Shown one piece after another: positions 1 through 64,000 of a DNA stretch of 64,000 nt. The DNA is taken from positions 1 to 64,000 of the forward strand of contig QBMH01000006.1 of assembly GCA_003249025.1 (NCBI GenBank). The letters are read 5' to 3'. How positions within the stretch are numbered: the stretch's first letter is position 1; each line of letters begins with the position of its first letter. The notes under the pieces are model-generated. The model was not told where the DNA came from. It did not search any database and saw only the letters and a program-made list of their open reading frames with translations. The DNA comes from Leptolyngbya sp. Lineage in GTDB: Bacteria > Cyanobacteriota > Cyanobacteriia > Leptolyngbyales > Leptolyngbyaceae. The position numbers were made by a program, and so were the translations under genes.

Positions 1-86
1 GATTCGCCTCATGCTCAGACGGCTAGCGTAGTTCTCAACTTCTCAGACATCCTCTAACCCTCACAATTCAGCATCAGCTTTCTCAA

Positions 87-383
87 TTGGTTGAAAGCTC
101 TCTCCGACAGTCCCAAATTCTCGAAGAAAACTCAGAACAAATTGGGCGCTTAACTGAAGGACTAACAGAAATTAAGCTCTTGATTCAAGAACAGGGAGAA
201 ATTACTAAACAAACCGCAGAAATTACTAAACAAACCGCAGAAGTCACTAAGCAGAATGCGGAAGTTGCTAAACAGCAAGCAGAAAGTATTGAGCGACTCT
301 CTCGTGTGGTTGAGCGGCAGGCGGCAACGGCGGATCGCCTTTCCTTGGTGGCAGAGCAGTTTTTTCGGGAGCGGCAAGGCTAG
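87..383 (+). CDS. Small heptad-repeat coiled-coil protein, function unknown
   Basis: This 98-residue protein is almost wholly predicted coiled coil. It has a charged amphipathic helix (about residues 1-37), four seven-residue units of the type E-I/V-T/A-K-Q-x-A (about 38-65), and a basic helical end finishing FFRERQG. There is no signal peptide, membrane segment or enzymatic motif. The frame is open from base 27, after an in-frame TAG at 24-26, but has no ATG or GTG; the first usual start is TTG at 87. It may therefore be a complete TTG-start gene or the 3' part of a longer frameshifted gene. Similar coiled-coil proteins of unknown role are common in cyanobacteria. That it is translated is likely from the regular heptads; its function is not known. 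Confidence 0.55.
   Translation: MVESSLRQSQILEENSEQIGRLTEGLTEIKLLIQEQGEITKQTAEITKQTAEVTKQNAEVAKQQAESIERLSRVVERQAATADRLSLVAEQFFRERQG
198..281 (+). repeat. Four 21-bp units encoding coiled-coil heptads
   Basis: Four head-to-tail 21-base units lie inside the coiled-coil gene. The first two (198-218, 219-239) are identical; the third (240-260) and fourth (261-281) have diverged but keep the heptad. Each unit encodes exactly seven residues, so copy-number change keeps the frame. Confidence 0.85.
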
Positions 384-463
384 TAGAAATGAGTTAGGGG
401 GCTGGAGTCAGCGATCTCGGCTTATTAGCATTTCACACTCTATACTCACACCTCGCATTAAGC

Positions 464-670
464 CTAATCCAGCTTCAAAGCATTGACTGGCACCTCATCC
501 CAAGATTGCACCTGACGCATACTCGCTGTCCATCCATCCGATCGCTGCTGATCCGTTAGATTTTCTTTAAATGATTCATGGCAATCCTGCGCCTGGTTCT
601 CATCACAACAGGCAATACAGGTGTGCAGTATTCCGCAGGGATCAATTTGTTCATTTACCCAAATTTGCAT
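464..670 (-). CDS. Small conserved cyanobacterial protein (unknown function)
   Basis: This 68-residue soluble protein begins MQIWVNEQ and ends SWDEVPVNALKLD. It has four cysteines in its first half, with a CIACC cluster near residues 18-22. The composition looks like a genuine globular protein, and I have an impression of similar small cyanobacterial proteins ending in a WDEVPVNALK-type motif, but I cannot name a family. An ATG at 697 is also in frame. I prefer the ATG at 670 because a GGGAG sequence lies about eight bases upstream. It stands alone on the minus strand. Clustered cysteines could suggest metal binding or redox activity, but nothing here proves that. Confidence 0.6.
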   Translation of the reverse strand: MQIWVNEQIDPCGILHTCIACCDENQAQDCHESFKENLTDQQRSDGWTASMRQVQSWDEVPVNALKLD

Positions 671-915
671 TGCACCATCTCCCGACAGACTAAACATTTA
701 AATCTTCACACAAAAATCAAAATCAGAAGGTTGCTTTTCAACTCTGAATGTCAAGTTCTGCAAAGTACCCATATTCTATGAAACTTCCAATCAACTTGGT
801 ATACCTGCCATTGTATCGAGTTTGAGTCGGTTTTTTAGACCTACCTGACTTCTTCAACTCAAGAGCCGGGAAAGCTAAAGAAACGATTAGGAATCAGGGT
901 GTATCAAGAAAAATC

Positions 916-1119
916 ATGCGAACCCAGTCAAACAAAGCAAAACCTATCTTTAGCTCCACGATCGACTATATTCTTTCCTCTAAAAAAGTTTCTCGCCATC
1001 AACATCTGCAACTCACATCCATGTTGCTTTCCAATCAGCAAGTCACCGAAATCGACCGACTCAACATCAATCGAGTTTTAGAAGAAGTAGAGTTGGGTCA
1101 TGTGGATGTCATTGACTAG
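916..1119 (+). CDS. Small conserved cyanobacterial hypothetical protein
   Basis: This 67-residue soluble protein has a helical core (IDYILSSKKVSRHQHLQLTS) followed by an acidic, helix-rich end finishing GHVDVID. The pattern of a short helix, an S-R-x-x-H segment, then D-R-x-x-I-N-x-V resembles small proteins widespread in cyanobacteria and without assigned function. The start is the ATG at 916; no good Shine-Dalgarno sequence precedes it, which is common in this phylum. A second frame overlapping it from base 899 has no such pattern and is dismissed. The 245 bases before it (671-915) contain no recognisable gene. Confidence 0.6.
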   Translation: MRTQSNKAKPIFSSTIDYILSSKKVSRHQHLQLTSMLLSNQQVTEIDRLNINRVLEEVELGHVDVID

Positions 1120-1158
1120 AAAGTACAGGTGTCAGGTGTAGAGTTTCATCACTTGCCC

Positions 1159-1962
1159 TTAATTTTCCACTCCTCGAATGGGACATCCTTGGATCAGTTT
1201 AGTGCCACAAGCTCGACAGTATTGGGCATCGGCATCATGAAATGTCAAGGCACAACCCGGACAAATGATTTCTACCTTGTTGGTCGTTTTGACTAAGCGG
1301 CGAATTAGATCGCCCAGTTGCCATGGAATCAGAGCAATTCCGGTGAGAATCATCAAGATGGTAAGAAACCGACCCAGTTCAGTAGTAGGAGTGACATCGC
1401 CAAAGCCTACCGTAGTCATAGTGGCAATGGAAAAATAGACCGCATCTAAAAAGGTGCCAAATTTTTCAGCGTTTTTTGGATGTTCTGCTTGGTAAATCAA
1501 TCCTGAAAAGACAAAAATAATGATGAACAGGGTAAGCAGAATGCGAGTGACGATCGCGCTATCTTCACGGCTGACGTAACCTACAATCGTTTTACCTTCT
1601 AAAAACCGAATTAGGCGCAATATCCGAAACCAGCGAAACACTCGGATAAACCGAATATCAAACACGCCGATGAACAAGGGCAAAATAGCCAGTAAATCAA
1701 TAATTCCATAGAGGCTAAAGCAATACTGCCGTTTGTTTTCTGCACACCATAGCCGCACCCAGTATTCCACTGCAAACAGATAGAGGATTGCTTGATCCGC
1801 AGTTTCCAGCAGCGATCGCACCGAGTTTGGCAGCGCATAGGTTTCTGCAACAAAAATGGCAGAAGATATCAGCACTAAACCAGTAATTCCCAGGTTTAAT
1901 CCCTTGCCAATCGGGGTTTCAAAATCTTCCAGGTAAAAGCCAACTTGTTGCCGCAGTTGCAT
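1159..1962 (-). CDS. Voltage-gated-type potassium channel with C-terminal zinc ribbon
   Basis: A 267-residue inner-membrane ion channel. S1 is near residues 22-40. An arginine-rich S4-like segment (RFIRVFRWFRILRLIRF, 104-120) lies before S5 (about 138-157), a pore helix and the K+ selectivity filter TVGFGD (184-189), then S6 (about 198-216). The cytoplasmic tail holds a small zinc ribbon with CxxC pairs at 234/237 and 249/252. The family forms tetrameric K+ channels; the S4 arginines imply voltage sensing. I start at the ATG at 1962 rather than the ATG at 2061, because the extra 33 residues are basic, low-complexity and partly overlap repeat DNA. Divergent from the DMT transporter gene. The zinc ribbon could be a redox or metal-sensing gate. 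Confidence 0.85.
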   Translation of the reverse strand: MQLRQQVGFYLEDFETPIGKGLNLGITGLVLISSAIFVAETYALPNSVRSLLETADQAILYLFAVEYWVRLWCAENKRQYCFSLYGIIDLLAILPLFIGVFDIRFIRVFRWFRILRLIRFLEGKTIVGYVSREDSAIVTRILLTLFIIIFVFSGLIYQAEHPKNAEKFGTFLDAVYFSIATMTTVGFGDVTPTTELGRFLTILMILTGIALIPWQLGDLIRRLVKTTNKVEIICPGCALTFHDADAQYCRACGTKLIQGCPIRGVEN

Positions 1963-2043
1963 AGGAATAAGGGTGGGGATGGTAACTTGAGTCAATTGCA
2001 AAAAGTGCGATGTGCCTACTTTACACTTCCCATTTCGGACTCT

Positions 2044-2071
2044 GCACTTCTTACCCCGCACTTCTTACCCC
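2044..2071. repeat. 14-bp tandem repeat, two copies (heptad-type STRR)
   Basis: GCACTTCTTACCCC occurs twice head to tail (2044-2057, 2058-2071), with degenerate related copies on both sides, between the divergent K+ channel and DMT transporter genes. It fits the short tandemly repeated repetitive sequences common between cyanobacterial genes. Confidence 0.75.
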
Positions 2072-2102
2072 GTACTCCGCACGCCAAAGGATTTTCAACC
2101 CT

Positions 2103-3008
2103 GTGTCTCAGTCTAAATCTTCTTCCAGTAAAGCGATTTTGGCGTTGGTGCTGCTGGCGTTCATCTGGGGCTACAACTGGGTGCAGATGAAAATTGCTGT
2201 GCAATATGCCTCTCCTTTTACGTTTGCAGCTATCCGTAATGGGTTAGGCGGGTTAGTGTTGCTGCTGGTGATGATTGGCTTGCGAAAACCGTTGAAGCCG
2301 CAAGCGATCGCTGGCTCTTTTTGGTTGGGTGTCCTGCAATCGTCTGGAGTATATGGGTTGGCAAACTGGGCACTGGTCAGCGGCGGTGCTGGGAAAACGG
2401 CGGTTCTAGTCTACACGATGCCCTTTTGGGTGCTGCTGTTTGCGTGGTTTTGGCTAGGGGAACGGATTCACAAGCTGCAATGGATGGCGATCGCCCTCAG
2501 CCTGACTGGGTTTCTGTTCATTCTCAATCCACTGCATATGACCGGAACGCTGCTGAGTACAATGCTGGCAGTAACGGCGGGGATTAGCTGGGGTGCTGGG
2601 GCGATCGTTGCCAAAAAAATGCAGCAGACGATGACGCTTGATTTGCTGTCGCTGACCACTTGGCAAACCCTCCTTGGCGCAATTCCGCTGGCGATCGCGG
2701 CATTGATTGTGCCGTCTGAGCCGATTGTCTGGTCACCCGAATTGATCGGCGCATTAGCCTATAATGTCGTTCCTGCCACCGCGATCGCCCAATTCCTCTG
2801 GCTCTATGCCCTGACCAATCTATCCGCTGGCACAGCGGGACTAGGCACCCTATTGAATCCGGCTCTGGGTGTGCTGTTTGCCTGGATGCAACTGGGCGAA
2901 GTTCCCACCCGTAGCGAACTGATTGGCATGATGTTGATTTTTGTAGCTCTGTTGATGAATGCCCTGCAAGCTTTGGAGCGATCGCGTTTAGCAGCATCCC
3001 AGCGATAA
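2103..3008 (+). CDS. EamA/DMT-family drug/metabolite transporter
   Basis: A 301-residue inner-membrane protein with two EamA repeats of about five membrane segments each. The first opens with ALVLLAFIWGYNWVQMK, typical of the family; the second ends in an alanine/leucine-rich helix (MMLIFVALLMNAL). These transporters usually export small metabolites or drugs; the substrate cannot be told from sequence. I choose the GTG at 2103, preceded by AAGGA at suitable spacing, since the longer frame from 2010 would add repeat-derived residues. Codon use resembles neighbouring genes. It is monocistronic and divergent from the channel gene. Confidence 0.85.
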   Translation: MSQSKSSSSKAILALVLLAFIWGYNWVQMKIAVQYASPFTFAAIRNGLGGLVLLLVMIGLRKPLKPQAIAGSFWLGVLQSSGVYGLANWALVSGGAGKTAVLVYTMPFWVLLFAWFWLGERIHKLQWMAIALSLTGFLFILNPLHMTGTLLSTMLAVTAGISWGAGAIVAKKMQQTMTLDLLSLTTWQTLLGAIPLAIAALIVPSEPIVWSPELIGALAYNVVPATAIAQFLWLYALTNLSAGTAGLGTLLNPALGVLFAWMQLGEVPTRSELIGMMLIFVALLMNALQALERSRLAASQR

Positions 3009-3064
3009 CCAAACTTGTCTTAACTCCAACGATGGGTTACGGTCTCATCTCATATCCTTAAGAT

Positions 3065-3280
3065 TTAAGGGTTGGGGATGTCACTGCCGTTGATTGCCAT
3101 ATTACTGATTTGTTGTTTGACTTCGGGTGAATAACCAGCATAGGTGTACTGCAAAATAAAGGTGCGTCGAGAGCACTCTGAACTCTGGCAGAAGTAGCGT
3201 TGTTTGCCATCTGCGGTCGTACCATGTTTGATGACTTCAATCCCATCACAGTTTGGACAATGAATCGGTTCTAAAATCAT
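3065..3280 (-). pseudogene. Truncated IS1-family InsA (transposase N-terminal zinc finger) remnant
   Basis: The 71 residues start with a zinc-finger pattern (CPNCDGIEVIKHG, then GKQRYFC...C) and continue QYTYAGYSPEVKQQISNMAINGS, which matches the start of the InsA DNA-binding protein of IS1-type elements. Intact InsA runs on through a helix-turn-helix (GSGIRDTARVL-like) and is followed by the InsB catalytic frame. Here the match stops after GSD, a stop codon follows within a few residues, and there is no DDE catalytic region downstream. No terminal inverted repeats could be identified. I read it as a decayed fragment. Some cyanobacteria also carry solo copies of this domain, so a domesticated zinc-finger protein is a minor alternative. 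Confidence 0.7.
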
Positions 3281-3438
3281 GGTTAAGTTCCCCTAATTGC
3301 CCGCACCTCCATCACAGCATCATTTTGAGCGGAAAACAACAAATCTAAAACATTACCCACTCCCCAGGAACACCGTGGAATTAGCCATCCAGAGCTATTA
3401 AAAGCAGTTTGCTAGGGCGCACTGTTTTTAGGTATCAT

Positions 3439-6369
3439 TCACAGCCAGTTCCCAATCAGGATATAAGGTGCCCAAAATTTGGGGGCACGAAAATCAGAGC
3501 CGTCTGTTTTTTTGAACAACTCAACTTGGGCACGTCGGAGGGCTTCTGCTTTAGTAACCAACTCTTTGGGGTTACTCAACTGCTGATAAAAGTTCGCCAT
3601 TAGTAACGATGTTGACTCATCATTGACATTAGTCAACGAGGCTAGAGTGCTTCTGGCTCCAGAGCGAACTGCAAACCCCGCTAGTCCCAACGTGGCACGA
3701 TTATCATTTTTGGCAGTTTGGCAGGCACTAAATACCAGCAGTTCGATCGCTTCGGGACGAGTAGCATCGCGGCTACGCAACAAAGTATCAAACTGGGACA
3801 CGTTAATCGGTCCATCGGCTGCCACAATGAACGTATCTTTGGCGTTTGAGCTAAATTGACCATGGGTTGCCAGATGCACCACATTAAACGGCACTGCATT
3901 AATATTGCCTTCTAAGCCTTTGCGAGTGAAGTTTTGCTCTAGGAGAGACGTAGTAAAGAATCCTAGCTTTGTAATGGATGCAATTTCTTCTTCCACATAG
4001 GGCAATTTATCCAGGTTGAAAGATGTGGGAGGATTGCTCAACCCGGCAGCAAGAACTCTCAACGGTTCGCGCTTGATCGGTTTGGGATCGAGCAACTGCA
4101 AGCCGGGACTCAGGGCAATGCTGTAGCGCTCGACAAGATATTGCTGACCATCCCATAACGCCGCCACGGGCACTTGGCGCAGGCGATCGTCCAATACAAA
4201 AACCAAAGTTTCCACTTTTACTCCGCCGTCGATGTTGCCGGGGGCTACTTTAGACTTAGCCGATTCCGCTAGGGCGATCGCGGATTGAATATCCTGCTCC
4301 ATTGGCTTAATCAGCCAGTCGTAAACTTTGTGAGTCTCCGTTTGAAAGGATTGAAGTTGAGTCAGTCCACCGTCTAAAGTGTTGGTAATTTGATCAATCG
4401 TGGTATCAAAAGCCTTTGCCGACAGGCTGATAGAGGGATACAGTTTGAGGGGCTGATTCGGGATTTTGGCAATAACCTGTATTTTTACTTTGGACGTTAA
4501 TGGATTGCGTAGCACGATTGGATAAATAATCGTGGTATTGGGATTCTTTTTGTCTACGATGTCATCCAGCGAGACTCGTTGACCTTCCAGACAAGCTTCT
4601 CGAAAGAAATTATCCAGTTCTGCAAGCTGGAGTGATTCAATCCGCTGACGAGCTTTTTCCAAATATTCGGTGTTCGTTTTTATTTCAGCGTCGGTGTTGG
4701 GTTCTGTTTTAGTTTCAGACAACAGCAGTTCTACGGATTGGCGATAAATTGGCTCCACGCTATCGCGAAAGTTGAATTGCACGTCCGGGTTGACAGAGAC
4801 AAGATCGCCCCGCAGCGATCGCAAATTTGCGATCGCACTGTCATAGGCAGCGATCGCCTCTTTCACGTTGCCCGTTTGTTTAAGCAAACGCCCCAGTTGC
4901 CACTGCCAGCGATAGGCAATATCCCAGGTATTAGTTGACTGTGCTAGAACCAGCGCTTTTTGAGTCACCTCCCTGGCATAATCCAACTGCTGAGTTTGCG
5001 CGGTTACGTTTGTGGGTGCGAGTTGAGCCGCTGCTTTTTCATAAGCAGTGCCTAAGGTGCCTAAGCTGTAGGATTCCGCCCGTTTGTCGCCAAGGTTACG
5101 AGATTGCTGGATTGCCTGTTGCAGGGTGTTTTCTAGCAGGGGAGACAGCGCTAGGCTGGAGGGCGTGTAGCTAGGTGCAGGCGATCCGGGCTGATTTTCA
5201 GTTGGGGCGGTTTGGCTGACAAGGTTGAGTAGGGTTTGGGCGAAGTTAATCCGGGCATAGATTCCAGCACGGCTAGCAGGCAATTGATCCAGTTGGGTAG
5301 GCAGTTGGGCAAGCAGTGGCTGGATGCGATTCGTGAAACGCTCCCTCTGGGCATCGCCCGATTGGCTAGCAGCAAGTTTGGCAGAGGGACTAATCAACAA
5401 ACTAAGCTGGTTCAGGTGGGCTTGAATTTGCAATAGTGGCGCGGTTGCAAGACTGGCGGCGCGGCTGTAGTAGGCGATCGCATCCTCTGGATAGTACTTG
5501 GCATCTTTTTGGGCACGGGCGGAATTGCCTAAGCTCAACAAAGTGGCTGCAATTTGATTAGGGGCATTCACCGCTTCGGCAACCTGCAAGCTTTGCTCTA
5601 GCACCGCGCGCGACTGCTCCAAATCGCTGCCCACTTGCAAGGCATCTCCCAAATTTCTTAGGGCAATCGCTTTTTGGCGAGAATTGGGCTGGGCTTGCAG
5701 GGTCGTGTTGAGGGTGTTGAGTTGATCCAGGCTGCGTCGATAAAACCCCAGTAATCGCAATGCCTGAGATTGATTGAGCCGTGATTGAATCGCTCCTTCA
5801 GCATCGTTTGCTTTCTGAAATAGTGATTCTGCTTTTTGCCAGGTTGCCAATGCCTGATCCACTTCACCGATGTTAAGTTGCAGCCGCCCCTGCACTTCTA
5901 AGGCTTGGGCAAGCACGGGGATTCCTTGGGAAGTGTTATTCCAGGGCTGGAGCAAGCGGAGGCTGTTGGAGATCGCGGAAGTGGCAGGTTCCCACGCACC
6001 AAGCTGTTGATGAACCAGGGAAAGATTGGCTAAAGCGGCTGCCTGTTGCAAGGAATTGCTCTGAGATTGATAGAGCTTCACTGCCTGTTCTAGTTCATCC
6101 ACTGCCTGTTGATATTCCCCCGCCTCAAAAAGAGCTTTTCCTTGTTGCTCTGGTTTAGCCTGGGCGATTCCCAAAGGAATCGTTTCACGAATCGCGTTCA
6201 ACTCTGCATGGGTTGCCGGAATTTTTGCCATTACAGGAGCCAATCCAGGAGAAAGGGCGGCACAGAGCAGGGCGATCGTTGCTGCCAATCCGGTCAACAG
6301 CAGCGTTTTAACGCCAGAATTGAGCCATTTCTTTAATCTATTACGACGACCAAATTTCCAAGTTTTCAT
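3439..6369 (-). CDS. TPR-CHAT domain protein (caspase-like fold), third gene of TPS operon
   Basis: A 976-residue protein. It has a basic N-terminus and hydrophobic segment (about 15-40; signal anchor or signal peptide), a long tract of tetratricopeptide repeats (about 55-560), and a C-terminal CHAT domain (about 690-976). The CHAT catalytic dyad appears intact: His in VVHLATHGQF (about residue 836) and Cys in LLVFSACQTA (about 883). CHAT proteins are caspase/separase-fold peptidases that often carry TPR arms for partner binding. I start at the ATG at 6369 because the longer frame adds low-complexity sequence from the spacer. It follows tpsA and tpsB on the same strand with a 75-base gap. Linked CHAT-TPR genes are familiar beside cyanobacterial two-partner secretion genes, which suggests processing or surveillance of the exoprotein (inference). 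Confidence 0.85.
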   Translation of the reverse strand: MKTWKFGRRNRLKKWLNSGVKTLLLTGLAATIALLCAALSPGLAPVMAKIPATHAELNAIRETIPLGIAQAKPEQQGKALFEAGEYQQAVDELEQAVKLYQSQSNSLQQAAALANLSLVHQQLGAWEPATSAISNSLRLLQPWNNTSQGIPVLAQALEVQGRLQLNIGEVDQALATWQKAESLFQKANDAEGAIQSRLNQSQALRLLGFYRRSLDQLNTLNTTLQAQPNSRQKAIALRNLGDALQVGSDLEQSRAVLEQSLQVAEAVNAPNQIAATLLSLGNSARAQKDAKYYPEDAIAYYSRAASLATAPLLQIQAHLNQLSLLISPSAKLAASQSGDAQRERFTNRIQPLLAQLPTQLDQLPASRAGIYARINFAQTLLNLVSQTAPTENQPGSPAPSYTPSSLALSPLLENTLQQAIQQSRNLGDKRAESYSLGTLGTAYEKAAAQLAPTNVTAQTQQLDYAREVTQKALVLAQSTNTWDIAYRWQWQLGRLLKQTGNVKEAIAAYDSAIANLRSLRGDLVSVNPDVQFNFRDSVEPIYRQSVELLLSETKTEPNTDAEIKTNTEYLEKARQRIESLQLAELDNFFREACLEGQRVSLDDIVDKKNPNTTIIYPIVLRNPLTSKVKIQVIAKIPNQPLKLYPSISLSAKAFDTTIDQITNTLDGGLTQLQSFQTETHKVYDWLIKPMEQDIQSAIALAESAKSKVAPGNIDGGVKVETLVFVLDDRLRQVPVAALWDGQQYLVERYSIALSPGLQLLDPKPIKREPLRVLAAGLSNPPTSFNLDKLPYVEEEIASITKLGFFTTSLLEQNFTRKGLEGNINAVPFNVVHLATHGQFSSNAKDTFIVAADGPINVSQFDTLLRSRDATRPEAIELLVFSACQTAKNDNRATLGLAGFAVRSGARSTLASLTNVNDESTSLLMANFYQQLSNPKELVTKAEALRRAQVELFKKTDGSDFRAPKFWAPYILIGNWL

Positions 6370-6444
6370 AGATTTCCCAACTTTTTGACTCTCAACCCCG
6401 AACCCTGAACTCCTTACCCTGCCCCCCAACTCGTAGTCTCTTCC

Positions 6445-8178
6445 CTAAAACAAGGTGTATACCACCGAGAAGTAAATTCCTTTTTCTTGCAGGGTTTCTT
6501 TTTGAGAATTCACTTGCACCAGTGGAAATCCAAAGTCCATCCGAGCGGTAAAGTTGTTACTCACTTGCAGCCGTAGCCCAAATCCAGCAGAGACTAAAGC
6601 GCTGGGATCGGGATTGGGAGATGTGCCATTATTCCACCCTTGCCCATACTCAACGAAGGGGGTGACTTGCAGCAATGCCTGCTGTTTTGGTAGACGCAAG
6701 ATGGGAATTCGTACCTCGGCAGACCCAAAAGCTCCGTTATCGGTGAGCAGCAAGTCTTGGCGGTAGCCTCGCACACTCAACTGACCACCCACGCCAAATT
6801 GCTCAATGGGCAACAGGGGGCGATCGCCCAACTGGAGATCTCCACGCACAATCAGTAGAGTTTCGGGTGCCAACAACCGCACCCATTGCGCTTGTCCTCT
6901 CCAGGCAAAAAATCGAGTATCGGGCGGCTCAACGTTCACCGTGGAACCCAAGGCATTCACACCCAAGTTAAACTGCGATCGCACCGCAAACACCGATTGG
7001 CTACTGCGCTTAGTATATTCCTGAAAAAAGCGCACAACCGAGGCTGTGGTGCGCCCTTCTGTGTCGGCACCGGGACTAGGAAAAGGAATGTCATCTAGTA
7101 ATTGAGTGCGGGTGCTGCGGCGACCAAAAGTTAACCCAACTGCCAAGTCTTGAGTAGGGGTTTGAATCAGCGGATGACGACCGGTTAGTTCTAAATAGTT
7201 TGAAGCGGATTTGATTTCTAAAATGTCAAATGGAGCCTCAATCACTTCGCTATTAGAAAATCCGGCGCTGAAACTGATGGTGGTGTTATGCGGACTCACG
7301 GGCACGGTGTAGCTCAAATCCACCGCATTGCTGCCACCTGTTTTGGTAAACGACAGGCTGAGGGCATCTCCAAAACCCAGTAGATTTTGTTCTAAACCCG
7401 ACGCTTGCCCCCGGATACTACCCACGCTGGGCACCCGTGCATTATCAACCGTGAAGGTTGCTGAGGCGGATTTTGCCTCTGTCACTTTCACTTCTAGCAA
7501 ACTGGTGCCGGGACGAGATCCTGCCGAGAGTTCTGCCGAAATATTGGCGATCAGCGGATTGAGTTGCAGCAGTTGCAGCGCTTCTAATAGGCGATCGCGG
7601 TTTAAGGGCGCTTGGGTGGCAATCCCAATCCGACTAGCAACATACCCCGGATTCAACTTCTTAGTGCCCGTCACCCGGATATCTTCTAAACTGCCTTCCA
7701 CTACCCGAATTTCGATCACGCCACTTTGCAACTTTTGAGGCGGAATGTATGCCCCAGAGGTCAAGTAGCCACGGCTGACATACAGATCGGTGACTGCCGA
7801 TCGCGCTTGAAATAACTCCGCTAAAGAAATGGTGCGCCCTGTAGGTGGAATTTCCCCAATTACTTTGGCGATGGCGGCGGTCAACTCTTTATCAGAAAAA
7901 ACCGTACTGCCAACCACCACAAACTTTGTCACCTGAATATTTTGAGGCGTATCCACCGGAAATTGCTCAGGTGAAGACGGTGCGCTTGGGGAAGGGGGCA
8001 AAAGCTGATCAGGCGATGGAATCGGCTCAATTCTTGGAATCGGCAACGGCTCTAACGAGGGCGGCTGATTCCCGCGCGGATCGGGTGCAGGCAGTTGAGC
8101 GATCGCCGTTGAGCAAAAGGATATAGACATCAGCAAACCGAACAAACCAAGGGGGGCATTGCATAGCTTGGTATTCAC
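6445..8178 (-). CDS. ShlB/FhaC/HecB-family two-partner-secretion pore (TpsB)
   Basis: A 577-residue outer-membrane transporter. It has an N-terminal signal sequence ending near AIAQ (about residue 28), a proline-rich linker (about 30-75), a POTRA domain (about 80-155, with YIPPQKLQSGVIEIRVVEG), a second periplasmic region, and a 16-strand-type barrel containing the conserved LSVRGYRQD motif; it ends in a terminal beta-strand with aromatic F. The family exports one large TpsA exoprotein across the outer membrane. The start codon is GTG at 8178. It lies 29 bases after the tpsA stop, so the two are almost certainly co-transcribed. Confidence 0.88.
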   Translation of the reverse strand: MNTKLCNAPLGLFGLLMSISFCSTAIAQLPAPDPRGNQPPSLEPLPIPRIEPIPSPDQLLPPSPSAPSSPEQFPVDTPQNIQVTKFVVVGSTVFSDKELTAAIAKVIGEIPPTGRTISLAELFQARSAVTDLYVSRGYLTSGAYIPPQKLQSGVIEIRVVEGSLEDIRVTGTKKLNPGYVASRIGIATQAPLNRDRLLEALQLLQLNPLIANISAELSAGSRPGTSLLEVKVTEAKSASATFTVDNARVPSVGSIRGQASGLEQNLLGFGDALSLSFTKTGGSNAVDLSYTVPVSPHNTTISFSAGFSNSEVIEAPFDILEIKSASNYLELTGRHPLIQTPTQDLAVGLTFGRRSTRTQLLDDIPFPSPGADTEGRTTASVVRFFQEYTKRSSQSVFAVRSQFNLGVNALGSTVNVEPPDTRFFAWRGQAQWVRLLAPETLLIVRGDLQLGDRPLLPIEQFGVGGQLSVRGYRQDLLLTDNGAFGSAEVRIPILRLPKQQALLQVTPFVEYGQGWNNGTSPNPDPSALVSAGFGLRLQVSNNFTARMDFGFPLVQVNSQKETLQEKGIYFSVVYTLF

Positions 8179-8207
8179 AACTTCCGTTCATCTCCTCACA
8201 AATTGGG

Positions 8208-10865
8208 CTAGGGTGTAGGGCAAGTTCCCGGCAAAAGCCAGGGAATTGGCGGTTCAGTCGTAGAGGCTTGAGCAACGAGAACCACGTTACCATCGGAATC
8301 CACTTTCCAACCCTGTGCCTCAACAATTTCAAATGATAATTTTCGATTTTGTGATGCTGGCGGAGCTGATTTAGGACGGGTAAAGGTTGGCTGCCAAGGT
8401 TGGGGACTGTCTCCACTAAAGTTGGGTGCATCGTCTATCGGACTGCCGACGCTTGGCTCCGGTGATACTACACGAGTCATCGTTTCTGCTCCATCCTGCT
8501 GTAATGCTGTAGTTTTCCGTTCGGATATCTGGTTCTTCTCTGGCACTGTCACCCAACTGGCTGTGATGGATTCATCGGTCAAATTTTCTACGGGACTACT
8601 AGGCAAGCCGCCGCGCCCCGTGCTGACCAGTCGCCCTGAAGATAGCTTTCCTCTAGAATCGCAGCCCTCCGCAATCAGGTTAGTAACATCGGTTAAGCGA
8701 ATCGGTAAGGCGACTGCGCCGCGTTCTGGGTCAATATCTAAGATGCTGAGATCCACCGTGCCGTTTAAGCCAAACCGGGAACTCGCATCAATGTCATTGG
8801 TCGCCGTCACATCGGCTCGACGAGCAATGTCAGTCAGTTTGTACGCCAAGATAGAAATGCCGCCGCCGTTGCCCGTAAAAGCGTTTGCTCGAATGTTGCT
8901 GTTGCCAATAGGTTTGCCAGAAACAATAAAGGCGCGATCGCCGCCCAGCCGAAAACTACTGCCTGTGATGAAAATATTGCCACCGTTCCCCCCGGCTTGA
9001 GCCGTGCCCGCCTCAGTGGAAATATTGCTGTTGTTATTGAGGATTAAAACTCCCACCTGAAGCTCAATATTGCCCCCTTGTCCCGATTTAGTGATGGCTG
9101 AGATTCGAGCGTCCCGATCCAAATAGACTCCCAGACCCGTAATAAAAATGTCTCCAGCGGGTCCACTGCCGGCATTATCCACGCTGATTTCTGCCCCATT
9201 TCGCAATTCGAGGACTTTCGCTCCAATCACAATGCCTCCGGCGGCTTTAGAAACTCCAGGTTCAACGGTGCTAAAAATGCCGCTGCTGTTGCCGTCGATT
9301 GTGAGGCGATCGCTAGCAACTACCAAAATCAACCCCGCATCCCCATTGCCCAGGGTTGAAGTCGTCAATCCCGACGCTGCCCCATCAATCAAAATAGAAT
9401 TGGCTGCTAAAATTACCCCGCCAGCACTGCCATTTGCGGTTTTGTAAACAATACTGCCGATCGCGCTGCCATTGGTAATCGTGATGCTGTCTTGAGCCAC
9501 TGCCAGCACTGCCCCCGCATTGCCATTTCCCGCAGTACTGGCATTGAGTACCGAGCCATTTGCCAGCAGAATCGACCCCGCATCAATAAACACTGACCCC
9601 ACAATTGGCTTACCCGCCTTTCCCAACACGGCATCAAACACATTGCCAGCAAAATCGTTCGTGCCAAACTTGCCGCTGCCGCCCTCATCGATCACACTGA
9701 AAAGTCCCGATCCATTCAGGATAGAAACCGTGCCCGGTGCCTGCAAAAAGACCACTCCACCATCCCCCACACCTCCCGATCTCACAATGCTTTGCAAAGT
9801 CGATTGGTTGTTGATTTCAATCGAGTCTGAGGCAATTAAGTAGATATCCCCGGCATTTCCGGCTCCAGCGGTTTCTGCAAACAGTCTGCTGCCGTTCGTG
9901 ACAGTAATCGTTTTCGCCTGAATGGAAATATCTCCGCTGGCGGTATCTCTGGCGCTGGTATTAATAATTCCGCTATTGATTAACACTTCTCCCTGAGCAA
10001 CGGTGGGAAGTTGAAAGCTAAAGCCAGAATTGCTTAAATTTAAGCCGATGGTTCCAGCCCCAGCAACCGAGGCAATTTCAACCCGTCCACCCCGCGCCAG
10101 CAGTCGCCCTCCATTCATGGTTACATCGCCACCCAGCAACAAAAGGCGTTGATCTGCAAAGACTCCAAGCTGACTACCATTTACTGAAATGTTGCTCGGT
10201 CGCGTTTGAGCTACCAAAAAACCACTAGGATCACCGACGAGTGTTAATAAGCTGTCTGCTCCACCGGGAGACCGAGCATTAAATTGACGAGTCGGATCAT
10301 TGCCCCAAATCAAAGCATCCGTAGTGGTGGCGACAAAACTGCCTCGTCCGCTAACGCCTCCAATGTCTAGCGCCGCATTTGGACCAAACACAATTCCCTG
10401 TGGGTTAATCAGAAACAAGTTGACACTGGTGCTTTGAGTTTGAATTAAACCATCAATGATGGAAGCGTTGCCCCCCGTTACCCGCGCTAAGATGTTGCGA
10501 ATAGCTGTCCCACTCTGAAAAACAGCCGACTCGCTACCGTTCAAATTAAAGCGGCTAAAGCTATGGAATAGGTTAGAACCGGAAAGATCAGTTCGCCCTA
10601 ATGCTTCTTGAATCAGATAAGCGTTGGGGTATCGTGTGGGCAAGCCTGGTAGGTTGGGATTATTGAGGGTGCCATTGGGAGTGATGGGAATGGCTCCCGC
10701 AGGAGTGCCCAGAGTGCCATCGGTCACAATGTTTTGGGCAGCGGCAGGACAGGTTCCCCCAAAGAAGACACTACTTTGACTGATTAGAAAGCTTCCCGCG
10801 ATCGCAAATCCTCTTACAAGGGGCGATCGCAGCAATCCCCGTATTTCACTGTAGATTGCAGCCAT
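8208..10865 (-). CDS. Two-partner-secretion exoprotein (TpsA, filamentous-haemagglutinin-type)
   Basis: An 885-residue secreted protein with a signal peptide (about 1-43, ending AAA-Q). A TPS/haemagglutination domain follows (about 45-300), with the conserved NPQGIVFGP at about 154-162. Then comes a repetitive beta-helix region (about 300-690) rich in G/N/S and phrases such as I-x-NGS and GNAGD. The C-terminal tail contains an IAEGCDSRG cysteine segment, a low-complexity linker and an EAQGWKVDSDGNVVLVAQ block characteristic of cyanobacterial members. It should be exported by the neighbouring TpsB and act as an adhesin, contact-dependent effector or surface protein; no toxin domain is evident. 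First gene of the tpsA-tpsB-CHAT operon; the promoter must lie in the 196 bases shared with the divergent LOG gene. Confidence 0.88.
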   Translation of the reverse strand: MAAIYSEIRGLLRSPLVRGFAIAGSFLISQSSVFFGGTCPAAAQNIVTDGTLGTPAGAIPITPNGTLNNPNLPGLPTRYPNAYLIQEALGRTDLSGSNLFHSFSRFNLNGSESAVFQSGTAIRNILARVTGGNASIIDGLIQTQSTSVNLFLINPQGIVFGPNAALDIGGVSGRGSFVATTTDALIWGNDPTRQFNARSPGGADSLLTLVGDPSGFLVAQTRPSNISVNGSQLGVFADQRLLLLGGDVTMNGGRLLARGGRVEIASVAGAGTIGLNLSNSGFSFQLPTVAQGEVLINSGIINTSARDTASGDISIQAKTITVTNGSRLFAETAGAGNAGDIYLIASDSIEINNQSTLQSIVRSGGVGDGGVVFLQAPGTVSILNGSGLFSVIDEGGSGKFGTNDFAGNVFDAVLGKAGKPIVGSVFIDAGSILLANGSVLNASTAGNGNAGAVLAVAQDSITITNGSAIGSIVYKTANGSAGGVILAANSILIDGAASGLTTSTLGNGDAGLILVVASDRLTIDGNSSGIFSTVEPGVSKAAGGIVIGAKVLELRNGAEISVDNAGSGPAGDIFITGLGVYLDRDARISAITKSGQGGNIELQVGVLILNNNSNISTEAGTAQAGGNGGNIFITGSSFRLGGDRAFIVSGKPIGNSNIRANAFTGNGGGISILAYKLTDIARRADVTATNDIDASSRFGLNGTVDLSILDIDPERGAVALPIRLTDVTNLIAEGCDSRGKLSSGRLVSTGRGGLPSSPVENLTDESITASWVTVPEKNQISERKTTALQQDGAETMTRVVSPEPSVGSPIDDAPNFSGDSPQPWQPTFTRPKSAPPASQNRKLSFEIVEAQGWKVDSDGNVVLVAQASTTEPPIPWLLPGTCPTP

Positions 10866-11030
10866 TGTTTCTGATGGTAAACAGGGTTTTTAAGAAAGCT
10901 GGAATTTCAAGCTGATTCAAAAATCTCATGCTTTCCCAATTTGGGCAAGATATTTTTCTTTTCCACATAAGAAAGTCGATCGCTGGGCTATATCCTGAAA
11001 TGCGATCGCAGGTTAGGACGAAAATCTAGA

Positions 11031-11036
11031 TACAAT
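11031..11036 (+). promoter_or_regulatory. Candidate -10 element (TACAAT) for the LOG-family gene
   Basis: TACAAT lies 25 bases before the ATG at 11062, with a purine-rich ribosome site (AGAGGGAA) between them. No convincing -35 hexamer sits at standard spacing, so this is a weak call. Confidence 0.4.
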
Positions 11037-11061
11037 AAAATGCTGCCAGTAGAGGGAATGC

Positions 11062-12132
11062 ATGACCACGTCTTCGTCGTTTAATGCCTCTGAATCACTC
11101 CGCACTGATCTCAATCAGTTACTTGATCGACTTCCACAGACTAAACATGGAGAACTGATTCAGTTAGCGTTAACAACGCTAGTACGAATGACCGAGGACG
11201 AAATCGATCGCCTTGACTGGAAAATTTTGAACGCGTCCCTCCAAGATATGGAACGCGCCTTCAAGATCCTTTATCCCCATCGTCACGTCCGCAAAATCTC
11301 TATCTTTGGTTCTGCTCGCATCCCATCTGGCACAGCGGAATATCAAATGGCAGCAGGCTTTGCCCGTCGTATTGCCGACTTGGGATTTATGGTAATAACC
11401 GGCGCGGGACCCGGAATTATGCAGGCTGGCAACGAAGGAGCCGGACGAGAAAAATCGATCGGGCTGAGTATTCAGCTTCCCTTTGAGCAAGGATCAAACC
11501 CTTTTATTGAAGGCGATCCCAAGCTCGTCCCCTTCAAATACTTTTTTACCCGAAAACTGTTCTTTCTCAGAGAAAGCGATGCCCTTGCTCTCTTTCCCGG
11601 TGGCTTTGGCACCCTAGACGAAGCATTTGAATGCCTTACCCTATGCCAAACAGGTAAATCACTGCCAATTCCCCTTGTCCTGATCGATCGCCCCGGTGGC
11701 GACTATTGGCACGACTGGTTAGAGTACGTGCAAAAACAACTGCTGAAGCGTGGCTTAGTCAGCGCTGACGATTTCAGCCTGTTTACCATTACCGACCAGC
11801 TAGATGAAGCCTGTGACATTATCACCCGCTTCTACAGTGCCTTCCATTCCTGCCGCTATGTGGGCAATCGCCTAGTCATGCGCCTCAACATCGAAATTTC
11901 TGATAAAGCCGTCGCTCATCTAAACCACAACTTTAGCGACATTTTGGTGAAAGGACAGATCGAGAAGAGTCATGCGCTTCCTCAAGAAGCCCAAGATATG
12001 TCCATTGGTAAATCTCGGCTGCTGCTCCACTTCAATCAACGCGACTTGGGACGGCTCTATCAAATGATTAATGAAATCAACCGCCTTGGCTGTGAACCCT
12101 CGGAAGACGTGCCCCATCCAGAACGAAAGTAA
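11062..12132 (+). CDS. LOG-family (lysine decarboxylase-like fold) protein
   Basis: A 356-residue soluble Rossmann-like protein. The central domain carries ISIFGSARIP (about 79-88), a glycine-rich GAGPGIMQAGNEGA (about 114-127) and the family signature PGGFGTLDE (179-187). LOG enzymes release active cytokinin-type bases or hydrolyse nucleoside 5'-monophosphates at the N-glycosidic bond. This protein is longer than the roughly 200-residue LOG core, with an N-terminal extension of about 75 residues and a C-terminal extension of about 100, as in the larger TIGR00730-type subgroup. Such proteins are often mis-annotated as lysine decarboxylases. The ATG is preceded by AGAGGG. Divergent from the tps operon. 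Substrate unproven. Confidence 0.85.
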   Translation: MTTSSSFNASESLRTDLNQLLDRLPQTKHGELIQLALTTLVRMTEDEIDRLDWKILNASLQDMERAFKILYPHRHVRKISIFGSARIPSGTAEYQMAAGFARRIADLGFMVITGAGPGIMQAGNEGAGREKSIGLSIQLPFEQGSNPFIEGDPKLVPFKYFFTRKLFFLRESDALALFPGGFGTLDEAFECLTLCQTGKSLPIPLVLIDRPGGDYWHDWLEYVQKQLLKRGLVSADDFSLFTITDQLDEACDIITRFYSAFHSCRYVGNRLVMRLNIEISDKAVAHLNHNFSDILVKGQIEKSHALPQEAQDMSIGKSRLLLHFNQRDLGRLYQMINEINRLGCEPSEDVPHPERK

Positions 12133-12220
12133 AGAGGGAATAGGTTTCGGGTTTTAGGTTCCACCTCTTTCTTCCCCCTTCTGGTCTCGCCACAGACTTG
12201 GATACCCGCTAGAATAATCA

Positions 12221-12478
12221 AAGGTTTACTACGGCGTTGGTGACTACCAATAATGTTTTATGATCTATGCCTTCTGAATAAGGGAACTACGAAGTCTGGC
12301 GGCAGTAGACCGGGCATGTAACTAGAAATAGTCATGTAATCCCGGAAACTTAAAGTACAGGCGATTGGTACCCACCTGGTCTAGCACCAGGTCAAAAACT
12401 GAGGTAAGACGGCGTTGTGGTGAACCCCACAAATTTTCAAATCCCTCTATTTATTTCATTATGAATAGGGGGATTTTT
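12221..12478 (+). ncRNA. Candidate structured non-coding RNA of unidentified family
   Basis: The 300 bases after the LOG stop codon carry no gene but show strong secondary structure on the plus strand. Hairpins are TTGGT/ACCAA (12237-12250), a long one with CCGGG-CATG-ACTA closed by a GAAA tetraloop (12310-12345), ACCTGGT/ACCAGGT (12374-12392) and TTGTGG/CCACAA (12415-12432), followed by a strong intrinsic terminator. The GNRA loop and the terminator's T tract both indicate the plus strand. TAGAAT at 12210-12215 could be a -10 element, so the 5' end given is a guess. It could be a 6S-like RNA, a riboregulator, or the structured 3' UTR of the LOG mRNA. I see no tmRNA tag reading frame or SRP-RNA motif. 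Confidence 0.45.
12439..12478 (+). terminator. Intrinsic terminator of LOG/candidate ncRNA transcript
   Basis: A 13-base arm AAATCCCTCTATT (12439-12451) pairs with AATAGGGGGATTT (12464-12476) with one G-T wobble, followed by a T-rich run. It faces the 3' end of rnpB, which comes from the other strand. Confidence 0.85.
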
Positions 12479-12516
12479 GATTTTATTGAGCGACGGGGCT
12501 TGAACAATAGATTTAA

Positions 12517-12962
12517 GGAAAGAGCAGGGCATAAGCCGGGTTCTGTTCACCTCAAAAGGGGACGGTTATCTATCTAAGGCGGTTGTTGCCAAACGCCTTT
12601 AGCGGACTCGCAAAGATGCATTGCATCCCTGCCGGAGCGGGAAAAAGACCAACCCTATCTCCTACTGCCTTGCATCCAACCGGGGTTTACCTAGCCAGCA
12701 CTTCTCAATGCTGCTGGTGCGCTCTTACCGCACCCTTGCACCCTTACCTGTGAAGAGGTAAGAGGCAGGAGGGGAGAGGCAAAAGGGTTCCCCCTTGCCC
12801 CTCGCCCTCCGTCCCTCACCTTTGTTCCATCGGCGGTATATTTCTGTGGCACTATCCTCACGATCGCTCGCACTGGGCGTTACCCAGCAAGTTTGGTCTT
12901 TCGGAAGCCCGGACTTTCCTCGAATTGCATGGCAACTCGCAACCATCTCGCCTACTCTTTCC
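12517..12962 (-). ncRNA. rnpB: RNase P RNA, catalytic subunit
   Basis: The ribozyme that matures tRNA 5' ends. On the minus strand I see the near-universal 5' block GAGGAAAGTCCGGGC (12907-12921), a CACAGAAATATACCGCC segment (about 12829-12850), GGTAAACCCC, GATAACCGTC, and the conserved 3' block ACAGAACCCGGCTTA (12532-12546). Helix P1 closes the molecule: GGAAAGAGTAGG at the 5' end pairs with CCTGCTCTTTCC at the 3' end (12517-12528). The ends are set by P1 and by a -10 element at 12969-12974. Length is about 446 bases. The P12 region (about 12745-12825) is enlarged by a repeat-like insertion that pairs with itself; the same repeat lies upstream of the gene. Bacterial type A overall. Confidence 0.95.
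12750..12771. repeat. Repeat copy inside the rnpB P12 region
   Basis: These 22 bases match 12978-12999, just outside the 5' end of rnpB, at 20 of 22 positions. The copy forms one arm of the enlarged P12-like hairpin of the RNA. Confidence 0.75.
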
Positions 12963-12968
12963 AAATCT

Positions 12969-12974
12969 AGTGTA
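12969..12974 (-). promoter_or_regulatory. rnpB -10 element (TACACT)
   Basis: TACACT on the minus strand lies six bases before the first base of helix P1, the spacing expected for a -10 box. The place of a -35 box is taken by repeat DNA and no consensus hexamer is seen. Confidence 0.6.
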
Positions 12975-12977
12975 GTT

Positions 12978-13064
12978 GAGAAGAGGGAAGAGGCAGGAGA
13001 AAAAAGGGAAGAGGAAAAAGGGAAGAGGGAAAAAGGGAAGAGGGAAAAAGGGAAGAGGGAAAAA
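12978..13064. repeat. Purine-rich short tandem repeat array at the rnpB promoter
   Basis: On the plus strand three perfect 15-base units GGGAAGAGGGAAAAA (13020-13034, 13035-13049, 13050-13064) follow a shorter 14-base unit (13006-13019) and a degenerate segment (12978-13005). The array fills the space between the rnpB -10 element and the 3' end of the gene at 13085. Confidence 0.9.
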
Positions 13065-13084
13065 GGGAAAAGAAGAAGCTTAGA

Positions 13085-13795
13085 TTATTTTGGGTTCCAC
13101 GGTAATCCAGCGTACCAGGGTAATTTTTTTAAGATGAACTTGCAGCGTAGTTGGATGCGATCGCCCCCGGCACTGTAGGTAGAGCCAATCAGCCGCAGCG
13201 CCAGATCTAGGCTAAACTCCAACGGGTCTATGCCTGCGATAAATCGGGCATATTTTTTCTGGGGGGGAGCATCTTTACTTTTTTTAAGTGCTTCAAAGTC
13301 TAGCAATGGCTTACTCACTTCCATTTCTAGCGCCACAGCAGTATCTTTGTCGCTTGGCTCTTTTCGTTTTAAAACGTCTTCTGCGGTGATTATTTCTTTT
13401 AAGGTTGCACCGGAAGCAACAGTACTAAAGACTTGATTTTGAAACAAGTCTAAGGTGGTTCCAGGGACCAGACGGGTGACGCGGCGCGATCGCCCTTGCA
13501 AATCGGTTGTGGCACAATAATCCCAATCGATAAAAATAGAATGGCTCTGTGATTTGTTGGTCACTTTGACTCCAAACTGTTTGAGCTTGTCATCTTTACC
13601 AAACTCATAGCGCTTGTCAAAATCAAAGCCGATGCCGACTATATCCTGAAGATTTTGAGTAGCTAACTGCTGCTTTAGGGTGTCTTCATCCAACGAAACC
13701 GTATATTCATCGTTAAAACTGTTCACAATATTGGACAGTGCCCAGGCAATAGCAACGAGGTAAATCACCAAAATGATCGGGTCTGTGGGTCTCAT
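13085..13795 (-). CDS. Membrane-anchored protein of unknown function, coupled to corA
   Basis: A 236-residue protein with one N-terminal membrane segment (about residues 6-25) and a soluble remainder. That part looks like a beta-rich domain (FGVKVTNKSQSHSIFIDWDYC), followed by a charged helical stretch and a basic C-terminus. I do not recognise a family. Its ATG overlaps the corA stop codon in an ATGA, so translation is probably coupled and a link to ion transport is possible, but that is inference. The 3' end is only about 20 bases from the purine-rich repeat array. No catalytic motif is apparent. Confidence 0.75.
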   Translation of the reverse strand: MRPTDPIILVIYLVAIAWALSNIVNSFNDEYTVSLDEDTLKQQLATQNLQDIVGIGFDFDKRYEFGKDDKLKQFGVKVTNKSQSHSIFIDWDYCATTDLQGRSRRVTRLVPGTTLDLFQNQVFSTVASGATLKEIITAEDVLKRKEPSDKDTAVALEMEVSKPLLDFEALKKSKDAPPQKKYARFIAGIDPLEFSLDLALRLIGSTYSAGGDRIQLRCKFILKKLPWYAGLPWNPK

Positions 13796-15012
13796 CGAGA
13801 ATTGCCTGACCCTCCGATTTTTTTATCCGATCTTTTGTCAGAACCACTAGGATGCTTCACGGCAGACATATTATCAAACCAGCCTCTGCGCCAAAACAGA
13901 GTCACCATTGAGATCGAGATCGCCAGCATCACCGCTAAACAGAGAGGATATCCCCAGTAGGCATTCAACTCTGGCATATTCCAGGGCGACTTCTCGGTAT
14001 TAAAGTTCATGCCATACACTCCGGCAATAAACGTCAGCGGAATAAAAATAGAAGAGGTAACCGTCAACACCTTCATCACTTCGTTCATTTTGTTGCTGAC
14101 CGACGACAGATAGATATCCATCAAGCTAGAAGCCAGTTCTCGATAGGTTTCTACCATATCTAATACCTGGATCGTGTGATCGTAGCAGTCCCGTAAGTAA
14201 ACCCGTACATCACTGCTAATCAAGTCACTGCCATCTCGAATCAAAGCATTAATGGCATCGCGCTGAGGCCAAATTGCCCGACGTAGGGTGAGTAAATCCC
14301 GTTTAAGATCATGAATCTTTTGCAGGGTTTGACGATTAGGACTCGCCACGACCTCATCTTCCAATTCTTCTAGCTGTTCACCATAAATCTCTAAGACTGG
14401 GAAAAATCCATCAATAATGGAATCTAGCAGAGCATAGGTTAGATAATCAGCCCCATTACAGCGAATTGCACCTTTGCTCGTGCGAATGCGATCGCGGATG
14501 GGACCAAAACTGTCGTAGCGGGGTTCTTCTTGCACCGTGAGCAAGTAGTGCCTGCCTAAGATAAAGCTCACCTGCTCGCTTTCAAACGAGGCTTCATCGT
14601 CCCGCAGGGTGACCATGCGCGCGATGATCAACAGTTGTTCTGGATGTTCTTCTACTTTAGGGCGCTGAGGCACGTTTACCACGTCTTCTAACACGAGTGG
14701 ATGCAGCTTAAAAACTTTTCCCAATCGCTGCATGATGTCTTCGTTGCCAAACCCTTTTACATCCACCCAGGAGATTGAGTCTGTGTCGAGATAGGGGATA
14801 ATTTCTTCGGGTGTGGCTAGTTCACAGCGACTCGCGTCCTCTTTACAGTAGTCAATTAATACGATAACGGGGGGTAGCGCTTTGGGGTCAATATCAAGCG
14901 TCCCTGGAGTTTCGCCGGGGGTGTGATAGTGATAGTCAATGTAGGAGTTGTCGTCTTCAAGGTCGGGAGAAACTGTTTGCATCACGAGGGGGCGTAAGCG
15001 ATGATCTACCAT
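13792..15012 (-). CDS. corA: CorA-family magnesium/cobalt transporter
   Basis: A 406-residue divalent-cation channel of the inner membrane. The large cytoplasmic N-terminal domain (about 40-330) is alpha/beta and coiled coil. Two C-terminal membrane helices follow, with the family signature YGMNF at the end of the first (in FIAGVYGMNFNTEKSPW) and the second at about 365-385. The family forms a pentameric Mg2+/Co2+ channel. The start at 15012 has AGAGG upstream; an ATG ten codons later is also possible. The N-terminal tail is longer than in E. coli CorA. It precedes the unknown 236-residue gene, with coupled translation. Confidence 0.92.
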   Translation of the reverse strand: MVDHRLRPLVMQTVSPDLEDDNSYIDYHYHTPGETPGTLDIDPKALPPVIVLIDYCKEDASRCELATPEEIIPYLDTDSISWVDVKGFGNEDIMQRLGKVFKLHPLVLEDVVNVPQRPKVEEHPEQLLIIARMVTLRDDEASFESEQVSFILGRHYLLTVQEEPRYDSFGPIRDRIRTSKGAIRCNGADYLTYALLDSIIDGFFPVLEIYGEQLEELEDEVVASPNRQTLQKIHDLKRDLLTLRRAIWPQRDAINALIRDGSDLISSDVRVYLRDCYDHTIQVLDMVETYRELASSLMDIYLSSVSNKMNEVMKVLTVTSSIFIPLTFIAGVYGMNFNTEKSPWNMPELNAYWGYPLCLAVMLAISISMVTLFWRRGWFDNMSAVKHPSGSDKRSDKKIGGSGNSR

Positions 15013-15093
15013 GCAGGAAACCTCTAACCAATTTTTAAGAAGAGCGATCGCTACTAAGTCATTGCTAGTGTACTGTTGCTAAGGCTGATGGAA

Positions 15094-16440
15094 TTATTGC
15101 GATCGCAATAATTCCTTGCCATTTTGCACTGCCACTAGATTGACCTTAAGTGGACCTGCTGTCAGTGTAGTTGCCTCAGCCACGGTTCTTAGCTCGATTG
15201 TTTCGTTATACCCTTGCAGCTTTTCGATAAATGTCAGCAAATCTTGCACTCGCCCATTGCCAATTTGCACCGTATCGGTCAAAATTCCTAAACGTCGTGC
15301 CCGGAATCCTGCCGCTGTCACTAAAAGGTTAATTCGCTGCTGAATTTGAACTTCACTGAGGGTCGCTGGATTAAGAGACGTGGCGGCAATCAAATCTCCT
15401 TCTCGAAAAACCACCTGGTTGGGCGCAGCTTCTGCAAAAACTTGAACTAAGTTTTCTCCAATCAGGTAGTTCGCTGCCGAAGAAATACGCACCACATAAT
15501 CTTGACCATTGCTGACTTGCTTCGTTAGTTGATCTACTTCGGCTTTAGTAATTTGAATAATTTGCCCCTCTGGTTTCGTGCCGGGTCGTACCAACTGAGT
15601 TGCGGTTCGATTGGCTTCTCGTAAAAGCTGATCGATCGCGGCGGGAGTAGAGAGTGGGTCAAGAATCCGAACCACCGCAGAAGAGAGTACCTGTCCCCGC
15701 TGGATTGCCACATTACCCCGGCGCAATCCCTCTGCTTCTCGCTCTAGCTTGCCAATTTCTTGTACCAAAAAATCTTGCTGGGCTTCTAGCTGTTTCAGTC
15801 GTCCTTCTCGCTCACCAATCACCGCGTTTTTGGCTTTAATTTCCTCTTCTGCCACTGCCACCACTCGACCCTGCTCGGCTTGCAGTTGGCTAATATTTGA
15901 GCGAAATTGCAATACTTGCTCAGAGATAGTGGCAAGTTGACTACGGTTTTGTTCGAGGGTGCGTTGGATTGCAACGCGATCGCTCAGGGCACGGTTGCGT
16001 TCGGCGATCGCGCTTTTTAAGGAGCCACCAATCGTCTGAATCTGTTTTTGAGTACCAGTTAATTGTTTTTGGGCAGCAATTTCCTGGGCTTTTGCCCGAT
16101 TTAATTCCGCTTCAGTGCGTTTCTTTTGAGCTTGGGCAGTTTCTAATTGGCTTTTTGCACCGTTTAGGTCAGCGCGTGCCCATCTCAGCTTGCGCTGAAG
16201 AGTGCCTAACTCAAATACTCCAGTGCGGAGTGGACCGCTGGTTGCAAATAAAATTCCTAAAGTAGAGGCGGCAACTGCAATCCCAGTCAAAATCGTGATT
16301 AGGGTAGCCGTGCGACGGGGGCGCAAGTTAAATAGGCTAAGGCGAGCTTTACCGACCTTAGTGCCAATGCGATCTCCAACCGTGGCAATCACACCCCCAA
16401 TCACCAAAATTGCAAATATCAGGATCAGCCCCGTAGACAT
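15094..16440 (-). CDS. DUF3084 membrane-anchored coiled-coil protein
   Basis: A 448-residue protein with two N-terminal membrane segments (about 3-22 and 45-67) around a basic loop (KARLSLFNLRPRRTAT). A long coiled coil follows (about 75-240, rich in Q/E/A/K), then a globular C-terminal domain (about 250-448). This arrangement matches the DUF3084 family, conserved in cyanobacteria and of unknown function. The two-membrane-segment plus coiled-coil design suggests a structural or envelope role, which is inference. It lies between ntcA and corA on the same strand; the gap to ntcA is 156 bases, so it may have its own promoter. Confidence 0.85.
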   Translation of the reverse strand: MSTGLILIFAILVIGGVIATVGDRIGTKVGKARLSLFNLRPRRTATLITILTGIAVAASTLGILFATSGPLRTGVFELGTLQRKLRWARADLNGAKSQLETAQAQKKRTEAELNRAKAQEIAAQKQLTGTQKQIQTIGGSLKSAIAERNRALSDRVAIQRTLEQNRSQLATISEQVLQFRSNISQLQAEQGRVVAVAEEEIKAKNAVIGEREGRLKQLEAQQDFLVQEIGKLEREAEGLRRGNVAIQRGQVLSSAVVRILDPLSTPAAIDQLLREANRTATQLVRPGTKPEGQIIQITKAEVDQLTKQVSNGQDYVVRISSAANYLIGENLVQVFAEAAPNQVVFREGDLIAATSLNPATLSEVQIQQRINLLVTAAGFRARRLGILTDTVQIGNGRVQDLLTFIEKLQGYNETIELRTVAEATTLTAGPLKVNLVAVQNGKELLRSQ

Positions 16441-16596
16441 CGCTGCTCCAAACCAAAACGCCCTAACCTTTGCAATGCAAATAGGGGCAAACTCATCTGT
16501 AGCCTACCCCATGAATCTTTTATGATGACTTCTACTAAGAAGGTAATTTTTGAGCGCACAACGCTTAGTTCTAATCAACTCCTCGTCTCTAGCTCG

Positions 16597-17268
16597 TTAG
16601 GTAAACTGCTGACTTAAGGTTACAGGATTGTGAACGGTAATTTTCTTTTTGTGGATCGAAATCATGTTATCTTGCCGCAAGTCGCCCAGAAGCCGAGTAA
16701 CGGTCACGCGGGTGGAGCCAATTGCTTCTGCGATCGCCTGATGAGACAGCTTTAGGTCGATCGTAATCCCTTCTTTACTGGGCGTACCAAAATCGCGACA
16801 AAGAATCAACAAAAAGCTGACCAAGCGAGAACCCATATCTCGATGCGCCAACGTTTCAATCATCATTTCGGTCTGCAAAATCCGCGAAGATAAACCTTGC
16901 AGCAAGATCATTGATAGATCAGGATTATCCTTTAACGCCTTTTCTACCTGCTCAATGGGCACCGAAAGTAACTCTACCGGTGTGAATGCTACCGCATGAT
17001 AAAAGCGATCGGAACGATGCCCTGTAATCAGCGATAGCACCCCAAACACACTATTTTCTCTTAATAGCGCAACTGTAATTTCTTCTCCGGCTTCGTATAC
17101 CCTGGAAAGCTTAACGGCTCCCTTGACTAGAAAGTAGACGCGCTCAGCCGGATCGCCAGGGAAGAAAATCGTTTTGCCCCGCTCAAAGGACTCAACAACG
17201 GGTGGAAAAACCCCACTTCCCATCTGACGAAATACCGATGCCAGTGGTTTATCTTGCGTCACAACCAT
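16597..17268 (-). CDS. ntcA: Global nitrogen regulator NtcA (CRP/FNR family)
   Basis: A 223-residue transcription factor. It has an N-terminal cyclic-nucleotide-binding-type beta-roll (about 25-115; in NtcA it binds 2-oxoglutarate), a dimerisation helix (about 118-150) and a winged helix-turn-helix with recognition region [21 protein letters not shown] (in two parts, about 173-194). The sequence is very close to my memory of NtcA from other cyanobacteria. NtcA activates nitrogen-assimilation genes at GTAN8TAC sites. Two perfect sites lie 78 and 118 bases upstream of its ATG, consistent with autoregulation. The start is supported by AGGGG just upstream. Confidence 0.97.
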
Positions 17269-17345
17269 ATTCCCCTGCTCGGAGTCCTTAATTACGCTAT
17301 GCCAACCGTTTCATGAAACACGCTGAACAATAAACATTTAACTCT

Positions 17346-17359
17346 GTAACTTAGAATAC
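17346..17359. promoter_or_regulatory. NtcA box 1 (GTAN8TAC)
   Basis: GTAacttagaaTAC is a perfect palindromic match to the NtcA consensus, 78 bases upstream of the ntcA start codon. No canonical TAN3T element sits at the classic 22-base spacing, so activator class is uncertain. Confidence 0.8.
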
Positions 17360-17385
17360 TTAAACGTACTCTTAAAGGCTTTTTT

Positions 17386-17399
17386 GTACCCTTTGTTAC
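17386..17399. promoter_or_regulatory. NtcA box 2 (GTAN8TAC)
   Basis: GTAccctttgtTAC is a second perfect match, exactly 40 bases from box 1, about four helical turns. On the minus strand TATTCT follows at 27 bases, a possible -10 element. Confidence 0.75.
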
Positions 17400-17661
17400 A
17401 AAATTTGGCGATCGCTGCCAAGATGCAACAGGCTGAAATCACTCATCTACCGCTTTCTTAAACCATCATAAAAAGCCTAGGAAGTAACAGTATCTTAACC
17501 GTAGCTTAGCAAATTGAACAAAATTCATTGCAAAAATAATTACTGATACCCATTGAACTTATTTTTGCAGCCACCCTTAGAACTCCTGAACTAGTTTAGT
17601 GTGCTATCTTTATACCCCATATTTCAGTATCCTCATAGGTGCCCTCAAAGTATTGATCGCT

Positions 17662-18441
17662 ATGCTGGACTTGACTGGAAAAAATGCTCTTGTGACCGGA
17701 ATCGCCAATAATCGCTCGATCGCGTGGGGTATTGCCCAACAGCTTCACAAAGCCGGAGCGAACATTGGTATTTCCTATTTGCCTGATGAAAAAGGGAAGA
17801 TGGAAAAAAAGGTGGCTGAGTTAGTAGAACCGCTTAATCCCAGCGTATTTGTTCCACTCAACGTTCAAGATGATACTCAGATTCAATCCACCTTTGAAAC
17901 AGTGGGCGAGAAGTGGGGCAGAATCGACATTTTGATCCATTGTTTGGCGTTTGCCAACCGAGATGACCTGACTGGTGGCTTCGTAGAAACCTCTCGCTCA
18001 GGGTTTGCCACTGCCCTCGATATCAGCACCTACTCTCTGGTCAAGCTCTGTGGGGCAGCAAAACCGTTGATGACCGAAGGCGGCAGCATTGTCACACTCA
18101 CCTATTTAGGCGGCGTGCGGGTAATCCCCAACTACAACGTCATGGGTATTGCCAAAGCGGGCCTGGAAATGAGCGTCCGGTATTTAGCGGCAGAACTGGG
18201 TCCCCAAAATATTCGAGTCAATGGCATTTCTGCGGGACCCATTCGCACTTTGGCATCCTCTGCGGTTGGCGGTATTTTGGATATGATTCATCATGTGGAA
18301 GCCGTAGCACCCTTACGCCGCACCGTCACCCAAACAGAAGTGGGAAACACCGCCGCCTTTTTGTGCAGCGACTTATCGAGCGGGATGACCGGACAAATTC
18401 TCTATGTCGATGCGGGCTACGAGATTTTGGGCATGGCTTAG
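17662..18441 (+). CDS. fabI: Enoyl-[acyl-carrier-protein] reductase (NADH)
   Basis: A 259-residue short-chain dehydrogenase that performs the last reduction in each round of type II fatty-acid elongation. It shows the nucleotide-binding GIANNRSIAWGIA motif (about 13-25), the FabI-type catalytic pair Y158-x6-K165 (YNVMGIAK) with the upstream Y148, and the C-terminal GQILYVDAGY. Length is normal. I start at the ATG at 17662, since the 21 extra in-frame residues upstream do not match the family, whose members begin MLDLTGKNALVTGIAN. Divergent from ntcA, sharing the 393-base region with the two NtcA boxes. Confidence 0.95.
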   Translation: MLDLTGKNALVTGIANNRSIAWGIAQQLHKAGANIGISYLPDEKGKMEKKVAELVEPLNPSVFVPLNVQDDTQIQSTFETVGEKWGRIDILIHCLAFANRDDLTGGFVETSRSGFATALDISTYSLVKLCGAAKPLMTEGGSIVTLTYLGGVRVIPNYNVMGIAKAGLEMSVRYLAAELGPQNIRVNGISAGPIRTLASSAVGGILDMIHHVEAVAPLRRTVTQTEVGNTAAFLCSDLSSGMTGQILYVDAGYEILGMA

Positions 18442-18562
18442 GTGGGTTAAATCGGCATCAATAAAGGGGCAATCGCCCTCGATGAATCCTTCGTCAAACT
18501 CCACAGGATGGCGAGATGCGATACCCTTATCTAGAAACCATCCCTTCCACACAATAGCCTCC

Positions 18563-20914
18563 ATGAGCCAGACCCTCGATATCAGCCACCTCAATTCCTC
18601 TCAGCGTCGTGCCGTAGAACATTACTGTGGACCGCTGTTGGTAGTAGCAGGAGCGGGTTCTGGCAAAACGCGGGCGCTCACCTACCGGATTGCAAACCTA
18701 GTCTTAAATCATAAAGTTGACCCCGAAAACATCCTGGCGGTCACCTTCACCAACAAAGCCGCACGGGAAATGAAAGAGCGGATCGAAAAGCTATTTGCCG
18801 ATCAAAAAGCCCGCAACGATTTTGGCAAACCCTTGGATGCACTGTCGCCCAGTGAACAAACCCGGCTGAAATCTCACGTTTATAAAACGATTACCAAAGA
18901 GCTTTGGATCGGGACGTTTCATGCGCTTTGTGCCCGAATCTTACGGCTTGATATTGAAAAATATCAAGATAGTAACGGGCGCAAATGGACGCGCAATTTT
19001 TCGATTTTTGACGAATCAGATGCTCAAAGTTTAGTCAAAGAGATTGTCACCCAAAAACTCAACTTAGACGACAAGAAGTTTGAGCCAAAATCAGTTCGCT
19101 ATGCCATCAGCAACGCGAAAAATAAGAGCCTTTCGCCTCAAGATTTAGAAAAAGATCAGTCCAATTTTCGCGGACGGGTGATTGCGAATGTCTACAGCAT
19201 GTATCAAGACACGTTGTCGGCAAATAATGCCCTGGATTTTGACGACTTGATTCTTACGCCCGTCAATCTGTTGAAACAAAATGAGCAAGTCCGCGCCTAT
19301 TGGCACAAGCGATTTCGCCATGTGTTGGTGGATGAATATCAAGATACAAACCGGACGCAATACGATTTAATTAGTCTGCTTGTCACCAATGGCGAAAACT
19401 CTAATGCCTTTAGTGACTGGGACTATCGCTCGGTGTTTGTGGTGGGCGATGCGGATCAATCTATTTATTCATTTCGGGCGGCGGATTTCACCATTTTGAT
19501 GGGATTTCAGGATGATTTTGGCGATCGCCTGCATGACGACGACACCCGCACCATGGTGAAGCTGGAGGAAAACTACCGCTCCACGCGAAACATTTTAGAA
19601 GTCGCGAATCAACTAATCGACAACAACACTGAGCGTATCGATAAAGTTCTGAAGCCGACGCGGGGCGAGGGTGAACCGATCTTTTTATATCGCGCCGATG
19701 ACGAAACCTCAGAAGCAGAATTTGTTACCAATCAAATCCGCCAGTTAGAAGCGAAGCATCCTGAACTGCACTACGGCAAGTTTGCAATTTTGTATCGCAC
19801 TAATGCTCAGTCACGGGCGATGGAAGACTCGCTAGTGAAATTGGGAATTCCCTATAAAGTCGTGGGCGGACTACGGTTCTACGATCGCAAAGAAATTAAA
19901 GATGTATTGGGATATCTCAGAGCGATCGCCAACCCATTTGACAACATTAGCCTTTTGCGCGTGATCAACACGCCTCGTCGCGGCATCGGCAAAACCACGA
20001 TCGAGTCATTGGTCAAAGCTTCTCAAGAATTGGGCGTGCCACTCTGGGAAATTTTATCGGATGAAACCTCAGTCAAATCCTTAGCGGGTCGGTCTTCTAA
20101 GGGGGTGCTTCAATTTGCTCAGATTATTCAAAAATGGCGACAGGAATTAGATTCTTGTTCTGCTAGCGAAATTGCCCAGGGCGTACTCGAAGCGTCTGGC
20201 TACGTAGCAGACCTGAGAAACCAGGGAACCGATGAAGCCACCGATCGCCTGGAAAACGTACAGGAACTTTACAACGCCGTTCTGCAATTTGAAGAAAACA
20301 ACGATGATCCGAGCCTGCTGGGTTTTCTTGCCAGTGCATCATTAGCGTCTGACCTGGATAATTTAGGTGAGGAAGATCAAAAAGTCTCCTTAATGACGCT
20401 GCACTCCTCAAAGGGTTTGGAATTTCCAGTGGTGTTTTTAATCGGGTTGGAGCAAGGTTTATTTCCCAACTACCGTTCCATGGAAGATCCCGCTGCTTTA
20501 GAAGAAGAACGGCGGCTCTGCTACGTGGGGATTACCCGTGCCCAAGAGCGACTGTTTATTTCCTATGCGCGAGAACGGCGCTTGTATGGCACCCGCGAGC
20601 CTGCCAGTCCATCGCTTTTCTTGGCGGAGTTGCCTAGAGAATTACTTAATTCTAATGTGGCGGCGGCAATTCCTAATAAATGGACGAAGCCAATTTCTGA
20701 AATTCGTCGGAATAAAAGTGAATCGCGCAATATGCCCAACAGTCATGCGAATGATTGGAGTGTGGGCGATCGCCTAATTCATAAAGCGTTTGGTGAAGGG
20801 GAAGTGACCCGCATCTTTGGCGCAGGCAACAAAATTTGTTTGGCGGTTAAGTTCCCAGGATTGGGACAAAAGATTATTGATCCCAAAATGACCCCAATCC
20901 AACGGGAAGATTAG
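18563..20914 (+). CDS. pcrA: UvrD/PcrA-type superfamily 1 DNA helicase
   Basis: A 783-residue ATP-dependent 3'-5' helicase of repair and replication restart. Visible motifs are Q motif LNSSQRRAV (about 10-18), Walker A AGAGSGKT (29-36), motif Ia TFTNKAAREM, motif II DEYQDTN, motif III VGDADQSIYSFRGA-like, motif IV LEENYRST, and motifs V/VI (MTLHSSKGLEF and YVGITRAQERL). The C-terminal about 60 residues form a tudor-like domain (VGDRLIHKAFGEGEVTRI), as in PcrA. I start at the ATG at 18563; the longer frame from 18404 overlaps the end of fabI and encodes non-family sequence. The stop is two bases from the convergent CPBP protease stop. Confidence 0.95.
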   Translation: MSQTLDISHLNSSQRRAVEHYCGPLLVVAGAGSGKTRALTYRIANLVLNHKVDPENILAVTFTNKAAREMKERIEKLFADQKARNDFGKPLDALSPSEQTRLKSHVYKTITKELWIGTFHALCARILRLDIEKYQDSNGRKWTRNFSIFDESDAQSLVKEIVTQKLNLDDKKFEPKSVRYAISNAKNKSLSPQDLEKDQSNFRGRVIANVYSMYQDTLSANNALDFDDLILTPVNLLKQNEQVRAYWHKRFRHVLVDEYQDTNRTQYDLISLLVTNGENSNAFSDWDYRSVFVVGDADQSIYSFRAADFTILMGFQDDFGDRLHDDDTRTMVKLEENYRSTRNILEVANQLIDNNTERIDKVLKPTRGEGEPIFLYRADDETSEAEFVTNQIRQLEAKHPELHYGKFAILYRTNAQSRAMEDSLVKLGIPYKVVGGLRFYDRKEIKDVLGYLRAIANPFDNISLLRVINTPRRGIGKTTIESLVKASQELGVPLWEILSDETSVKSLAGRSSKGVLQFAQIIQKWRQELDSCSASEIAQGVLEASGYVADLRNQGTDEATDRLENVQELYNAVLQFEENNDDPSLLGFLASASLASDLDNLGEEDQKVSLMTLHSSKGLEFPVVFLIGLEQGLFPNYRSMEDPAALEEERRLCYVGITRAQERLFISYARERRLYGTREPASPSLFLAELPRELLNSNVAAAIPNKWTKPISEIRRNKSESRNMPNSHANDWSVGDRLIHKAFGEGEVTRIFGAGNKICLAVKFPGLGQKIIDPKMTPIQRED

Positions 20915-20916
20915 TC

Positions 20917-21774
20917 TTACCACTTTGAGTGAGCCAAGCGGCGTTGGGCATAGTATCGTGCCGCGATCGCCAATCCCAGTAAAAACAGAAACCCCATGAG
21001 TCCGACTAGAGGATTGCGATTAATGCCTGTAACCCAAGCAGGCACGCGATCGGTATATCGGGCAAGTTTACCCACTTCAATTAAGTAATTGCCCCAAACA
21101 AGCCCCGCATGTAGCCCAATTGGTAAACCAAGTCTGCCCCGCAGTCGTTTGAAGCCCCGATAGTCTTTTCCAGAGGGTTCATAGCTTGCCCGTTTTGCCC
21201 AAACGAGAGTAATTCCTAAACATACCAAGGATGGAAATGCCAATAAATTGAAATGAATCGCCGCAAACGCGATCGCGTTGAACCAAAGACAGCCTAAAGG
21301 CGTGTAGTCGCGCTGAAGTTCATCAAATAGCCAGCCGCGAAACAGCAATTCTTCGGCAAACGCGATCGCCAACGCTACTAACAATCCTTCCAGCAAAATT
21401 CTTGGAAAAAGAGCAGAGGGCGACTGCCACTCTACAAACCCAAATACTGTTTCCACCCCAAACAATAACCACAAACTGAAGAAGCCAACGCCTAAGCCAC
21501 TAGCAAGTTCTAAGCCAATGCGTCTGCTAAACTCCAGACCATATTGCCAAAAAATCCGGGGTTCTCGGTGAACGTGCTTTCCCCAAATTTTGACTAACCC
21601 AATAAAAATTAGGTACAGAACGATGAGCGTCAGGATGCTGGCAAGATTTTGATCGGCAATCAAAAACTGTCCCGCGATCGCAAACGGTGCCCACAGCAGC
21701 AACAAAACACCCACAAAAATAGCTACCCTCGCAGGTGCAGGATAACGGCTGATTTTAGACAAAAAAACCTTCAA
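20917..21774 (-). CDS. CPBP-family intramembrane glutamic endopeptidase
   Basis: A 285-residue polytopic membrane protein with about seven to eight helices. It contains the CPBP (CAAX/Abi) signatures: EELLFRG (motif 1, catalytic Glu pair at 141-142 and Arg at 146) and FAAIHFN (motif 2, His174). Relatives cleave within the membrane in CAAX processing, bacteriocin immunity or unknown roles; the substrate here is unknown. The start appears to be a TTG at 21774 with AGGA upstream. It begins 12 bases after the clpS stop on the same strand, so the two are likely co-transcribed, hinting at a joint role in proteolysis (inference). Confidence 0.85.
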   Translation of the reverse strand: MKVFLSKISRYPAPARVAIFVGVLLLLWAPFAIAGQFLIADQNLASILTLIVLYLIFIGLVKIWGKHVHREPRIFWQYGLEFSRRIGLELASGLGVGFFSLWLLFGVETVFGFVEWQSPSALFPRILLEGLLVALAIAFAEELLFRGWLFDELQRDYTPLGCLWFNAIAFAAIHFNLLAFPSLVCLGITLVWAKRASYEPSGKDYRGFKRLRGRLGLPIGLHAGLVWGNYLIEVGKLARYTDRVPAWVTGINRNPLVGLMGFLFLLGLAIAARYYAQRRLAHSKW

Positions 21775-21786
21775 TCCAACATCCTG

Positions 21787-22068
21787 TTATTCGTCTGGTT
21801 CAATGGTGCTGATTAAACCATGCATCTTTAAAGTTTCACAGTAAAATTCAGCATGTTCCTGCTCACAAGTAATCACCAATGCCAATCCATTAGTATGAGC
21901 CTCCATCATAATATCGACGGCTTGAGGCTGCGTCAGGTTTGGAACGGTGGTGATTAAAACCTGTACAACATGCTCCATAGAATTGAAATCATCATTATGC
22001 AGCAAGACCCGGTAGCGAGGGGCAAGCTTACGCACTGTTGAAGGTTTGGCAAGAGTTTCGACCGCCAC
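21787..22068 (-). CDS. clpS: ClpS, adaptor of the ClpAP/ClpCP protease
   Basis: A 93-residue adaptor that delivers N-degron substrates to the Clp ATPase. The conserved core begins YRVLLHNDDFNSMEHVV (about 19-35), where Asn/Asp residues line the N-end pocket, and includes EAHTNGLALVITCEQEHAEFY (in two parts, about 57-77). Length is typical. The start is a GTG at 22068 with AAAGGA upstream. Cyanobacteria often have two ClpS proteins; this one resembles the canonical ClpS1 type. It leads a probable two-gene unit with the CPBP protease. Confidence 0.93.
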   Translation of the reverse strand: MAVETLAKPSTVRKLAPRYRVLLHNDDFNSMEHVVQVLITTVPNLTQPQAVDIMMEAHTNGLALVITCEQEHAEFYCETLKMHGLISTIEPDE

Positions 22069-22400
22069 GACTTTAATCCTTTAAACTAACTATCTCAGAC
22101 TAACGAAAAGTTATTAATTTTAGATCACCTAATTGAAAGCATCTTGCCGAAAAAAGGTGAGACCTGCCAGCAACATATTTACATTACTTAACTTTATTTA
22201 TAACTCAATCTAAATAGAAGATCTCTATAGAAGTTTCAATTGAGCTAGAGTTTAGCCCATGCACATTCTAAGATAACTCTTTCTTATTTCAGATTCAGCC
22301 TAATAACCATCGTTGATTATAGGTTGCTTGCCCTAAAATCTTAGAAAGATGCGTATTGAATTGTATTGACCGTTTATGAACCACTTCGGAAAGTAAGATT
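22069..22400. other. Intergenic region between divergent clpS and ycf33
   Basis: These 332 AT-rich bases must hold the promoters of the divergent clpS and ycf33 genes. I see no coding pattern, strong hairpin or known operator. Confidence 0.5.
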
Positions 22401-22604
22401 ATGGAGAATTTTTGGAATACCGTCTCTAAATATCCAGTTTTTGTAGCTGGAACGATTTTGGGTGTGTTTTTGAATGCCGTGAAGCCGCTCGCACCGTTGC
22501 TCAAGAATCCTGTGACCGCGATCGCGCTAGGTGGGGTAGCCGTTGGCGGTTTTGCCTTTGTTGCTTTTACCCTGCGCGCCATGTTGGGATTGCAGCAACT
22601 TTAG
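22401..22604 (+). CDS. ycf33: DUF751/Ycf33-family small membrane protein
   Basis: A 67-residue protein with two hydrophobic segments (about 11-27 and 39-61) separated by a short LKNP turn. It matches the DUF751 family, whose plastid member is Ycf33. Function is not established. Start ATG at 22401. rbfA follows 51 bases later on the same strand, an arrangement I recall from other cyanobacteria. Confidence 0.85.
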   Translation: MENFWNTVSKYPVFVAGTILGVFLNAVKPLAPLLKNPVTAIALGGVAVGGFAFVAFTLRAMLGLQQL

Positions 22605-22655
22605 ATTAACCGCATTTTGGCTTCATAGGCATTCATTCAAAGGGAGAGTTGAACG

Positions 22656-23183
22656 ATGGCTACAGATCGACGCGTTGCCCGTGTTTCAGAACTGATTCGA
22701 CGGGAGGTCAGCCAAATGTTGCTGATGGATATTAAAGACGATCGCGTGGGCGCTGGCATGGTTAGCGTCACCGATGTCACCGTTGCAGGAGATTTGCAAC
22801 ACGCCAAGATTTTTGTCAGCATTTACGGTGACTCAGCCGCGAAAGCGGAGACAATGGAAGGGCTAAGAGCCGCTACAGGCTTTGTTCGCAGTGAGTTGGG
22901 ACAGCGGATTCGCCTCCGCCGGACTCCAGAAGTTACTTTCCTCGAAGATACTGGACTAGAACGGGGCGATCGCGTTCTCACCTTGCTGAATCAACTCAGC
23001 CAAGAGCGTCCACCCGACGATATTGAAGGGAAGGAAACCACCCCAACCCACCTCGCTGCCGAAACTGATGATGAAGCTCAAAGTAACTTATATGAGGACG
23101 ATGAGGAAGACGAATTTGAGGACGAGGAAGATGAATTCGAGGACGAGGAACTTGCAGACAGTCAACCAGCCATAAAACCATAG
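22656..23183 (+). CDS. rbfA: 30S ribosome-binding factor A
   Basis: A 175-residue ribosome maturation factor that binds the 30S subunit for 16S rRNA 5'-end processing and cold growth. The KH-type core (about 1-115) shows [37 protein letters not shown] and [20 protein letters not shown] strongly acidic tail (about 145-165), made of repeated E-D-E-E-D-E-F units, is encoded by a matching DNA repeat (about 23095-23155) and is longer than in most bacteria. The ATG is preceded by GGGAGAG. It sits between ycf33 and the GH3 gene. Confidence 0.95.
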
Positions 23184-23225
23184 CAGCATATTCTGCTCCC
23201 CTGTTCTCTCTTCCCTGTTCCCTTT

Positions 23226-24863
23226 ATGCCTTCCTTCCTTCCTCACCTCGACTCGCTTTCCCTGGCTGCTCAGGTCGCTCAAATGGTCGTGGTGCGCGCC
23301 TCTGGCTACTTGTTTGATCATCAAATTCGCTACCCTGCCTGGGAGCCACCCGCAAAAACTCTGGAATCTTGGATGACTGACTTGGGCGTGGGTGGCGTGA
23401 TTTTGCTGGGGGGAAGTGCCGCAGAAGTGGCGCTGCGAACTCAGCAGTTGCAGGATTGGGCGCAGGTGCCCTTGCTGATTGCGGCGGATGTGGAAGAAGG
23501 GGTTGGGCAACGGTTTGCTGGGGCAACTTGGTTTCCGCCCCCGATGGCGATCGCGGCAGTCTATCAGCACAATCCCGCTCTGGCAATTCAATATGCTGAG
23601 CAAATGGCAGCCATCACCGCTCAGGAAGCTCAGGCGATCGGGTTAAATTGGGTGCTGGCTCCAGTGGTGGATGTCAACAATAATTCTGAGAATCCCGTGA
23701 TCAACGTGCGGGCATTTGGCGAAACTGTGGAAACAGTGAGTCAACTGGCAACAGCATTCATTCGAGGCGCAAAACCTTATCCCGTGTTGACGGTTGCTAA
23801 ACATTTTCCCGGTCACGGCGATACGACGGTCGATTCTCACTTAGAGCTTCCCGTGCTTCCTCACGATCTGGAGCGCTTGCAGCAGATTGAACTGCCGCCA
23901 TTTCAAGCCGCGATCGCGGCGGGTGTTGATTCGGTCATGAGTGCCCACCTAAAAATTCCAGCGCTTGATTCCACCTACCCCGCGACGCTCTCTCACCCAA
24001 TTTTGACGCATACATTACGCCAAAAACTTGGGTTTGAGGGCTTGATTGTCACCGATGCGCTGGTGATGGGCGCGATCGCCAATGGCTATGGTGCCAACGA
24101 AGCCGCCGTGCTTGCCGTAGAAGCGGGAGCCGATATTTTGCTGATGCCCGTTGACCCAGCAGGTGCAATTCAAGCAGTGTGCAGCGCTGTAGAGTCGGGA
24201 CGAATTGCGGCTGAACGAATTCGAGAGTCTGTAGAGCGGATTTGGACGGCGAAACAAAAGGCGTGTGCGCCGCCTCTAAAGGAAACGACTTCCCATGCAT
24301 GGGAGTCGTTTCAGCCAATGGTGCAAGCCAAAGATTTGACGACCCAGTTGGCGCAACCCAGGGCGATCACGCTGGTTGACTCAATTTTGCAAGACTCGCA
24401 GAAAATTTATACGCCTGGTTTATCGCGCTTGGCTAATCGCCCCCTACAAGGCAATCGAAATTTAGTTATTTTAGACGATGCCTTAGAACGTGATCTGATT
24501 GGAAACTTTACGCCAGCAGTGACCATTCCTGCCAGCAAGGGCTATCAGCTACAGCTAATCGATTCCCATACTCCTCAGGATGCGCTCAATGGCTCCAGCA
24601 CTCACCATCAACCGACCTTGCTACAACTGTTTATTCGAGGGAATCCGTTTCGGGGCAGTGCTGGACTAAATGAAACTGCTCAAGCGTGGCTGCACTTTCT
24701 GATCGACTCCGAGCAACTGCAAGCCTTGGTCATTTATGGCAGCCCGTATATTCTTGATCAATTTGTCCCAGCCTTGCCGCTTGATGTTCCCTATGTGTTT
24801 AGCTACGGACAAATGCCCCAAGCTCAGGCGATCACCCTCGAAGCCCTCTTTTTAATGGCGTAG
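23226..24863 (+). CDS. nagZ: Glycoside hydrolase family 3 beta-N-acetylglucosaminidase-like protein
   Basis: A 545-residue protein. The N-terminal about 345 residues are a GH3 TIM barrel with the NagZ signature KHFPGHGDT (192-200) followed by VDSH, whose His acts in acid/base catalysis, and the nucleophile Asp in VTDALVMGA (D277). NagZ trims GlcNAc from peptidoglycan fragments during wall recycling. The C-terminal about 190 residues form an additional GH3 C-terminal-like alpha/beta domain absent from the short E. coli enzyme. No signal peptide is seen, so cytoplasmic action is expected. It follows rbfA by 42 bases. Confidence 0.88.
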   Translation: MPSFLPHLDSLSLAAQVAQMVVVRASGYLFDHQIRYPAWEPPAKTLESWMTDLGVGGVILLGGSAAEVALRTQQLQDWAQVPLLIAADVEEGVGQRFAGATWFPPPMAIAAVYQHNPALAIQYAEQMAAITAQEAQAIGLNWVLAPVVDVNNNSENPVINVRAFGETVETVSQLATAFIRGAKPYPVLTVAKHFPGHGDTTVDSHLELPVLPHDLERLQQIELPPFQAAIAAGVDSVMSAHLKIPALDSTYPATLSHPILTHTLRQKLGFEGLIVTDALVMGAIANGYGANEAAVLAVEAGADILLMPVDPAGAIQAVCSAVESGRIAAERIRESVERIWTAKQKACAPPLKETTSHAWESFQPMVQAKDLTTQLAQPRAITLVDSILQDSQKIYTPGLSRLANRPLQGNRNLVILDDALERDLIGNFTPAVTIPASKGYQLQLIDSHTPQDALNGSSTHHQPTLLQLFIRGNPFRGSAGLNETAQAWLHFLIDSEQLQALVIYGSPYILDQFVPALPLDVPYVFSYGQMPQAQAITLEALFLMA

Positions 24864-24933
24864 ATCAATGGCATATAAATGAGTCATCCTTTCCGTTACG
24901 ATGAGAGCTTTAAAGCGTGATTAAATCGGCATC

Positions 24934-26022
24934 ATGGGCAATACTTTCGGTCATTTGTTTCGAGTTACAACCTTTGGCGAATCCCATGGCGGCGGTGTGG
25001 GCGTTGTGATTGATGGGTGTCCGCCCCGTTTGGAGATTTCAACGGAAGAGATTCAGTTTGAACTCGATCGCCGTCGCCCTGGTCAAAGTAAGATCACCAC
25101 GCCGCGCAAAGAAGCCGATCGCTGCGAGATTTTGTCTGGCATGTTTGAAGGGAAAACCACTGGCACCCCCATTTCAATTCTGGTGCGAAACCAAGACCAG
25201 CGATCGCAGGATTATGACGAAATGGCGGTGACATATCGTCCGTCCCATGCCGACGCTACCTATGATGCCAAATACGGCATTCGCAACTATCAGGGCGGCG
25301 GACGCTCTTCTGCACGGGAAACGATTGGGCGCGTGGCGGCGGGGGCGATCGCCAAAGCGATTCTGCGCCAAGTGGCTGGCGTGGAAATTATTGCCTATGT
25401 GAAGCGGATTAAAGATTTAGAAGGGGCGATCAACCCAGAAACCGTCACCTTAGAGCAGGTGGAAAGTAACATTGTCCGATGTCCCGATGACGAAGCAGCA
25501 GTGCAGATGATCGAACTGATTGAGCGCTTTCGTGATCAGGGCGATTCTTTGGGCGGGGTCGTTGAGTGTGTGGCGCGGCATGTGCCTAAAGGGTTGGGAA
25601 TGCCCGTATTTGACAAGTTAGAAGCCGATCTGGCAAAAGCGGTGATGTCTTTACCGGCGACCAAAGGCTTTGAAATTGGTTCGGGTTTTGCCGGAACGCT
25701 GATGGCTGGCAGCGAACACAACGACGAATTTTATACCGATGATCACGGCAATATTCGCACGGTCACGAATCGCTCTGGCGGGGTGCAGGGCGGCATTTCC
25801 AACGGTGAAAACATCCTGATTCGGGTTGCCTTCAAACCCACCGCCACGATTCGCAAGGAACAAAAAACCGTGACGAGCGGGGGGGAAGCAGTGACTTTGG
25901 CAGCCAAAGGGCGGCATGATCCCTGCGTGCTGCCCCGTGCGGTGCCGATGGTGGAAGCAATGGTGGCATTGGTACTCTGTGACCATCTGCTGCGCCAACA
26001 AGGACAGTGTGGCGTACTGTGA
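24934..26022 (+). CDS. aroC: Chorismate synthase
   Basis: A 362-residue enzyme converting 5-enolpyruvylshikimate-3-phosphate to chorismate, the last step of the shikimate pathway, with reduced FMN as cofactor. The three signatures are present: [16 protein letters not shown] (about 12-27), [17 protein letters not shown] (about 104-120) and [13 protein letters not shown] (about 280-292). Length is normal. The start at 24934 fits the family's [10 protein letters not shown]-terminus. The stop codon lies at the start of a 14-base tandem repeat. Confidence 0.97.
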
Positions 26023-26046
26023 TTTTTGACTTGTGATTTTTGACTG
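26019..26046. repeat. 14-bp tandem repeat across the aroC stop codon
   Basis: GTGATTTTTGACTT (26019-26032) is followed by a near-identical copy (26033-26046) differing at its last base. The first copy contains the aroC TGA stop. Another 7/14-base-type STRR. Confidence 0.75.
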
Positions 26047-26126
26047 ATCAACACCAACTCTCAACGGCGTTATCCCATCGATCAATCGGGGCACACTAAG
26101 CTCTGAAGGCGCACTGGTTTAACGCT

Positions 26127-27158
26127 ATGAGCAAACGAGTCAGAAATCGGGGGCAACGGTGGCGATCGCTCAGCGGCATGTGCATCATCGCGCTGATTAT
26201 CAGCCTGATGGTAAACGCCTGTAGCCCGGTTCAAACGCCCCAACTGAAACCGTTAAAGATTGGCATTACCACATGGCCTGGTTTTGACGTAGTGCGCTAT
26301 GCCCAGACAGCCGACCTGTTCAAAAAAAATGGCTTGGCAGTTGAACTGGTGCAGTTTGAGAATCAGCAAGATTCTGCCCGTGCTGTCCTCCGAGGTCGAG
26401 GATCGCTAGATGCTGCCTTTGCATCATTGTGGGATGTAGTTCAGGTCGATCCTGGAACCGACAAACCAGCCGTTGTTATGGTAACAAATATTTCCAATGG
26501 CGCAGATGGCATCGTCACGCAACCCGGCATTAAGTCAGTTGAAGCCTTACGTGGCAAACGGGTTGGTGCCAAACTGGGCACGGTGAATCATCTGATTTTG
26601 CTCGAAGCCCTGAAACTGCATCGCGTTAAGCCCGCAGAGGTGACGATCGAAGATGTTTCCAATGAATCCGCCGTTGAACTAATGGCAAAGGGTAAATTGG
26701 ACGGTGCGGTCATCTGGGAGCCACTCCTGGGCGATACTGCGAAAAAGATCAAGGGCAATATCGTCTATACCACCAAAGAAATTGACAGTCTCGTGATTGA
26801 TACCCTGGTATCGCGATCGACCACCGTTAAGGCAAAGAAGGCAGAATTTACCCAATTTATCTCCACTTGGCTGGATGTGATGCATGCCGTCGATGTAGAA
26901 CCCAAAGCTGTTTATGAGCAAGTTGGGCAGCAAATCGGTCAAAGTGGTGCGTCCTTTGGCAGCGACTATGCCGGACTTAAGAAAGGTGATATTCCTTTAC
27001 AGAAACGAATGTTCCAGTCCCAAGACAGGCTGAAACAGGCGATCGCTCAAATGTCGCAACTCCTGAAGGACGACCCCCGTGCTGGACGTGCAGCCCGCGA
27101 AGATATTGAAATTAATGCTGAACCTGTCACTGCCGCAATTGAGGATTGGAAGCCTTGA
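26127..27158 (+). CDS. Periplasmic substrate-binding lipoprotein (SsuA/NMT1-like)
   Basis: A 343-residue lipoprotein with basic n-region, hydrophobic segment (about 17-30) and lipobox VNAC (Cys32). The mature part is a type II periplasmic binding fold of the SsuA/TauA/NMT1-like group, with KIGITTWPGFDVVRYAQ (about 44-60) and GKRVGAKLGTVNH. Family ligands include sulfonates, thiamine precursors and nitrate-like compounds; the ligand here is unknown. No ABC permease or ATPase gene is adjacent. Instead the stop codon overlaps the TTG start of a histidine kinase (TTGA at 27155-27158), so the protein is probably a ligand sensor for that kinase rather than, or as well as, a transport component (inference). 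Confidence 0.87.
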   Translation: MSKRVRNRGQRWRSLSGMCIIALIISLMVNACSPVQTPQLKPLKIGITTWPGFDVVRYAQTADLFKKNGLAVELVQFENQQDSARAVLRGRGSLDAAFASLWDVVQVDPGTDKPAVVMVTNISNGADGIVTQPGIKSVEALRGKRVGAKLGTVNHLILLEALKLHRVKPAEVTIEDVSNESAVELMAKGKLDGAVIWEPLLGDTAKKIKGNIVYTTKEIDSLVIDTLVSRSTTVKAKKAEFTQFISTWLDVMHAVDVEPKAVYEQVGQQIGQSGASFGSDYAGLKKGDIPLQKRMFQSQDRLKQAIAQMSQLLKDDPRAGRAAREDIEINAEPVTAAIEDWKP

Positions 27159-28903
27159 AGCAGCGATTTCGGTTACGACAACAAAGTCTCTCAAAACAAC
27201 TATTGTTTGGTTTTGGACTCTCCCTCACGACGGTCGGACTCACAACCCTGTGGGTCAACTATCGTCTCATCCAGGCAGATTTAGCTCAACAGGTTCACCA
27301 ACAAGCCCAAACCATCACCCAATCGCTGGAGTTTTCTACCGAGGGGTTACTGGCGATCGAAAATCGCAATATCCTGCGGCGAGTGGTGCAAAACTACGCC
27401 ACCCTACCTGCTGTCGTTGAGGTTGCCATTGTGAGTCCTGATGGTCTGATTTGGGCGCACAGCGCACAAGATACATCGCAGTTCTCTCGCCGAGATAGCA
27501 GCCCTTACAAAACCAAGCATCCAGAGTTGACAACAGCCATTGAGCAAGCCTCACTGACAGGTACGGAAATCAGCCAAGAAACGGTTGTGGATAGCAAACC
27601 AGCACTAGTACACATTTTGCCCTTTAGCAGCGTGTTGTTTGGCACACCAGGACGCAGGGGTTTGGCAGTCGCGATCGTCGATCTGAAACAGATGCAATTC
27701 GAGGCTGAAAAATCATTTTTCACCTCTACCCTAGTTCTGCTAATTGGTATTGTATGTATCCTCTTGTTCATGGGCATCATTATCCATCGCACAGTATTGC
27801 GTCCACTGAATGCTCTCAACGATGCAGTGACGAGCAGCAAACAGACGGGCGTTTTTACGATGCCTCCAATAATACTCGCGAATGAAATTCGGTTCCTGGC
27901 AACGACCTTCGATACGGTGATCAAAAAATTACAAACGCATAACCAATTAAAGTCGGAGATTGCTCAACGCAAGCAAGTTGAAGCGGAATTACGGGAAAGT
28001 GAAGCCAGCGAAAAGCAAAAATCCCGCGAGCTAGAACAGACGCTCCAGGAACTTCGGCACACCCAAATGCAGCTCGTACAAAGTGAGAAGATGTCGAGTC
28101 TAGGGCAACTTGTGGCGGGTGTTGCACACGAAATCAACAATCCAGTCAATTTCATTCACGGCAACCTGCATCATGCTAGTCAATACACGCAGGACTTACT
28201 TGACTTGTTGCGGCTCTACCAAGAGTACAATCCAGCGCCTACAGCCGCTATCCAAACTGTTACAGAAGACATTGACTTGGAGTTTCTACGAGAGGATTTA
28301 CCGAAACTCCTTGTTTCGATGCAAGTTGGTGCTGACCGCATTCGCGAAATTGTGAAATCACTGCGATCGTTTTCGCGGCTTGATGAAGCCGAGGTGAAAG
28401 ATGTAGATATTCACGAAGGCATCGACAGTACACTGATGATTCTCCATAATCGGCTGAAGTCAAAGTCTGACTATCCCGCCATTCAGGTCGTGAAAGATTA
28501 CGGCGACCTACCCAGAATTGAATGCTATGCCGGACAACTCAACCAAGTGTTTATGAACATTCTCAGCAATGCGATCGATGTCTTAGATGAGCAGAATCAG
28601 CAAAGATCGCCAGCCGAAGTTATTGATCGACCCAGCTTCATCACCATCCAGACCAGTGTGATCGGCAGGGATAGCGTGACAATTCAAATTGCTGACAACG
28701 GTCCTGGTATCCCCGAAGCAGTCCAAAACCGCTTGTTCGATCCGTTTTTTACTACTAAAGCAGTCGGCAAAGGAACGGGTATGGGCATGTCTATCAGCCA
28801 CCAGATTGTCACCGAACGCCATAAGGGAACTCTGACGTGCCATTCGTCACCAAGACAGGGCGCAGCCTTTGTCATTGAAATTCCAATTCGCCAGACTTGC
28901 TAA
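27155..28903 (+). CDS. Membrane sensor histidine kinase coupled to a binding protein
   Basis: A 582-residue kinase. A first membrane segment (about 15-35) precedes a periplasmic sensor domain (about 36-185), a second segment (about 190-211), HAMP (about 212-265), a coiled coil (about 266-312), HisKA with phospho-acceptor His325 in [11 protein letters not shown], and HATPase_c with N box ([13 protein letters not shown]), G1 (DNGPGIP) and G2 (GKGTGMGMS). The HEINNPVN version of the H box is common in large cyanobacterial kinases. No in-frame ATG exists upstream of the first membrane segment. I choose the TTG overlapping the previous stop; a TTG at 27146 is possible. No response regulator gene is nearby. 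Confidence 0.88.
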
Positions 28904-28998
28904 ACACCAGACCGATTAAACAAAGGTTAAACAAATGTGATTCACCTCAATGACGCACGATCGCTTAAAATTGCCGAGTTGTTAATGAGTCCATCCGC

Positions 28999-29448
28999 AT
29001 GAATGGGTCAGGGCTACTTAAAGCATTCACTGGTTGTCTAGTGGCGATCGCGTTGATCATCGGCGGTGGATTTCTCGCCGCACAATACTTGATTGCTCAA
29101 TTTACTGCTCCGCCTCCCAAACCGATGTTTGCCAATGACATGTCGCCCAAGCCTAAACCCGTGGCGATCGCCCCCAAACCTCAACCACCACCACCCAAAC
29201 CCACTGTCAGCCCAACACCTTTACCAAAGCCCAGTGGAGAAGGTTATCAGGCGAAAATCACCCTCTCTGAGGGTTTAAATATGCGGTCAAATCCTGCTGT
29301 GGATGCTGAGCGGGTAGGTGGCGTTGACTTTGATGAAGAAATAACAGTTTTAAAAGAAACTCCTGATCAGGAGTGGCAGCGAATACGGGTGAAAACCAGC
29401 AATGTAGAAGGTTGGATTAAATCGGGACATACCGAACGGATCAATTGA
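28999..29448 (+). CDS. Membrane-anchored SH3b-domain protein
   Basis: A 149-residue protein with an N-terminal hydrophobic anchor (about 8-32), a proline/lysine-rich linker (about 38-80, PKPQPPPPKPT-like) that could span the wall, and a C-terminal bacterial SH3 domain (about 86-147, with GLNMRSNPAVDAERVG and VEGWIKSGH). SH3b domains often bind peptidoglycan peptides, so a cell-wall-binding role is plausible but unproved. It begins 95 bases after the kinase gene and ends just before a strong terminator. Confidence 0.8.
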   Translation: MNGSGLLKAFTGCLVAIALIIGGGFLAAQYLIAQFTAPPPKPMFANDMSPKPKPVAIAPKPQPPPPKPTVSPTPLPKPSGEGYQAKITLSEGLNMRSNPAVDAERVGGVDFDEEITVLKETPDQEWQRIRVKTSNVEGWIKSGHTERIN

Positions 29449-29456
29449 GCCAAGGG

Positions 29457-29486
29457 AAAAGCCCCCAGCGATCGCTGGGGGCTTTT
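29457..29486. terminator. Bidirectional intrinsic terminator with HIP1 core
   Basis: A perfect hairpin GCCCCCAGC/GCTGGGGGC centred on a HIP1-like GCGATCGC, flanked by AAAA on the left and TTTT on the right. It can end the SH3b transcript and, from the other strand, the trxA transcript. Confidence 0.9.
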
Positions 29487-29522
29487 AAGATAGAAAAGCG
29501 TTTTTACAATACTTTCGTTAAC

Positions 29523-29558
29523 CTGTTAGGTATTCTTGAGGACAAGATTACCTAACAG
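29523..29558. terminator. Hairpin just downstream of trxA
   Basis: CTGTTAGGTA (29523-29532) pairs with TACCTAACAG (29549-29558), with an inner TCTTG/CAAGA stem and AGGA loop. There is no T tract on the trxA strand, so it may be a 3'-stabilising structure rather than a classic terminator. Confidence 0.6.
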
Positions 29559-29562
29559 CCTA

Positions 29563-29886
29563 TTAAAGGTATTTTTCTAGCGTCGTTGCGAGAGTGGTTT
29601 TAGGAACCGCTCCTACAACCATATCTACTCGCTGCCCACCCTTAAAAATCATCAGAGTCGGAATACTGCGAATACCATACTGGCTTGCGACAGTTGGGTT
29701 TTCATCAGTATTTAACTTAACGACCTTCACTTGTCCCTCGTATTGAGCAGAAATCTCATCTACAATCGGTGCTACCATTCGGCACGGACCACACCAGGGA
29801 GCCCAAAAATCAACTAAAACTGGAACTTCGCTTTCAAGAACTTCTTGTTTAAACGTAGAATCCGTAACTTGTGCGGCGGATGACAT
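29563..29886 (-). CDS. trxA: Thioredoxin
   Basis: A 107-residue protein disulfide reductase of the m-type thioredoxin kind. The active site is WCGPC (31-35) within [16 protein letters not shown]; the cis-proline loop [11 protein letters not shown] is present. It transfers electrons from ferredoxin-thioredoxin or NADPH-thioredoxin reductase to many targets. I start at the ATG at 29886, which gives the usual length; an upstream ATG would add eight atypical residues. The small RNA gene yfr1 lies 138 bases upstream and guaB3 beyond it, all on one strand. Confidence 0.96.
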
Positions 29887-30023
29887 GCTCAAAAATCCTT
29901 GCCTAAACATGTTTCAAACATCCTACCATAGCGAGAAGAAACCCTTTCCTCAACAAACTCTCAACATATAGACATAATTTGAGGGAAAACCTCTGATCGC
30001 CTGCCTCTTATCCTTCTCATTTT

Positions 30024-30094
30024 AAAAGGAACCGCCTGAACAATGTTCAGGCGGAGTGTGGTGTGAGGAGTGAACGGAAACTTTCGTCTCCGCT
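30024..30094 (-). ncRNA. yfr1: Yfr1, cyanobacterial small regulatory RNA
   Basis: On the minus strand an RNA of about 70 bases shows the hallmark single-stranded motif ACTCCTCAC (30063-30071), continuing ACCACACT. It is flanked by a 5' stem-loop (CGGAGACGAAAGTTTCCG) and a 3' terminator hairpin (CCGCCTGAACA/TGTTCAGGCGG, 30032-30054) followed by TTCCTTTT. This matches Yfr1, which represses porin-type outer-membrane mRNAs by base pairing through the CUCCUCAC core. The guaB-yfr1-trxA order is also the one I remember for this RNA. Ends are estimated from the -10 element and the hairpin. The 3' arm of the terminator stem can also pair with GCGGAG near the 5' end. Confidence 0.92.
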
Positions 30095-30100
30095 CTCTTT

Positions 30101-30106
30101 ATTGTA
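30101..30106 (-). promoter_or_regulatory. yfr1 -10 element (TACAAT)
   Basis: TACAAT on the minus strand lies six to seven bases before the inferred Yfr1 5' end. TGGCAA sits 16 bases further upstream as a possible -35 box. Confidence 0.65.
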
Positions 30107-30196
30107 AGCGACCCAAATCGTTTTGCCAGGGCTTATGAAAAAGACGAATAAAGTTTTGAGAATTAAATTAGTCGTGCTAATTCTTTGCTTTAAACT

Positions 30197-31360
30197 CTAT
30201 TTTCCCATGCCCAACTGCTGCGCTTTCTGATACACCTTTCCTTCAGTCAACAAGGAAGGAGCAATCACAACTTCGACCTGCTGCATTTCCTGGATGTTTT
30301 TTGCGCCAAGAGTACCCATGCTGGTTCTTAATGCACCTAGAAGGTTGTGGGTGCCGTCATCTAGCTGAGCAGGTCCTCGTAAGATTTGTTCTAGGGTGCC
30401 AGTGCTACCCACTTTGATCCGGGTGCCGCGTGGCAGGATAGGGCTGGGAGTTGCCATGCCCCAGTGATAACCCCGACCCGGCGCTTCTTTGGCTCTGGCA
30501 AAAGGTGACCCAATCATCACACCATCGGCACCACAGGCAATGCACTTACAAATGTCGCCGCCTGTAATTAAACCACCATCGGCAATAATCGGTACATAGT
30601 TGCCCGTGTCGCGGTGATAATCATCACGAGCCGCTGCACAGTCCGCGATCGCGGTTGCTTGAGGAACACCCACCCCTAGCACTCCCCGTGATGTGCAGGC
30701 AGCACCCGGTCCAATTCCGACCAACACTGCCGCTGCTCCGGCTTTCATCAGATTTAGCGCGACATCATAGGTGACACAGTTGCCTAAAATGACCGGAATT
30801 GGCATTTCTAGGCAGAAGTTTGCTAAATCTAAGGGTGTCACTGCTTCGGGTGAGAGATGCGCCGTCGAAACTACGGTCGCTTGAATAAAAAACAGGTCGG
30901 CTCCCGCTTTAGCAACTATTTCACCATATTTTGTTGCCCCAATCGGAGTGGCACTCACCGCCGCAATTCCGCCCTGCTGCTTAATCTCCTGAATGCGTTG
31001 AGTAATCAGTTCCGCTTTGATCGGTTCTGCATACAATTCCTGCATCATGCTGACAAATCCATCGTTGCCCACCGAGGCAATGCGATCGAGAATGGGATTT
31101 GGATCGGCATATCGAGTTTGAATGCCTTCTAAATTCAGCACTCCTAATGCGCCTAGTTGAGACAGATGAACTGCCATACCCACGTCTATCACCCCATCCA
31201 TGGCGCTAGCGATAATGGGAATTTCTCGGTCAATGCCACCAATCGTCCAGTGGGTATCTGCTAAAACCGGATCGAGGGTTCGCAATCCTGGAACGAGTGC
31301 AATTTCATCGATACCGTATGCTCTACGGGCAGTTTTGCCCCTGCCAATTTGAATATCCAC
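30197..31360 (-). CDS. guaB3: GuaB3-family IMP dehydrogenase-related protein
   Basis: A 387-residue TIM-barrel protein related to IMP dehydrogenase and GMP reductase. The catalytic-loop cysteine is present in GPGAACTSRG (Cys222), with the phosphate-binding IIADGGLITGGDI and the GADGVMIGSPFA segment. It lacks the tandem CBS domains of ordinary GuaB and starts with the DIQIGRGKTARRAYGID block typical of the GuaB3 group of cyanobacteria and actinobacteria. It likely acts at the IMP/XMP/GMP branch of purine metabolism. The start is a GTG at 31360. It lies upstream of yfr1 and trxA on the same strand. Confidence 0.92.
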   Translation of the reverse strand: MDIQIGRGKTARRAYGIDEIALVPGLRTLDPVLADTHWTIGGIDREIPIIASAMDGVIDVGMAVHLSQLGALGVLNLEGIQTRYADPNPILDRIASVGNDGFVSMMQELYAEPIKAELITQRIQEIKQQGGIAAVSATPIGATKYGEIVAKAGADLFFIQATVVSTAHLSPEAVTPLDLANFCLEMPIPVILGNCVTYDVALNLMKAGAAAVLVGIGPGAACTSRGVLGVGVPQATAIADCAAARDDYHRDTGNYVPIIADGGLITGGDICKCIACGADGVMIGSPFARAKEAPGRGYHWGMATPSPILPRGTRIKVGSTGTLEQILRGPAQLDDGTHNLLGALRTSMGTLGAKNIQEMQQVEVVIAPSLLTEGKVYQKAQQLGMGK

Positions 31361-31508
31361 GCTCTTTTGCCCAAACCTATTTAAGCTAGACTACCAAATT
31401 TCTAAGTTTGAGTGTTGCAGAGAGATCTCTAAAAACCAAAAGCGATCGCCCTTAGCATGCACTTCTGAAGAGGCTTAAGCGATCGCTATTTAGCTAAACC
31501 AAGGTTGC

Positions 31509-33416
31509 TTAAAGGGCTGGCGTAGCAACAGGGACTTCACGATAGGCTTCTACAATCTGCCGAAATTCGTCGCCTTCTATCGTTTCTTTATCGAGTAATA
31601 CCTCAACTAAGCGATCCACTAAGGAACGATTCTCCCGAATAATCCGACGGGCTTCTTCGTAGCAGTCCAAGGCAATCGTTCGCACTTGGCGATCGATTTG
31701 GGTAGAAACTTCCTCAGAATACTCTTGACGAGGCATCATGCTTCGTCCCAAAAAAACTTCCCCGCCCGGACTTTCTAACGCAACTAAACCCATGTCAGAC
31801 ATGCCGTAGCGGGTGACCATTTCTCTGGCTAGCTCAGCCACGGCTTTAATGTCGCCGCTGGCTCCAGCGGTCACTTCTGCTGAACCAAAAACCTCTTCTT
31901 CCGAGGCTCGTCCACCCAAAGCAATGGTGATGCGATCGGTCATCCATGATCGCGTATAGAGTCCACTGTCGATCATTTCTTCGTTAAACGACTGCTGTGC
32001 AAAGCCACCTATACCCCCCGATCGCGGAATAATCGTGACTTTATTCAACGGATCAGAGTTCTTTAGCAGAGTCATCAGCAGGGCATGACCGACTTCGTGA
32101 TAGGCAATCAAGCGTTTTTTCTTGCTGTCCAGTAAAGGAGTCAGCGTCAGCCCAATGGTTACCCGATCGATCGCGTCGTCCACTTCCAGCATAGAAACCG
32201 CTTCTTTGTGGCGACGGGCAGTTAGAATTGCCGCTTCATTCAATAAATTGGCGAGATCGGCACCTGAAAAGCCGGGGGTGCGACGGGCGATCGCTTCCAA
32301 CGAAATATCTGGCTCCAGCTTTTTATCACGGGCATGAACTTCGAGAATGCCAAGCCGACCGCTGTAAGTTGGCAAATCTACGGAAATTTGGCGATCAAAG
32401 CGCCCAGGTCGCAGTAGTGCCGTATCTAACACATCGGGTCGGTTGGTTGCCGCAATGATAATAATCCCAGTGTTGCCTTCAAAACCATCCATCTCGGTAA
32501 GCAACTGGTTTAGGGTTTGCTCCCGCTCATCATTGCCGCCGCCAATGCCCGTTCCGCGTTGTCGCCCAACCGCATCAATTTCATCAATAAAGATAATGCA
32601 GGGCGCGTTTTCTTTTGCTTTTTTAAACAAATCGCGGACACGAGAAGCACCCACGCCCACAAACATTTCGACAAACTCAGAACCAGAGATGCTGAAAAAT
32701 GGAACGCCAGCTTCCCCTGCGATCGCTTTGGCAAGTAGGGTTTTTCCCGTTCCAGGCGGACCAATCAACAGCACGCCCTTAGGAATTTTTGCGCCAATCG
32801 CCGTAAACTTCTCTGGCTTTTTCAGGAACGTGACCACTTCTTGCAGTTCCTCCTTCGCTTCCTCAATCCCCGCCACATCATCAAACATGACTCCAGTTTT
32901 GGCTTCCATCTGGAATCGGGCGCGAGATTTACCGAAGTTGAGCGCCTGCCCTGGACCACCCGGCGAATTGGCAGACCGGCGAATGATTAACAGTAAGCCC
33001 CCCAATAGGAGTAAAAATAAAAGCAAATGGGCAAGCAACCCCATGACAGCACTGTTATCAGCGGAGGGCTGGATTGCCAAGTTCACCTTATTATCGCGCG
33101 CTCGTTTAATCAGTTCAGGATATTTATCAAACAGAGCGACTTCTTGGGTCGCATCCTTTTTGTCTTGACCTTCTAACTTAACTTTGGCAACCTGTTGAAC
33201 TGGATCAATCTCAATCTTGGTCACTTTGCCGTTATCAATGTTCACTAATAGATCGCCGTAGCTCATGGGTTCACGGTTTGAACCGCCACTGGCGATCGCC
33301 GGGACGGTTAATGTCAATCCTTGGGCAACGACCCACAGGGCAGTAATCAACCCTTTTGCAGCCGAATTGCGTAACGGAAGTGGCTTTACCAATGCTTTAG
33401 TCCAGAATCCTTTCAT
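31509..33416 (-). CDS. ftsH: FtsH ATP-dependent zinc metalloprotease
   Basis: A 635-residue membrane protease of the thylakoid or plasma membrane, acting in quality control (in cyanobacteria including photosystem II repair). An N-terminal hydrophobic segment (about 22-42) and a lumenal/periplasmic domain precede a second membrane helix (about 123-145). The AAA+ domain has Walker A GPPGTGKT (219-226), [13 protein letters not shown] and the SRH region ([11 protein letters not shown]). The protease domain has the zinc site HEVGH (440-444). I use the ATG at 33416 rather than 33440. Cyanobacteria carry about four FtsH paralogues; which one this is I cannot say. Divergent from dnaK. Confidence 0.95.
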
Positions 33417-33546
33417 ACAGATCGCCTTTCTGTTCTCCAAGTTCTTTTTCTAAGGGTTGGCTGTTTTCTACTAACAGCTTTCTCTGAGCAGCTTAGGTCG
33501 CACCCCTTAGATGTTTAGTTTAGCTTGCTTTTATCCGAGATGGCTT

Positions 33547-33589
33547 GGGTGATCCAGTCAGTAGCCGATTTCTGGTACGGCAATCACCC
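33547..33589. other. Hairpin upstream of dnaK
   Basis: GGGTGAT (33547-33553) and CCAG pair with CTGG and ATCACCC (33583-33589) around a loop, about 90 bases before the dnaK start. It may be part of the dnaK leader. No CIRCE operator was found in this region. Confidence 0.4.
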
Positions 33590-33679
33590 GTAGGAATGGA
33601 AGGGCTTGCCGAACCCCTACTTGAGTGCTTCCCAGATATTGTAGATACATGCGGAAATTGGAAAAGAGGTTAAGCGCTC

Positions 33680-35578
33680 ATGGCTAAGGTAGTTGGAATT
33701 GATTTAGGAACGACAAATTCCTGTGTGGCAGTGATGGAGGGTGGACAGCCCGTAGTTATTGCCAATGCAGAAGGTGGACGCACTACGCCATCAGTGGTGG
33801 CATATGCCAAAAATGGCGATCGCCTGGTGGGACAAATTGCCAAACGCCAAGCGGTGATGAATCCTGAAAACACTATTTATTCTGTTAAGCGGTTTATTGG
33901 GCGGCAGTATAGCGAAGTCAGTCAGGAATCCAAACAGGTTTCTTACAAAGTAGAGCAAGATGGCAGCAGCGTTAAGATTGTGTCCCCTGCTGCAAACAAG
34001 AAATTTGCTCCTGAAGAAATCTCAGCACAAGTGCTGCGGAAATTGGTAGATGATGCCAGCAAATATTTAGGGGATAAAGTCACCCAAGCGGTCATCACCG
34101 TTCCCGCTTACTTTAATGACTCTCAGCGACAAGCTACTAAAGATGCTGGGAAAATCGCCGGAATTGAAGTTCTTCGCATTGTCAACGAACCCACTGCGGC
34201 AGCCTTGGCGTATGGCTTAGATAAGAAAGAAAACGAAACGATCCTCGTGTTTGACTTGGGCGGCGGTACGTTTGATGTGTCTTTGCTGGAAGTGGGCGAC
34301 GGCGTAGTTGAAGTAAAATCCACCAGTGGTGACACTCACCTGGGCGGCGACGATTTCGATAAAAAAATCGTTGATTGGATTGCCACTCAGTTTCAAGCTT
34401 TAGAAGGGGTGGACTTGCGGAAAGATAAGCAAGCATTGCAACGCTTAACAGAAGCGGCAGAAAAAGCCAAGATTGAGCTTTCTAATGCTACCCAAGCCGG
34501 GATCAATCTTCCCTTTATCACAGCAACTCAAGATGGACCGAAGCACATCGATTTGACCCTGACTCGCGTTGAGTTTGAGAAGTTGGCTGCTGATTTGCTC
34601 GATCGCTGCCGAGTGCCCGTCGAGCAAGCGATTCGCGATGCCAAGCTTGCTGCTGCTGATATTGATGAAGTAGTACTGGTCGGCGGCTCGACTCGCATTC
34701 CAGCGGTGCAAGCCTTAGTGCAAAAAATCACGGGCAAAGACCCTAACATGACGGTCAACCCGGATGAAGTGGTGGCAGTGGGTGCTGCCGTTCAAGCAGG
34801 CGTGCTGTCGGGTGAAGTCACCGATATGCTGCTGCTAGATGTGACTCCCCTATCCTTGGGCGTGGAAACGATGGGCGGTGTAATGACTCGCATCATTCCC
34901 CGTAACACCACAGTTCCGACCAAAAAGTCTGAGGTCTTCTCCACCGCGGTTGATGGTCAATCCAATGTGGAAATCCATGTGCTGCAAGGCGAACGAGAAA
35001 TGTCTAATGACAACAAGAGCTTAGGCACCTTCCGATTGGATGGCATTCCTTCTGCTCCTCGTGGCATTCCTCAAATTGAAGTCGTTTTTGATTTGGATGC
35101 GAATGGCATTCTGTCTGTATCTGCCAAAGATAAAGGGACTGGCAAGGTGCAATCCATTCAAATCAGCGGTGCGTCTACCTTGGATAAATCTGAAGTGGAA
35201 CGCATGGTGGAAGATGCGAAGCGAAACGCAGACAGCGATCGCCAGCGTCGTGAGCAGGTGGATACCAAAAACAACGCTGAAACGTTGGTATACCAAGCTG
35301 AAAAGCAACTGCAAGACTTGAATGGTCAAGTGCCTGCGGCAGATAAGAGCCGAGTGGAAGAATTGGTCACAAATCTACGTGAGTCTGTTACCCACGAAGA
35401 CTATGACCAAATGAAAGCGCTCACCAACGAGTTGCAGCAAGCTTTAATGCAAGTCGGACAGGCAATCTATGCGAACGCCAACGCTGCCAGTGAAAATGCA
35501 ACCAGTGAAAATGGAGCGAATGATTCGACTGCGAATGTTGAGGATGTGATTGATGCCGACTTTGTGAACAGCAAGTAA
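33680..35578 (+). CDS. dnaK: Molecular chaperone DnaK (Hsp70)
   Basis: A 632-residue Hsp70. The ATPase domain opens [21 protein letters not shown] (in two parts) and includes [29 protein letters not shown] and [13 protein letters not shown]. The substrate-binding domain has the [14 protein letters not shown] stretch, and the lid is followed by a short N/A/S-rich tail ending [13 protein letters not shown]. It folds proteins with DnaJ and GrpE, neither of which is adjacent. Cyanobacteria have several DnaK paralogues; this one has the short-tailed, DnaK2-like form, which in known cases is the essential heat-inducible one (inference). A terminator follows. Confidence 0.96.
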
Positions 35579-35614
35579 CTTTGAGTAAGGCTAAAAGTTG
35601 ATTGGCTATGAGTG

Positions 35615-35652
35615 ATGGGGAATGGGTTAAGATCCTATTCCCCATTTTTTTA
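35615..35652 (+). terminator. Intrinsic terminator of dnaK
   Basis: ATGGGGAAT (35615-35623) pairs with ATTCCCCAT (35637-35645) and runs into seven or more T residues. The remaining 220 bases to the next gene show nothing recognisable. Confidence 0.9.
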
Positions 35653-35873
35653 TGGCTTTTATCGTGAATCACTGCGCTCAACTTTTTCTAGAATTCACAC
35701 ACAAAACTTGAAGCGTGATTCACAATACGAGACAGGCAATCGCCCAACTTCTAGCTCGTGCAATCTGACTTTTGTCAAAAATAGTGTAAGTATTCAAGTT
35801 GCTGTGTTGCTAAAGTCGAAACCGATTAAAGTATTCTCGACCTCTGTTTTTCAGCACCTTCTTTGAACCCACA

Positions 35874-37241
35874 ATGACCATTGGCTTACTGAAACAGGCA
35901 ATCCATGCACTGCGGCACGAATCCATCAGCCGGACTCCTGTTCGTCTCAGTCGGTGGTTTAAGTGGATGGCACCAGGGCTATATGTCAAACGCTGGTTGC
36001 TGTTGAGCGCTGCCGGAGTATCGCTGGCAACTTTGGGGATTGCCATTTCGATGAAGTGGACTCCTGTTTTTCGCACCACTCAATTTTTTGGCTGGGTTCT
36101 ACAGCAGACAGCCGAATTTATTCCGAGTTATGTCAGTGGACCCTTGGTCGTTGGGAGTGGTTTATTACTAGTGTGGTGGGGGCAGTCACGGACTTTGGGT
36201 GCGATCACAGAAGTGTTGATGCCCAATGGTAATGAGGATCTAATTGATGTGCTGCTGGCGCATCGCCGTTTAAATCGAGGACCCAAAATTGTTGTAGTGG
36301 GCGGCGGCACTGGGCTTTCGACTTTGCTGCGAGGACTGAAGCAATACAGCGCTAATATCACCGCGATCGTGACGGTGGCGGATGATGGCGGCTCATCTGG
36401 ACGGTTGCGGCGTGAAATTGGCGTGCTGCCACCGGGCGATATTCGGAACTGTTTAGCAGCCTTGGCAGACGAAGAAAAACTGATGACGGAACTGTTTCAG
36501 TATCGGTTTCGGGCGGGTGATGGGCTGACGGGGCACAGTTTTGGTAATTTGTTTTTGACGGCGATGAATGAAATTACCGGAGATCTAGAGCAGGCGATCG
36601 CGGCTAGTTCTCGTGTGCTTGCCGTGCGGGGAGAGGTACTGCCAGCCACCCTCAGCGATGTGCGCTTGTGGGCAGAATTGACCGATGGACGACGGATTGA
36701 AGGGGAATCGAGCATTACCGAAGCTGGCGGCGTGATCGTTCGCGTAGGCTGTACGCCTGAAAATCCACCGGCTCTCCCCAAAGCGCTAGTTGCCATTCAG
36801 GAAGCGGATTTTATTATTATTGGTCCCGGCAGCTTGTATACCAGTATTATTCCAAACTTGTTGGTTCCTGACATTGCCGATGCGATCGCCCGCTCCAAAG
36901 CGCCTCGAATTTACGTGTGCAACATCATGACCCAAGAAGGTGAAACTCAGGGTTACAGCGTAGGTGATCACATTCAAGCGATTGATCGAGCCTGCGGCAA
37001 GCCACTATTTGAAGCGGTTTTAGTCCACAAACAAATGCCGACCGCAAAAACTCTAATTCGCTATGCCCAAGAAAATTCCAATCCGGTACCCCTCGATCGC
37101 GATGTGGTCGGTCGATTAGGGCGGCGGATCATTTTAGCAAATGTGATTGACGAAGAGGAGCATACCGGAGTGGTTCGTCACGATCCCGAAGCTCTAGCTC
37201 GCGTCCTATTTCGCTGGTTTACAAGAGTTCAAGGCTTGTAA
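35874..37241 (+). CDS. YvcK/CofD-like protein with membrane anchor
   Basis: A 455-residue protein with two N-terminal membrane segments (about 41-60 and 88-103) and a C-terminal YvcK/CofD-like Rossmann domain (about 136-450). The latter opens with [17 protein letters not shown] (GGGTG at 143-147) and contains [12 protein letters not shown] and [13 protein letters not shown]. Related YvcK/GlmR proteins bind UDP-GlcNAc and are needed for growth on gluconeogenic carbon and for wall synthesis; the domain is related to the 2-phospho-L-lactate transferase of F420 synthesis. The membrane anchor is usual in cyanobacterial members. It ends one base from the convergent PEP-CTERM gene. Confidence 0.9.
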
Positions 37242-37242
37242 T

Positions 37243-37851
37243 TCATCCGTTTTTAATCCTTTTGCGGAGCCAAACGCCTACTCCAACTAGCGTTGCGCCC
37301 AAAACAGTACTGGGTTCCGGAACAGCGGCACTACTTGGGGATGCAGTCCAAGAGCCTGAGCCAAAGGATGGAACAACGCCCACGATCGACTGAAGCCAAG
37401 ACCCACCCCAACTAGCAGAATTTTGGTTATCGCCTTGCAGTAGAAACTGCCGGGTGCCCGATCCCACATCTCCAAAAAACCAGGTATCAGCAATGAAAAT
37501 ACCGTAGCGGCTAATTCTTTGTTGTCCAAGATTGTTGGAGTCTGTGGGCTGCCACCAGGTAACACCAGGGCGATCGCCTAAACTCCAATTTTCCCCTAGC
37601 ACGGCTGCCGAGAAATTAGTCAAAGCATTTCTCACCTCAAACCCAACCGGAGCCGAAATTGGAATCGTTTGCACAAACGTTAAACTTTCATCGTCATAGC
37701 TAAACTCACCCTTACCAGCGGGACTGCCGGCGTTATCGAAAAAGTTCAAGCTCCAAGTGAGGATTGCTGCTTGAGCGGGTGCTGCTATGGTGTTAACGCC
37801 CACAACGACACTAAACGCGATCGCGGCGGTTTTCTGATAGATTTTTTGCAT
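37243..37851 (-). CDS. PEP-CTERM sorting-domain exported protein
   Basis: A 202-residue exported protein with a signal peptide (about 1-29, ending APAQA-A), a soluble beta-rich middle domain and a C-terminal PEP-CTERM tag: VPEPSTVLG, a hydrophobic helix, then basic RKRIKNG. PEP-CTERM proteins are delivered to the envelope by an exosortase and often belong to extracellular matrix. The middle domain is not one I can name. Start is the ATG at 37851; a longer frame adds 19 residues with no family support. Its 3' end nearly touches the YvcK-like gene. Confidence 0.88.
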   Translation of the reverse strand: MQKIYQKTAAIAFSVVVGVNTIAAPAQAAILTWSLNFFDNAGSPAGKGEFSYDDESLTFVQTIPISAPVGFEVRNALTNFSAAVLGENWSLGDRPGVTWWQPTDSNNLGQQRISRYGIFIADTWFFGDVGSGTRQFLLQGDNQNSASWGGSWLQSIVGVVPSFGSGSWTASPSSAAVPEPSTVLGATLVGVGVWLRKRIKNG

Positions 37852-38116
37852 CTGTTTTTCCCTAATTGTCAAAGTTGTTAGTAGCGCACCGCTGAGAAAC
37901 CAACTCACAGAACGTCAACGTAGAATTGATGCGTTTAATCTGGAGAAATAGCCAAAACAGTTTGTAAATTAAAAATGATCACAGTTGCTCATTAAAATTG
38001 CGATCACTCTGGTTGAACAACTTCCTCTAGTTAGATAACTTTCAAAGTGTAGCTATCTGCTGCGATAAATCAAGCGTTAGAACTTTCTATTTGCAATTTT
38101 CAATGAGTACGTCACC

Positions 38117-38608
38117 ATGCCTCCTCTGATCGATCCAGTTGGCTCCTGCTCTGTTACTCTCAATAATTTGGATATTCACGCAACCCGCCAGATTGGTAAG
38201 CATTTGGGAAACACTTTGGCAGCAGGAAGTGTATTGCTGCTAGAAGGTGAGTTGGGCAGCGGCAAAACAACCTTAGTTCAAGCAATTGGGTCAGGGCTGA
38301 AAATTTCTGAACCGATCGATAGCCCCACGTTCACCTTAGTGAATGAGTATTTTGGGGGACGATTGCCGCTCTATCACATGGATTTGTATCGATTGCAGCC
38401 GCAAGCGGTCGCCCAGCTTTACCCCGATATTTATTGGGATGGAGTAGAAGTAGAACCCGGCATCGTGGCGATCGAATGGGCAGAACGTCTTCCCTATAGA
38501 CCATCAAATTATTTGTTGATTCAACTGTGTAGCAATGATAATCAACACCAAATTAGCCTAATACCTGTGGGAAATTTTAAGATGCCCGCGATCGACAAGC
38601 AGTTTTAA
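38117..38608 (+). CDS. tsaE: TsaE, ATPase for tRNA t6A37 synthesis
   Basis: A 163-residue P-loop protein that works with TsaB, TsaC and TsaD to make threonylcarbamoyl-adenosine at position 37 of ANN-decoding tRNAs. Walker A is GELGSGKT (44-51), followed by the family-specific DSPTFTLVNEY (about 72-82), YHMDLYRL and VAIEWAERL. Length is normal. The gene sits alone after an upstream gap of about 260 bases, next to the decayed pyrC on the other strand. Confidence 0.93.
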   Translation: MPPLIDPVGSCSVTLNNLDIHATRQIGKHLGNTLAAGSVLLLEGELGSGKTTLVQAIGSGLKISEPIDSPTFTLVNEYFGGRLPLYHMDLYRLQPQAVAQLYPDIYWDGVEVEPGIVAIEWAERLPYRPSNYLLIQLCSNDNQHQISLIPVGNFKMPAIDKQF

Positions 38609-38674
38609 GTTAAATTGCGTAGGTCAACATGCCCTACACAAAGTACACTACCCTACTAAAACCTGAAACCTGTT

Positions 38675-39486
38675 TTAACTAAACCGCAATGCTTGACCAC
38701 GCACAGAGGTATTCAACTTACCGTGATCAAAGACAATTTGACCGTCAACGATCGCGGTCACTGCTCAACCCGTCAGATTCCACCCTTCAAAAGAACTCCA
38801 ACCGCACTTAGTTAACTGATCTTCCCGCTGCATGCGGCTCGATTATCCTGAATTTGAGAGTGAATTGCCGGATCGGTGATTCACTCAAACTGCTGACGGC
38901 GATCGCGAATTCGCGCTTGGTTTTCGGCATGAACGGCAATCAAGCGATCGCCCTTAGAAAAAATTTGATCCAGCAGCGATTCTTCATCAATCAGCAAAGC
39001 GCCATGCATCGAACCCATGAAAATTTTAATGCCGCAAACTGGGTTTGCCTCAAGCAAATCAGGCAATATCTCTGCCGTCGCGCCAATGAAAAAGCCATAG
39101 TTCACCAAACACTTTTCTGCTGCTCGTTTCAGCTTGTCATCTAGGGCAGCTTGAGTGATCGTTAATGGGCGTGTATTGGGCATTTCTAAAAATGAAGTCA
39201 CGCCGCCTCTGGCACAGGCGCAACTGGCGGTAAATAAATCTTCCTTATATTCCAAGCCGGGTTCACGAAAATGCACCTGTGGGTCAATTACTCCCGGCAA
39301 CAAAGTTAGCCCGGTTGCGTCTATTTCCTTAACAGTCTGGCGAGATCCACTAAACTCATTGGCGTTAAGTTCAGCAGCGATCGCTTGGATTGTGCCATTT
39401 TGAATATAGACATCTCCCAACACGAGGTTGCTATCTGGCTGAAGAATAGATGCATTGTGGATCAGTAACGGCAAATCTGATGACAT
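38675..39486 (-). pseudogene. Decayed dihydroorotase (pyrC) with internal deletion
   Basis: The 5' part encodes about 200 residues of a good dihydroorotase N-terminus, with DATGLTLLPGVIDPQVHFREPG (in two parts; metal-binding HxH replaced by the QVHFRE form seen in this group), GGVTSFLEMPNT and the HAEN region. A TGA at 38881-38883 interrupts the frame after RRQQFE, yet the following codons still read ITDPAIHSQIQDNRAA. The frame then jumps, and a second piece reads MQREDQLTKCGWSSFEGWNLTG, stop, AVTAIVDGQIVFDHGK...RGQAL, which is the family C-terminus. About 200 central residues (catalytic core) are missing. So there are two nonsense codons, a frameshift and a large deletion. Confidence 0.9.
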
Positions 39487-39539
39487 GATGTAAGCCAAAT
39501 TAGAATAGTATTGAACTCTGCATAACCCTTATCGCGGCG

Positions 39540-40142
39540 ATGGCTCAAGTGAACAGTAAAGAATCCAGTGACAACAATAATAATCCCCAACCTCCCAAGG
39601 AGATTATTTGGGTCGAAATCCTCAAAACCTTAGGACTTAGCGCCATTTTGGCATTTGGCATCCGTACATTTGTTGCGGAAGCTCGCTACATTCCTTCTAA
39701 GTCAATGGTGCCTACCTTGCAAGTAGACGATCGCCTCATTATAGATAAGGTTAGTTATCACTTTAAGCAACCTCAGCGGGGAGATGTTGTGGTCTTCATG
39801 CCGCCCGATGAAGCGTCGGTTGTCTGCACTGGACCTCGACCCCAACATTCTAAGGATGCTTACATTAAGCGAATCATTGGTTTGCCGGGTGAAAAGATAG
39901 AGGTAAAGCAAGGGTTAGTTTTTATTAATGACAGTCCCATTAAGGAAACCTATCTCGATAGCGTTCCTGAATATCAATATGGTCCTAGGGTTGTTCCCCC
40001 AGACTCGTATTTAGTTTTAGGCGATAACCGTAATAATAGCTGCGATAGTCATTATTGGGGGTTTGTGCCTCATGACAATATTATCGGTCGTGCGATCGTG
40101 CGATTTTGGCCCCTGAATCGCATGGGCGAAATTACTCCTTAA
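39540..40142 (+). CDS. lepB: Signal peptidase I
   Basis: A 200-residue membrane-bound serine protease that removes signal peptides from exported proteins. It has a hydrophilic N-terminal tail rich in Asn, one membrane anchor (about 25-44), catalytic Ser55 in box B (SKSMVPTL) and catalytic Lys110 in box D (KRIIGLPGE), and box E ([15 protein letters not shown]). A one-anchor form is usual for cyanobacteria. The gene is divergent from the pyrC relic with 53 bases between them, and its 3' end overlaps the convergent ferredoxin-like gene by 11 bases. Confidence 0.96.
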
Positions 40143-40551
40143 CTAAGGCTTCATGGGTCAGCGGATGCACCAGAAATACATACTCTTCAACAATTTGATT
40201 GCCAATCAAGTGTTCTTGAATAATGCGCTCAATCACGTGCGGTGTGGCGCTATGATACCAAACGCCATCAGGATAAATGACCAAAATGGGTCCCTGCATA
40301 CACACTTGTAGGCAATTGGCTTTAGTCCGAAATACACAGCTTGACTGGGTATCTGTTGGCTGATCAAGTTTCAGTTCTTTTAATCGATTCTTTAAATAAT
40401 CCCACGCTGCCAAACTGAGATCTTTGGAGCAACATTTTGGTTTCGTTTGGTCAGCACAAATGAATAGATGCCGTTGAATATGATTCAGGCTTAAGGCTTG
40501 AACACAGGTTGCCAAAGCATCGGCAGAACAAATTTCGTTAGGAACAGCCAT
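40132..40551 (-). CDS. (2Fe-2S) thioredoxin-like ferredoxin domain protein
   Basis: A 139-residue soluble protein of the thioredoxin-fold [2Fe-2S] ferredoxin type. Cysteine pattern: [16 protein letters not shown] (first cluster ligands, about 29-42) and [17 protein letters not shown] (about 72-88), followed by [14 protein letters not shown] typical of the family, known from NuoE and small cyanobacterial ferredoxins. Its redox partner is unknown. It overlaps the end of lepB by 11 bases in convergent orientation and lies downstream of the rpo operon terminator, so it has its own transcript. Confidence 0.88.
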
Positions 40552-40581
40552 AAATCCTCAACTTACAACTGATTTGAAACT

Positions 40582-40620
40582 AAAAAAGTCATCTGCTGGG
40601 TTAATTCATCAGCAGATGAC
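40582..40620 (-). terminator. Intrinsic terminator of the rpoB-rpoC1-rpoC2 operon
   Basis: An 11-base perfect stem GTCATCTGCTG (40588-40598) / CAGCAGATGAC (40610-40620) is followed, on the minus strand, by a six-T tract (40582-40587). It lies about 50 bases after the rpoC2 stop. Confidence 0.92.
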
Positions 40621-40672
40621 CTAAGTTCAAAATAACGTTTGACCAGAATGAGGCGACTTGAAAACAGGAGGG

Positions 40673-43600
40673 TTAGTCTTCCAGGTCGTCATCTATGACA
40701 TCTTCAAAGTCATCATTATCATCTACAGCTTTGCTGCTGATGGTACTGCCACCGATAAATTCATCATCACCGTCATCCAAAATAGGTGAAACATAATCAG
40801 ATTTGGTATCGCTAATCCCAAACTCTGGTGCGCCGAAGAGGGCACGGTCTTCAATATCTAGCCCGTAAGTGCGGGCTGTGCGATCGTCGAGAACCACATC
40901 CTTTAGATCCGCATCATCGTCGAACATGGCGATACCGTCATAGGACAAGTCAGGATCGATACTTCCCACTTCCTCATAAGCATTAAAGCCAGTTCCGGCG
41001 GGAATTAATCGTCCAATGATGACGTTTTCCTTCAAGCCGCGCAGCCAGTCAGATTTACCCTCGATCGCAGCTTCCGTCAGAACCCGTGTGGTTTCTTGGA
41101 AACTAGCCGCCGAGATGAAGCTATCAGTATTGAGCGATGCTTTTGTAATTCCCAGCAATACAGGCGTGTATTCTGCTGGCGCACCCCCCGTAATCGACAT
41201 TGCCTCATTCACCTGCTCTACTTGGTAAAGCTCCACTAGCTCACCCGGCAGCATGGTGGTATCCCCGCCATCATCCACTCGTGCTTTAGAAGTCATCTGG
41301 CGAACGACTACTTCAATGTGTTTGTCAGAAATGTCAACACCTTGAGATTGATATACGGACTGAACTTCGCTCACCAGGAAAGTTTGCACTTCTCGTAAGC
41401 TACGTAGTGCTGAGTCGTGAACTCCCATTGTTTCACGGCTCGCCCGATACATTACCTCTAGCAGTTCATGGGGATTGGAAGGACCATCAGTTAACCGCTC
41501 TCCTGCACTCACCTGTTGCCCATCGGAAACAATTACGTTTTGTCCAGGGCTAATGGGATACTCGCGCAAGTTGCCATCTGATTCAATAACTTTAACTTCA
41601 GTGGTTTCATTGTCTTCATAAACGACCTGAGCGGTACCGTCTCGTTCAGCCAAAATGCACGCTTCTCTGGGCTTCCGCGCTTCTAGAAGTTCCTCAATTC
41701 TGGGAAGACCTTGAATGATGTCTCCGGTTTTAGAGCGCTCAAATACCAACAGCACTAAATGGTCGCCCCGCTGTACCAGATCACCATGATCGATGTGCAA
41801 CACGGCTCCGGGAGATACCCGATAAGGACGAGCTAACCGCATCGTCAGTTGAGATTCATTCACCTGCACCACTAAGCCAGATTCTTCTAGGGAAAAGCCG
41901 GGTGCCACTTTGGTTCCCGCTACAACTAAATCGCCGGGGTTGACCGTAGGCTGACCTTTGGTATTGATCGTAACCAAGTCAGCATCTCGAACCACCAAAA
42001 TCCGACGAATTGCCTCGGCACCTTCGCGAATCCCACGCACCTCTCCGGCTTCCTTGCACAGGATTTCAGTCCGAGCAACCACTGCTCCCGGTGCAATCTG
42101 ATCGCCATCCTGCACCAACACTCGCGTTTGAGTTCTGCCTTGGGTAGGATCGGCGGAAATATCGCGCCGAATCACCAAGGATTCCAAAATCACAAGTTGC
42201 AAGCGCAACCGATCTGGATCGGTTTCATCGGGAACTAATTCTATATCTGCTGCAAGCTGTGGGGCATCTTGGTCAATTTCTAGCACCAGTTGGATTTTGA
42301 GCAGTTCTAATCCTTCCACAGACTTCACTCGCTCTCCATCCTTGTAGGGCATTCGTTGAATGGCTCTCAAGCGAATAGAACGTCCCGAATCATCATTAGA
42401 AGATTCTTGACTGGGGACAGAGGGTTCGTCTGGAACTGTAAATTCCATAATTGGACGTACCAGCATGGCGGGACCTTCAGGGGTCTCCACGTACTCAACA
42501 TATTTGAGTTCGTTGATGGTTAACCCTGGCATGATTTCCTGACCGGGATTTGCTAGAACGGCTTCACGGGTGATGATGTCGTCAGGATTATCGACCATGT
42601 GTAAGTCACCTGGTTTGACGACAATTTCCCGGAGAATGTCGTTCTTTTGGGTGACTTCAATTACGCCATTGCTTTGGCAGAAGATGTCTTTAACGACCTC
42701 TGTACCCGCTTCGACGTATTGCCCATCTTCTACCATCAACAAGGAAATATCTTTGTTAACTTCGTGGGCTTCTTCGGGAATCCAGATTAGGGTGCCGCCT
42801 TTGATCACTTCGTAGCCTTGCTTGGCTTTACCACGTTTGCCAACTTCTACGCCAGAGTATTTGATGATGCCGCCTGTTTGAGTACGGTAGCGATCGTCAA
42901 TTAATTCGGCAACTACTTGACCGTTGGTGACTTTGGTTCCGGGGGTGGCTTTGAGAGAAAAGGTTTGATTGTGGTTGGTTTCAATCAGGTAGTGATCGCG
43001 ACCTTGGAAACTCTCTGCCCGAATTTGGGCTTGATCAAGCAGCACGGAGGCAGTGATAATTTCAACTTCTCGTCCTCCTTTGTTGCCTTCTGGTTCTTGG
43101 GGAAGTCGAACAATTCCACCGTGTTCGGTCACCAGTTTTGTTTCGGCAATAACTCCGGCTGCTTGGATCGAATCACCATTTTTGACAATGGGTTCCGCAC
43201 CCGGTGGTAAGTTGTAGACTTCGCCTGACAAGATCCACAGCAATCCGCCCCGTTGAGCTATGCGGGTGGTATTGCCTTGACGATCCTTTTTCTCTTCTGG
43301 CACGAGATCTGCAAATTGAACCTCTCCAGCCATGTCAGAGGCCACGTCTTTTGCGGCTTTTTCCGTCGTTTTGCGCGATCGCCCAGTCAGTGGAACTTCA
43401 GCTAGGATATGTCCAGCTTTTACCTTTTGACCATCTCTTACGAGCAAGGTTGCGCCCTGCAAGATAGAGAAGGCTTGCTGTCCAGCAGATCCTCCATCTA
43501 GGACTACTTTTGTGTTTGAATCGACGGATTCTACGACGAGGGCATCTTCGCCATGACGGGTGCGGAAGGCGCGAGTCCGAAAACGCTTGGGAAATTTGAT

Positions 43601-44710
43601 CGTGCCATCAAAGTTTGCCCGTTCTTGGCGTGCCATTTCACCTGTAAATACACCGCCGGTGTGGAAGGTTCTCATGGTGAGTTGAGTTCCGGGTTCGCCA
43701 ATCGATTGAGCAGCGATGATGCCAACAGCCTCGCCGATGTCTACCATGTGGGCGTGGGCAAGGCTCCAACCATAGCAGTTCTGGCAAACAGAACGTGTAG
43801 CATCGCAGGTGAGGGGCGATCGCAGCATGACCTCTTCAACTCCGGCTTCGGCAATTTTCTCTGCCTGTTCGTCTGAGATTGCCTGATTTCGAGCAATGAT
43901 GACTTCGCCGGTTTCTGGATGAACGATATCACGAGCGGCAACGCGACCCAAAAGACGATTCTTGAGGGGGATCAGGACGCGATCGCCGTCCGTCATGCTG
44001 GTTAATGGAATCCCGCGCTGAGTTCCGCAGTCCAGTTCCCGAATAATCACATCCTGGGAAACATCGACTAAACGGCGAGTTAGATAGCCGGAGTCTGCTG
44101 TTCGCAAAGCGGTATCTACTAGCCCTTTGCGAGCACCATAGGATGAAATAATATACTCTGTTACAGTTAGCCCTTCCCGGAAGTTGGTTTTAATCGGCAA
44201 GTCAATGATTTCACCTTGCGGATTTGACATGAGACCCCGCATTCCCACCAATTGACGAACTTGGGAAATGTTGCCCCGTGCCCCGGAAAACGCCATCATG
44301 TAGACGGAGTTCAGCGGGTTATTGGATTTAAAGTTTTTGACCACTTCATCTTTCAATTCTTCATTGGTGCCGTTCCAGGTATCAATTACCTTTTGGAACC
44401 GTTCCACTTCTGTGATTTCGCCGCGAGTGTATTTCTCTTCGGTTTCTCGAATGGTTTCTTGAGCCGCATCTAGCAATTTGCGTTTAGTGGGGGGAATCTG
44501 CAAATCATCCACACTGATCGATACCCCTGCACGGGTGGCAAACTTAAAGCCCATATCCTTCACCATGTCTGCCATTTGAGCGGTGCGTGCAGTACCGTAG
44601 TTAGTAAATGCCCAAGAAATTAGCTTCGTCAGCTCTTTCTTGTTAACGACGTAATTCCGAAAGAGGGGTTGTTCGTTGCGCTCTGCCATGTTTAAGTCCG
44701 CCTGTGCCAT
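40673..44710 (-). CDS. rpoC2: RNA polymerase beta' subunit, C-terminal half (RpoC2)
   Basis: A 1345-residue subunit carrying the C-terminal two thirds of beta'. It has the trigger-loop and bridge-helix portions ([39 protein letters not shown], in parts), the second zinc site ([14 protein letters not shown], about residues 300-315), and [25 protein letters not shown] (in parts). Between them and the C-terminal conserved region ([14 protein letters not shown] onward) lies the very large SI3 insertion of cyanobacteria. The acidic tail ends [13 protein letters not shown]. The split of beta' into rpoC1 and rpoC2 is specific to cyanobacteria and plastids. Start at the ATG at 44710. Last gene of the operon. 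Confidence 0.97.
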
Positions 44711-44776
44711 GAACAAAATGTTGAATTTGGAAATTACGGGCGGGGCTGGACGCGATCGCCAACCCCTAAAGTCTGT

Positions 44777-46651
44777 TTAGACTGCTAAGGCATCATGAAT
44801 AGTCTTGTTGAAGATAATGCGCCCCGGAGTGGTGCGAACGTATTGAGAAAGTAAGTTACCTTCTGCATCAATTCGCATACGGCGGTGTTTGTAGAGCTTA
44901 GTTACCACACCATCTGGAGACGTGCTTTCCTCCAAAACCTCGTTGTCAGGTTCGTCACTGTCAACTTCTCCATCAAAGCGAACCCAAACATAGGCATGAA
45001 TCGCCACTTGTTTCTGGTCGTAAGCGATGATTGCCTCTTCCATGTTATAGAAGTAGCGATCGCCACTCCCTTGAGTTTCAGGATTTTCGGCGGTGAGGTA
45101 ATAACAGCCCAGCACCATATCTTGGCTAGGAGTAATAATGGGGCGACCCGTCGCAGGCGACAAAATGTTGTTGGATGCCAGCATCAATAACCGAGCTTCA
45201 GCCTGAGCCTCAATCGATAGAGGCACATGAACCGCCATTTGATCTCCATCAAAGTCGGCGTTAAACGCTGGACACACCAATGGATGCAGTTGGATCGCGC
45301 GACCTTCTACCAAAACGGGTTCAAAGGCTTGAATGCCCAAACGGTGAAGCGTAGGTGCCCGGTTTAACATAACGGGATGCCCTTCAATCACATCCTCCAA
45401 CACATCCCATACCGTCGGATCATTACGCTGGATTAGTTTTTTAGCAGCTTTGATGTTGTTGACTAACCCTTGCCGAATCAAGCGATGGATGACAAAGGGC
45501 TGAAACAGCTCGATCGCCATTTCTCTAGGCAATCCACACTGATGAATCTTCAGCTTGGGACCGACCACAATCACCGAACGACCCGAGTAATCTACCCGTT
45601 TGCCCAATAGGTTTTGTCGAAAACGACCTTGCTTCCCTTCAATGATGTCAGACAGGGATTTTAGGGGACGATTATTCGCCCCAACGACTGTGCGACCCCG
45701 CCGTCCGTTATCAATCAGAGCGTCTACCGCTTCCTGCAACATCCGCTTTTCATTACGGACGATGATTTCAGGTGCCAGAATTTCTTGCAGACGCGCCAGT
45801 CGATTGTTGCGGTTGATCACCCGCCGATAGAGGTCATTCAAGTCAGAGGTGGCAAACCGTCCTCCATCTAGCTGCACCATGGGACGCAGATCGGGTGGAA
45901 TCACGGGGATCACCGTCAATACCATCCAATCGGTTTGAGAACCAGTTGCGATAAAGTTATCAATCACCCGCAGGCGCTTGATCAGCTTTGCTCGTTTTTG
46001 TCCTTTAGAAGCAGCTATTTCTTCCCGGAGTTTTTCGGCTTCTTCTTCTAAATTGATGTCTTGCAACAATCGCTGTAGAGCCTCTGCCCCAATGCCAACC
46101 TCCACACCGGTCAACTGCGAATCTTCGCTATAAAGCTGATCCTCAATTTCAATCCACTGATCTTCAGTCAGGAGTTGCTTGTAGGATAGGTTTTCTGCGT
46201 TGCCAGGATTCAGCACCACATAGGCATTAAAGTAAACGATTTGCTCCACATCCCGGAGTGGCATATCAAGCAGAATTGCCATGTAGCTCGGAATACCCTT
46301 TAGATACCAAACATGGGCAACGGGAGCCGCTAGTTTGATATAGCCCATGCGATGACGGCGAACGCGAGACTCGGTAACTTCCACACCGCAACGCTCACAG
46401 ACAATGCCGCGATGACGCACACGCTTATATTTACCGCAATGGCATTCCCAGTCCTTCGCGGGACCAAAAATCCGTTCACAAAACAACCCATCCATTTCTG
46501 GCTTGAGCGTCCGATAGTTAATCGTTTCTGGCTTTGTTACTTCACCTACGGCTTGACCGTTGGGCAGGGTGCGTTCTCCCCATTGGCGAATTCGTTCTGG
46601 AGATGCCAGACCAATTTTTACGTAGTCAAACCGCTGCTCTAGCTTCGGCAT
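44777..46651 (-). CDS. rpoC1: RNA polymerase gamma subunit (beta' N-terminal part, RpoC1)
   Basis: A 624-residue subunit with the N-terminal zinc-binding site ([20 protein letters not shown], about 69-88), the rudder/lid regions ([19 protein letters not shown]) and the catalytic [12 protein letters not shown], whose three Asp residues hold the active-site Mg2+. The ATG at 46651 gives the expected [14 protein letters not shown] start; twelve extra residues of a longer frame are ignored. It lies 95 bases after rpoB and 66 bases before rpoC2. Confidence 0.97.
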
Positions 46652-46746
46652 CGTGCGTTGTTCCTCATCAAGATCGGGGTATGGCAAGAAAATTTAGAGT
46701 GGGATGAGAAGATGCGATCGCGCTGTTCCCTCATCCCCTAAAACTA

Positions 46747-49700
46747 TTAGTCGTTTTCGTCCATTTCATCCCTAGAAATGGATTCATAGGTGGGTCGAGA
46801 GGGCGCTCGACGAGTACTCACATCTGCCATCAGATCTACCTCAGAATCACGACTGGTGCCGTCTTCGCGAGTATCTAGCTTATGCACGGCTACATCTAAA
46901 CAAAGGGATTGAAGTTCACGCATCAATACTTTGAAAGACTCTGGAGTACCCGGTCGGGGAATCGCCTTGCCCTTAACGATCGCATTCAGCGCTTCGTTGC
47001 GTCCCTGCATATCGTCGGACTTCACAGTTAGAAGCTCTTGCAGAATGTAAGCCGCTCCAAACGCTTCCAATGCCCACACTTCCATCTCCCCAAACCGCTG
47101 TCCGCCCTGTTGCGCCTTACCTCCTAGAGGTTGTTGTGTCACCAAAGAATAGGGTCCAGTCGAACGGGCGTGAATCTTGTCATCCACTAGGTGAACCAGT
47201 TTCAACATGTATGCTATGCCAATCGTGACGGCGCGATCGAAAGGTTCTCCAGTGCGACCATCATAGGTTTGGATTTTACCTGGATCTTTAGGATTAAATA
47301 TCCAGTCTTCACCTTTGTGATCCGACCCTTCTTGGAGCTTGGCATGCACGGTTTCACGAGATTTTTCTTCCCCGTGCATTTCATCAAAAGGAATCACTTT
47401 AAAGCGCACACCTAGATTCTCTGCCGCCCAACCCAGTAGACATTCATAGACCTGACCAACGTTCATCCGCGAAGGCACACCCAGGGGATTCAGCACAATG
47501 TCGATTGGAGTGCCATCCGGTAGATAGGGCATATCCTCAATCGGCAAAATGCGGGAAATAATCCCTTTATTGCCATGCCGACCCGCCATCTTATCGCCTA
47601 CTTGAATCTTGCGTTTCTGAGCAACGTAGACGCGAACGACCATATTGGCACCCGGAGGCAGTTCATCGCCCTGCTCCCGTGTGAATACCCGTACATCCAC
47701 AACGCGACCTTTTTCACCGTTGGGAACTCGCAAAGAGTTATCGCGCACATCTCTGGCTTTTTCGCCAAAAATTGCCCGCAGCAGCTTTTCTTCGGGGGGC
47801 TGATCCGATTCTCCTTTAGGAGTGACTTTACCGACCAGGATATCGCTTTGCTGAACCCAAGCACCGATGCGAATGATGCCAGTTTCGTCTAGTTGTCGTA
47901 AAGCGTCTTCACCCACGTTGGGGATTTCACGGGTGATTTCTTCAGGTCCTAGCTTCGTTTGGCGCGCTTCAATTTCATACTTTTCAATATGGATCGAGGT
48001 ATAGATGTCGTTGAAGACCAAACGCTCACTGATCAGGATGGCATCTTCGTAGTTGTAGCCTTCCCAGGGCATGTAGGCAACAAGAATGTTTTGTCCCAGA
48101 GCCAATTCACCCGACTCAGTGGCAGAACCATCTGCCAGAATTTGTCCGGCAATCACGCGATCGCCAAGGAACACAATGGGGCGCTGGTTGAGGCAAGTAT
48201 CCTGGTTAGACCGCTGATATTTTTGAACCTGATAATCAATCTCCCGACCTTGGGGATCGCGGACTCGAATGCGATCGGCGGAGACAAAGATCACTTCCCC
48301 ATCCGTTCGGCTCACAATTACCATGCCAGAGTCTCTAGCGGCTTGAGCTTCCAATCCAGTTCCGACTAATGGACGCTCAGGACGCAGCAAAGGTACGGCT
48401 TGTCGCTGCATGTTTGATCCCATCAGCGCTCGGTTGGCATCATCATGTTCCAAAAAGGGAATTAATGAGGTAGCAACCGAAATAATTTGCACTGGAGAGA
48501 CGGCAACATAGTCAATTTCGTCGGGAGTCGCTGTTGTAAATTCCTGACGATAGCGAATTGGAACTTCATCTCCCAAAATGAGTCCAGTTTCGTCCATCGG
48601 CACATCACCAGCCGCAACGCGCAGATCATCTTCTTCATCCGCTGTCATGTATGCCGCTGCTATATCTCGACAAACTCGTCCATTCTCAACTTTGCGAAAA
48701 GGCGTTTCGATAAACCCATAGGCATTGACCCGTGCATGGGTTGCCAAGGAGCCAATCAAGCCAGCATTGGGACCTTCAGGGGTTTCAATCGGGCAAATCC
48801 GTCCATAGTGAGATGGGTGAATATCTCGAACTGCAAATCCAGCCCGCTCACGGGTCAAACCGCCCGGACCAAGGGCACTCAAACGACGTTTATGAGTCAA
48901 TTCTGCCAAAGGATTGGTTTGATCCATAAACTGGGAGAGTTGCGAGGAACCAAAGAACTCCTTAATCGCTGCTACTAACGGTTTTGGATTGACCAAAGAT
49001 GCTGGGGTGAGTGAATCGGCATCGGAAACCGTCATGCGCTCTCTAATGATCCGTTCTAAACGGTTCAAACCAACCCGCACTTGATTCTGGAGAAGTTCAC
49101 CTACTGAGCGGACTCGGCGATTGCCGAGGTGGTCAATGTCGTCGATCGTGCCAATGTCAAATTCTAGATTGATCAGATAGTCGATCGCTGACAGAATATC
49201 TTGCGGGGTTAACACCCGCATCACTTCAGGCACATTCAAGCGCAGCTTGCGATTTAGCTTGTAGCGCCCTACTTTGCCCAAGTCGTAACGCTTTGGATCG
49301 AAGAATCGGGAGTCGAGCAATTGCTGACCACCGGAAACTGTGGGAGGCTCACCGGGACGCAGCTTCCGATACAGTTCCATTAGGGCTTCTTCTTCGCCAT
49401 ATTGCCCTTCCTTGTCAATTGTTTTCTGGAAATATTCAGGATGGCGGAGCGCATCAAAGATTTCGCCATCGCTAAGCCCCAAAGCTTTTAAGAGGACTTG
49501 GGCAGAAAGCTTGCGGGTTTTATCGATACGAACCCACACCAAATCATTCTTATCGGTTTCAAACTTTAGCCAAGCGCCCCGATTGGGAATCAAGCTAGCG
49601 TTATAGGTGCGCCGTCCGTTTTTGTCTGTTTCAGATTTATAGTAGACCCCAGGACTACGCACAATCTGGTTGACAATGACTCGCTCTGCACCGTTGATGA

Positions 49701-50037
49701 TGAAGGTGCCGCGATCGGTCATCAGTGGCAAATCGCCAATGAATACTTCTTGTTCCTTGATTTCTCCAGTTTCTTTGTTAATTAACCGAGTAGGAACGTA
49801 CATTTGAACGGCATAGGTGCTATCCCGTCGCTTCGCTTCGTCAACATCATACTTTGGTCGTTTTAGCTTATAGTCCTTACCAACAAAATGAAGCTCTAAT
49901 TTGCCGGTATAGTCTGTAATCGGAGAGAAGCTATCTAATTCTTCAATTAAACCTTCTTCAAGAAACCAGCGGAAGCTTTCCCGCTGAATTTCAACCAAAT
50001 CCGGTAGAGTGAAAGCGGGTGTGGTGTATTCAGTCAT
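46747..50037 (-). CDS. rpoB: RNA polymerase beta subunit
   Basis: A 1096-residue catalytic subunit. It carries the fork-loop/rifampicin region ([29 protein letters not shown], in parts, about 370-400), [20 protein letters not shown], the [11 protein letters not shown] segment, [10 protein letters not shown] and the C-terminal [19 protein letters not shown]. Like other cyanobacterial forms it is shorter than E. coli RpoB (1342) because some lineage-specific insertions are absent. The rifampicin-pocket residues visible look wild type. The start ATG is at 50037 with a 483-base leader gap to tatD. Confidence 0.97.
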
Positions 50038-50520
50038 GCGTTGTCTTCAGAAGGGGTATGCCCAGCGCGAGTGATGGATTATAAACGATCGCTCATCTAA
50101 AAGTAAATAGCCAAATTTATTTGGCTACTCTAATTTGGCTACTCGGTTACAGATAGCTCTTCAAAAACCAAAACTAGGAAAACCAAAGATACAAATGTTC
50201 AAATGTCTAAAACACTCTGGGGCTGCTGCAAAATTCATGGGGTTGAATCGCTGACTTTTAGAAACTAATGTGCAGTTGAGTATGGCAGGAGTGCTAAATG
50301 CACCTACGACCTGAGTCTAGATTCGAGAGAAAGATAACGGGGCGTGACCATCCAATGTAGAGATTGCTTCAAGGCTTTCCCACTGTTTCTATATTAATAT
50401 TTCCCTTCATTATGCCTCGATTTTGCAAGAAATGGGAATTGAGTAGCAAAAATATGTAATGCCGTCAACCGAGTATAACGAAAGTTGCTGGATTTTAGCA
50501 AAAATGTGAAAACCTTAAAT
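50038..50520. other. Leader/intergenic region between tatD and rpoB
   Basis: These 483 AT-rich bases hold no convincing gene. They contain the repeat/hairpin near the rpoB end (50109-50144) and probably the rpoB promoter. The length suggests that rpoB is transcribed mainly from its own promoter. Confidence 0.5.
50109..50144. repeat. Hairpin plus direct repeat in the rpoB leader
   Basis: AGCCAAAT (50109-50116) pairs with ATTTGGCT (50119-50126), and ATTTGGCTACTC is repeated directly (50119-50130, 50133-50144). A second ATTTGGCT arm therefore competes for the same partner, about 70-90 bases before rpoB. Confidence 0.65.
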
Positions 50521-51321
50521 TCAGTTTACTAAAGCTGCCAAGGGTGGTAAACGAAACAGTTGGCGAGCATTGCTTGTTGTTTGAGCTGCAAGCTCCTCAA
50601 TTGAAAGATTTCGTAAGGAGGCAACTTTCTCGGCAACATGCCGAACATGGGCAGGTTCATTGCGTTTGCCCCGGTGAGGAATGGGAGCCAAGAAGGGACA
50701 ATCGGTTTCAACAAGTAAGCGATCGCAGGGCACCATTTGAGCAGACTCATGAATTTGAGTAGCTTTTTTGAAGGTGACCGTGCCGCTAAAGCTAATAAAA
50801 AAACCTAAATCTAAAAACCATTGAGTTTCTTCTGGCGTTCCTCCCCAGCAATGCATCACCCCTCGAACGGAACCATGCTGATCCCAAAAACGGTGAAAAT
50901 GGTCAATCATAGCTTCCGCCGCATCGCGACAGTGAATGATGACTGGCAAATCTAGCTGCTGAGCGATCGCCAACTGTTTGTCTAGCGCTTGCAGTTGTTG
51001 CTCCGAATTCTGTGCTTTAAAAAAATCTAAGCCTGTTTCACCAATCGCTACCACTCGCCGATCAGAGCTTGCTAACTGAAAAATCTCTTCACCAACCCGA
51101 TCGCTCCATTTATCTTCCACATCCAAGGGATGCAAGCCAACTGAAAAGAACACTTCAGGGAAGCGATCTGCAATTGCCTGAATCCCTTTGAATTCTGACG
51201 GTTCTACACAAGAATGAACGAGATAGGCAACATTGGCTTCTCGCCAACGCTTAGCTACTGCGTCCAAATCTTGTTGGAATGTCTCGAAGTTGATGTGAAC
51301 ATGAGTGTCAACAAGCTGCAT
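50521..51321 (-). CDS. tatD: TatD-family metal-dependent DNase
   Basis: A 266-residue TIM-barrel metal-dependent hydrolase. The N-terminal metal ligands are in DTHVHINF (His at about 6 and 8), with [20 protein letters not shown] and VETDCPFL (metal-binding Asp) in order. Family members have 3'-5' exonuclease activity in DNA repair and RNA quality control. It lies 107 bases after rpsT on the same strand; rpsT-tatD-rpoB-rpoC1-rpoC2 is a gene order I recall from many cyanobacteria. Confidence 0.93.
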
Positions 51322-51428
51322 TTAGAAGAGAGTCTAATAGGGCGAAGCTAATTTCGATTTGAGTTTACCTCATAAGGTTAATCGATCGCTTCACCTGACG
51401 AGTCTGCTTTTATTACAAGACCCAACCT

Positions 51429-51734
51429 CTATGAAACGGTTGTTTTATCTACTTCTAGTCCCTTCACTGTCCGCATCAACCGAGACTTTCTACGGGCTGC
51501 TGTATTGGCGTGCAGCGCCCCTCTTTTAACGGCCTTATCAATGTGACTATAAGCAGACGCTAAACTCGCCTGAACAATTTGTTCAGACTCGGGCGTTGGG
51601 TTGGCAGCATGACTACCGACAGCCGCAAAACATTTTTTCATAAATGTCTTCACTGAAGACTTATAGCTCTTATTCCGAAGCCGATTGCGCTCAGCAATTT
51701 CTACGCGCTTAATGGCAGACTTGATGTTAGCCAC
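51429..51734 (-). CDS. rpsT: 30S ribosomal protein S20
   Basis: A 101-residue basic, helical protein binding the 5' domain of 16S r[29 protein letters not shown] is the standard S20 opening (given here as one family motif in two halves: [16 protein letters not shown] and [10 protein letters not shown]), and the [17 protein letters not shown] block is near the C-terminus. The start is a GTG at 51734 preceded by AGGA. First gene of the rpsT-tatD-rpo cluster. Confidence 0.97.
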
Positions 51735-51959
51735 AGTAAATCCTAAAAACTCTACTACCTATCGAAACTCTATCGGAAAAATCCGACAAATGCTCGAAGA
51801 ATAACTATAACATCTCTCGTGTTCCACAGCCCAATCTCCTAAAAATCCAGGTTAAGCTAGAGTAACGAGGACGGGCGCATTGGTTTTCTGACTGATGATG
51901 GAACTCTCAGAAATCTGTTCTCGTCTGGGAAACTTTTTAAGATTGGCATTCCGAATTCC

Positions 51960-53267
51960 ATGCTGCGAATTATCACTCAGCGGACTGAGGCACGATCTGA
52001 ACTACGGCGCATCTGTGACCGCACTCACGACGACCAGGTGACTCATAAAGAGTCAACGGTGCGGGAAGTGCTTCAAGCAGTGAAGCGTCAAGGCGATCGC
52101 GCATTGTTGCATTACACTTCAGAGTTCGATCGCCGGGATTTGAAATCTGAAGACTTAAGGGTCAGCGGCTCAGAACTAGATGCCGCTTACCAACAAGTTT
52201 CTAAGGAATTGCTAGATGCCATTCAGCTTGCTTGTCGGCAAGTGGAAGCCTTTCATCGGCAGCGAATCCCGAAAAGCTGGGTGCATTTTGGTGAGGATGA
52301 AGTGGTGCTAGGTAAACGGTATACCCCTGTAGATCGAGCGGGTATCTATGTTCCTGGTGGGCAGGCTTCCTACCCCAGCACGGTAATTATGAATGCGATT
52401 CCGGCAAGGGTGGCGAAAGTTCCTCGGATTGTCATGGTCACGCCTCCCGGTGAGACTGGCATCAGTCCAGCCGTTTTAGTTGCTGCTCAGGAAGCAGGAA
52501 TTGAGGAAATTTATCGCGTGGGTGGATCTCAGGCGATCGCGGCACTTGCTTACGGGACTGAAACCATTCCGAAAGTGGATGTGATTACTGGACCTGGCAA
52601 CATTTACGTTACCTTGGCGAAAAAGCTGGTTTACGGCACGGTGGGGATCGATTCTCTCGCGGGTCCATCGGAAGTGTTGATCATTGCCGACAAGAGCGCT
52701 AACCCGGTGTATGTGGCGGCGGATATGCTGGCACAGGCGGAACATGATCAGATGGCTGCATCTATCTTACTAACCGATGATTCGGTGCTGGCGCGAAAAG
52801 TAGTGGATGAAGTGGAACGGCAGTTAGTCGATCATCCGCGTCGCCTTCTGACCGAAAAGGCGATCGCCCATTATGGCTTAGTTGTCGTGGTGGAATCCTT
52901 AACCGTAGCGGCGGAACTCTCGAACGAGTTTGCCCCAGAACATTTAGAACTTGAAGTCGTTGATCCCTGGGGCTTACTGGATAAAATTCGTCATGCTGGC
53001 GCAATTTTCCTGGGTTCGTCTACTCCAGAAGCTGTGGGAGATTATCTAGCTGGACCGAACCATACTTTACCTACTTCTGGGGCGGCTCGGTATGCCTCTG
53101 CCCTCAGTGTGGAAACCTTTTTGAAACATTCCAGTTTAGTGCAGTACTCGCAAACCGCCCTGGAAAAAGTTGCCGGGGCGATCGAAGTACTGGCAACGGC
53201 AGAAGGACTACATTCCCATGCTGAATCAGTTCGCCTGCGAATGCGTGGTAAACAGGAATTGCCGTAA
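51960..53267 (+). CDS. hisD: Histidinol dehydrogenase
   Basis: A 435-residue zinc enzyme that oxidises L-histidinol in two NAD+-dependent steps to L-histidine. Visible signatures are GRYTPVDRAGIYVPGG-like (residues about 120-135), the family pattern IDSLAGPSEVLIIAD (about 235-249), QAEHDQMAAS with Zn-binding Gln/His (about 260-269), and APEHLELE (His about 328). Length is usual. Divergent from rpsT, with about 225 bases between. Its last 42 bases overlap the convergent hypothetical gene. Confidence 0.96.
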   Translation: MLRIITQRTEARSELRRICDRTHDDQVTHKESTVREVLQAVKRQGDRALLHYTSEFDRRDLKSEDLRVSGSELDAAYQQVSKELLDAIQLACRQVEAFHRQRIPKSWVHFGEDEVVLGKRYTPVDRAGIYVPGGQASYPSTVIMNAIPARVAKVPRIVMVTPPGETGISPAVLVAAQEAGIEEIYRVGGSQAIAALAYGTETIPKVDVITGPGNIYVTLAKKLVYGTVGIDSLAGPSEVLIIADKSANPVYVAADMLAQAEHDQMAASILLTDDSVLARKVVDEVERQLVDHPRRLLTEKAIAHYGLVVVVESLTVAAELSNEFAPEHLELEVVDPWGLLDKIRHAGAIFLGSSTPEAVGDYLAGPNHTLPTSGAARYASALSVETFLKHSSLVQYSQTALEKVAGAIEVLATAEGLHSHAESVRLRMRGKQELP

Positions 53268-53621
53268 CCGTAACAGGCTGAGACTTTGCCCCAAATTAAG
53301 CGGCAGTAGAGAAATTCCCTCAATCCGAGACTGTACCCAACCTTCGCCCCAGTGCCATTCATGAAAGCCATCAATGCCCTGGCTCAACAGTAGCCGTAAG
53401 CTATTGGCTTCCACTTGGGCGACTTGATGCTGAACCGCCACAGGACCCAACCAGCTTGTAAAGGTTAATCCTGCAATCAGTTCTTCTGGTAATCCAGTGG
53501 AAAGCCGCTGAGGGAAGAGCCATTTTTGCAAATTTTCGGTATGAAGTAATCCTTGCCGTAAGGCGTGTTCGGTGGCAGGAATTTCGATGCGGAGGCTGCT
53601 GTGTTGAAAAGTGCCAAACAT
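53226..53621 (-). CDS. Conserved cyanobacterial protein, SRPBCC-like (function unknown)
   Basis: A 131-residue soluble protein beginning MFGTFQHSSLRIEIPA and containing LTFTSWLGPVAVQHQV and GIDGFHEWHWGEGWVQSRIEG, a beta-strand pattern reminiscent of START/SRPBCC ligand-binding folds. I recall similar proteins across cyanobacteria, none characterised. Its 3' end overlaps the hisD 3' end by 42 bases in convergent orientation, so two real frames share this DNA. Start ATG at 53621 is the only early candidate. Fold assignment is tentative. Confidence 0.75.
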   Translation of the reverse strand: MFGTFQHSSLRIEIPATEHALRQGLLHTENLQKWLFPQRLSTGLPEELIAGLTFTSWLGPVAVQHQVAQVEANSLRLLLSQGIDGFHEWHWGEGWVQSRIEGISLLPLNLGQSLSLLRLRQFLFTTHSQAN

Positions 53622-53788
53622 GGTGAGTTTATCGTGAGTTTTAGCAGAAGGCGTGTGCCTTTAGTATGCCAGATGCCTCTTCATCTAGGGGCTGGAGGAG
53701 TGCTGCAAAATTGCAGCATTGGTTTTAGGAAAACCTTTGAGGCTTGTTGAAGTCAAAGATAACCCAATTACAACCCTGAGAACTGGTT

Positions 53789-54319
53789 ATGAAAGCACTT
53801 CACCTTCTGGTTTCTGCTGTTGCTGTCACTCTGACAACCGCTTGTTTTGCCCTACCATCGTTTGCTCGTCCGGCAACGCTGGTCGCCCAGGATTCTAGCA
53901 GTCGGATCAACGTTCGCTCTGCACCCACGATCGCGTCATCTCGTGCCCATTATGGTTTGGCAGGCGATCGCGTCGAGATCATGCGCTCCATGCGGGGGAG
54001 CGATCGCGCAATGTGGGACTATGTGCAATTTTCTTCAGGTGCGAAAGGGTGGGTGCGCGGTGATTTTGTCAGATATACCGAAGGGATGGCGGAGTATGGT
54101 GTGTTGGCAGGTAAGGCGGGCGATCGGATTAATGTTCGCGCGAATCCATCCACTTCAGCCCAGTCTCCTCACTACGGATTGCAAGGCGATGTGGTGCAAA
54201 TGCTGAACCAAAAAAATACCAATGATGGCTACGTTTGGCACTTTGTCCAGTTTCCCTCTGGTGCGAAAGGCTGGGTACGCAGTGACCTGATTAGCCGCAT
54301 GGATGAAGGCGGCTGTTAG
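53789..54319 (+). CDS. Secreted protein with two SH3b domains
   Basis: A 176-residue exported protein with a signal peptide (about 1-26, ending SFARP). Two tandem bacterial SH3 domains follow (about 36-97 and 109-170), each with a RINVRxxP motif, a HYGL segment and a GAKGWVR(S/G)D(L/F) ending. SH3b pairs usually bind peptidoglycan or other envelope ligands. No catalytic domain is present. It is monocistronic, with its own hairpin after the stop, and it borders the AT-rich ParA/ParB cassette. Confidence 0.85.
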   Translation: MKALHLLVSAVAVTLTTACFALPSFARPATLVAQDSSSRINVRSAPTIASSRAHYGLAGDRVEIMRSMRGSDRAMWDYVQFSSGAKGWVRGDFVRYTEGMAEYGVLAGKAGDRINVRANPSTSAQSPHYGLQGDVVQMLNQKNTNDGYVWHFVQFPSGAKGWVRSDLISRMDEGGC

Positions 54320-54329
54320 GAGTTTAGAG

Positions 54330-54357
54330 TAGGGCGATCAAACGCGAGATCGCCCTA
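54330..54357. terminator. Hairpin between convergent SH3b and ParB-like genes
   Basis: TAGGGCGATC (54330-54339) pairs perfectly with GATCGCCCTA (54348-54357). There is no T tract, and the arm touches the ParB-like stop codon. It could end both converging transcripts. Confidence 0.6.
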
Positions 54358-55128
54358 TTCACAAGCGTTAATAATTGCATCAATGAGTTTATCTTTTCTC
54401 CAGTTTGAGTAACCCTTCAAGCCTTTCCCTTTAGCAATTGGTTTGAGGTTGCTTATGGACATTAAATTAAGCTTCTCTTTTGAGTAAGAAGATTGCTCTA
54501 GACATATTACCTGTTTGGGCAAAACCACTTCTGTCTTCTCTTGAAGCTGATCTTCAATTGCTGCTTCAATCTTCTCAACTTTGGAAAAAAGTTCGCCCAG
54601 CTTATTGTCTAACTTACGGTCAATGGATTCTTCAAATCGATTAAAAAATAGTTCAATTTTTCTAGACATATCAGAAAGTTGATTACTCAGGTTATCTTTC
54701 AAATTGTCATCATTAAATTCTTCATATTTTCCAGCATCTTTAGTTGAATCAGTAGTTAGAACATTACTTCCACCTGCCAGCAGTTCCATTTCTTGCCGAG
54801 CAATCTGAGCCTCTTCATCGGTCATATTAAAGACCCAGACCCACAATTTTTCAATCCCAATTTCTTTGGCAACTAAGTACCAATCCACTCCATAAACCAC
54901 CTCATATTCTTCTTCCTCACTGTAAGCTTCCGTGCGGCGAACAATCAGCGAGATTAAGTTCGTTTCTTGCTGAGTCAGGCTGTGTTTGATTGCCTCAAAT
55001 CTTTCAGAATCAACTTTTATAGGTGTAGAAGGTGGCACTGCCATTTGAAAAGTATAAATCTGACCATGGCTAGTCGATTTGATTCGTAAATATTCAACAA
55101 TTTTTTTTTGACGCTCTGCGTAATCCAT
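54355..55128 (-). CDS. ParB-like protein with C-terminal Rho-N/SAP-like domain
   Basis: A 257-residue protein. The N-terminal third (about 25-110) resembles a ParB/sulfiredoxin-fold domain, with LIVRRTEAYSEEEEYEVVYG and VDWYLVAKEIGIEKLWVWVF, a form I associate with cyanobacterial partition proteins. The middle (about 130-195) is charged coiled coil. The last about 35 residues (LMSISNLKPIAKGKGLKGYS then WRKDKLIDAII) look like the Rho N-terminal/SAP-like nucleic-acid-binding motif. I choose the ATG at 55128, which has AAGGAG five bases upstream; a GTG two codons earlier overlaps the previous stop. It is translated from the same operon as the nuclease-ParA fusion. Base composition is AT-rich compared with the flanks. 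Confidence 0.8.
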   Translation of the reverse strand: MDYAERQKKIVEYLRIKSTSHGQIYTFQMAVPPSTPIKVDSERFEAIKHSLTQQETNLISLIVRRTEAYSEEEEYEVVYGVDWYLVAKEIGIEKLWVWVFNMTDEEAQIARQEMELLAGGSNVLTTDSTKDAGKYEEFNDDNLKDNLSNQLSDMSRKIELFFNRFEESIDRKLDNKLGELFSKVEKIEAAIEDQLQEKTEVVLPKQVICLEQSSYSKEKLNLMSISNLKPIAKGKGLKGYSNWRKDKLIDAIINACE

Positions 55129-55130
55129 CT

Positions 55131-56615
55131 TCACTCCTTTCTACTCGTGGTGCTGATCAAATGCTTTGCTAAATTTAAGTAAGAATAAAATGCATCTTGG
55201 GCGGCTTCTTTTTCTCTCCGGTCTAAATCCTGATCAAATTCAGCGAAACAGATTGGATAGCCTTTATTAGGTATCGTAGAAATAATAGAAAGATTTGGAA
55301 TCCATGTACTTTCTGGATAGATTTCCACTCCAGCAGCACCAGGAACTTTCTGTAAAATATTCGTGAGTTGTTCAATCATCTCTAAGGAAACTCTAGTAGC
55401 AGTCCTGTTATACATACTGACAGCAATCCCCAAAATTGGAAGTGTGCCTTCTTTCACCTCATTAGTTGCGATCGCTCTGGCTACGACGTACTCTAAAGCT
55501 CGAATGGGATATGAGGATAGTTGGGTCGGAATCAAAACGCCTGAAGATGCCATCAGCGCAATACTATTAGCCTTACCAAAAGAGGGCGGCGGATCAATCA
55601 GAATATAATCGTACTCGTCAACATATTTCTTTGTCTTTTTAGCTAGAACTCGATCAATATCAGGAGTCGTCATCAAGGTTGCCTCCATATCGCTTAACCG
55701 AATATGCGATGGGACAATATCTAGACTTATATCATCCCAACGCTTTTTAATAATCACCTGTTCAAGACTTACTCTTGGCTCAACCAGTAGGTGAGAAATA
55801 TCTTTTTTCCCTTGTTTTTCTACATCGTCAAGTGGATCAATTCCTAAACCCATTGTTAAGTTTGCCTGCGGATCGACATCAATTAGCAAAACCCTTTTTC
55901 CTAGCTTACTTAGTGCAGCAGCAAGGTTAATAGTGGTAGTTGTTTTTCCGACTCCGCCCTTGTTATTGAAAACTGTAATAATCATTGCTTTCTCACTCGT
56001 TTTAGATTGAATAGGACTTTTGCTCAAATCTCGCCCTGTGTCAGGCTCAAAATTTTCTTCGCCGATGAGAAGTTTGGCTTTATCTTTTCCTAACAAAGCT
56101 TTTGAAATAATTGATAGAAATTTTGTTTTGATACTTAACTGATTTCTTCTCATCTCCTTAGAAAAAATCAAAAGAGCTTTTTTACTCAAAACTGTGTAAA
56201 GTAAATGATTTTCTATCGCTGGGTTGAGGGATAAATCTGACTGTGAATATTCAGCAATCTTTAATATTTTGCCTTGATGATTACAGAGCAAATAGAACGT
56301 ATATCCATTTGTCAGAAGCCCTAATACTGCTTCGGTTTGACGCATATATTCATTGATTTGCCAAACACAATTCTCCAGATTTTTCTTAGGTGCCTTTGTT
56401 TCAATGACTAGATATGCTGAACTGTAGCCTTGAGTTGCCTTAAAGCTAATTAAAAAATCAATTTTTGAACTGCCAATTCCTACTTGAGTTTGCCAATCTT
56501 CATTGGAATATCCAAGTAGATGAAGCAAAGGAACAATAACTTTGTGTTCTACATCAGATTCACTACTTTCAAGAGTAATCGTTGCCAAAAAATCTAAGCA
56601 AGCTGAGTTGATCAA
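55131..56615 (-). CDS. HsdR-N-like PD-(D/E)xK nuclease domain fused to ParA ATPase
   Basis: A 494-residue fusion. Residues about 1-150 resemble the N-terminal nuclease domain of type I restriction subunit R: VEHKVIVPLLHLLGY (E23), KIDFLI (D53) and IETKAP (E72-x-K74) supply a complete PD-(D/E)xK set. A linker (about 150-208) leads to a ParA/Soj ATPase (211-494) with deviant Walker A KGGVGKTT (219-226), LLIDVDPQANLT, and the switch/Walker B YDYILIDPPPS. The start is probably the TTG at 56615, with an in-frame stop four codons upstream. Met211 could start a free ParA, but the upstream frame is intact and motif-rich. The cassette is AT-rich: one sampled 60-base line is 35% GC, against 55% for one in the aminopeptidase gene. 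Partition, defence or both are possible roles. Confidence 0.8.
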   Translation of the reverse strand: MINSACLDFLATITLESSESDVEHKVIVPLLHLLGYSNEDWQTQVGIGSSKIDFLISFKATQGYSSAYLVIETKAPKKNLENCVWQINEYMRQTEAVLGLLTNGYTFYLLCNHQGKILKIAEYSQSDLSLNPAIENHLLYTVLSKKALLIFSKEMRRNQLSIKTKFLSIISKALLGKDKAKLLIGEENFEPDTGRDLSKSPIQSKTSEKAMIITVFNNKGGVGKTTTTINLAAALSKLGKRVLLIDVDPQANLTMGLGIDPLDDVEKQGKKDISHLLVEPRVSLEQVIIKKRWDDISLDIVPSHIRLSDMEATLMTTPDIDRVLAKKTKKYVDEYDYILIDPPPSFGKANSIALMASSGVLIPTQLSSYPIRALEYVVARAIATNEVKEGTLPILGIAVSMYNRTATRVSLEMIEQLTNILQKVPGAAGVEIYPESTWIPNLSIISTIPNKGYPICFAEFDQDLDRREKEAAQDAFYSYLNLAKHLISTTSRKE

Positions 56616-56791
56616 AATATCTAGCTAGGCTTGGGTTTATATTCATTACAGAATGCCCCCATCTAAACCTATTTGCACAAATAAAAGGAACGAACAAAAT
56701 CGAAATTCATAGAAACTTGCTTTGAAGACAAGAAAGATATACTGATACTTCTTTCGCAGTACCCGGAAGAGGCGATTTTTGAGGTTGGGTT

Positions 56792-58681
56792 CTACAAGGT
56801 GCAGGTTTGGCTGAGCCAGTCGGCATCGGATGGACTGAGGGTGGGGGTGAGTTTGGCGAGAATGGCGTGATAGTAGCGGTCTAGCCAGGTGCGTTGGCGG
56901 GAGTCGAGGCGCGTGAAGTCGATTAGGCGGTTGTCGAAGGGAATGTAGGTGAGGGACTCGAAGCCATACCAGGGAGTTTTGGCTGTGTTGGAGTCGTCCT
57001 TTGTTTCTTGGGGCATTTCCACGATCGCATACAGATTTTCAATCCGAATGCCGCCCCAACCCGGTTGATAGAAACCCGGTTCAATGCTGGTGATCATGCC
57101 CGGTTCCAGGGTTTGGCTGACGCGCTTGCTGATGCCGTTGGGTCCCTCGTGGACGTTGAGAAATGCGCCAACACCATGCCCAGTGCCATGTCCATAATCC
57201 AATCCAGCGTGCCACAAAGTCGATCGCGTGATGCCGTCGAGTTGCGCTCCGGTGGTGCCCTTAGGAAACTGCTGCATGGCGCAGTTGATATGGGCTTTCA
57301 GCACTTCGGTATAGCGTTCAATTTGGTCTGGAGTGGGCGTACCGACGACAAAGGTGCGGGTGTCATCCGTGGTGCCAGCAGCATATTGAGCGCCGGAGTC
57401 GAGCAGCAACAACTCCCCTGACTGCAAAACCTTTTCGGGATTGGGAGTGCCGTAGTGAACGATGGAACTATTGCTGCCGCTGCCGGCGATCGTGTTAAAG
57501 CTCAACCCTTGAAAGCCCGCTTCTTCCTGATAAAAGCCCTCAATCGTAGCGGCAACATCGGCTTCCGTTAGGCGGTTTTCCGCTGCAAGCTGATCAAACA
57601 GCCATTTCATCGTCCGAGTTTTGGCACGGCTGGCTTTCAGGTTTGCGTGCTGCATTTGCGCGATTTCGATCGCGTTTTTGCGTGCCTTCATGTCCTCAAC
57701 GGGGTTTGCCGTTTCCACAATTTTGCAGCGGGTTTGTCCCGGTGCTGGCTTCAAAATCTGGTAGGTGCCCATGGTCGTATGCTTGGGATCAATCAGCACA
57801 CGGCTATTGGGTGTGAGCAGCGATCGCAGAGTGGTCACATAGTCGTCGTAGGGCAGCAGGGTTAGATGTTGGGCGAGTTGCTGCTGCAAAGCGGGGTTAA
57901 TCCGATGCTCGTTGGTAAACAAAAACGCCTGCTCAGCCGTCACGATCGCATAGGCAATGAAAACCGGATTGTAGGACACATCCCAACCGCGTAGATTAAA
58001 TAGCCACGCAATTTGATCCAATTTGGTAATCGGTAAAATCTGGGCGTTTGCCTTTTCCAATTTTTCGCGGGTGCGCGCCAGCTTTTGGGCGATCGCTTCC
58101 CCCGTTTGCTCATCTGACAAGGCAAATAGCGGCGAATCGGCGTAAGCAGGCAAAATTTCGTCTGCCCAGGACTGCGATCGCACCTGATCCACGAGATTCG
58201 TGGCGATCGGCACCAACACCACGCCCCAAGATTCCACCTTTTTGTGAAAGTCGCGAAACTGACTGACGGATAGCGTAAACGGATCATAGCCCAGTCGAAT
58301 TTCCTGACCTGCTTTAGTCGCCTCTCGCCCTAACGCTTCCACCACTTCTTCCAGGGTTTTGTGGTCATCCAATCCCACTTTTGACACCTGAATCAGGTCG
58401 GTATCCACTTCCAAATCCGCTTGCTCGTAGTAGCGAGAATCGACAAACACCCACGCCTGAGTGTGCCCCACCAAAAAGTCGCCCGATGATCCCGTAAAAC
58501 CGCTTGCCCACTTACGCCGCTGCTTAATCTCTGGCAGATACTCATTCAAATGTTCATCTGCTGAAGGAATTAGATAAGCATCCAAAGCCTGAGCCGCCAA
58601 GAGCGATCGCAGTGCAGCTAACTTTGCCGCAACATCTGTAGCTTGAGTGGTTGGAGCTTGGAGTAATTCGATAGGAGTCAT
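56792..58681 (-). CDS. Xaa-Pro aminopeptidase (aminopeptidase P, M24B family)
   Basis: A 629-residue metallopeptidase that removes N-terminal residues preceding proline. Two creatinase-like N-terminal domains (about 15-330; LIPSADEHLNEY near the start) precede the pita-bread catalytic domain (about 340-570). Its metal ligands are in LLLDSGAQY, TDDTRT, GHGTGHGVG and SIEPGFY, then IRIENL. A C-terminal extension of about 60 residues is typical of the long eukaryote-like form. I start at the ATG at 58681, since upstream residues derive from repeat DNA. It is cytoplasmic. Its 3' end borders the AT-rich cassette, 176 bases away. Confidence 0.92.
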   Translation of the reverse strand: MTPIELLQAPTTQATDVAAKLAALRSLLAAQALDAYLIPSADEHLNEYLPEIKQRRKWASGFTGSSGDFLVGHTQAWVFVDSRYYEQADLEVDTDLIQVSKVGLDDHKTLEEVVEALGREATKAGQEIRLGYDPFTLSVSQFRDFHKKVESWGVVLVPIATNLVDQVRSQSWADEILPAYADSPLFALSDEQTGEAIAQKLARTREKLEKANAQILPITKLDQIAWLFNLRGWDVSYNPVFIAYAIVTAEQAFLFTNEHRINPALQQQLAQHLTLLPYDDYVTTLRSLLTPNSRVLIDPKHTTMGTYQILKPAPGQTRCKIVETANPVEDMKARKNAIEIAQMQHANLKASRAKTRTMKWLFDQLAAENRLTEADVAATIEGFYQEEAGFQGLSFNTIAGSGSNSSIVHYGTPNPEKVLQSGELLLLDSGAQYAAGTTDDTRTFVVGTPTPDQIERYTEVLKAHINCAMQQFPKGTTGAQLDGITRSTLWHAGLDYGHGTGHGVGAFLNVHEGPNGISKRVSQTLEPGMITSIEPGFYQPGWGGIRIENLYAIVEMPQETKDDSNTAKTPWYGFESLTYIPFDNRLIDFTRLDSRQRTWLDRYYHAILAKLTPTLSPSDADWLSQTCTL

Positions 58682-58758
58682 AAAGAATGGCGAATGAAGA
58701 ATAGCAAGTGGCGAATAACAATGTGGCAAAGGGGCAGTAGATGAAGGGATTCTAGCAC

Positions 58759-58795
58759 CTGACCCCTGAGACCTGACCCCTGAGACCTGAGACCC
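58759..58795. repeat. 14-bp tandem repeat (CTGACCCCTGAGAC)
   Basis: Two perfect copies (58759-58772, 58773-58786) and a partial third fill the gap between the aminopeptidase and ycf20 genes. Related CGAATGG-type 7-mers lie at about 58685-58720. Confidence 0.8.
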
Positions 58796-58804
58796 GACAC
58801 CTCG

Positions 58805-59137
58805 TTATGAACCCAATTTAAAGGCTTCCACAAATAAACTGTAGGTCAGTCCAATCTTGGTTGCGTTGAGAACTTGCACCGGGAGCGATCGCGCGGTTGC
58901 AGAAGGTGTGCTGTAAGCAAGGCGACTAATTGCCTCCGTAACAGCGACTAAGAGCGCTGCTGCCACAATATCTAAGTCTGCTTTTTGTCCAGAGATCGTA
59001 GAAACAGCGGTTCCGAGGAAGTTTCCCAATAGTAAACTAATCAGCAGCAAGGAAAATCGCCGCCAAGGATTCAGAAAGAAGCTACCCAATCCACTCAGGA
59101 TATTGTCAACCAATGTACTAATTCGAGTATTTTGCAT
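58805..59137 (-). CDS. ycf20: DUF565/Ycf20-family protein
   Basis: A 110-residue membrane protein with two to three hydrophobic segments (about 30-50 and 60-80) and the NPWRRFSLLLISLLLGNFLG block typical of Ycf20 (DUF565). The algal and plant relatives influence non-photochemical quenching of light energy; the cyanobacterial role is not established. ATG at 59137 chosen. The gene is isolated on the minus strand, with about 245 non-coding bases before the next divergent gene, where I see nothing recognisable. Confidence 0.87.
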   Translation of the reverse strand: MQNTRISTLVDNILSGLGSFFLNPWRRFSLLLISLLLGNFLGTAVSTISGQKADLDIVAAALLVAVTEAISRLAYSTPSATARSLPVQVLNATKIGLTYSLFVEAFKLGS

Positions 59138-59381
59138 GGGAAGAAGCGACAATAAATAAATGTGAGTTTCCCTAAATAGGCAGAGACAAACGGTAGCAAC
59201 CTAAAGGGATTAGAAATCTGAAGAACTAAGGAGAACCTGAACAAGCTGCAAAACTCAGGTTTTAAGCCTGGAACCTTTCTGGCTTCTGTCTACTCTCATT
59301 CCCAAAACATCCTAAATTCCTTAGGGATGAAAAATTCTATGGGCGAGCGATCAGGAAAGTTGTTATTACTAGAGTAGTGGC

Positions 59382-59984
59382 ATGGTTAGTAGACGCGCAA
59401 TGCGAGAAATTATCAGGGATATCAAGGTTAGACGAGTCTCTACGATCGCGACCTTAGCAGGAATGGTTATGTTGACAATTGCGGGTAGCGGGTGGCTAGC
59501 TCATGGGCTGTTTGAGCCTTCCCCTTCGACACAAGTTAGTTCTTTGCCAGAAGCACCAGAGCCAACATCACTGGCTCAGATTCAGCCTGCTGCGGCGATC
59601 GCCCAAAAAAACATTACAGCCGCCAAAACAGATCTCAAAGCGATCGCGGCTGTACAAGGATTACTCCGAGTGGGGAACCCTACCGATCATCCGGTGCGCG
59701 TTGCCGTTTTGCTAAAGAAACCCGGCGTTAAAGACTCTGCCGATCAAAGTCCAACAGCATACGAAGCCCCTGCCCACTGGGATTTCGATCCAGGGGAGGG
59801 CGGCGAAAAAGGCTTGCTTCTGTCTTTACCCAACCGCCAAATCAAACTCAAAAAAGGTGATATTTTGGTTGCCTTTGCCCAAGATGGCTCTCGTCGCTAT
59901 TGGGGACCTTATGTGGTGGGTGAAACCTCAATTCCTTCCTGGACTCCCAAAGTTGCGGAATGGCGACTAACCTTACAACCCTAA
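59382..59984 (+). CDS. Membrane-anchored conserved hypothetical protein
   Basis: A 200-residue protein with one N-terminal membrane segment (about 20-45), a proline/serine/alanine-rich linker (about 46-95) and a C-terminal domain (about 96-200). That domain contains VGNPTDHPVRVAVLLKK and AHWDFDPGEGGEKGLLLSLP, a beta-rich pattern. I have an impression of similar proteins in other cyanobacteria but no named family. It overlaps the convergent molybdopterin oxidoreductase gene by four bases. The extracytoplasmic position of the beta domain is inferred from the anchor. Confidence 0.75.
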   Translation: MVSRRAMREIIRDIKVRRVSTIATLAGMVMLTIAGSGWLAHGLFEPSPSTQVSSLPEAPEPTSLAQIQPAAAIAQKNITAAKTDLKAIAAVQGLLRVGNPTDHPVRVAVLLKKPGVKDSADQSPTAYEAPAHWDFDPGEGGEKGLLLSLPNRQIKLKKGDILVAFAQDGSRRYWGPYVVGETSIPSWTPKVAEWRLTLQP

Positions 59985-60700
59985 AGTCCTGCAAACCATT
60001 CATAGCTCTGGTCTTCCCAAAAACCTCGGCGGGGTAGCAATTTGCTGACCAATGTCACCTGAACCACCCACTTGCTTAGCTTGTAGCCCAGCTTAATAGG
60101 GGAGGCAAGCCGGAGCGGTGCGCCATGGTCGATCGGCAAGGGTGCCCCATTTTTTTCATACGCCAGCATCGTTTGGGGATGCAAGCAAGAAGTCAGATCC
60201 CAACTTTCATAGTAGCGATCGGCAGAGATGAAATAGGCATATTTCACGCCAGGTTTCGGCTGTGCCAGTTGGATCAAGTCTCGCAGCGGCACCCCGCCCC
60301 ACTGGACGATCGCCGCCCAACCTTCCACGCACACATGCCGAATTACCATCGACTTCCTCGGCATCGTTTGAATCATCGCCATATCCAAGCTCAGCGGATG
60401 ATTCACCTCACCATCCACCACCAGCCGAAACTCGCTCAGGTTGATTTTTGGCGTGAAATCGTAGGTGTTGACGATCAGCGCATTTGGCTCGATCGCGCTG
60501 ACCGGAAACTCTGGCACCAGCGTTTGAGGCTTTAGCAACAGTTCCTCCACCTTCTGATTCAATGGCTCAGTTGCCTTCCCCGCCAAGCTCTCCGCCAACG
60601 TTAGCACCGAACCGCCCACCAACATCCCACCCAGCGAATAGCCCGACAACCGCAACAAATTCCGCCGATTAATCGGACTTTCCGAATTCAACTTTGTCAT
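59981..60700 (-). CDS. Sulfite-oxidase-fold molybdopterin oxidoreductase (Tat-exported)
   Basis: A 239-residue enzyme. A twin-arginine signal (NRRNLLRLSGYSLGG, about 11-25) predicts folded export with its molybdenum cofactor. The catalytic domain shows IRHVCVEGW (Mo-ligating Cys), GGVPLRDLI, YYESWDL and GAPLRLASPIKLGYKLSKW, typical of the sulfite oxidase/MsrP superfamily. The substrate could be sulfite or an oxidised sulfur or nitrogen compound and cannot be fixed here. The adjacent cytochrome b gene, 52 bases upstream on the same strand, is its likely electron partner. Confidence 0.9.
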   Translation of the reverse strand: MTKLNSESPINRRNLLRLSGYSLGGMLVGGSVLTLAESLAGKATEPLNQKVEELLLKPQTLVPEFPVSAIEPNALIVNTYDFTPKINLSEFRLVVDGEVNHPLSLDMAMIQTMPRKSMVIRHVCVEGWAAIVQWGGVPLRDLIQLAQPKPGVKYAYFISADRYYESWDLTSCLHPQTMLAYEKNGAPLPIDHGAPLRLASPIKLGYKLSKWVVQVTLVSKLLPRRGFWEDQSYEWFAGL

Positions 60701-60723
60701 GCCTTTTCGTTATTTCCTACTCG

Positions 60724-60751
60724 CCATTCGCCATTCGCCATTCGTCATTCA
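60724..60751. repeat. 7-bp tandem repeat (CCATTCG)
   Basis: Three perfect CCATTCG units (60724-60744) followed by one degenerate unit (60745-60751) lie between the cytochrome b gene and the molybdopterin oxidoreductase gene. Confidence 0.9.
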
Positions 60752-60752
60752 T

Positions 60753-61391
60753 TCAAAGCATCTCATCCCACAGCATCGAATTCACCAACCGTTCCCCGCC
60801 TGCTTTGAGCGCCAGAAACGAGTGCGCGATCGCAAACCCAATCACCAGCGGCACCGAGGCAAAATGCACCACGCGTAGGGCAAACCAATCACCAAAGCAC
60901 TCCACAATCCAGGGAAACTGAGCCGGTTTATACATGCCCAGCCCCGTAAATAGCGCCAGCAGCAAGATGGGAATAATAGACGTGTACACGATCCGATGCC
61001 ATGCATAAATCTTGCGCTTGGGATTTTTGCCAATTTGCAGTGCCTTCAGATCGTTTTTGCCCACAAACCGATGTTGCCAGCGCTGAGTAACCAGCACATA
61101 TCCGCCATACCACAGCAGGTTCAATGAAAACACCCACATCGCTGCAAAGTGCCAATGTCGTCCGCCTGCCAGCCACCCGCCCAGCAGAAAAAATGGGGGA
61201 ATGTGCCAGCCGTCCCGTCCACCAAACACCGGGTTGGCGTTGTAGATCTGCAAACCGCTCATCAGCATCACCATCAAACTAATGATATTGACCCAGTGAA
61301 ACACTTTGGCGGGCAATGCTTGCAGCGATCGCGGTGGCTTTTCTTTAAAATCTTGCGGTTTCGCCACTTCAGCAGACTCAGGGGGATTCAT
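60753..61391 (-). CDS. Membrane cytochrome b, partner of the molybdopterin enzyme
   Basis: A 212-residue integral membrane protein of the cytochrome b561/thiosulfate-reductase b type with four helices (about 31-49, 80-103, 130-152, 168-190). Candidate haem-ligating His are in KVFHWVN, GRHWHF, AWHRIVY and VVHFAS/IAHSF. It would pass electrons between the quinone pool and the periplasmic molybdopterin protein. The pair forms a two-gene unit with the oxidoreductase, separated by a CCATTCG repeat. Whether it reduces or oxidises the substrate is unknown. Confidence 0.87.
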   Translation of the reverse strand: MNPPESAEVAKPQDFKEKPPRSLQALPAKVFHWVNIISLMVMLMSGLQIYNANPVFGGRDGWHIPPFFLLGGWLAGGRHWHFAAMWVFSLNLLWYGGYVLVTQRWQHRFVGKNDLKALQIGKNPKRKIYAWHRIVYTSIIPILLLALFTGLGMYKPAQFPWIVECFGDWFALRVVHFASVPLVIGFAIAHSFLALKAGGERLVNSMLWDEML

Positions 61392-61609
61392 CGCAACAGT
61401 TTGTTACAGAGCTAGTCATACTCTAGCGGATGCTGATCCCTCCTGCACAGGCGGTTTGTCAAACACTTTTCCTCACTTGGTTCCTTCGATTCGCAGCACC
61501 AAATATCCTAATATCATCCGATTTGATTCATGGAATTAACTCAAGTCATCAAATCTTAGTGTTTGAGAAAACATTACATAACTTAATATTGCCTCAACTT
61601 TTCCCAACT

Positions 61610-61973
61610 TATTCCACACCCTTTCCACAGCAAATCTGCTTTTTTCCCACAGCATCTCCACAGGTTTTCCACAGATTCCGGTTTGTTTTCCACAGGTTTC
61701 ACGAGAGAATCGGACTTTCCCCCGTTCGCTTCGTCATCCTCTTTTCTTTTTCAACAGTCTTCTTAAAACGGAGTTTTTGTTAACTTAAGTAACAATGAAA
61801 CGGCTGAAATGCCCATTCTTTCGTAAATCTTTTTTTGTTCTAAAGCAGCTTGCAACATTTCTCAACATTGACAACCCAAACAATTCCATTGAGAATGGGG
61901 CGACTGACACATGCACAAGCCTGATCTCCAAAAGCAAAATCCACAGTGTTGCAACTAAACATTTTGTGGATTG
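61610..61973. other. Cluster of DnaA-box-like sequences; candidate oriC
   Basis: This is part of a non-coding stretch of 673 bases (61392-62064). Two perfect TTTTCCACA boxes lie at 61665-61673 and 61686-61694. Near matches are at 61610-61618 (TATTCCACA), 61621-61629 (CTTTCCACA), 61643-61651 (TTTCCCACA), 61654-61662 (ATCTCCACA), 61937-61945 (AAATCCACA) and, on the other strand, 61965-61973 (CAATCCACA). All forward boxes point the same way. TTTTCCACA is the DnaA-box form I recall for cyanobacteria. T-rich and AT-rich runs lie between the two clusters. Genes flanking the region mostly point away from it. Confidence 0.6.
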
Positions 61974-62064
61974 TTCAGATCTGCTAGGGAGTTTGGCTGG
62001 CTTTGCTGTTGATGTAGTTCGTTGTCACTGTTTACCCTCTTTACCTGTGTGAGAGTAGAAATCT

Positions 62065-62295
62065 ATGGATACCACCGTTAGTCTGCTTGTTGAAGTACCC
62101 GAAATTTTGCACGAATCCCTTCAAGGTTATTTAGAAATGCGACCCGACTGGGATCAAGATCGAGTCATTACGGCGGCACTGTCGCTCTTTTTATTACAAA
62201 ACCAGACCGAATCCTCTCCCGAAAAATTGAACCATCGCCAAGCGTCTCGTATTTATCTAGATGCTTTATTCAAGCGCCCAATTGGACAAAACTAG
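62065..62295 (+). CDS. DUF2811-family small protein
   Basis: A 76-residue soluble protein opening MDTTVSLLVEVPEILHESLQ and containing YLEMRPDWDQDRVITAALSLFLLQN, which matches the DUF2811 family of cyanobacteria. The N-terminal strand plus two helices resembles a ribbon-helix-helix layout (strand about 3-10, helices about 13-24 and 31-47). DNA binding is therefore possible but unproved. It starts about 90 bases to the right of the DnaA-box cluster and lies 88 bases before the nuclease gene on the same strand. Confidence 0.85.
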   Translation: MDTTVSLLVEVPEILHESLQGYLEMRPDWDQDRVITAALSLFLLQNQTESSPEKLNHRQASRIYLDALFKRPIGQN

Positions 62296-62383
62296 ACTTC
62301 TATTCTGCTTGAGTCAATCTTGCCTAGTAGCACTTAGACCGAGAAACAGAACACCGCTCTGGCTTATTTGAATCCGATGCCCC

Positions 62384-63181
62384 ATGACTTATCAGATCTC
62401 AGCAACCAAGCTCCAGACTTATCATCGGTGTCCTTATGCTTATTTCCTTCGCTATGAGCATCGGCTAACGACCCCTGAGTTTTTTGGGTCAGCCGCTTTA
62501 GGAAACGCTCTGCACCAAGCTTTGGCACAATGCCATCGCGATTGGCACTATCGTTTTCCACTGCCTACAATGCAATGGGTGCAGCAGTGTTGGCAAGAAC
62601 ACTCTGCTGGGCTGAGCGACAGTCAGGTGGTTGAAGGAACAAAAATTTTAGAGCAATACTATCAAAACTTTATTGCTAGCGAAGTTTCCATCCATCAACC
62701 CCTAGCAGTGGAGGGCAAAATTCAGGGGTATTTGCAAGTAGAAAATCTGGAATTTGTCATATCAGGTCGCTATGACCGAATTGACTTTTTACAGGATGGA
62801 GGGCTGGAGTTGATTGACTACAAGTCGAGCCGCGAGGTAAGACTGCCCGACGCGTCGGAAATTGATATCCAAATCGGGCTTTACTACCTCGCTTTGGAGC
62901 AAACCTATCGCCAAAGTTTGCAATATCTAAGTCTGTTGTTTTTACGCACTGGTGAAAAGATTCGATTCAAAGCAACGGGGGAACACCAACGACAGGTGCA
63001 AAAGATGATTGGGGATTTGGCGGTGCGGCTGCGCCAGGATCGCGGTTGGGAACCGACACCCGGTAAACAGTGCGATCGCTGTACCTTCGCCAGATATTGC
63101 CCTTCCGTAACAGCAAATCCTGCGCCTGTACCAGAAACCCGCTCTAAGCCCCAACTGCAACTCGCTTTGAACTTCGCCTAG
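62384..63181 (+). CDS. PD-(D/E)XK nuclease with iron-sulfur cluster (RecB/Cas4/AddB-like)
   Basis: A 265-residue nuclease. An N-terminal SATKLQTYHRCPYAYFLRY includes Cys16; His44 lies in LGNALHQAL; the catalytic core is GRYDRIDF (Asp at about 131/134) and ELIDYKS (Asp145, Lys147). Three more cysteines form CDRCTFARYC (230, 233, 239), which with Cys16 makes the four-cysteine [4Fe-4S] staple of AddB/Cas4 nucleases. Such proteins process DNA ends in recombination or CRISPR adaptation. No CRISPR array or cas gene is visible here, so a housekeeping role is more likely. Confidence 0.9.
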   Translation: MTYQISATKLQTYHRCPYAYFLRYEHRLTTPEFFGSAALGNALHQALAQCHRDWHYRFPLPTMQWVQQCWQEHSAGLSDSQVVEGTKILEQYYQNFIASEVSIHQPLAVEGKIQGYLQVENLEFVISGRYDRIDFLQDGGLELIDYKSSREVRLPDASEIDIQIGLYYLALEQTYRQSLQYLSLLFLRTGEKIRFKATGEHQRQVQKMIGDLAVRLRQDRGWEPTPGKQCDRCTFARYCPSVTANPAPVPETRSKPQLQLALNFA

Positions 63182-63338
63182 CAGCTAGGCAGATTATAGT
63201 TTTCGCTGATGAGTGGGTGGTAGTCGTTAGACGATAGATTAGAAGTCATATTCTAAAGTGTCGTTTTTCCTATCACCTGCTTTTTTCTTTTTAAAGTCTG
63301 GTCGTTCAGGTATTTGCCATGGCAAATACCCTTTGAAC

Positions 63339-63539
63339 TTAGGCATCATATTGAGCTAGTTCACAACGTCCACTCCCCCGATGTTTAGGAGATCCATTTT
63401 GCAAAACGGCTTCTATGGTTGGGTGAGAGCTATCAGCTTTAGAATGTTGGCTAATAGATTGGATATTATCGGTATAGGAAGTGGCTGCAACTAGGGTTAG
63501 CAGTGATCCGCACAGTAAAGTGTTCGTTAGCAGGTACAT
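63339..63539 (-). CDS. patX: PatX-like RGSGR-containing exported peptide
   Basis: A 66-residue peptide precursor. An N-terminal hydrophobic signal-like segment (about 2-20, MYLLTNTLLCGSLLTLVAA) is followed by a polar region and, near the C-terminus, KHRGSGRCELAQYDA with the pentapeptide RGSGR at residues 54-58. RGSGR is the morphogen of PatS and related peptides that bind HetR to control heterocyst pattern. PatX is the family form with a signal sequence and an HRG(S/T)GR near the end, found in filamentous cyanobacteria including non-heterocystous ones. I start at the ATG at 63539; a longer frame begins at 63584. The motif and layout support the call, but one pentapeptide could match by chance. 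Confidence 0.7.
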   Translation of the reverse strand: MYLLTNTLLCGSLLTLVAATSYTDNIQSISQHSKADSSHPTIEAVLQNGSPKHRGSGRCELAQYDA

Positions 63540-63629
63540 AAGCAAGCAATCCGTTTCAGAGGTTCTGATACCTGATACGGACATGCGGCTTACTGATCAG
63601 GAAAGTTCTTCTGAACTTACGCCATAACG

Positions 63630-64000
63630 CTACTTACTTTTCGGATCTAACCCATCTCTCAGCCCATCGCCCAAGAGGTTGAATGCCAGCACCATTAGAG
63701 TAATAAATAGACCCGGAAAAATGGTTGTCCACGGAGCGGTAAGAGAGTAGCCTCCTTTAAATGCGTCGGCTAACATGCTGCCTAGTTCGGGGGTTGGAGG
63801 TTGGGCACCCAGTCCTAAAAAACCAAGTCCGGCGGCTTCTAGGGTGGCGGTGCCGATCGAGAGACTGGCTTGCACAATTAGGGGGGCGAGGCTGGCTGGC
63901 AAAATATGTTGGAAAATAATTTGCCGAGGGTCGGCTCCAAGGGCATGGGCAGCCTGGACAAATTCTTGCTCTCGGAGCGATAGCACCATTGATCGCGTCA
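63630..64000 (-). CDS. ABC peptide/nickel-type transporter permease (DppC/OppC family), partial
   Basis: Only the C-terminal part is inside the window; the reading frame stays open to base 64000, so the start lies beyond the right edge. The visible sequence carries the EAA-loop (EQEFVQAAHALGADPRQIIFQHILPASLAPLIV, given in parts: EFVQAAHALGADPRQIIF and HILPASLAPLIV), then GLGFLGLGAQPPTPELGSML and a last membrane segment before GDGLRDGLDPKSK. This matches the DppC/OppC permease C-terminus of dipeptide/oligopeptide importers. The remaining operon genes should lie to the right. Confidence 0.93.
   Translation of the reverse strand, partial: TRSMVLSLREQEFVQAAHALGADPRQIIFQHILPASLAPLIVQASLSIGTATLEAAGLGFLGLGAQPPTPELGSMLADAFKGGYSLTAPWTTIFPGLFITLMVLAFNLLGDGLRDGLDPKSK

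Follow-up and report, generated by a model that had tools for sequence, protein, structure and literature searches.

ATPases of the ParA family have known roles in positioning DNA, protein machines, and division proteins, and their ATP-bound dimers bind DNA. Wadjet/MksBEFG is a plasmid defence system in which a DNA-organising NTPase is coupled to a nuclease; its motor belongs to the SMC family, and its nuclease differs from the one described here. Excerpts of a survey of the ParB-CTPase fold describe ParB-like proteins that have diverged and gained further domains, often encoded on mobile elements, and give the ParA-binding motif at the ParB N-terminus as [LFI]G[KR]G[LFI] (PMC12704722). The window, the whole stretch of 64,000 nucleotides of Leptolyngbya sp. 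(contig QBMH01000006.1) that was analysed, possesses a two-gene cassette in which a PD-(D/E)xK-type nuclease and a ParA ATPase share one frame, followed by a ParB-like partner. The nuclease, which is under constraint, stays linked to the ATPase and to a partner with a variable tail, and the same chromosomal slot can be occupied by a complete cassette of one subfamily or another, depending on the genome. To judge from sequence comparison, there is about an even chance that the cassette is a two-gene system directed at foreign DNA, with a nuclease gated by ATP and a specificity partner that can be exchanged.

The fusion gene (55131..56615, minus strand) encodes 494 amino acids from a TTG start with no internal stop. 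Its nuclease domain comprises approximately residues 17-113 (56277..56567, minus strand), including E19, E23, D53, E72, and K74, and the Pfam family HSDR_N_2 covers residues 22-111 with 29.4 bits against a cut-off of 25. The ParA ATPase domain, delimited by Pfam, AF2, and Foldseek, comprises residues 211-487 (55155..55985, minus strand) with the motif KGGVGKTT and the signature lysine K219. AAA_31/ParA matches residues 212-378 with 156.9 bits, K219 and K224 are invariant, and the deviant Walker A is present with its signature lysine intact. The AF2 model of this half has a pLDDT mostly above 85, and its best Foldseek matches are Soj/ParA structures.

The partner gene (54355..55134, minus strand) encodes 259 amino acids from a GTG, but the ATG at 55128 is the likelier start, which lies two bases beyond the TGA stop of the fusion (55133-55131) and is preceded by a Shine-Dalgarno-like AAGGAG (55134..55139, minus strand) within the last codons of the fusion. 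It is composed of a degenerate ParB_N-like domain (54808..55014, minus strand; Pfam and family profile), in which GVDWYLVA replaces GERRxxA, a coiled coil, and a Rho_N/SAP-like C-terminal tail of type S (54364..54471, minus strand), a module swapped among relatives. The tail scores above the cut-off for Rho_N (27.5 versus 24.9 bits), while ParB_N is weak in the window partner (18.1 versus 26.3) and is matched in 13 of 22 members of the partner family, whose profile matches Spo0J/ParB/Noc structures over the N-terminal domain (1vz0, E=8e-9). The CTP-binding motif (G[ED]RR or GxRR) was absent from the first 140 residues of all 80 partners, as was the ParA-binding motif from all 80, and the ParB HTH family had no Pfam match among 22 partners. 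The partner thus reads as ParB-like but not ParB.

The cassette has a GC content of 0.37-0.40 against about 0.50 in its surroundings, and its setting is chromosomal because housekeeping genes lie around it, including rpoB, rpsT, and hisD (named from translations). The slot is bounded on the left by an SH3-domain gene (53789..54319, plus strand) and on the right by a pepP-like aminopeptidase gene (56792..58729, minus strand), recognised by flank comparison. A repeat search found a 13-nt inverted repeat (54327..54360; 92%) where the SH3-domain gene and the cassette converge; it is a probable two-way terminator. On the pepP side, all that the window retains of an aspartyl-protease-like gene is a remnant of its 3' end (56745..56794, minus strand; 82.6% match to L341:2435-2480); the gene stands whole beside pepP in the sister species (L341 ORF 2404-2862). 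The preliminary description of this DNA had recognised an HsdR-N-like domain joined in one frame to a complete ParA, the residues E23, D53, E72, and K74, a next gene two bases on with an AAGGAG site, a ParB-like domain and Rho_N/SAP tail in its product, and the AT-richness of the pair amid GC-richer genes, all of which agree with the present analysis.

The N-terminal part of the fusion, used as a query, was found in 31 of 97 cyanobacterial relatives and the partner in 20. Strong matches to the fusion profile occur in 64 of the 386 phylum genomes, of which 63 belong to the class of the window, and a further, more divergent set in the phylum carries the same fusion (profile search). About 95 cyanobacterial loci were compared, and the fusion is intact as one frame at 81 of 95, which rules out the frame error that the earlier account had allowed for, with two domains that are otherwise always separate genes. 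The partner lies directly downstream at 77 of the 81 intact-fusion loci, and this shared gene order is therefore more than chance. The four remaining loci include L041, where a short frame, truncated by a contig end, lies 61 bp downstream and received no profile score, and G064, where the partner lies elsewhere in the genome. In G064 (L065, L066), a complete chromosome, the fusion and partner are approximately 1 Mb apart (1.187 Mb and 2.231 Mb) and both apparently intact. No other conserved neighbours were found beyond the pair, save a stand-alone ParA at some loci. The cassette is accordingly no isolated curiosity but a conserved system.

The ParA-domain tree has three well-supported clades, F1 (to which the window belongs), F2, and F3, and these subfamilies are old. 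Members of one subfamily were found at many unrelated sites, and the nearest relatives of the window cassette belong to other families (f25, f19, and f16), which points to horizontal movement. The fusion ORF is not intact at 14 of 95 loci, some of which are merely cut by contig ends. In the broken copies (L040, L046, L055, L063/L064, L304, L305, L307, L310, and L321), the breaks fall within about 60 codons past the ParA Walker A (window residues ~221-282) with the nuclease frame whole; no later ParA breaks were seen. Search bias and contig ends account for part of this pattern. Programmed frameshifting near codon 240 is a conceivable source of the broken copies, but most copies are in frame.

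The same slot may hold different cassettes or none. In G002 and G012, the window slot is empty and the SH3-domain gene directly adjoins pepP, and in the sister species G001, it is occupied, within a single contig, by an F3 cassette that lies on the other strand (L341:292-2315). A second slot, beside the stand-alone ParA, is empty or holds F1 or F2, depending on the genome. This neighbour is a ParA of about 300 aa (NMKGGVGKTT) from a single stand-alone cyanobacterial clade. It adjoins cassettes of both F1 and F2, usually head-to-head, at about 20 loci (L039, L056-L058, L072, L271-L273, L275, L279, L280, L282, L283, L286, L293-L295, L297, L300, L303, and L310). It is present in 35 of 97 genomes, is absent from the genome of the window and many F1 genomes, and is not essential to the cassette. 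Slot alternation together with frequent decay is, by analogy, the pattern seen in restriction and defence genes.

The C-terminal tail of the partner comes in at least three types, namely, S (Rho_N/SAP), H (helix-hairpin-helix-like), and T (a third helical type). Tail S occurs in F1, F2, and F3 and tail T in F1 and F2, and the fusion tree requires at least 12 changes of tail type. L293 and L297 share approximately 96% DNA identity over the fusion up to partner codon ~133 and then approximately 42% to the partner stop, which is a clean tail-module exchange. Another pair from one genus and the same slot, L039 and L072, is about 87-90% identical in the flanks and nuclease and about 71% in ParA; the partner tail is unalignable, and the far flank returns to about 87%. 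The dN/dS of the partner C-terminal part is 0.2-0.7 in most close pairs. The pattern of exchange matches that of a specificity subunit. Against a foreign target, such exchange could also come from a turnover of the proteins or sites that the partner binds. After the F2 cassette, four loci (L287, L289, L290, and L292) have, approximately 0.3-0.5 kb downstream of the F2 partner, an additional partner gene of F1 type (362-372 aa) that resembles an orphan specificity gene; in L291 it lies further away.

F1 and F2 N-domains fused to ParA were not found on 72,556 plasmids, F1 and F2 N-domains were not found in 50,697 phages, and F1-only and F2-only scans of viral contigs gave no match. The plasmid copies belong to F3 only and reside on two Nostoc plasmids (L330 and L331; Nostoc sp. 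UHCC 0870 unnamed9 and unnamed4), both of which also carry ParM, one having two ParA-ParB pairs in addition. This rules out the cassette as the partition system of its carrier plasmid. On these mobilizable plasmids, F3 adjoins a small site-specific integrase gene, on opposite sides of the integrase in the two. The suggestion in the preliminary description of a chromosomal relic of a plasmid partition module is contradicted for F1 and F2 by the plasmid search and by partners devoid of GERR/GxRR and the ParA-binding motif, and is also opposed by the F3 copies beside ParM and the ParA-ParB pairs. Its suggestion that the fusion may be undescribed has stood, with no account of an HsdR_N-ParA fusion found in the open-access full text searched.

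Cyanobacteria are polyploid, and the best-placed of the rival explanations is a partition or positioning system in which ParA and a ParB-like partner position the chromosome or plasmid, while the nuclease clears away copies that are unpartitioned, linked, or in surplus. It draws on the complete ParA and ParB_N-like partner within one operon, the repeated, usually head-to-head adjacency to the stand-alone ParA clade at about 20 loci, and the two F3 copies on plasmids. It is nevertheless unlikely. The cassette is patchy in both the phylum (strong matches in 64/386 genomes) and the relatives (31/97), its partners are devoid of GERR, the ParA-binding motif, and a ParB HTH match, and the carrier plasmids already have ParM and, in one case, ParAB. 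The parS search, covering the window cassette only, returned a terminator-like hairpin and weak palindromes with no repeated parS-like palindrome. Moreover, the stand-alone ParA is missing from the genome of the window and many F1 genomes, and tail swapping is not predicted by partition.

A selfish cassette is less likely again. It would be either an addiction pair, with the partner restraining a harmful nuclease, or a homing-like element that cuts empty slots to promote its own copying, and it would account for slots that exist both empty and filled, for broken copies that keep the nuclease frame and lose ParA, and for cassettes beside integrases on plasmids. However, no terminal repeats were found around the cassette in the window or the sister locus, one subfamily occupies many unrelated sites, and one slot has cassettes in opposite orientations. 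The unlinked and apparently intact fusion and partner of G064 would be odd for an addiction pair, and homing does not predict swapped tails.

HSDR_N_2 was matched in 19 of 23 members of the fusion family, in which HSDR_N matches are modest in score. The catalytic E/D/ExK set of the PD-(D/E)xK superfamily is conserved in 82/82 fusions; none of the 82 intact fusions deviates at E19, D53, E72, or K74, and position 23 is E in 63 of 82. The dN/dS of this domain is 0.05-0.31 in close pairs, which argues for strong purifying selection. In AF2, D53 and E72/K74 lie on successive strands after a long helix, an order that fits the PD-(D/E)xK core, but the pLDDT is 44-69, and AF2 run on the nuclease domain alone gave a poor model. 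A PDB sequence search with the nuclease profiles matched no solved nuclease and returned chance matches only. Among PADLOC models, mad2 was matched in 10 of 23 members and a type IIG REase-MTase in one, and N-6 methylase fusions of a related nuclease domain occur on Thermus plasmids. The domain resembles restriction nucleases, and the nuclease of the fusion looks active. The least probable rival, in which the HSDR_N domain is a DNA or protein anchor and not a working nuclease of an otherwise ordinary ParA positioning ATPase, would suit the modest scores, the lack of a sequence match to a solved nuclease, and the weak fold model, but is disfavoured by a catalytic set kept among 82 diverged fusions under strong purifying selection, because an anchor would not need it.

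For the ATP-gated nuclease with an exchangeable partner, the following course of events may be proposed. The partner would be the recognition (specificity) subunit, binding DNA via its SAP/Rho_N or HhH-like tail, and, by analogy with other ParA proteins, would recruit or trigger ATP-bound ParA dimers on the tail-bound DNA. The ATP-sandwich dimer of ParA could then pair two nuclease domains, leading to cutting, and ATP hydrolysis would reset the complex. The target would presumably be foreign DNA, of a phage or plasmid, and the cassette would serve in defence or exclusion, similar in its working to a restriction system without being one. Plasmid exclusion or phage defence, both named in the preliminary description, is plausible, and is strengthened because slots alternate and tails swap. 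A more specific proposal, an undescribed immune system, widespread among cyanobacteria, in which ParA gates the PD-(D/E)xK nuclease and the exchangeable tails of the ParB-derived subunit give specificity, has somewhat under an even chance. Partition machinery would in that case have become a means of restricting DNA, with recombination altering its specificity. A defence-island signal was not found, with few PADLOC matches in 116 neighbours, mostly to generic domains; no PADLOC model describes the system, which gave generic ParA and nuclease cross-matches only. A modification enzyme or other self/non-self discrimination was not seen at the loci.

With a widespread ParA fused to a nuclease, the ParA family would gain cutting as a further role, and the exchange of tails with a fixed nuclease offers a direct route to finding the targets. 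The cassette is common, consists of two genes, and can be transferred from one laboratory cyanobacterium to another, which makes it a directly testable candidate.

Among known systems, ParABS (Soj/Spo0J) shares with the cassette a ParA with KGGVGKTT and the signature lysine and a downstream ParB_N-like partner. Unlike ParABS, the cassette adds an N-terminal nuclease, its partner has no GERRxxA, ParA-binding motif, or ParB HTH, and no parS was seen in the window; its tails are exchangeable, its distribution is patchy, and its slots alternate. Type I restriction-modification (HsdR/M/S) resembles it in a nuclease of the HsdR N-terminal family with D...ExK and, in HsdS, a recognition subunit that swaps its DNA-binding part, as predicted for the putative one here. 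It differs in that, in the cassette, ParA stands where the SF2 translocase would be, a methyltransferase is missing, and the partner is unrelated to HsdS; SF2 translocase, HsdM methyltransferase, and HsdS genes were not among its conserved neighbours. Wadjet/MksBEFG likewise couples a DNA-organising NTPase to a nuclease, but the cassette uses ParA and PD-(D/E)xK, and no shared proteins were found. The profiles of MADS (mad2) and type IIG/HsdR-N methylase fusions are weakly matched by its nuclease, which is joined to ParA, whereas theirs is joined to methylases. In the excerpted survey of ParB-CTPase-fold proteins, no nuclease-ParA fusion is described, and the partner here travels with ParA and is not an orphan (PMC12704722). 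On these comparisons, the cassette could be assigned to neither ParABS nor restriction-modification.
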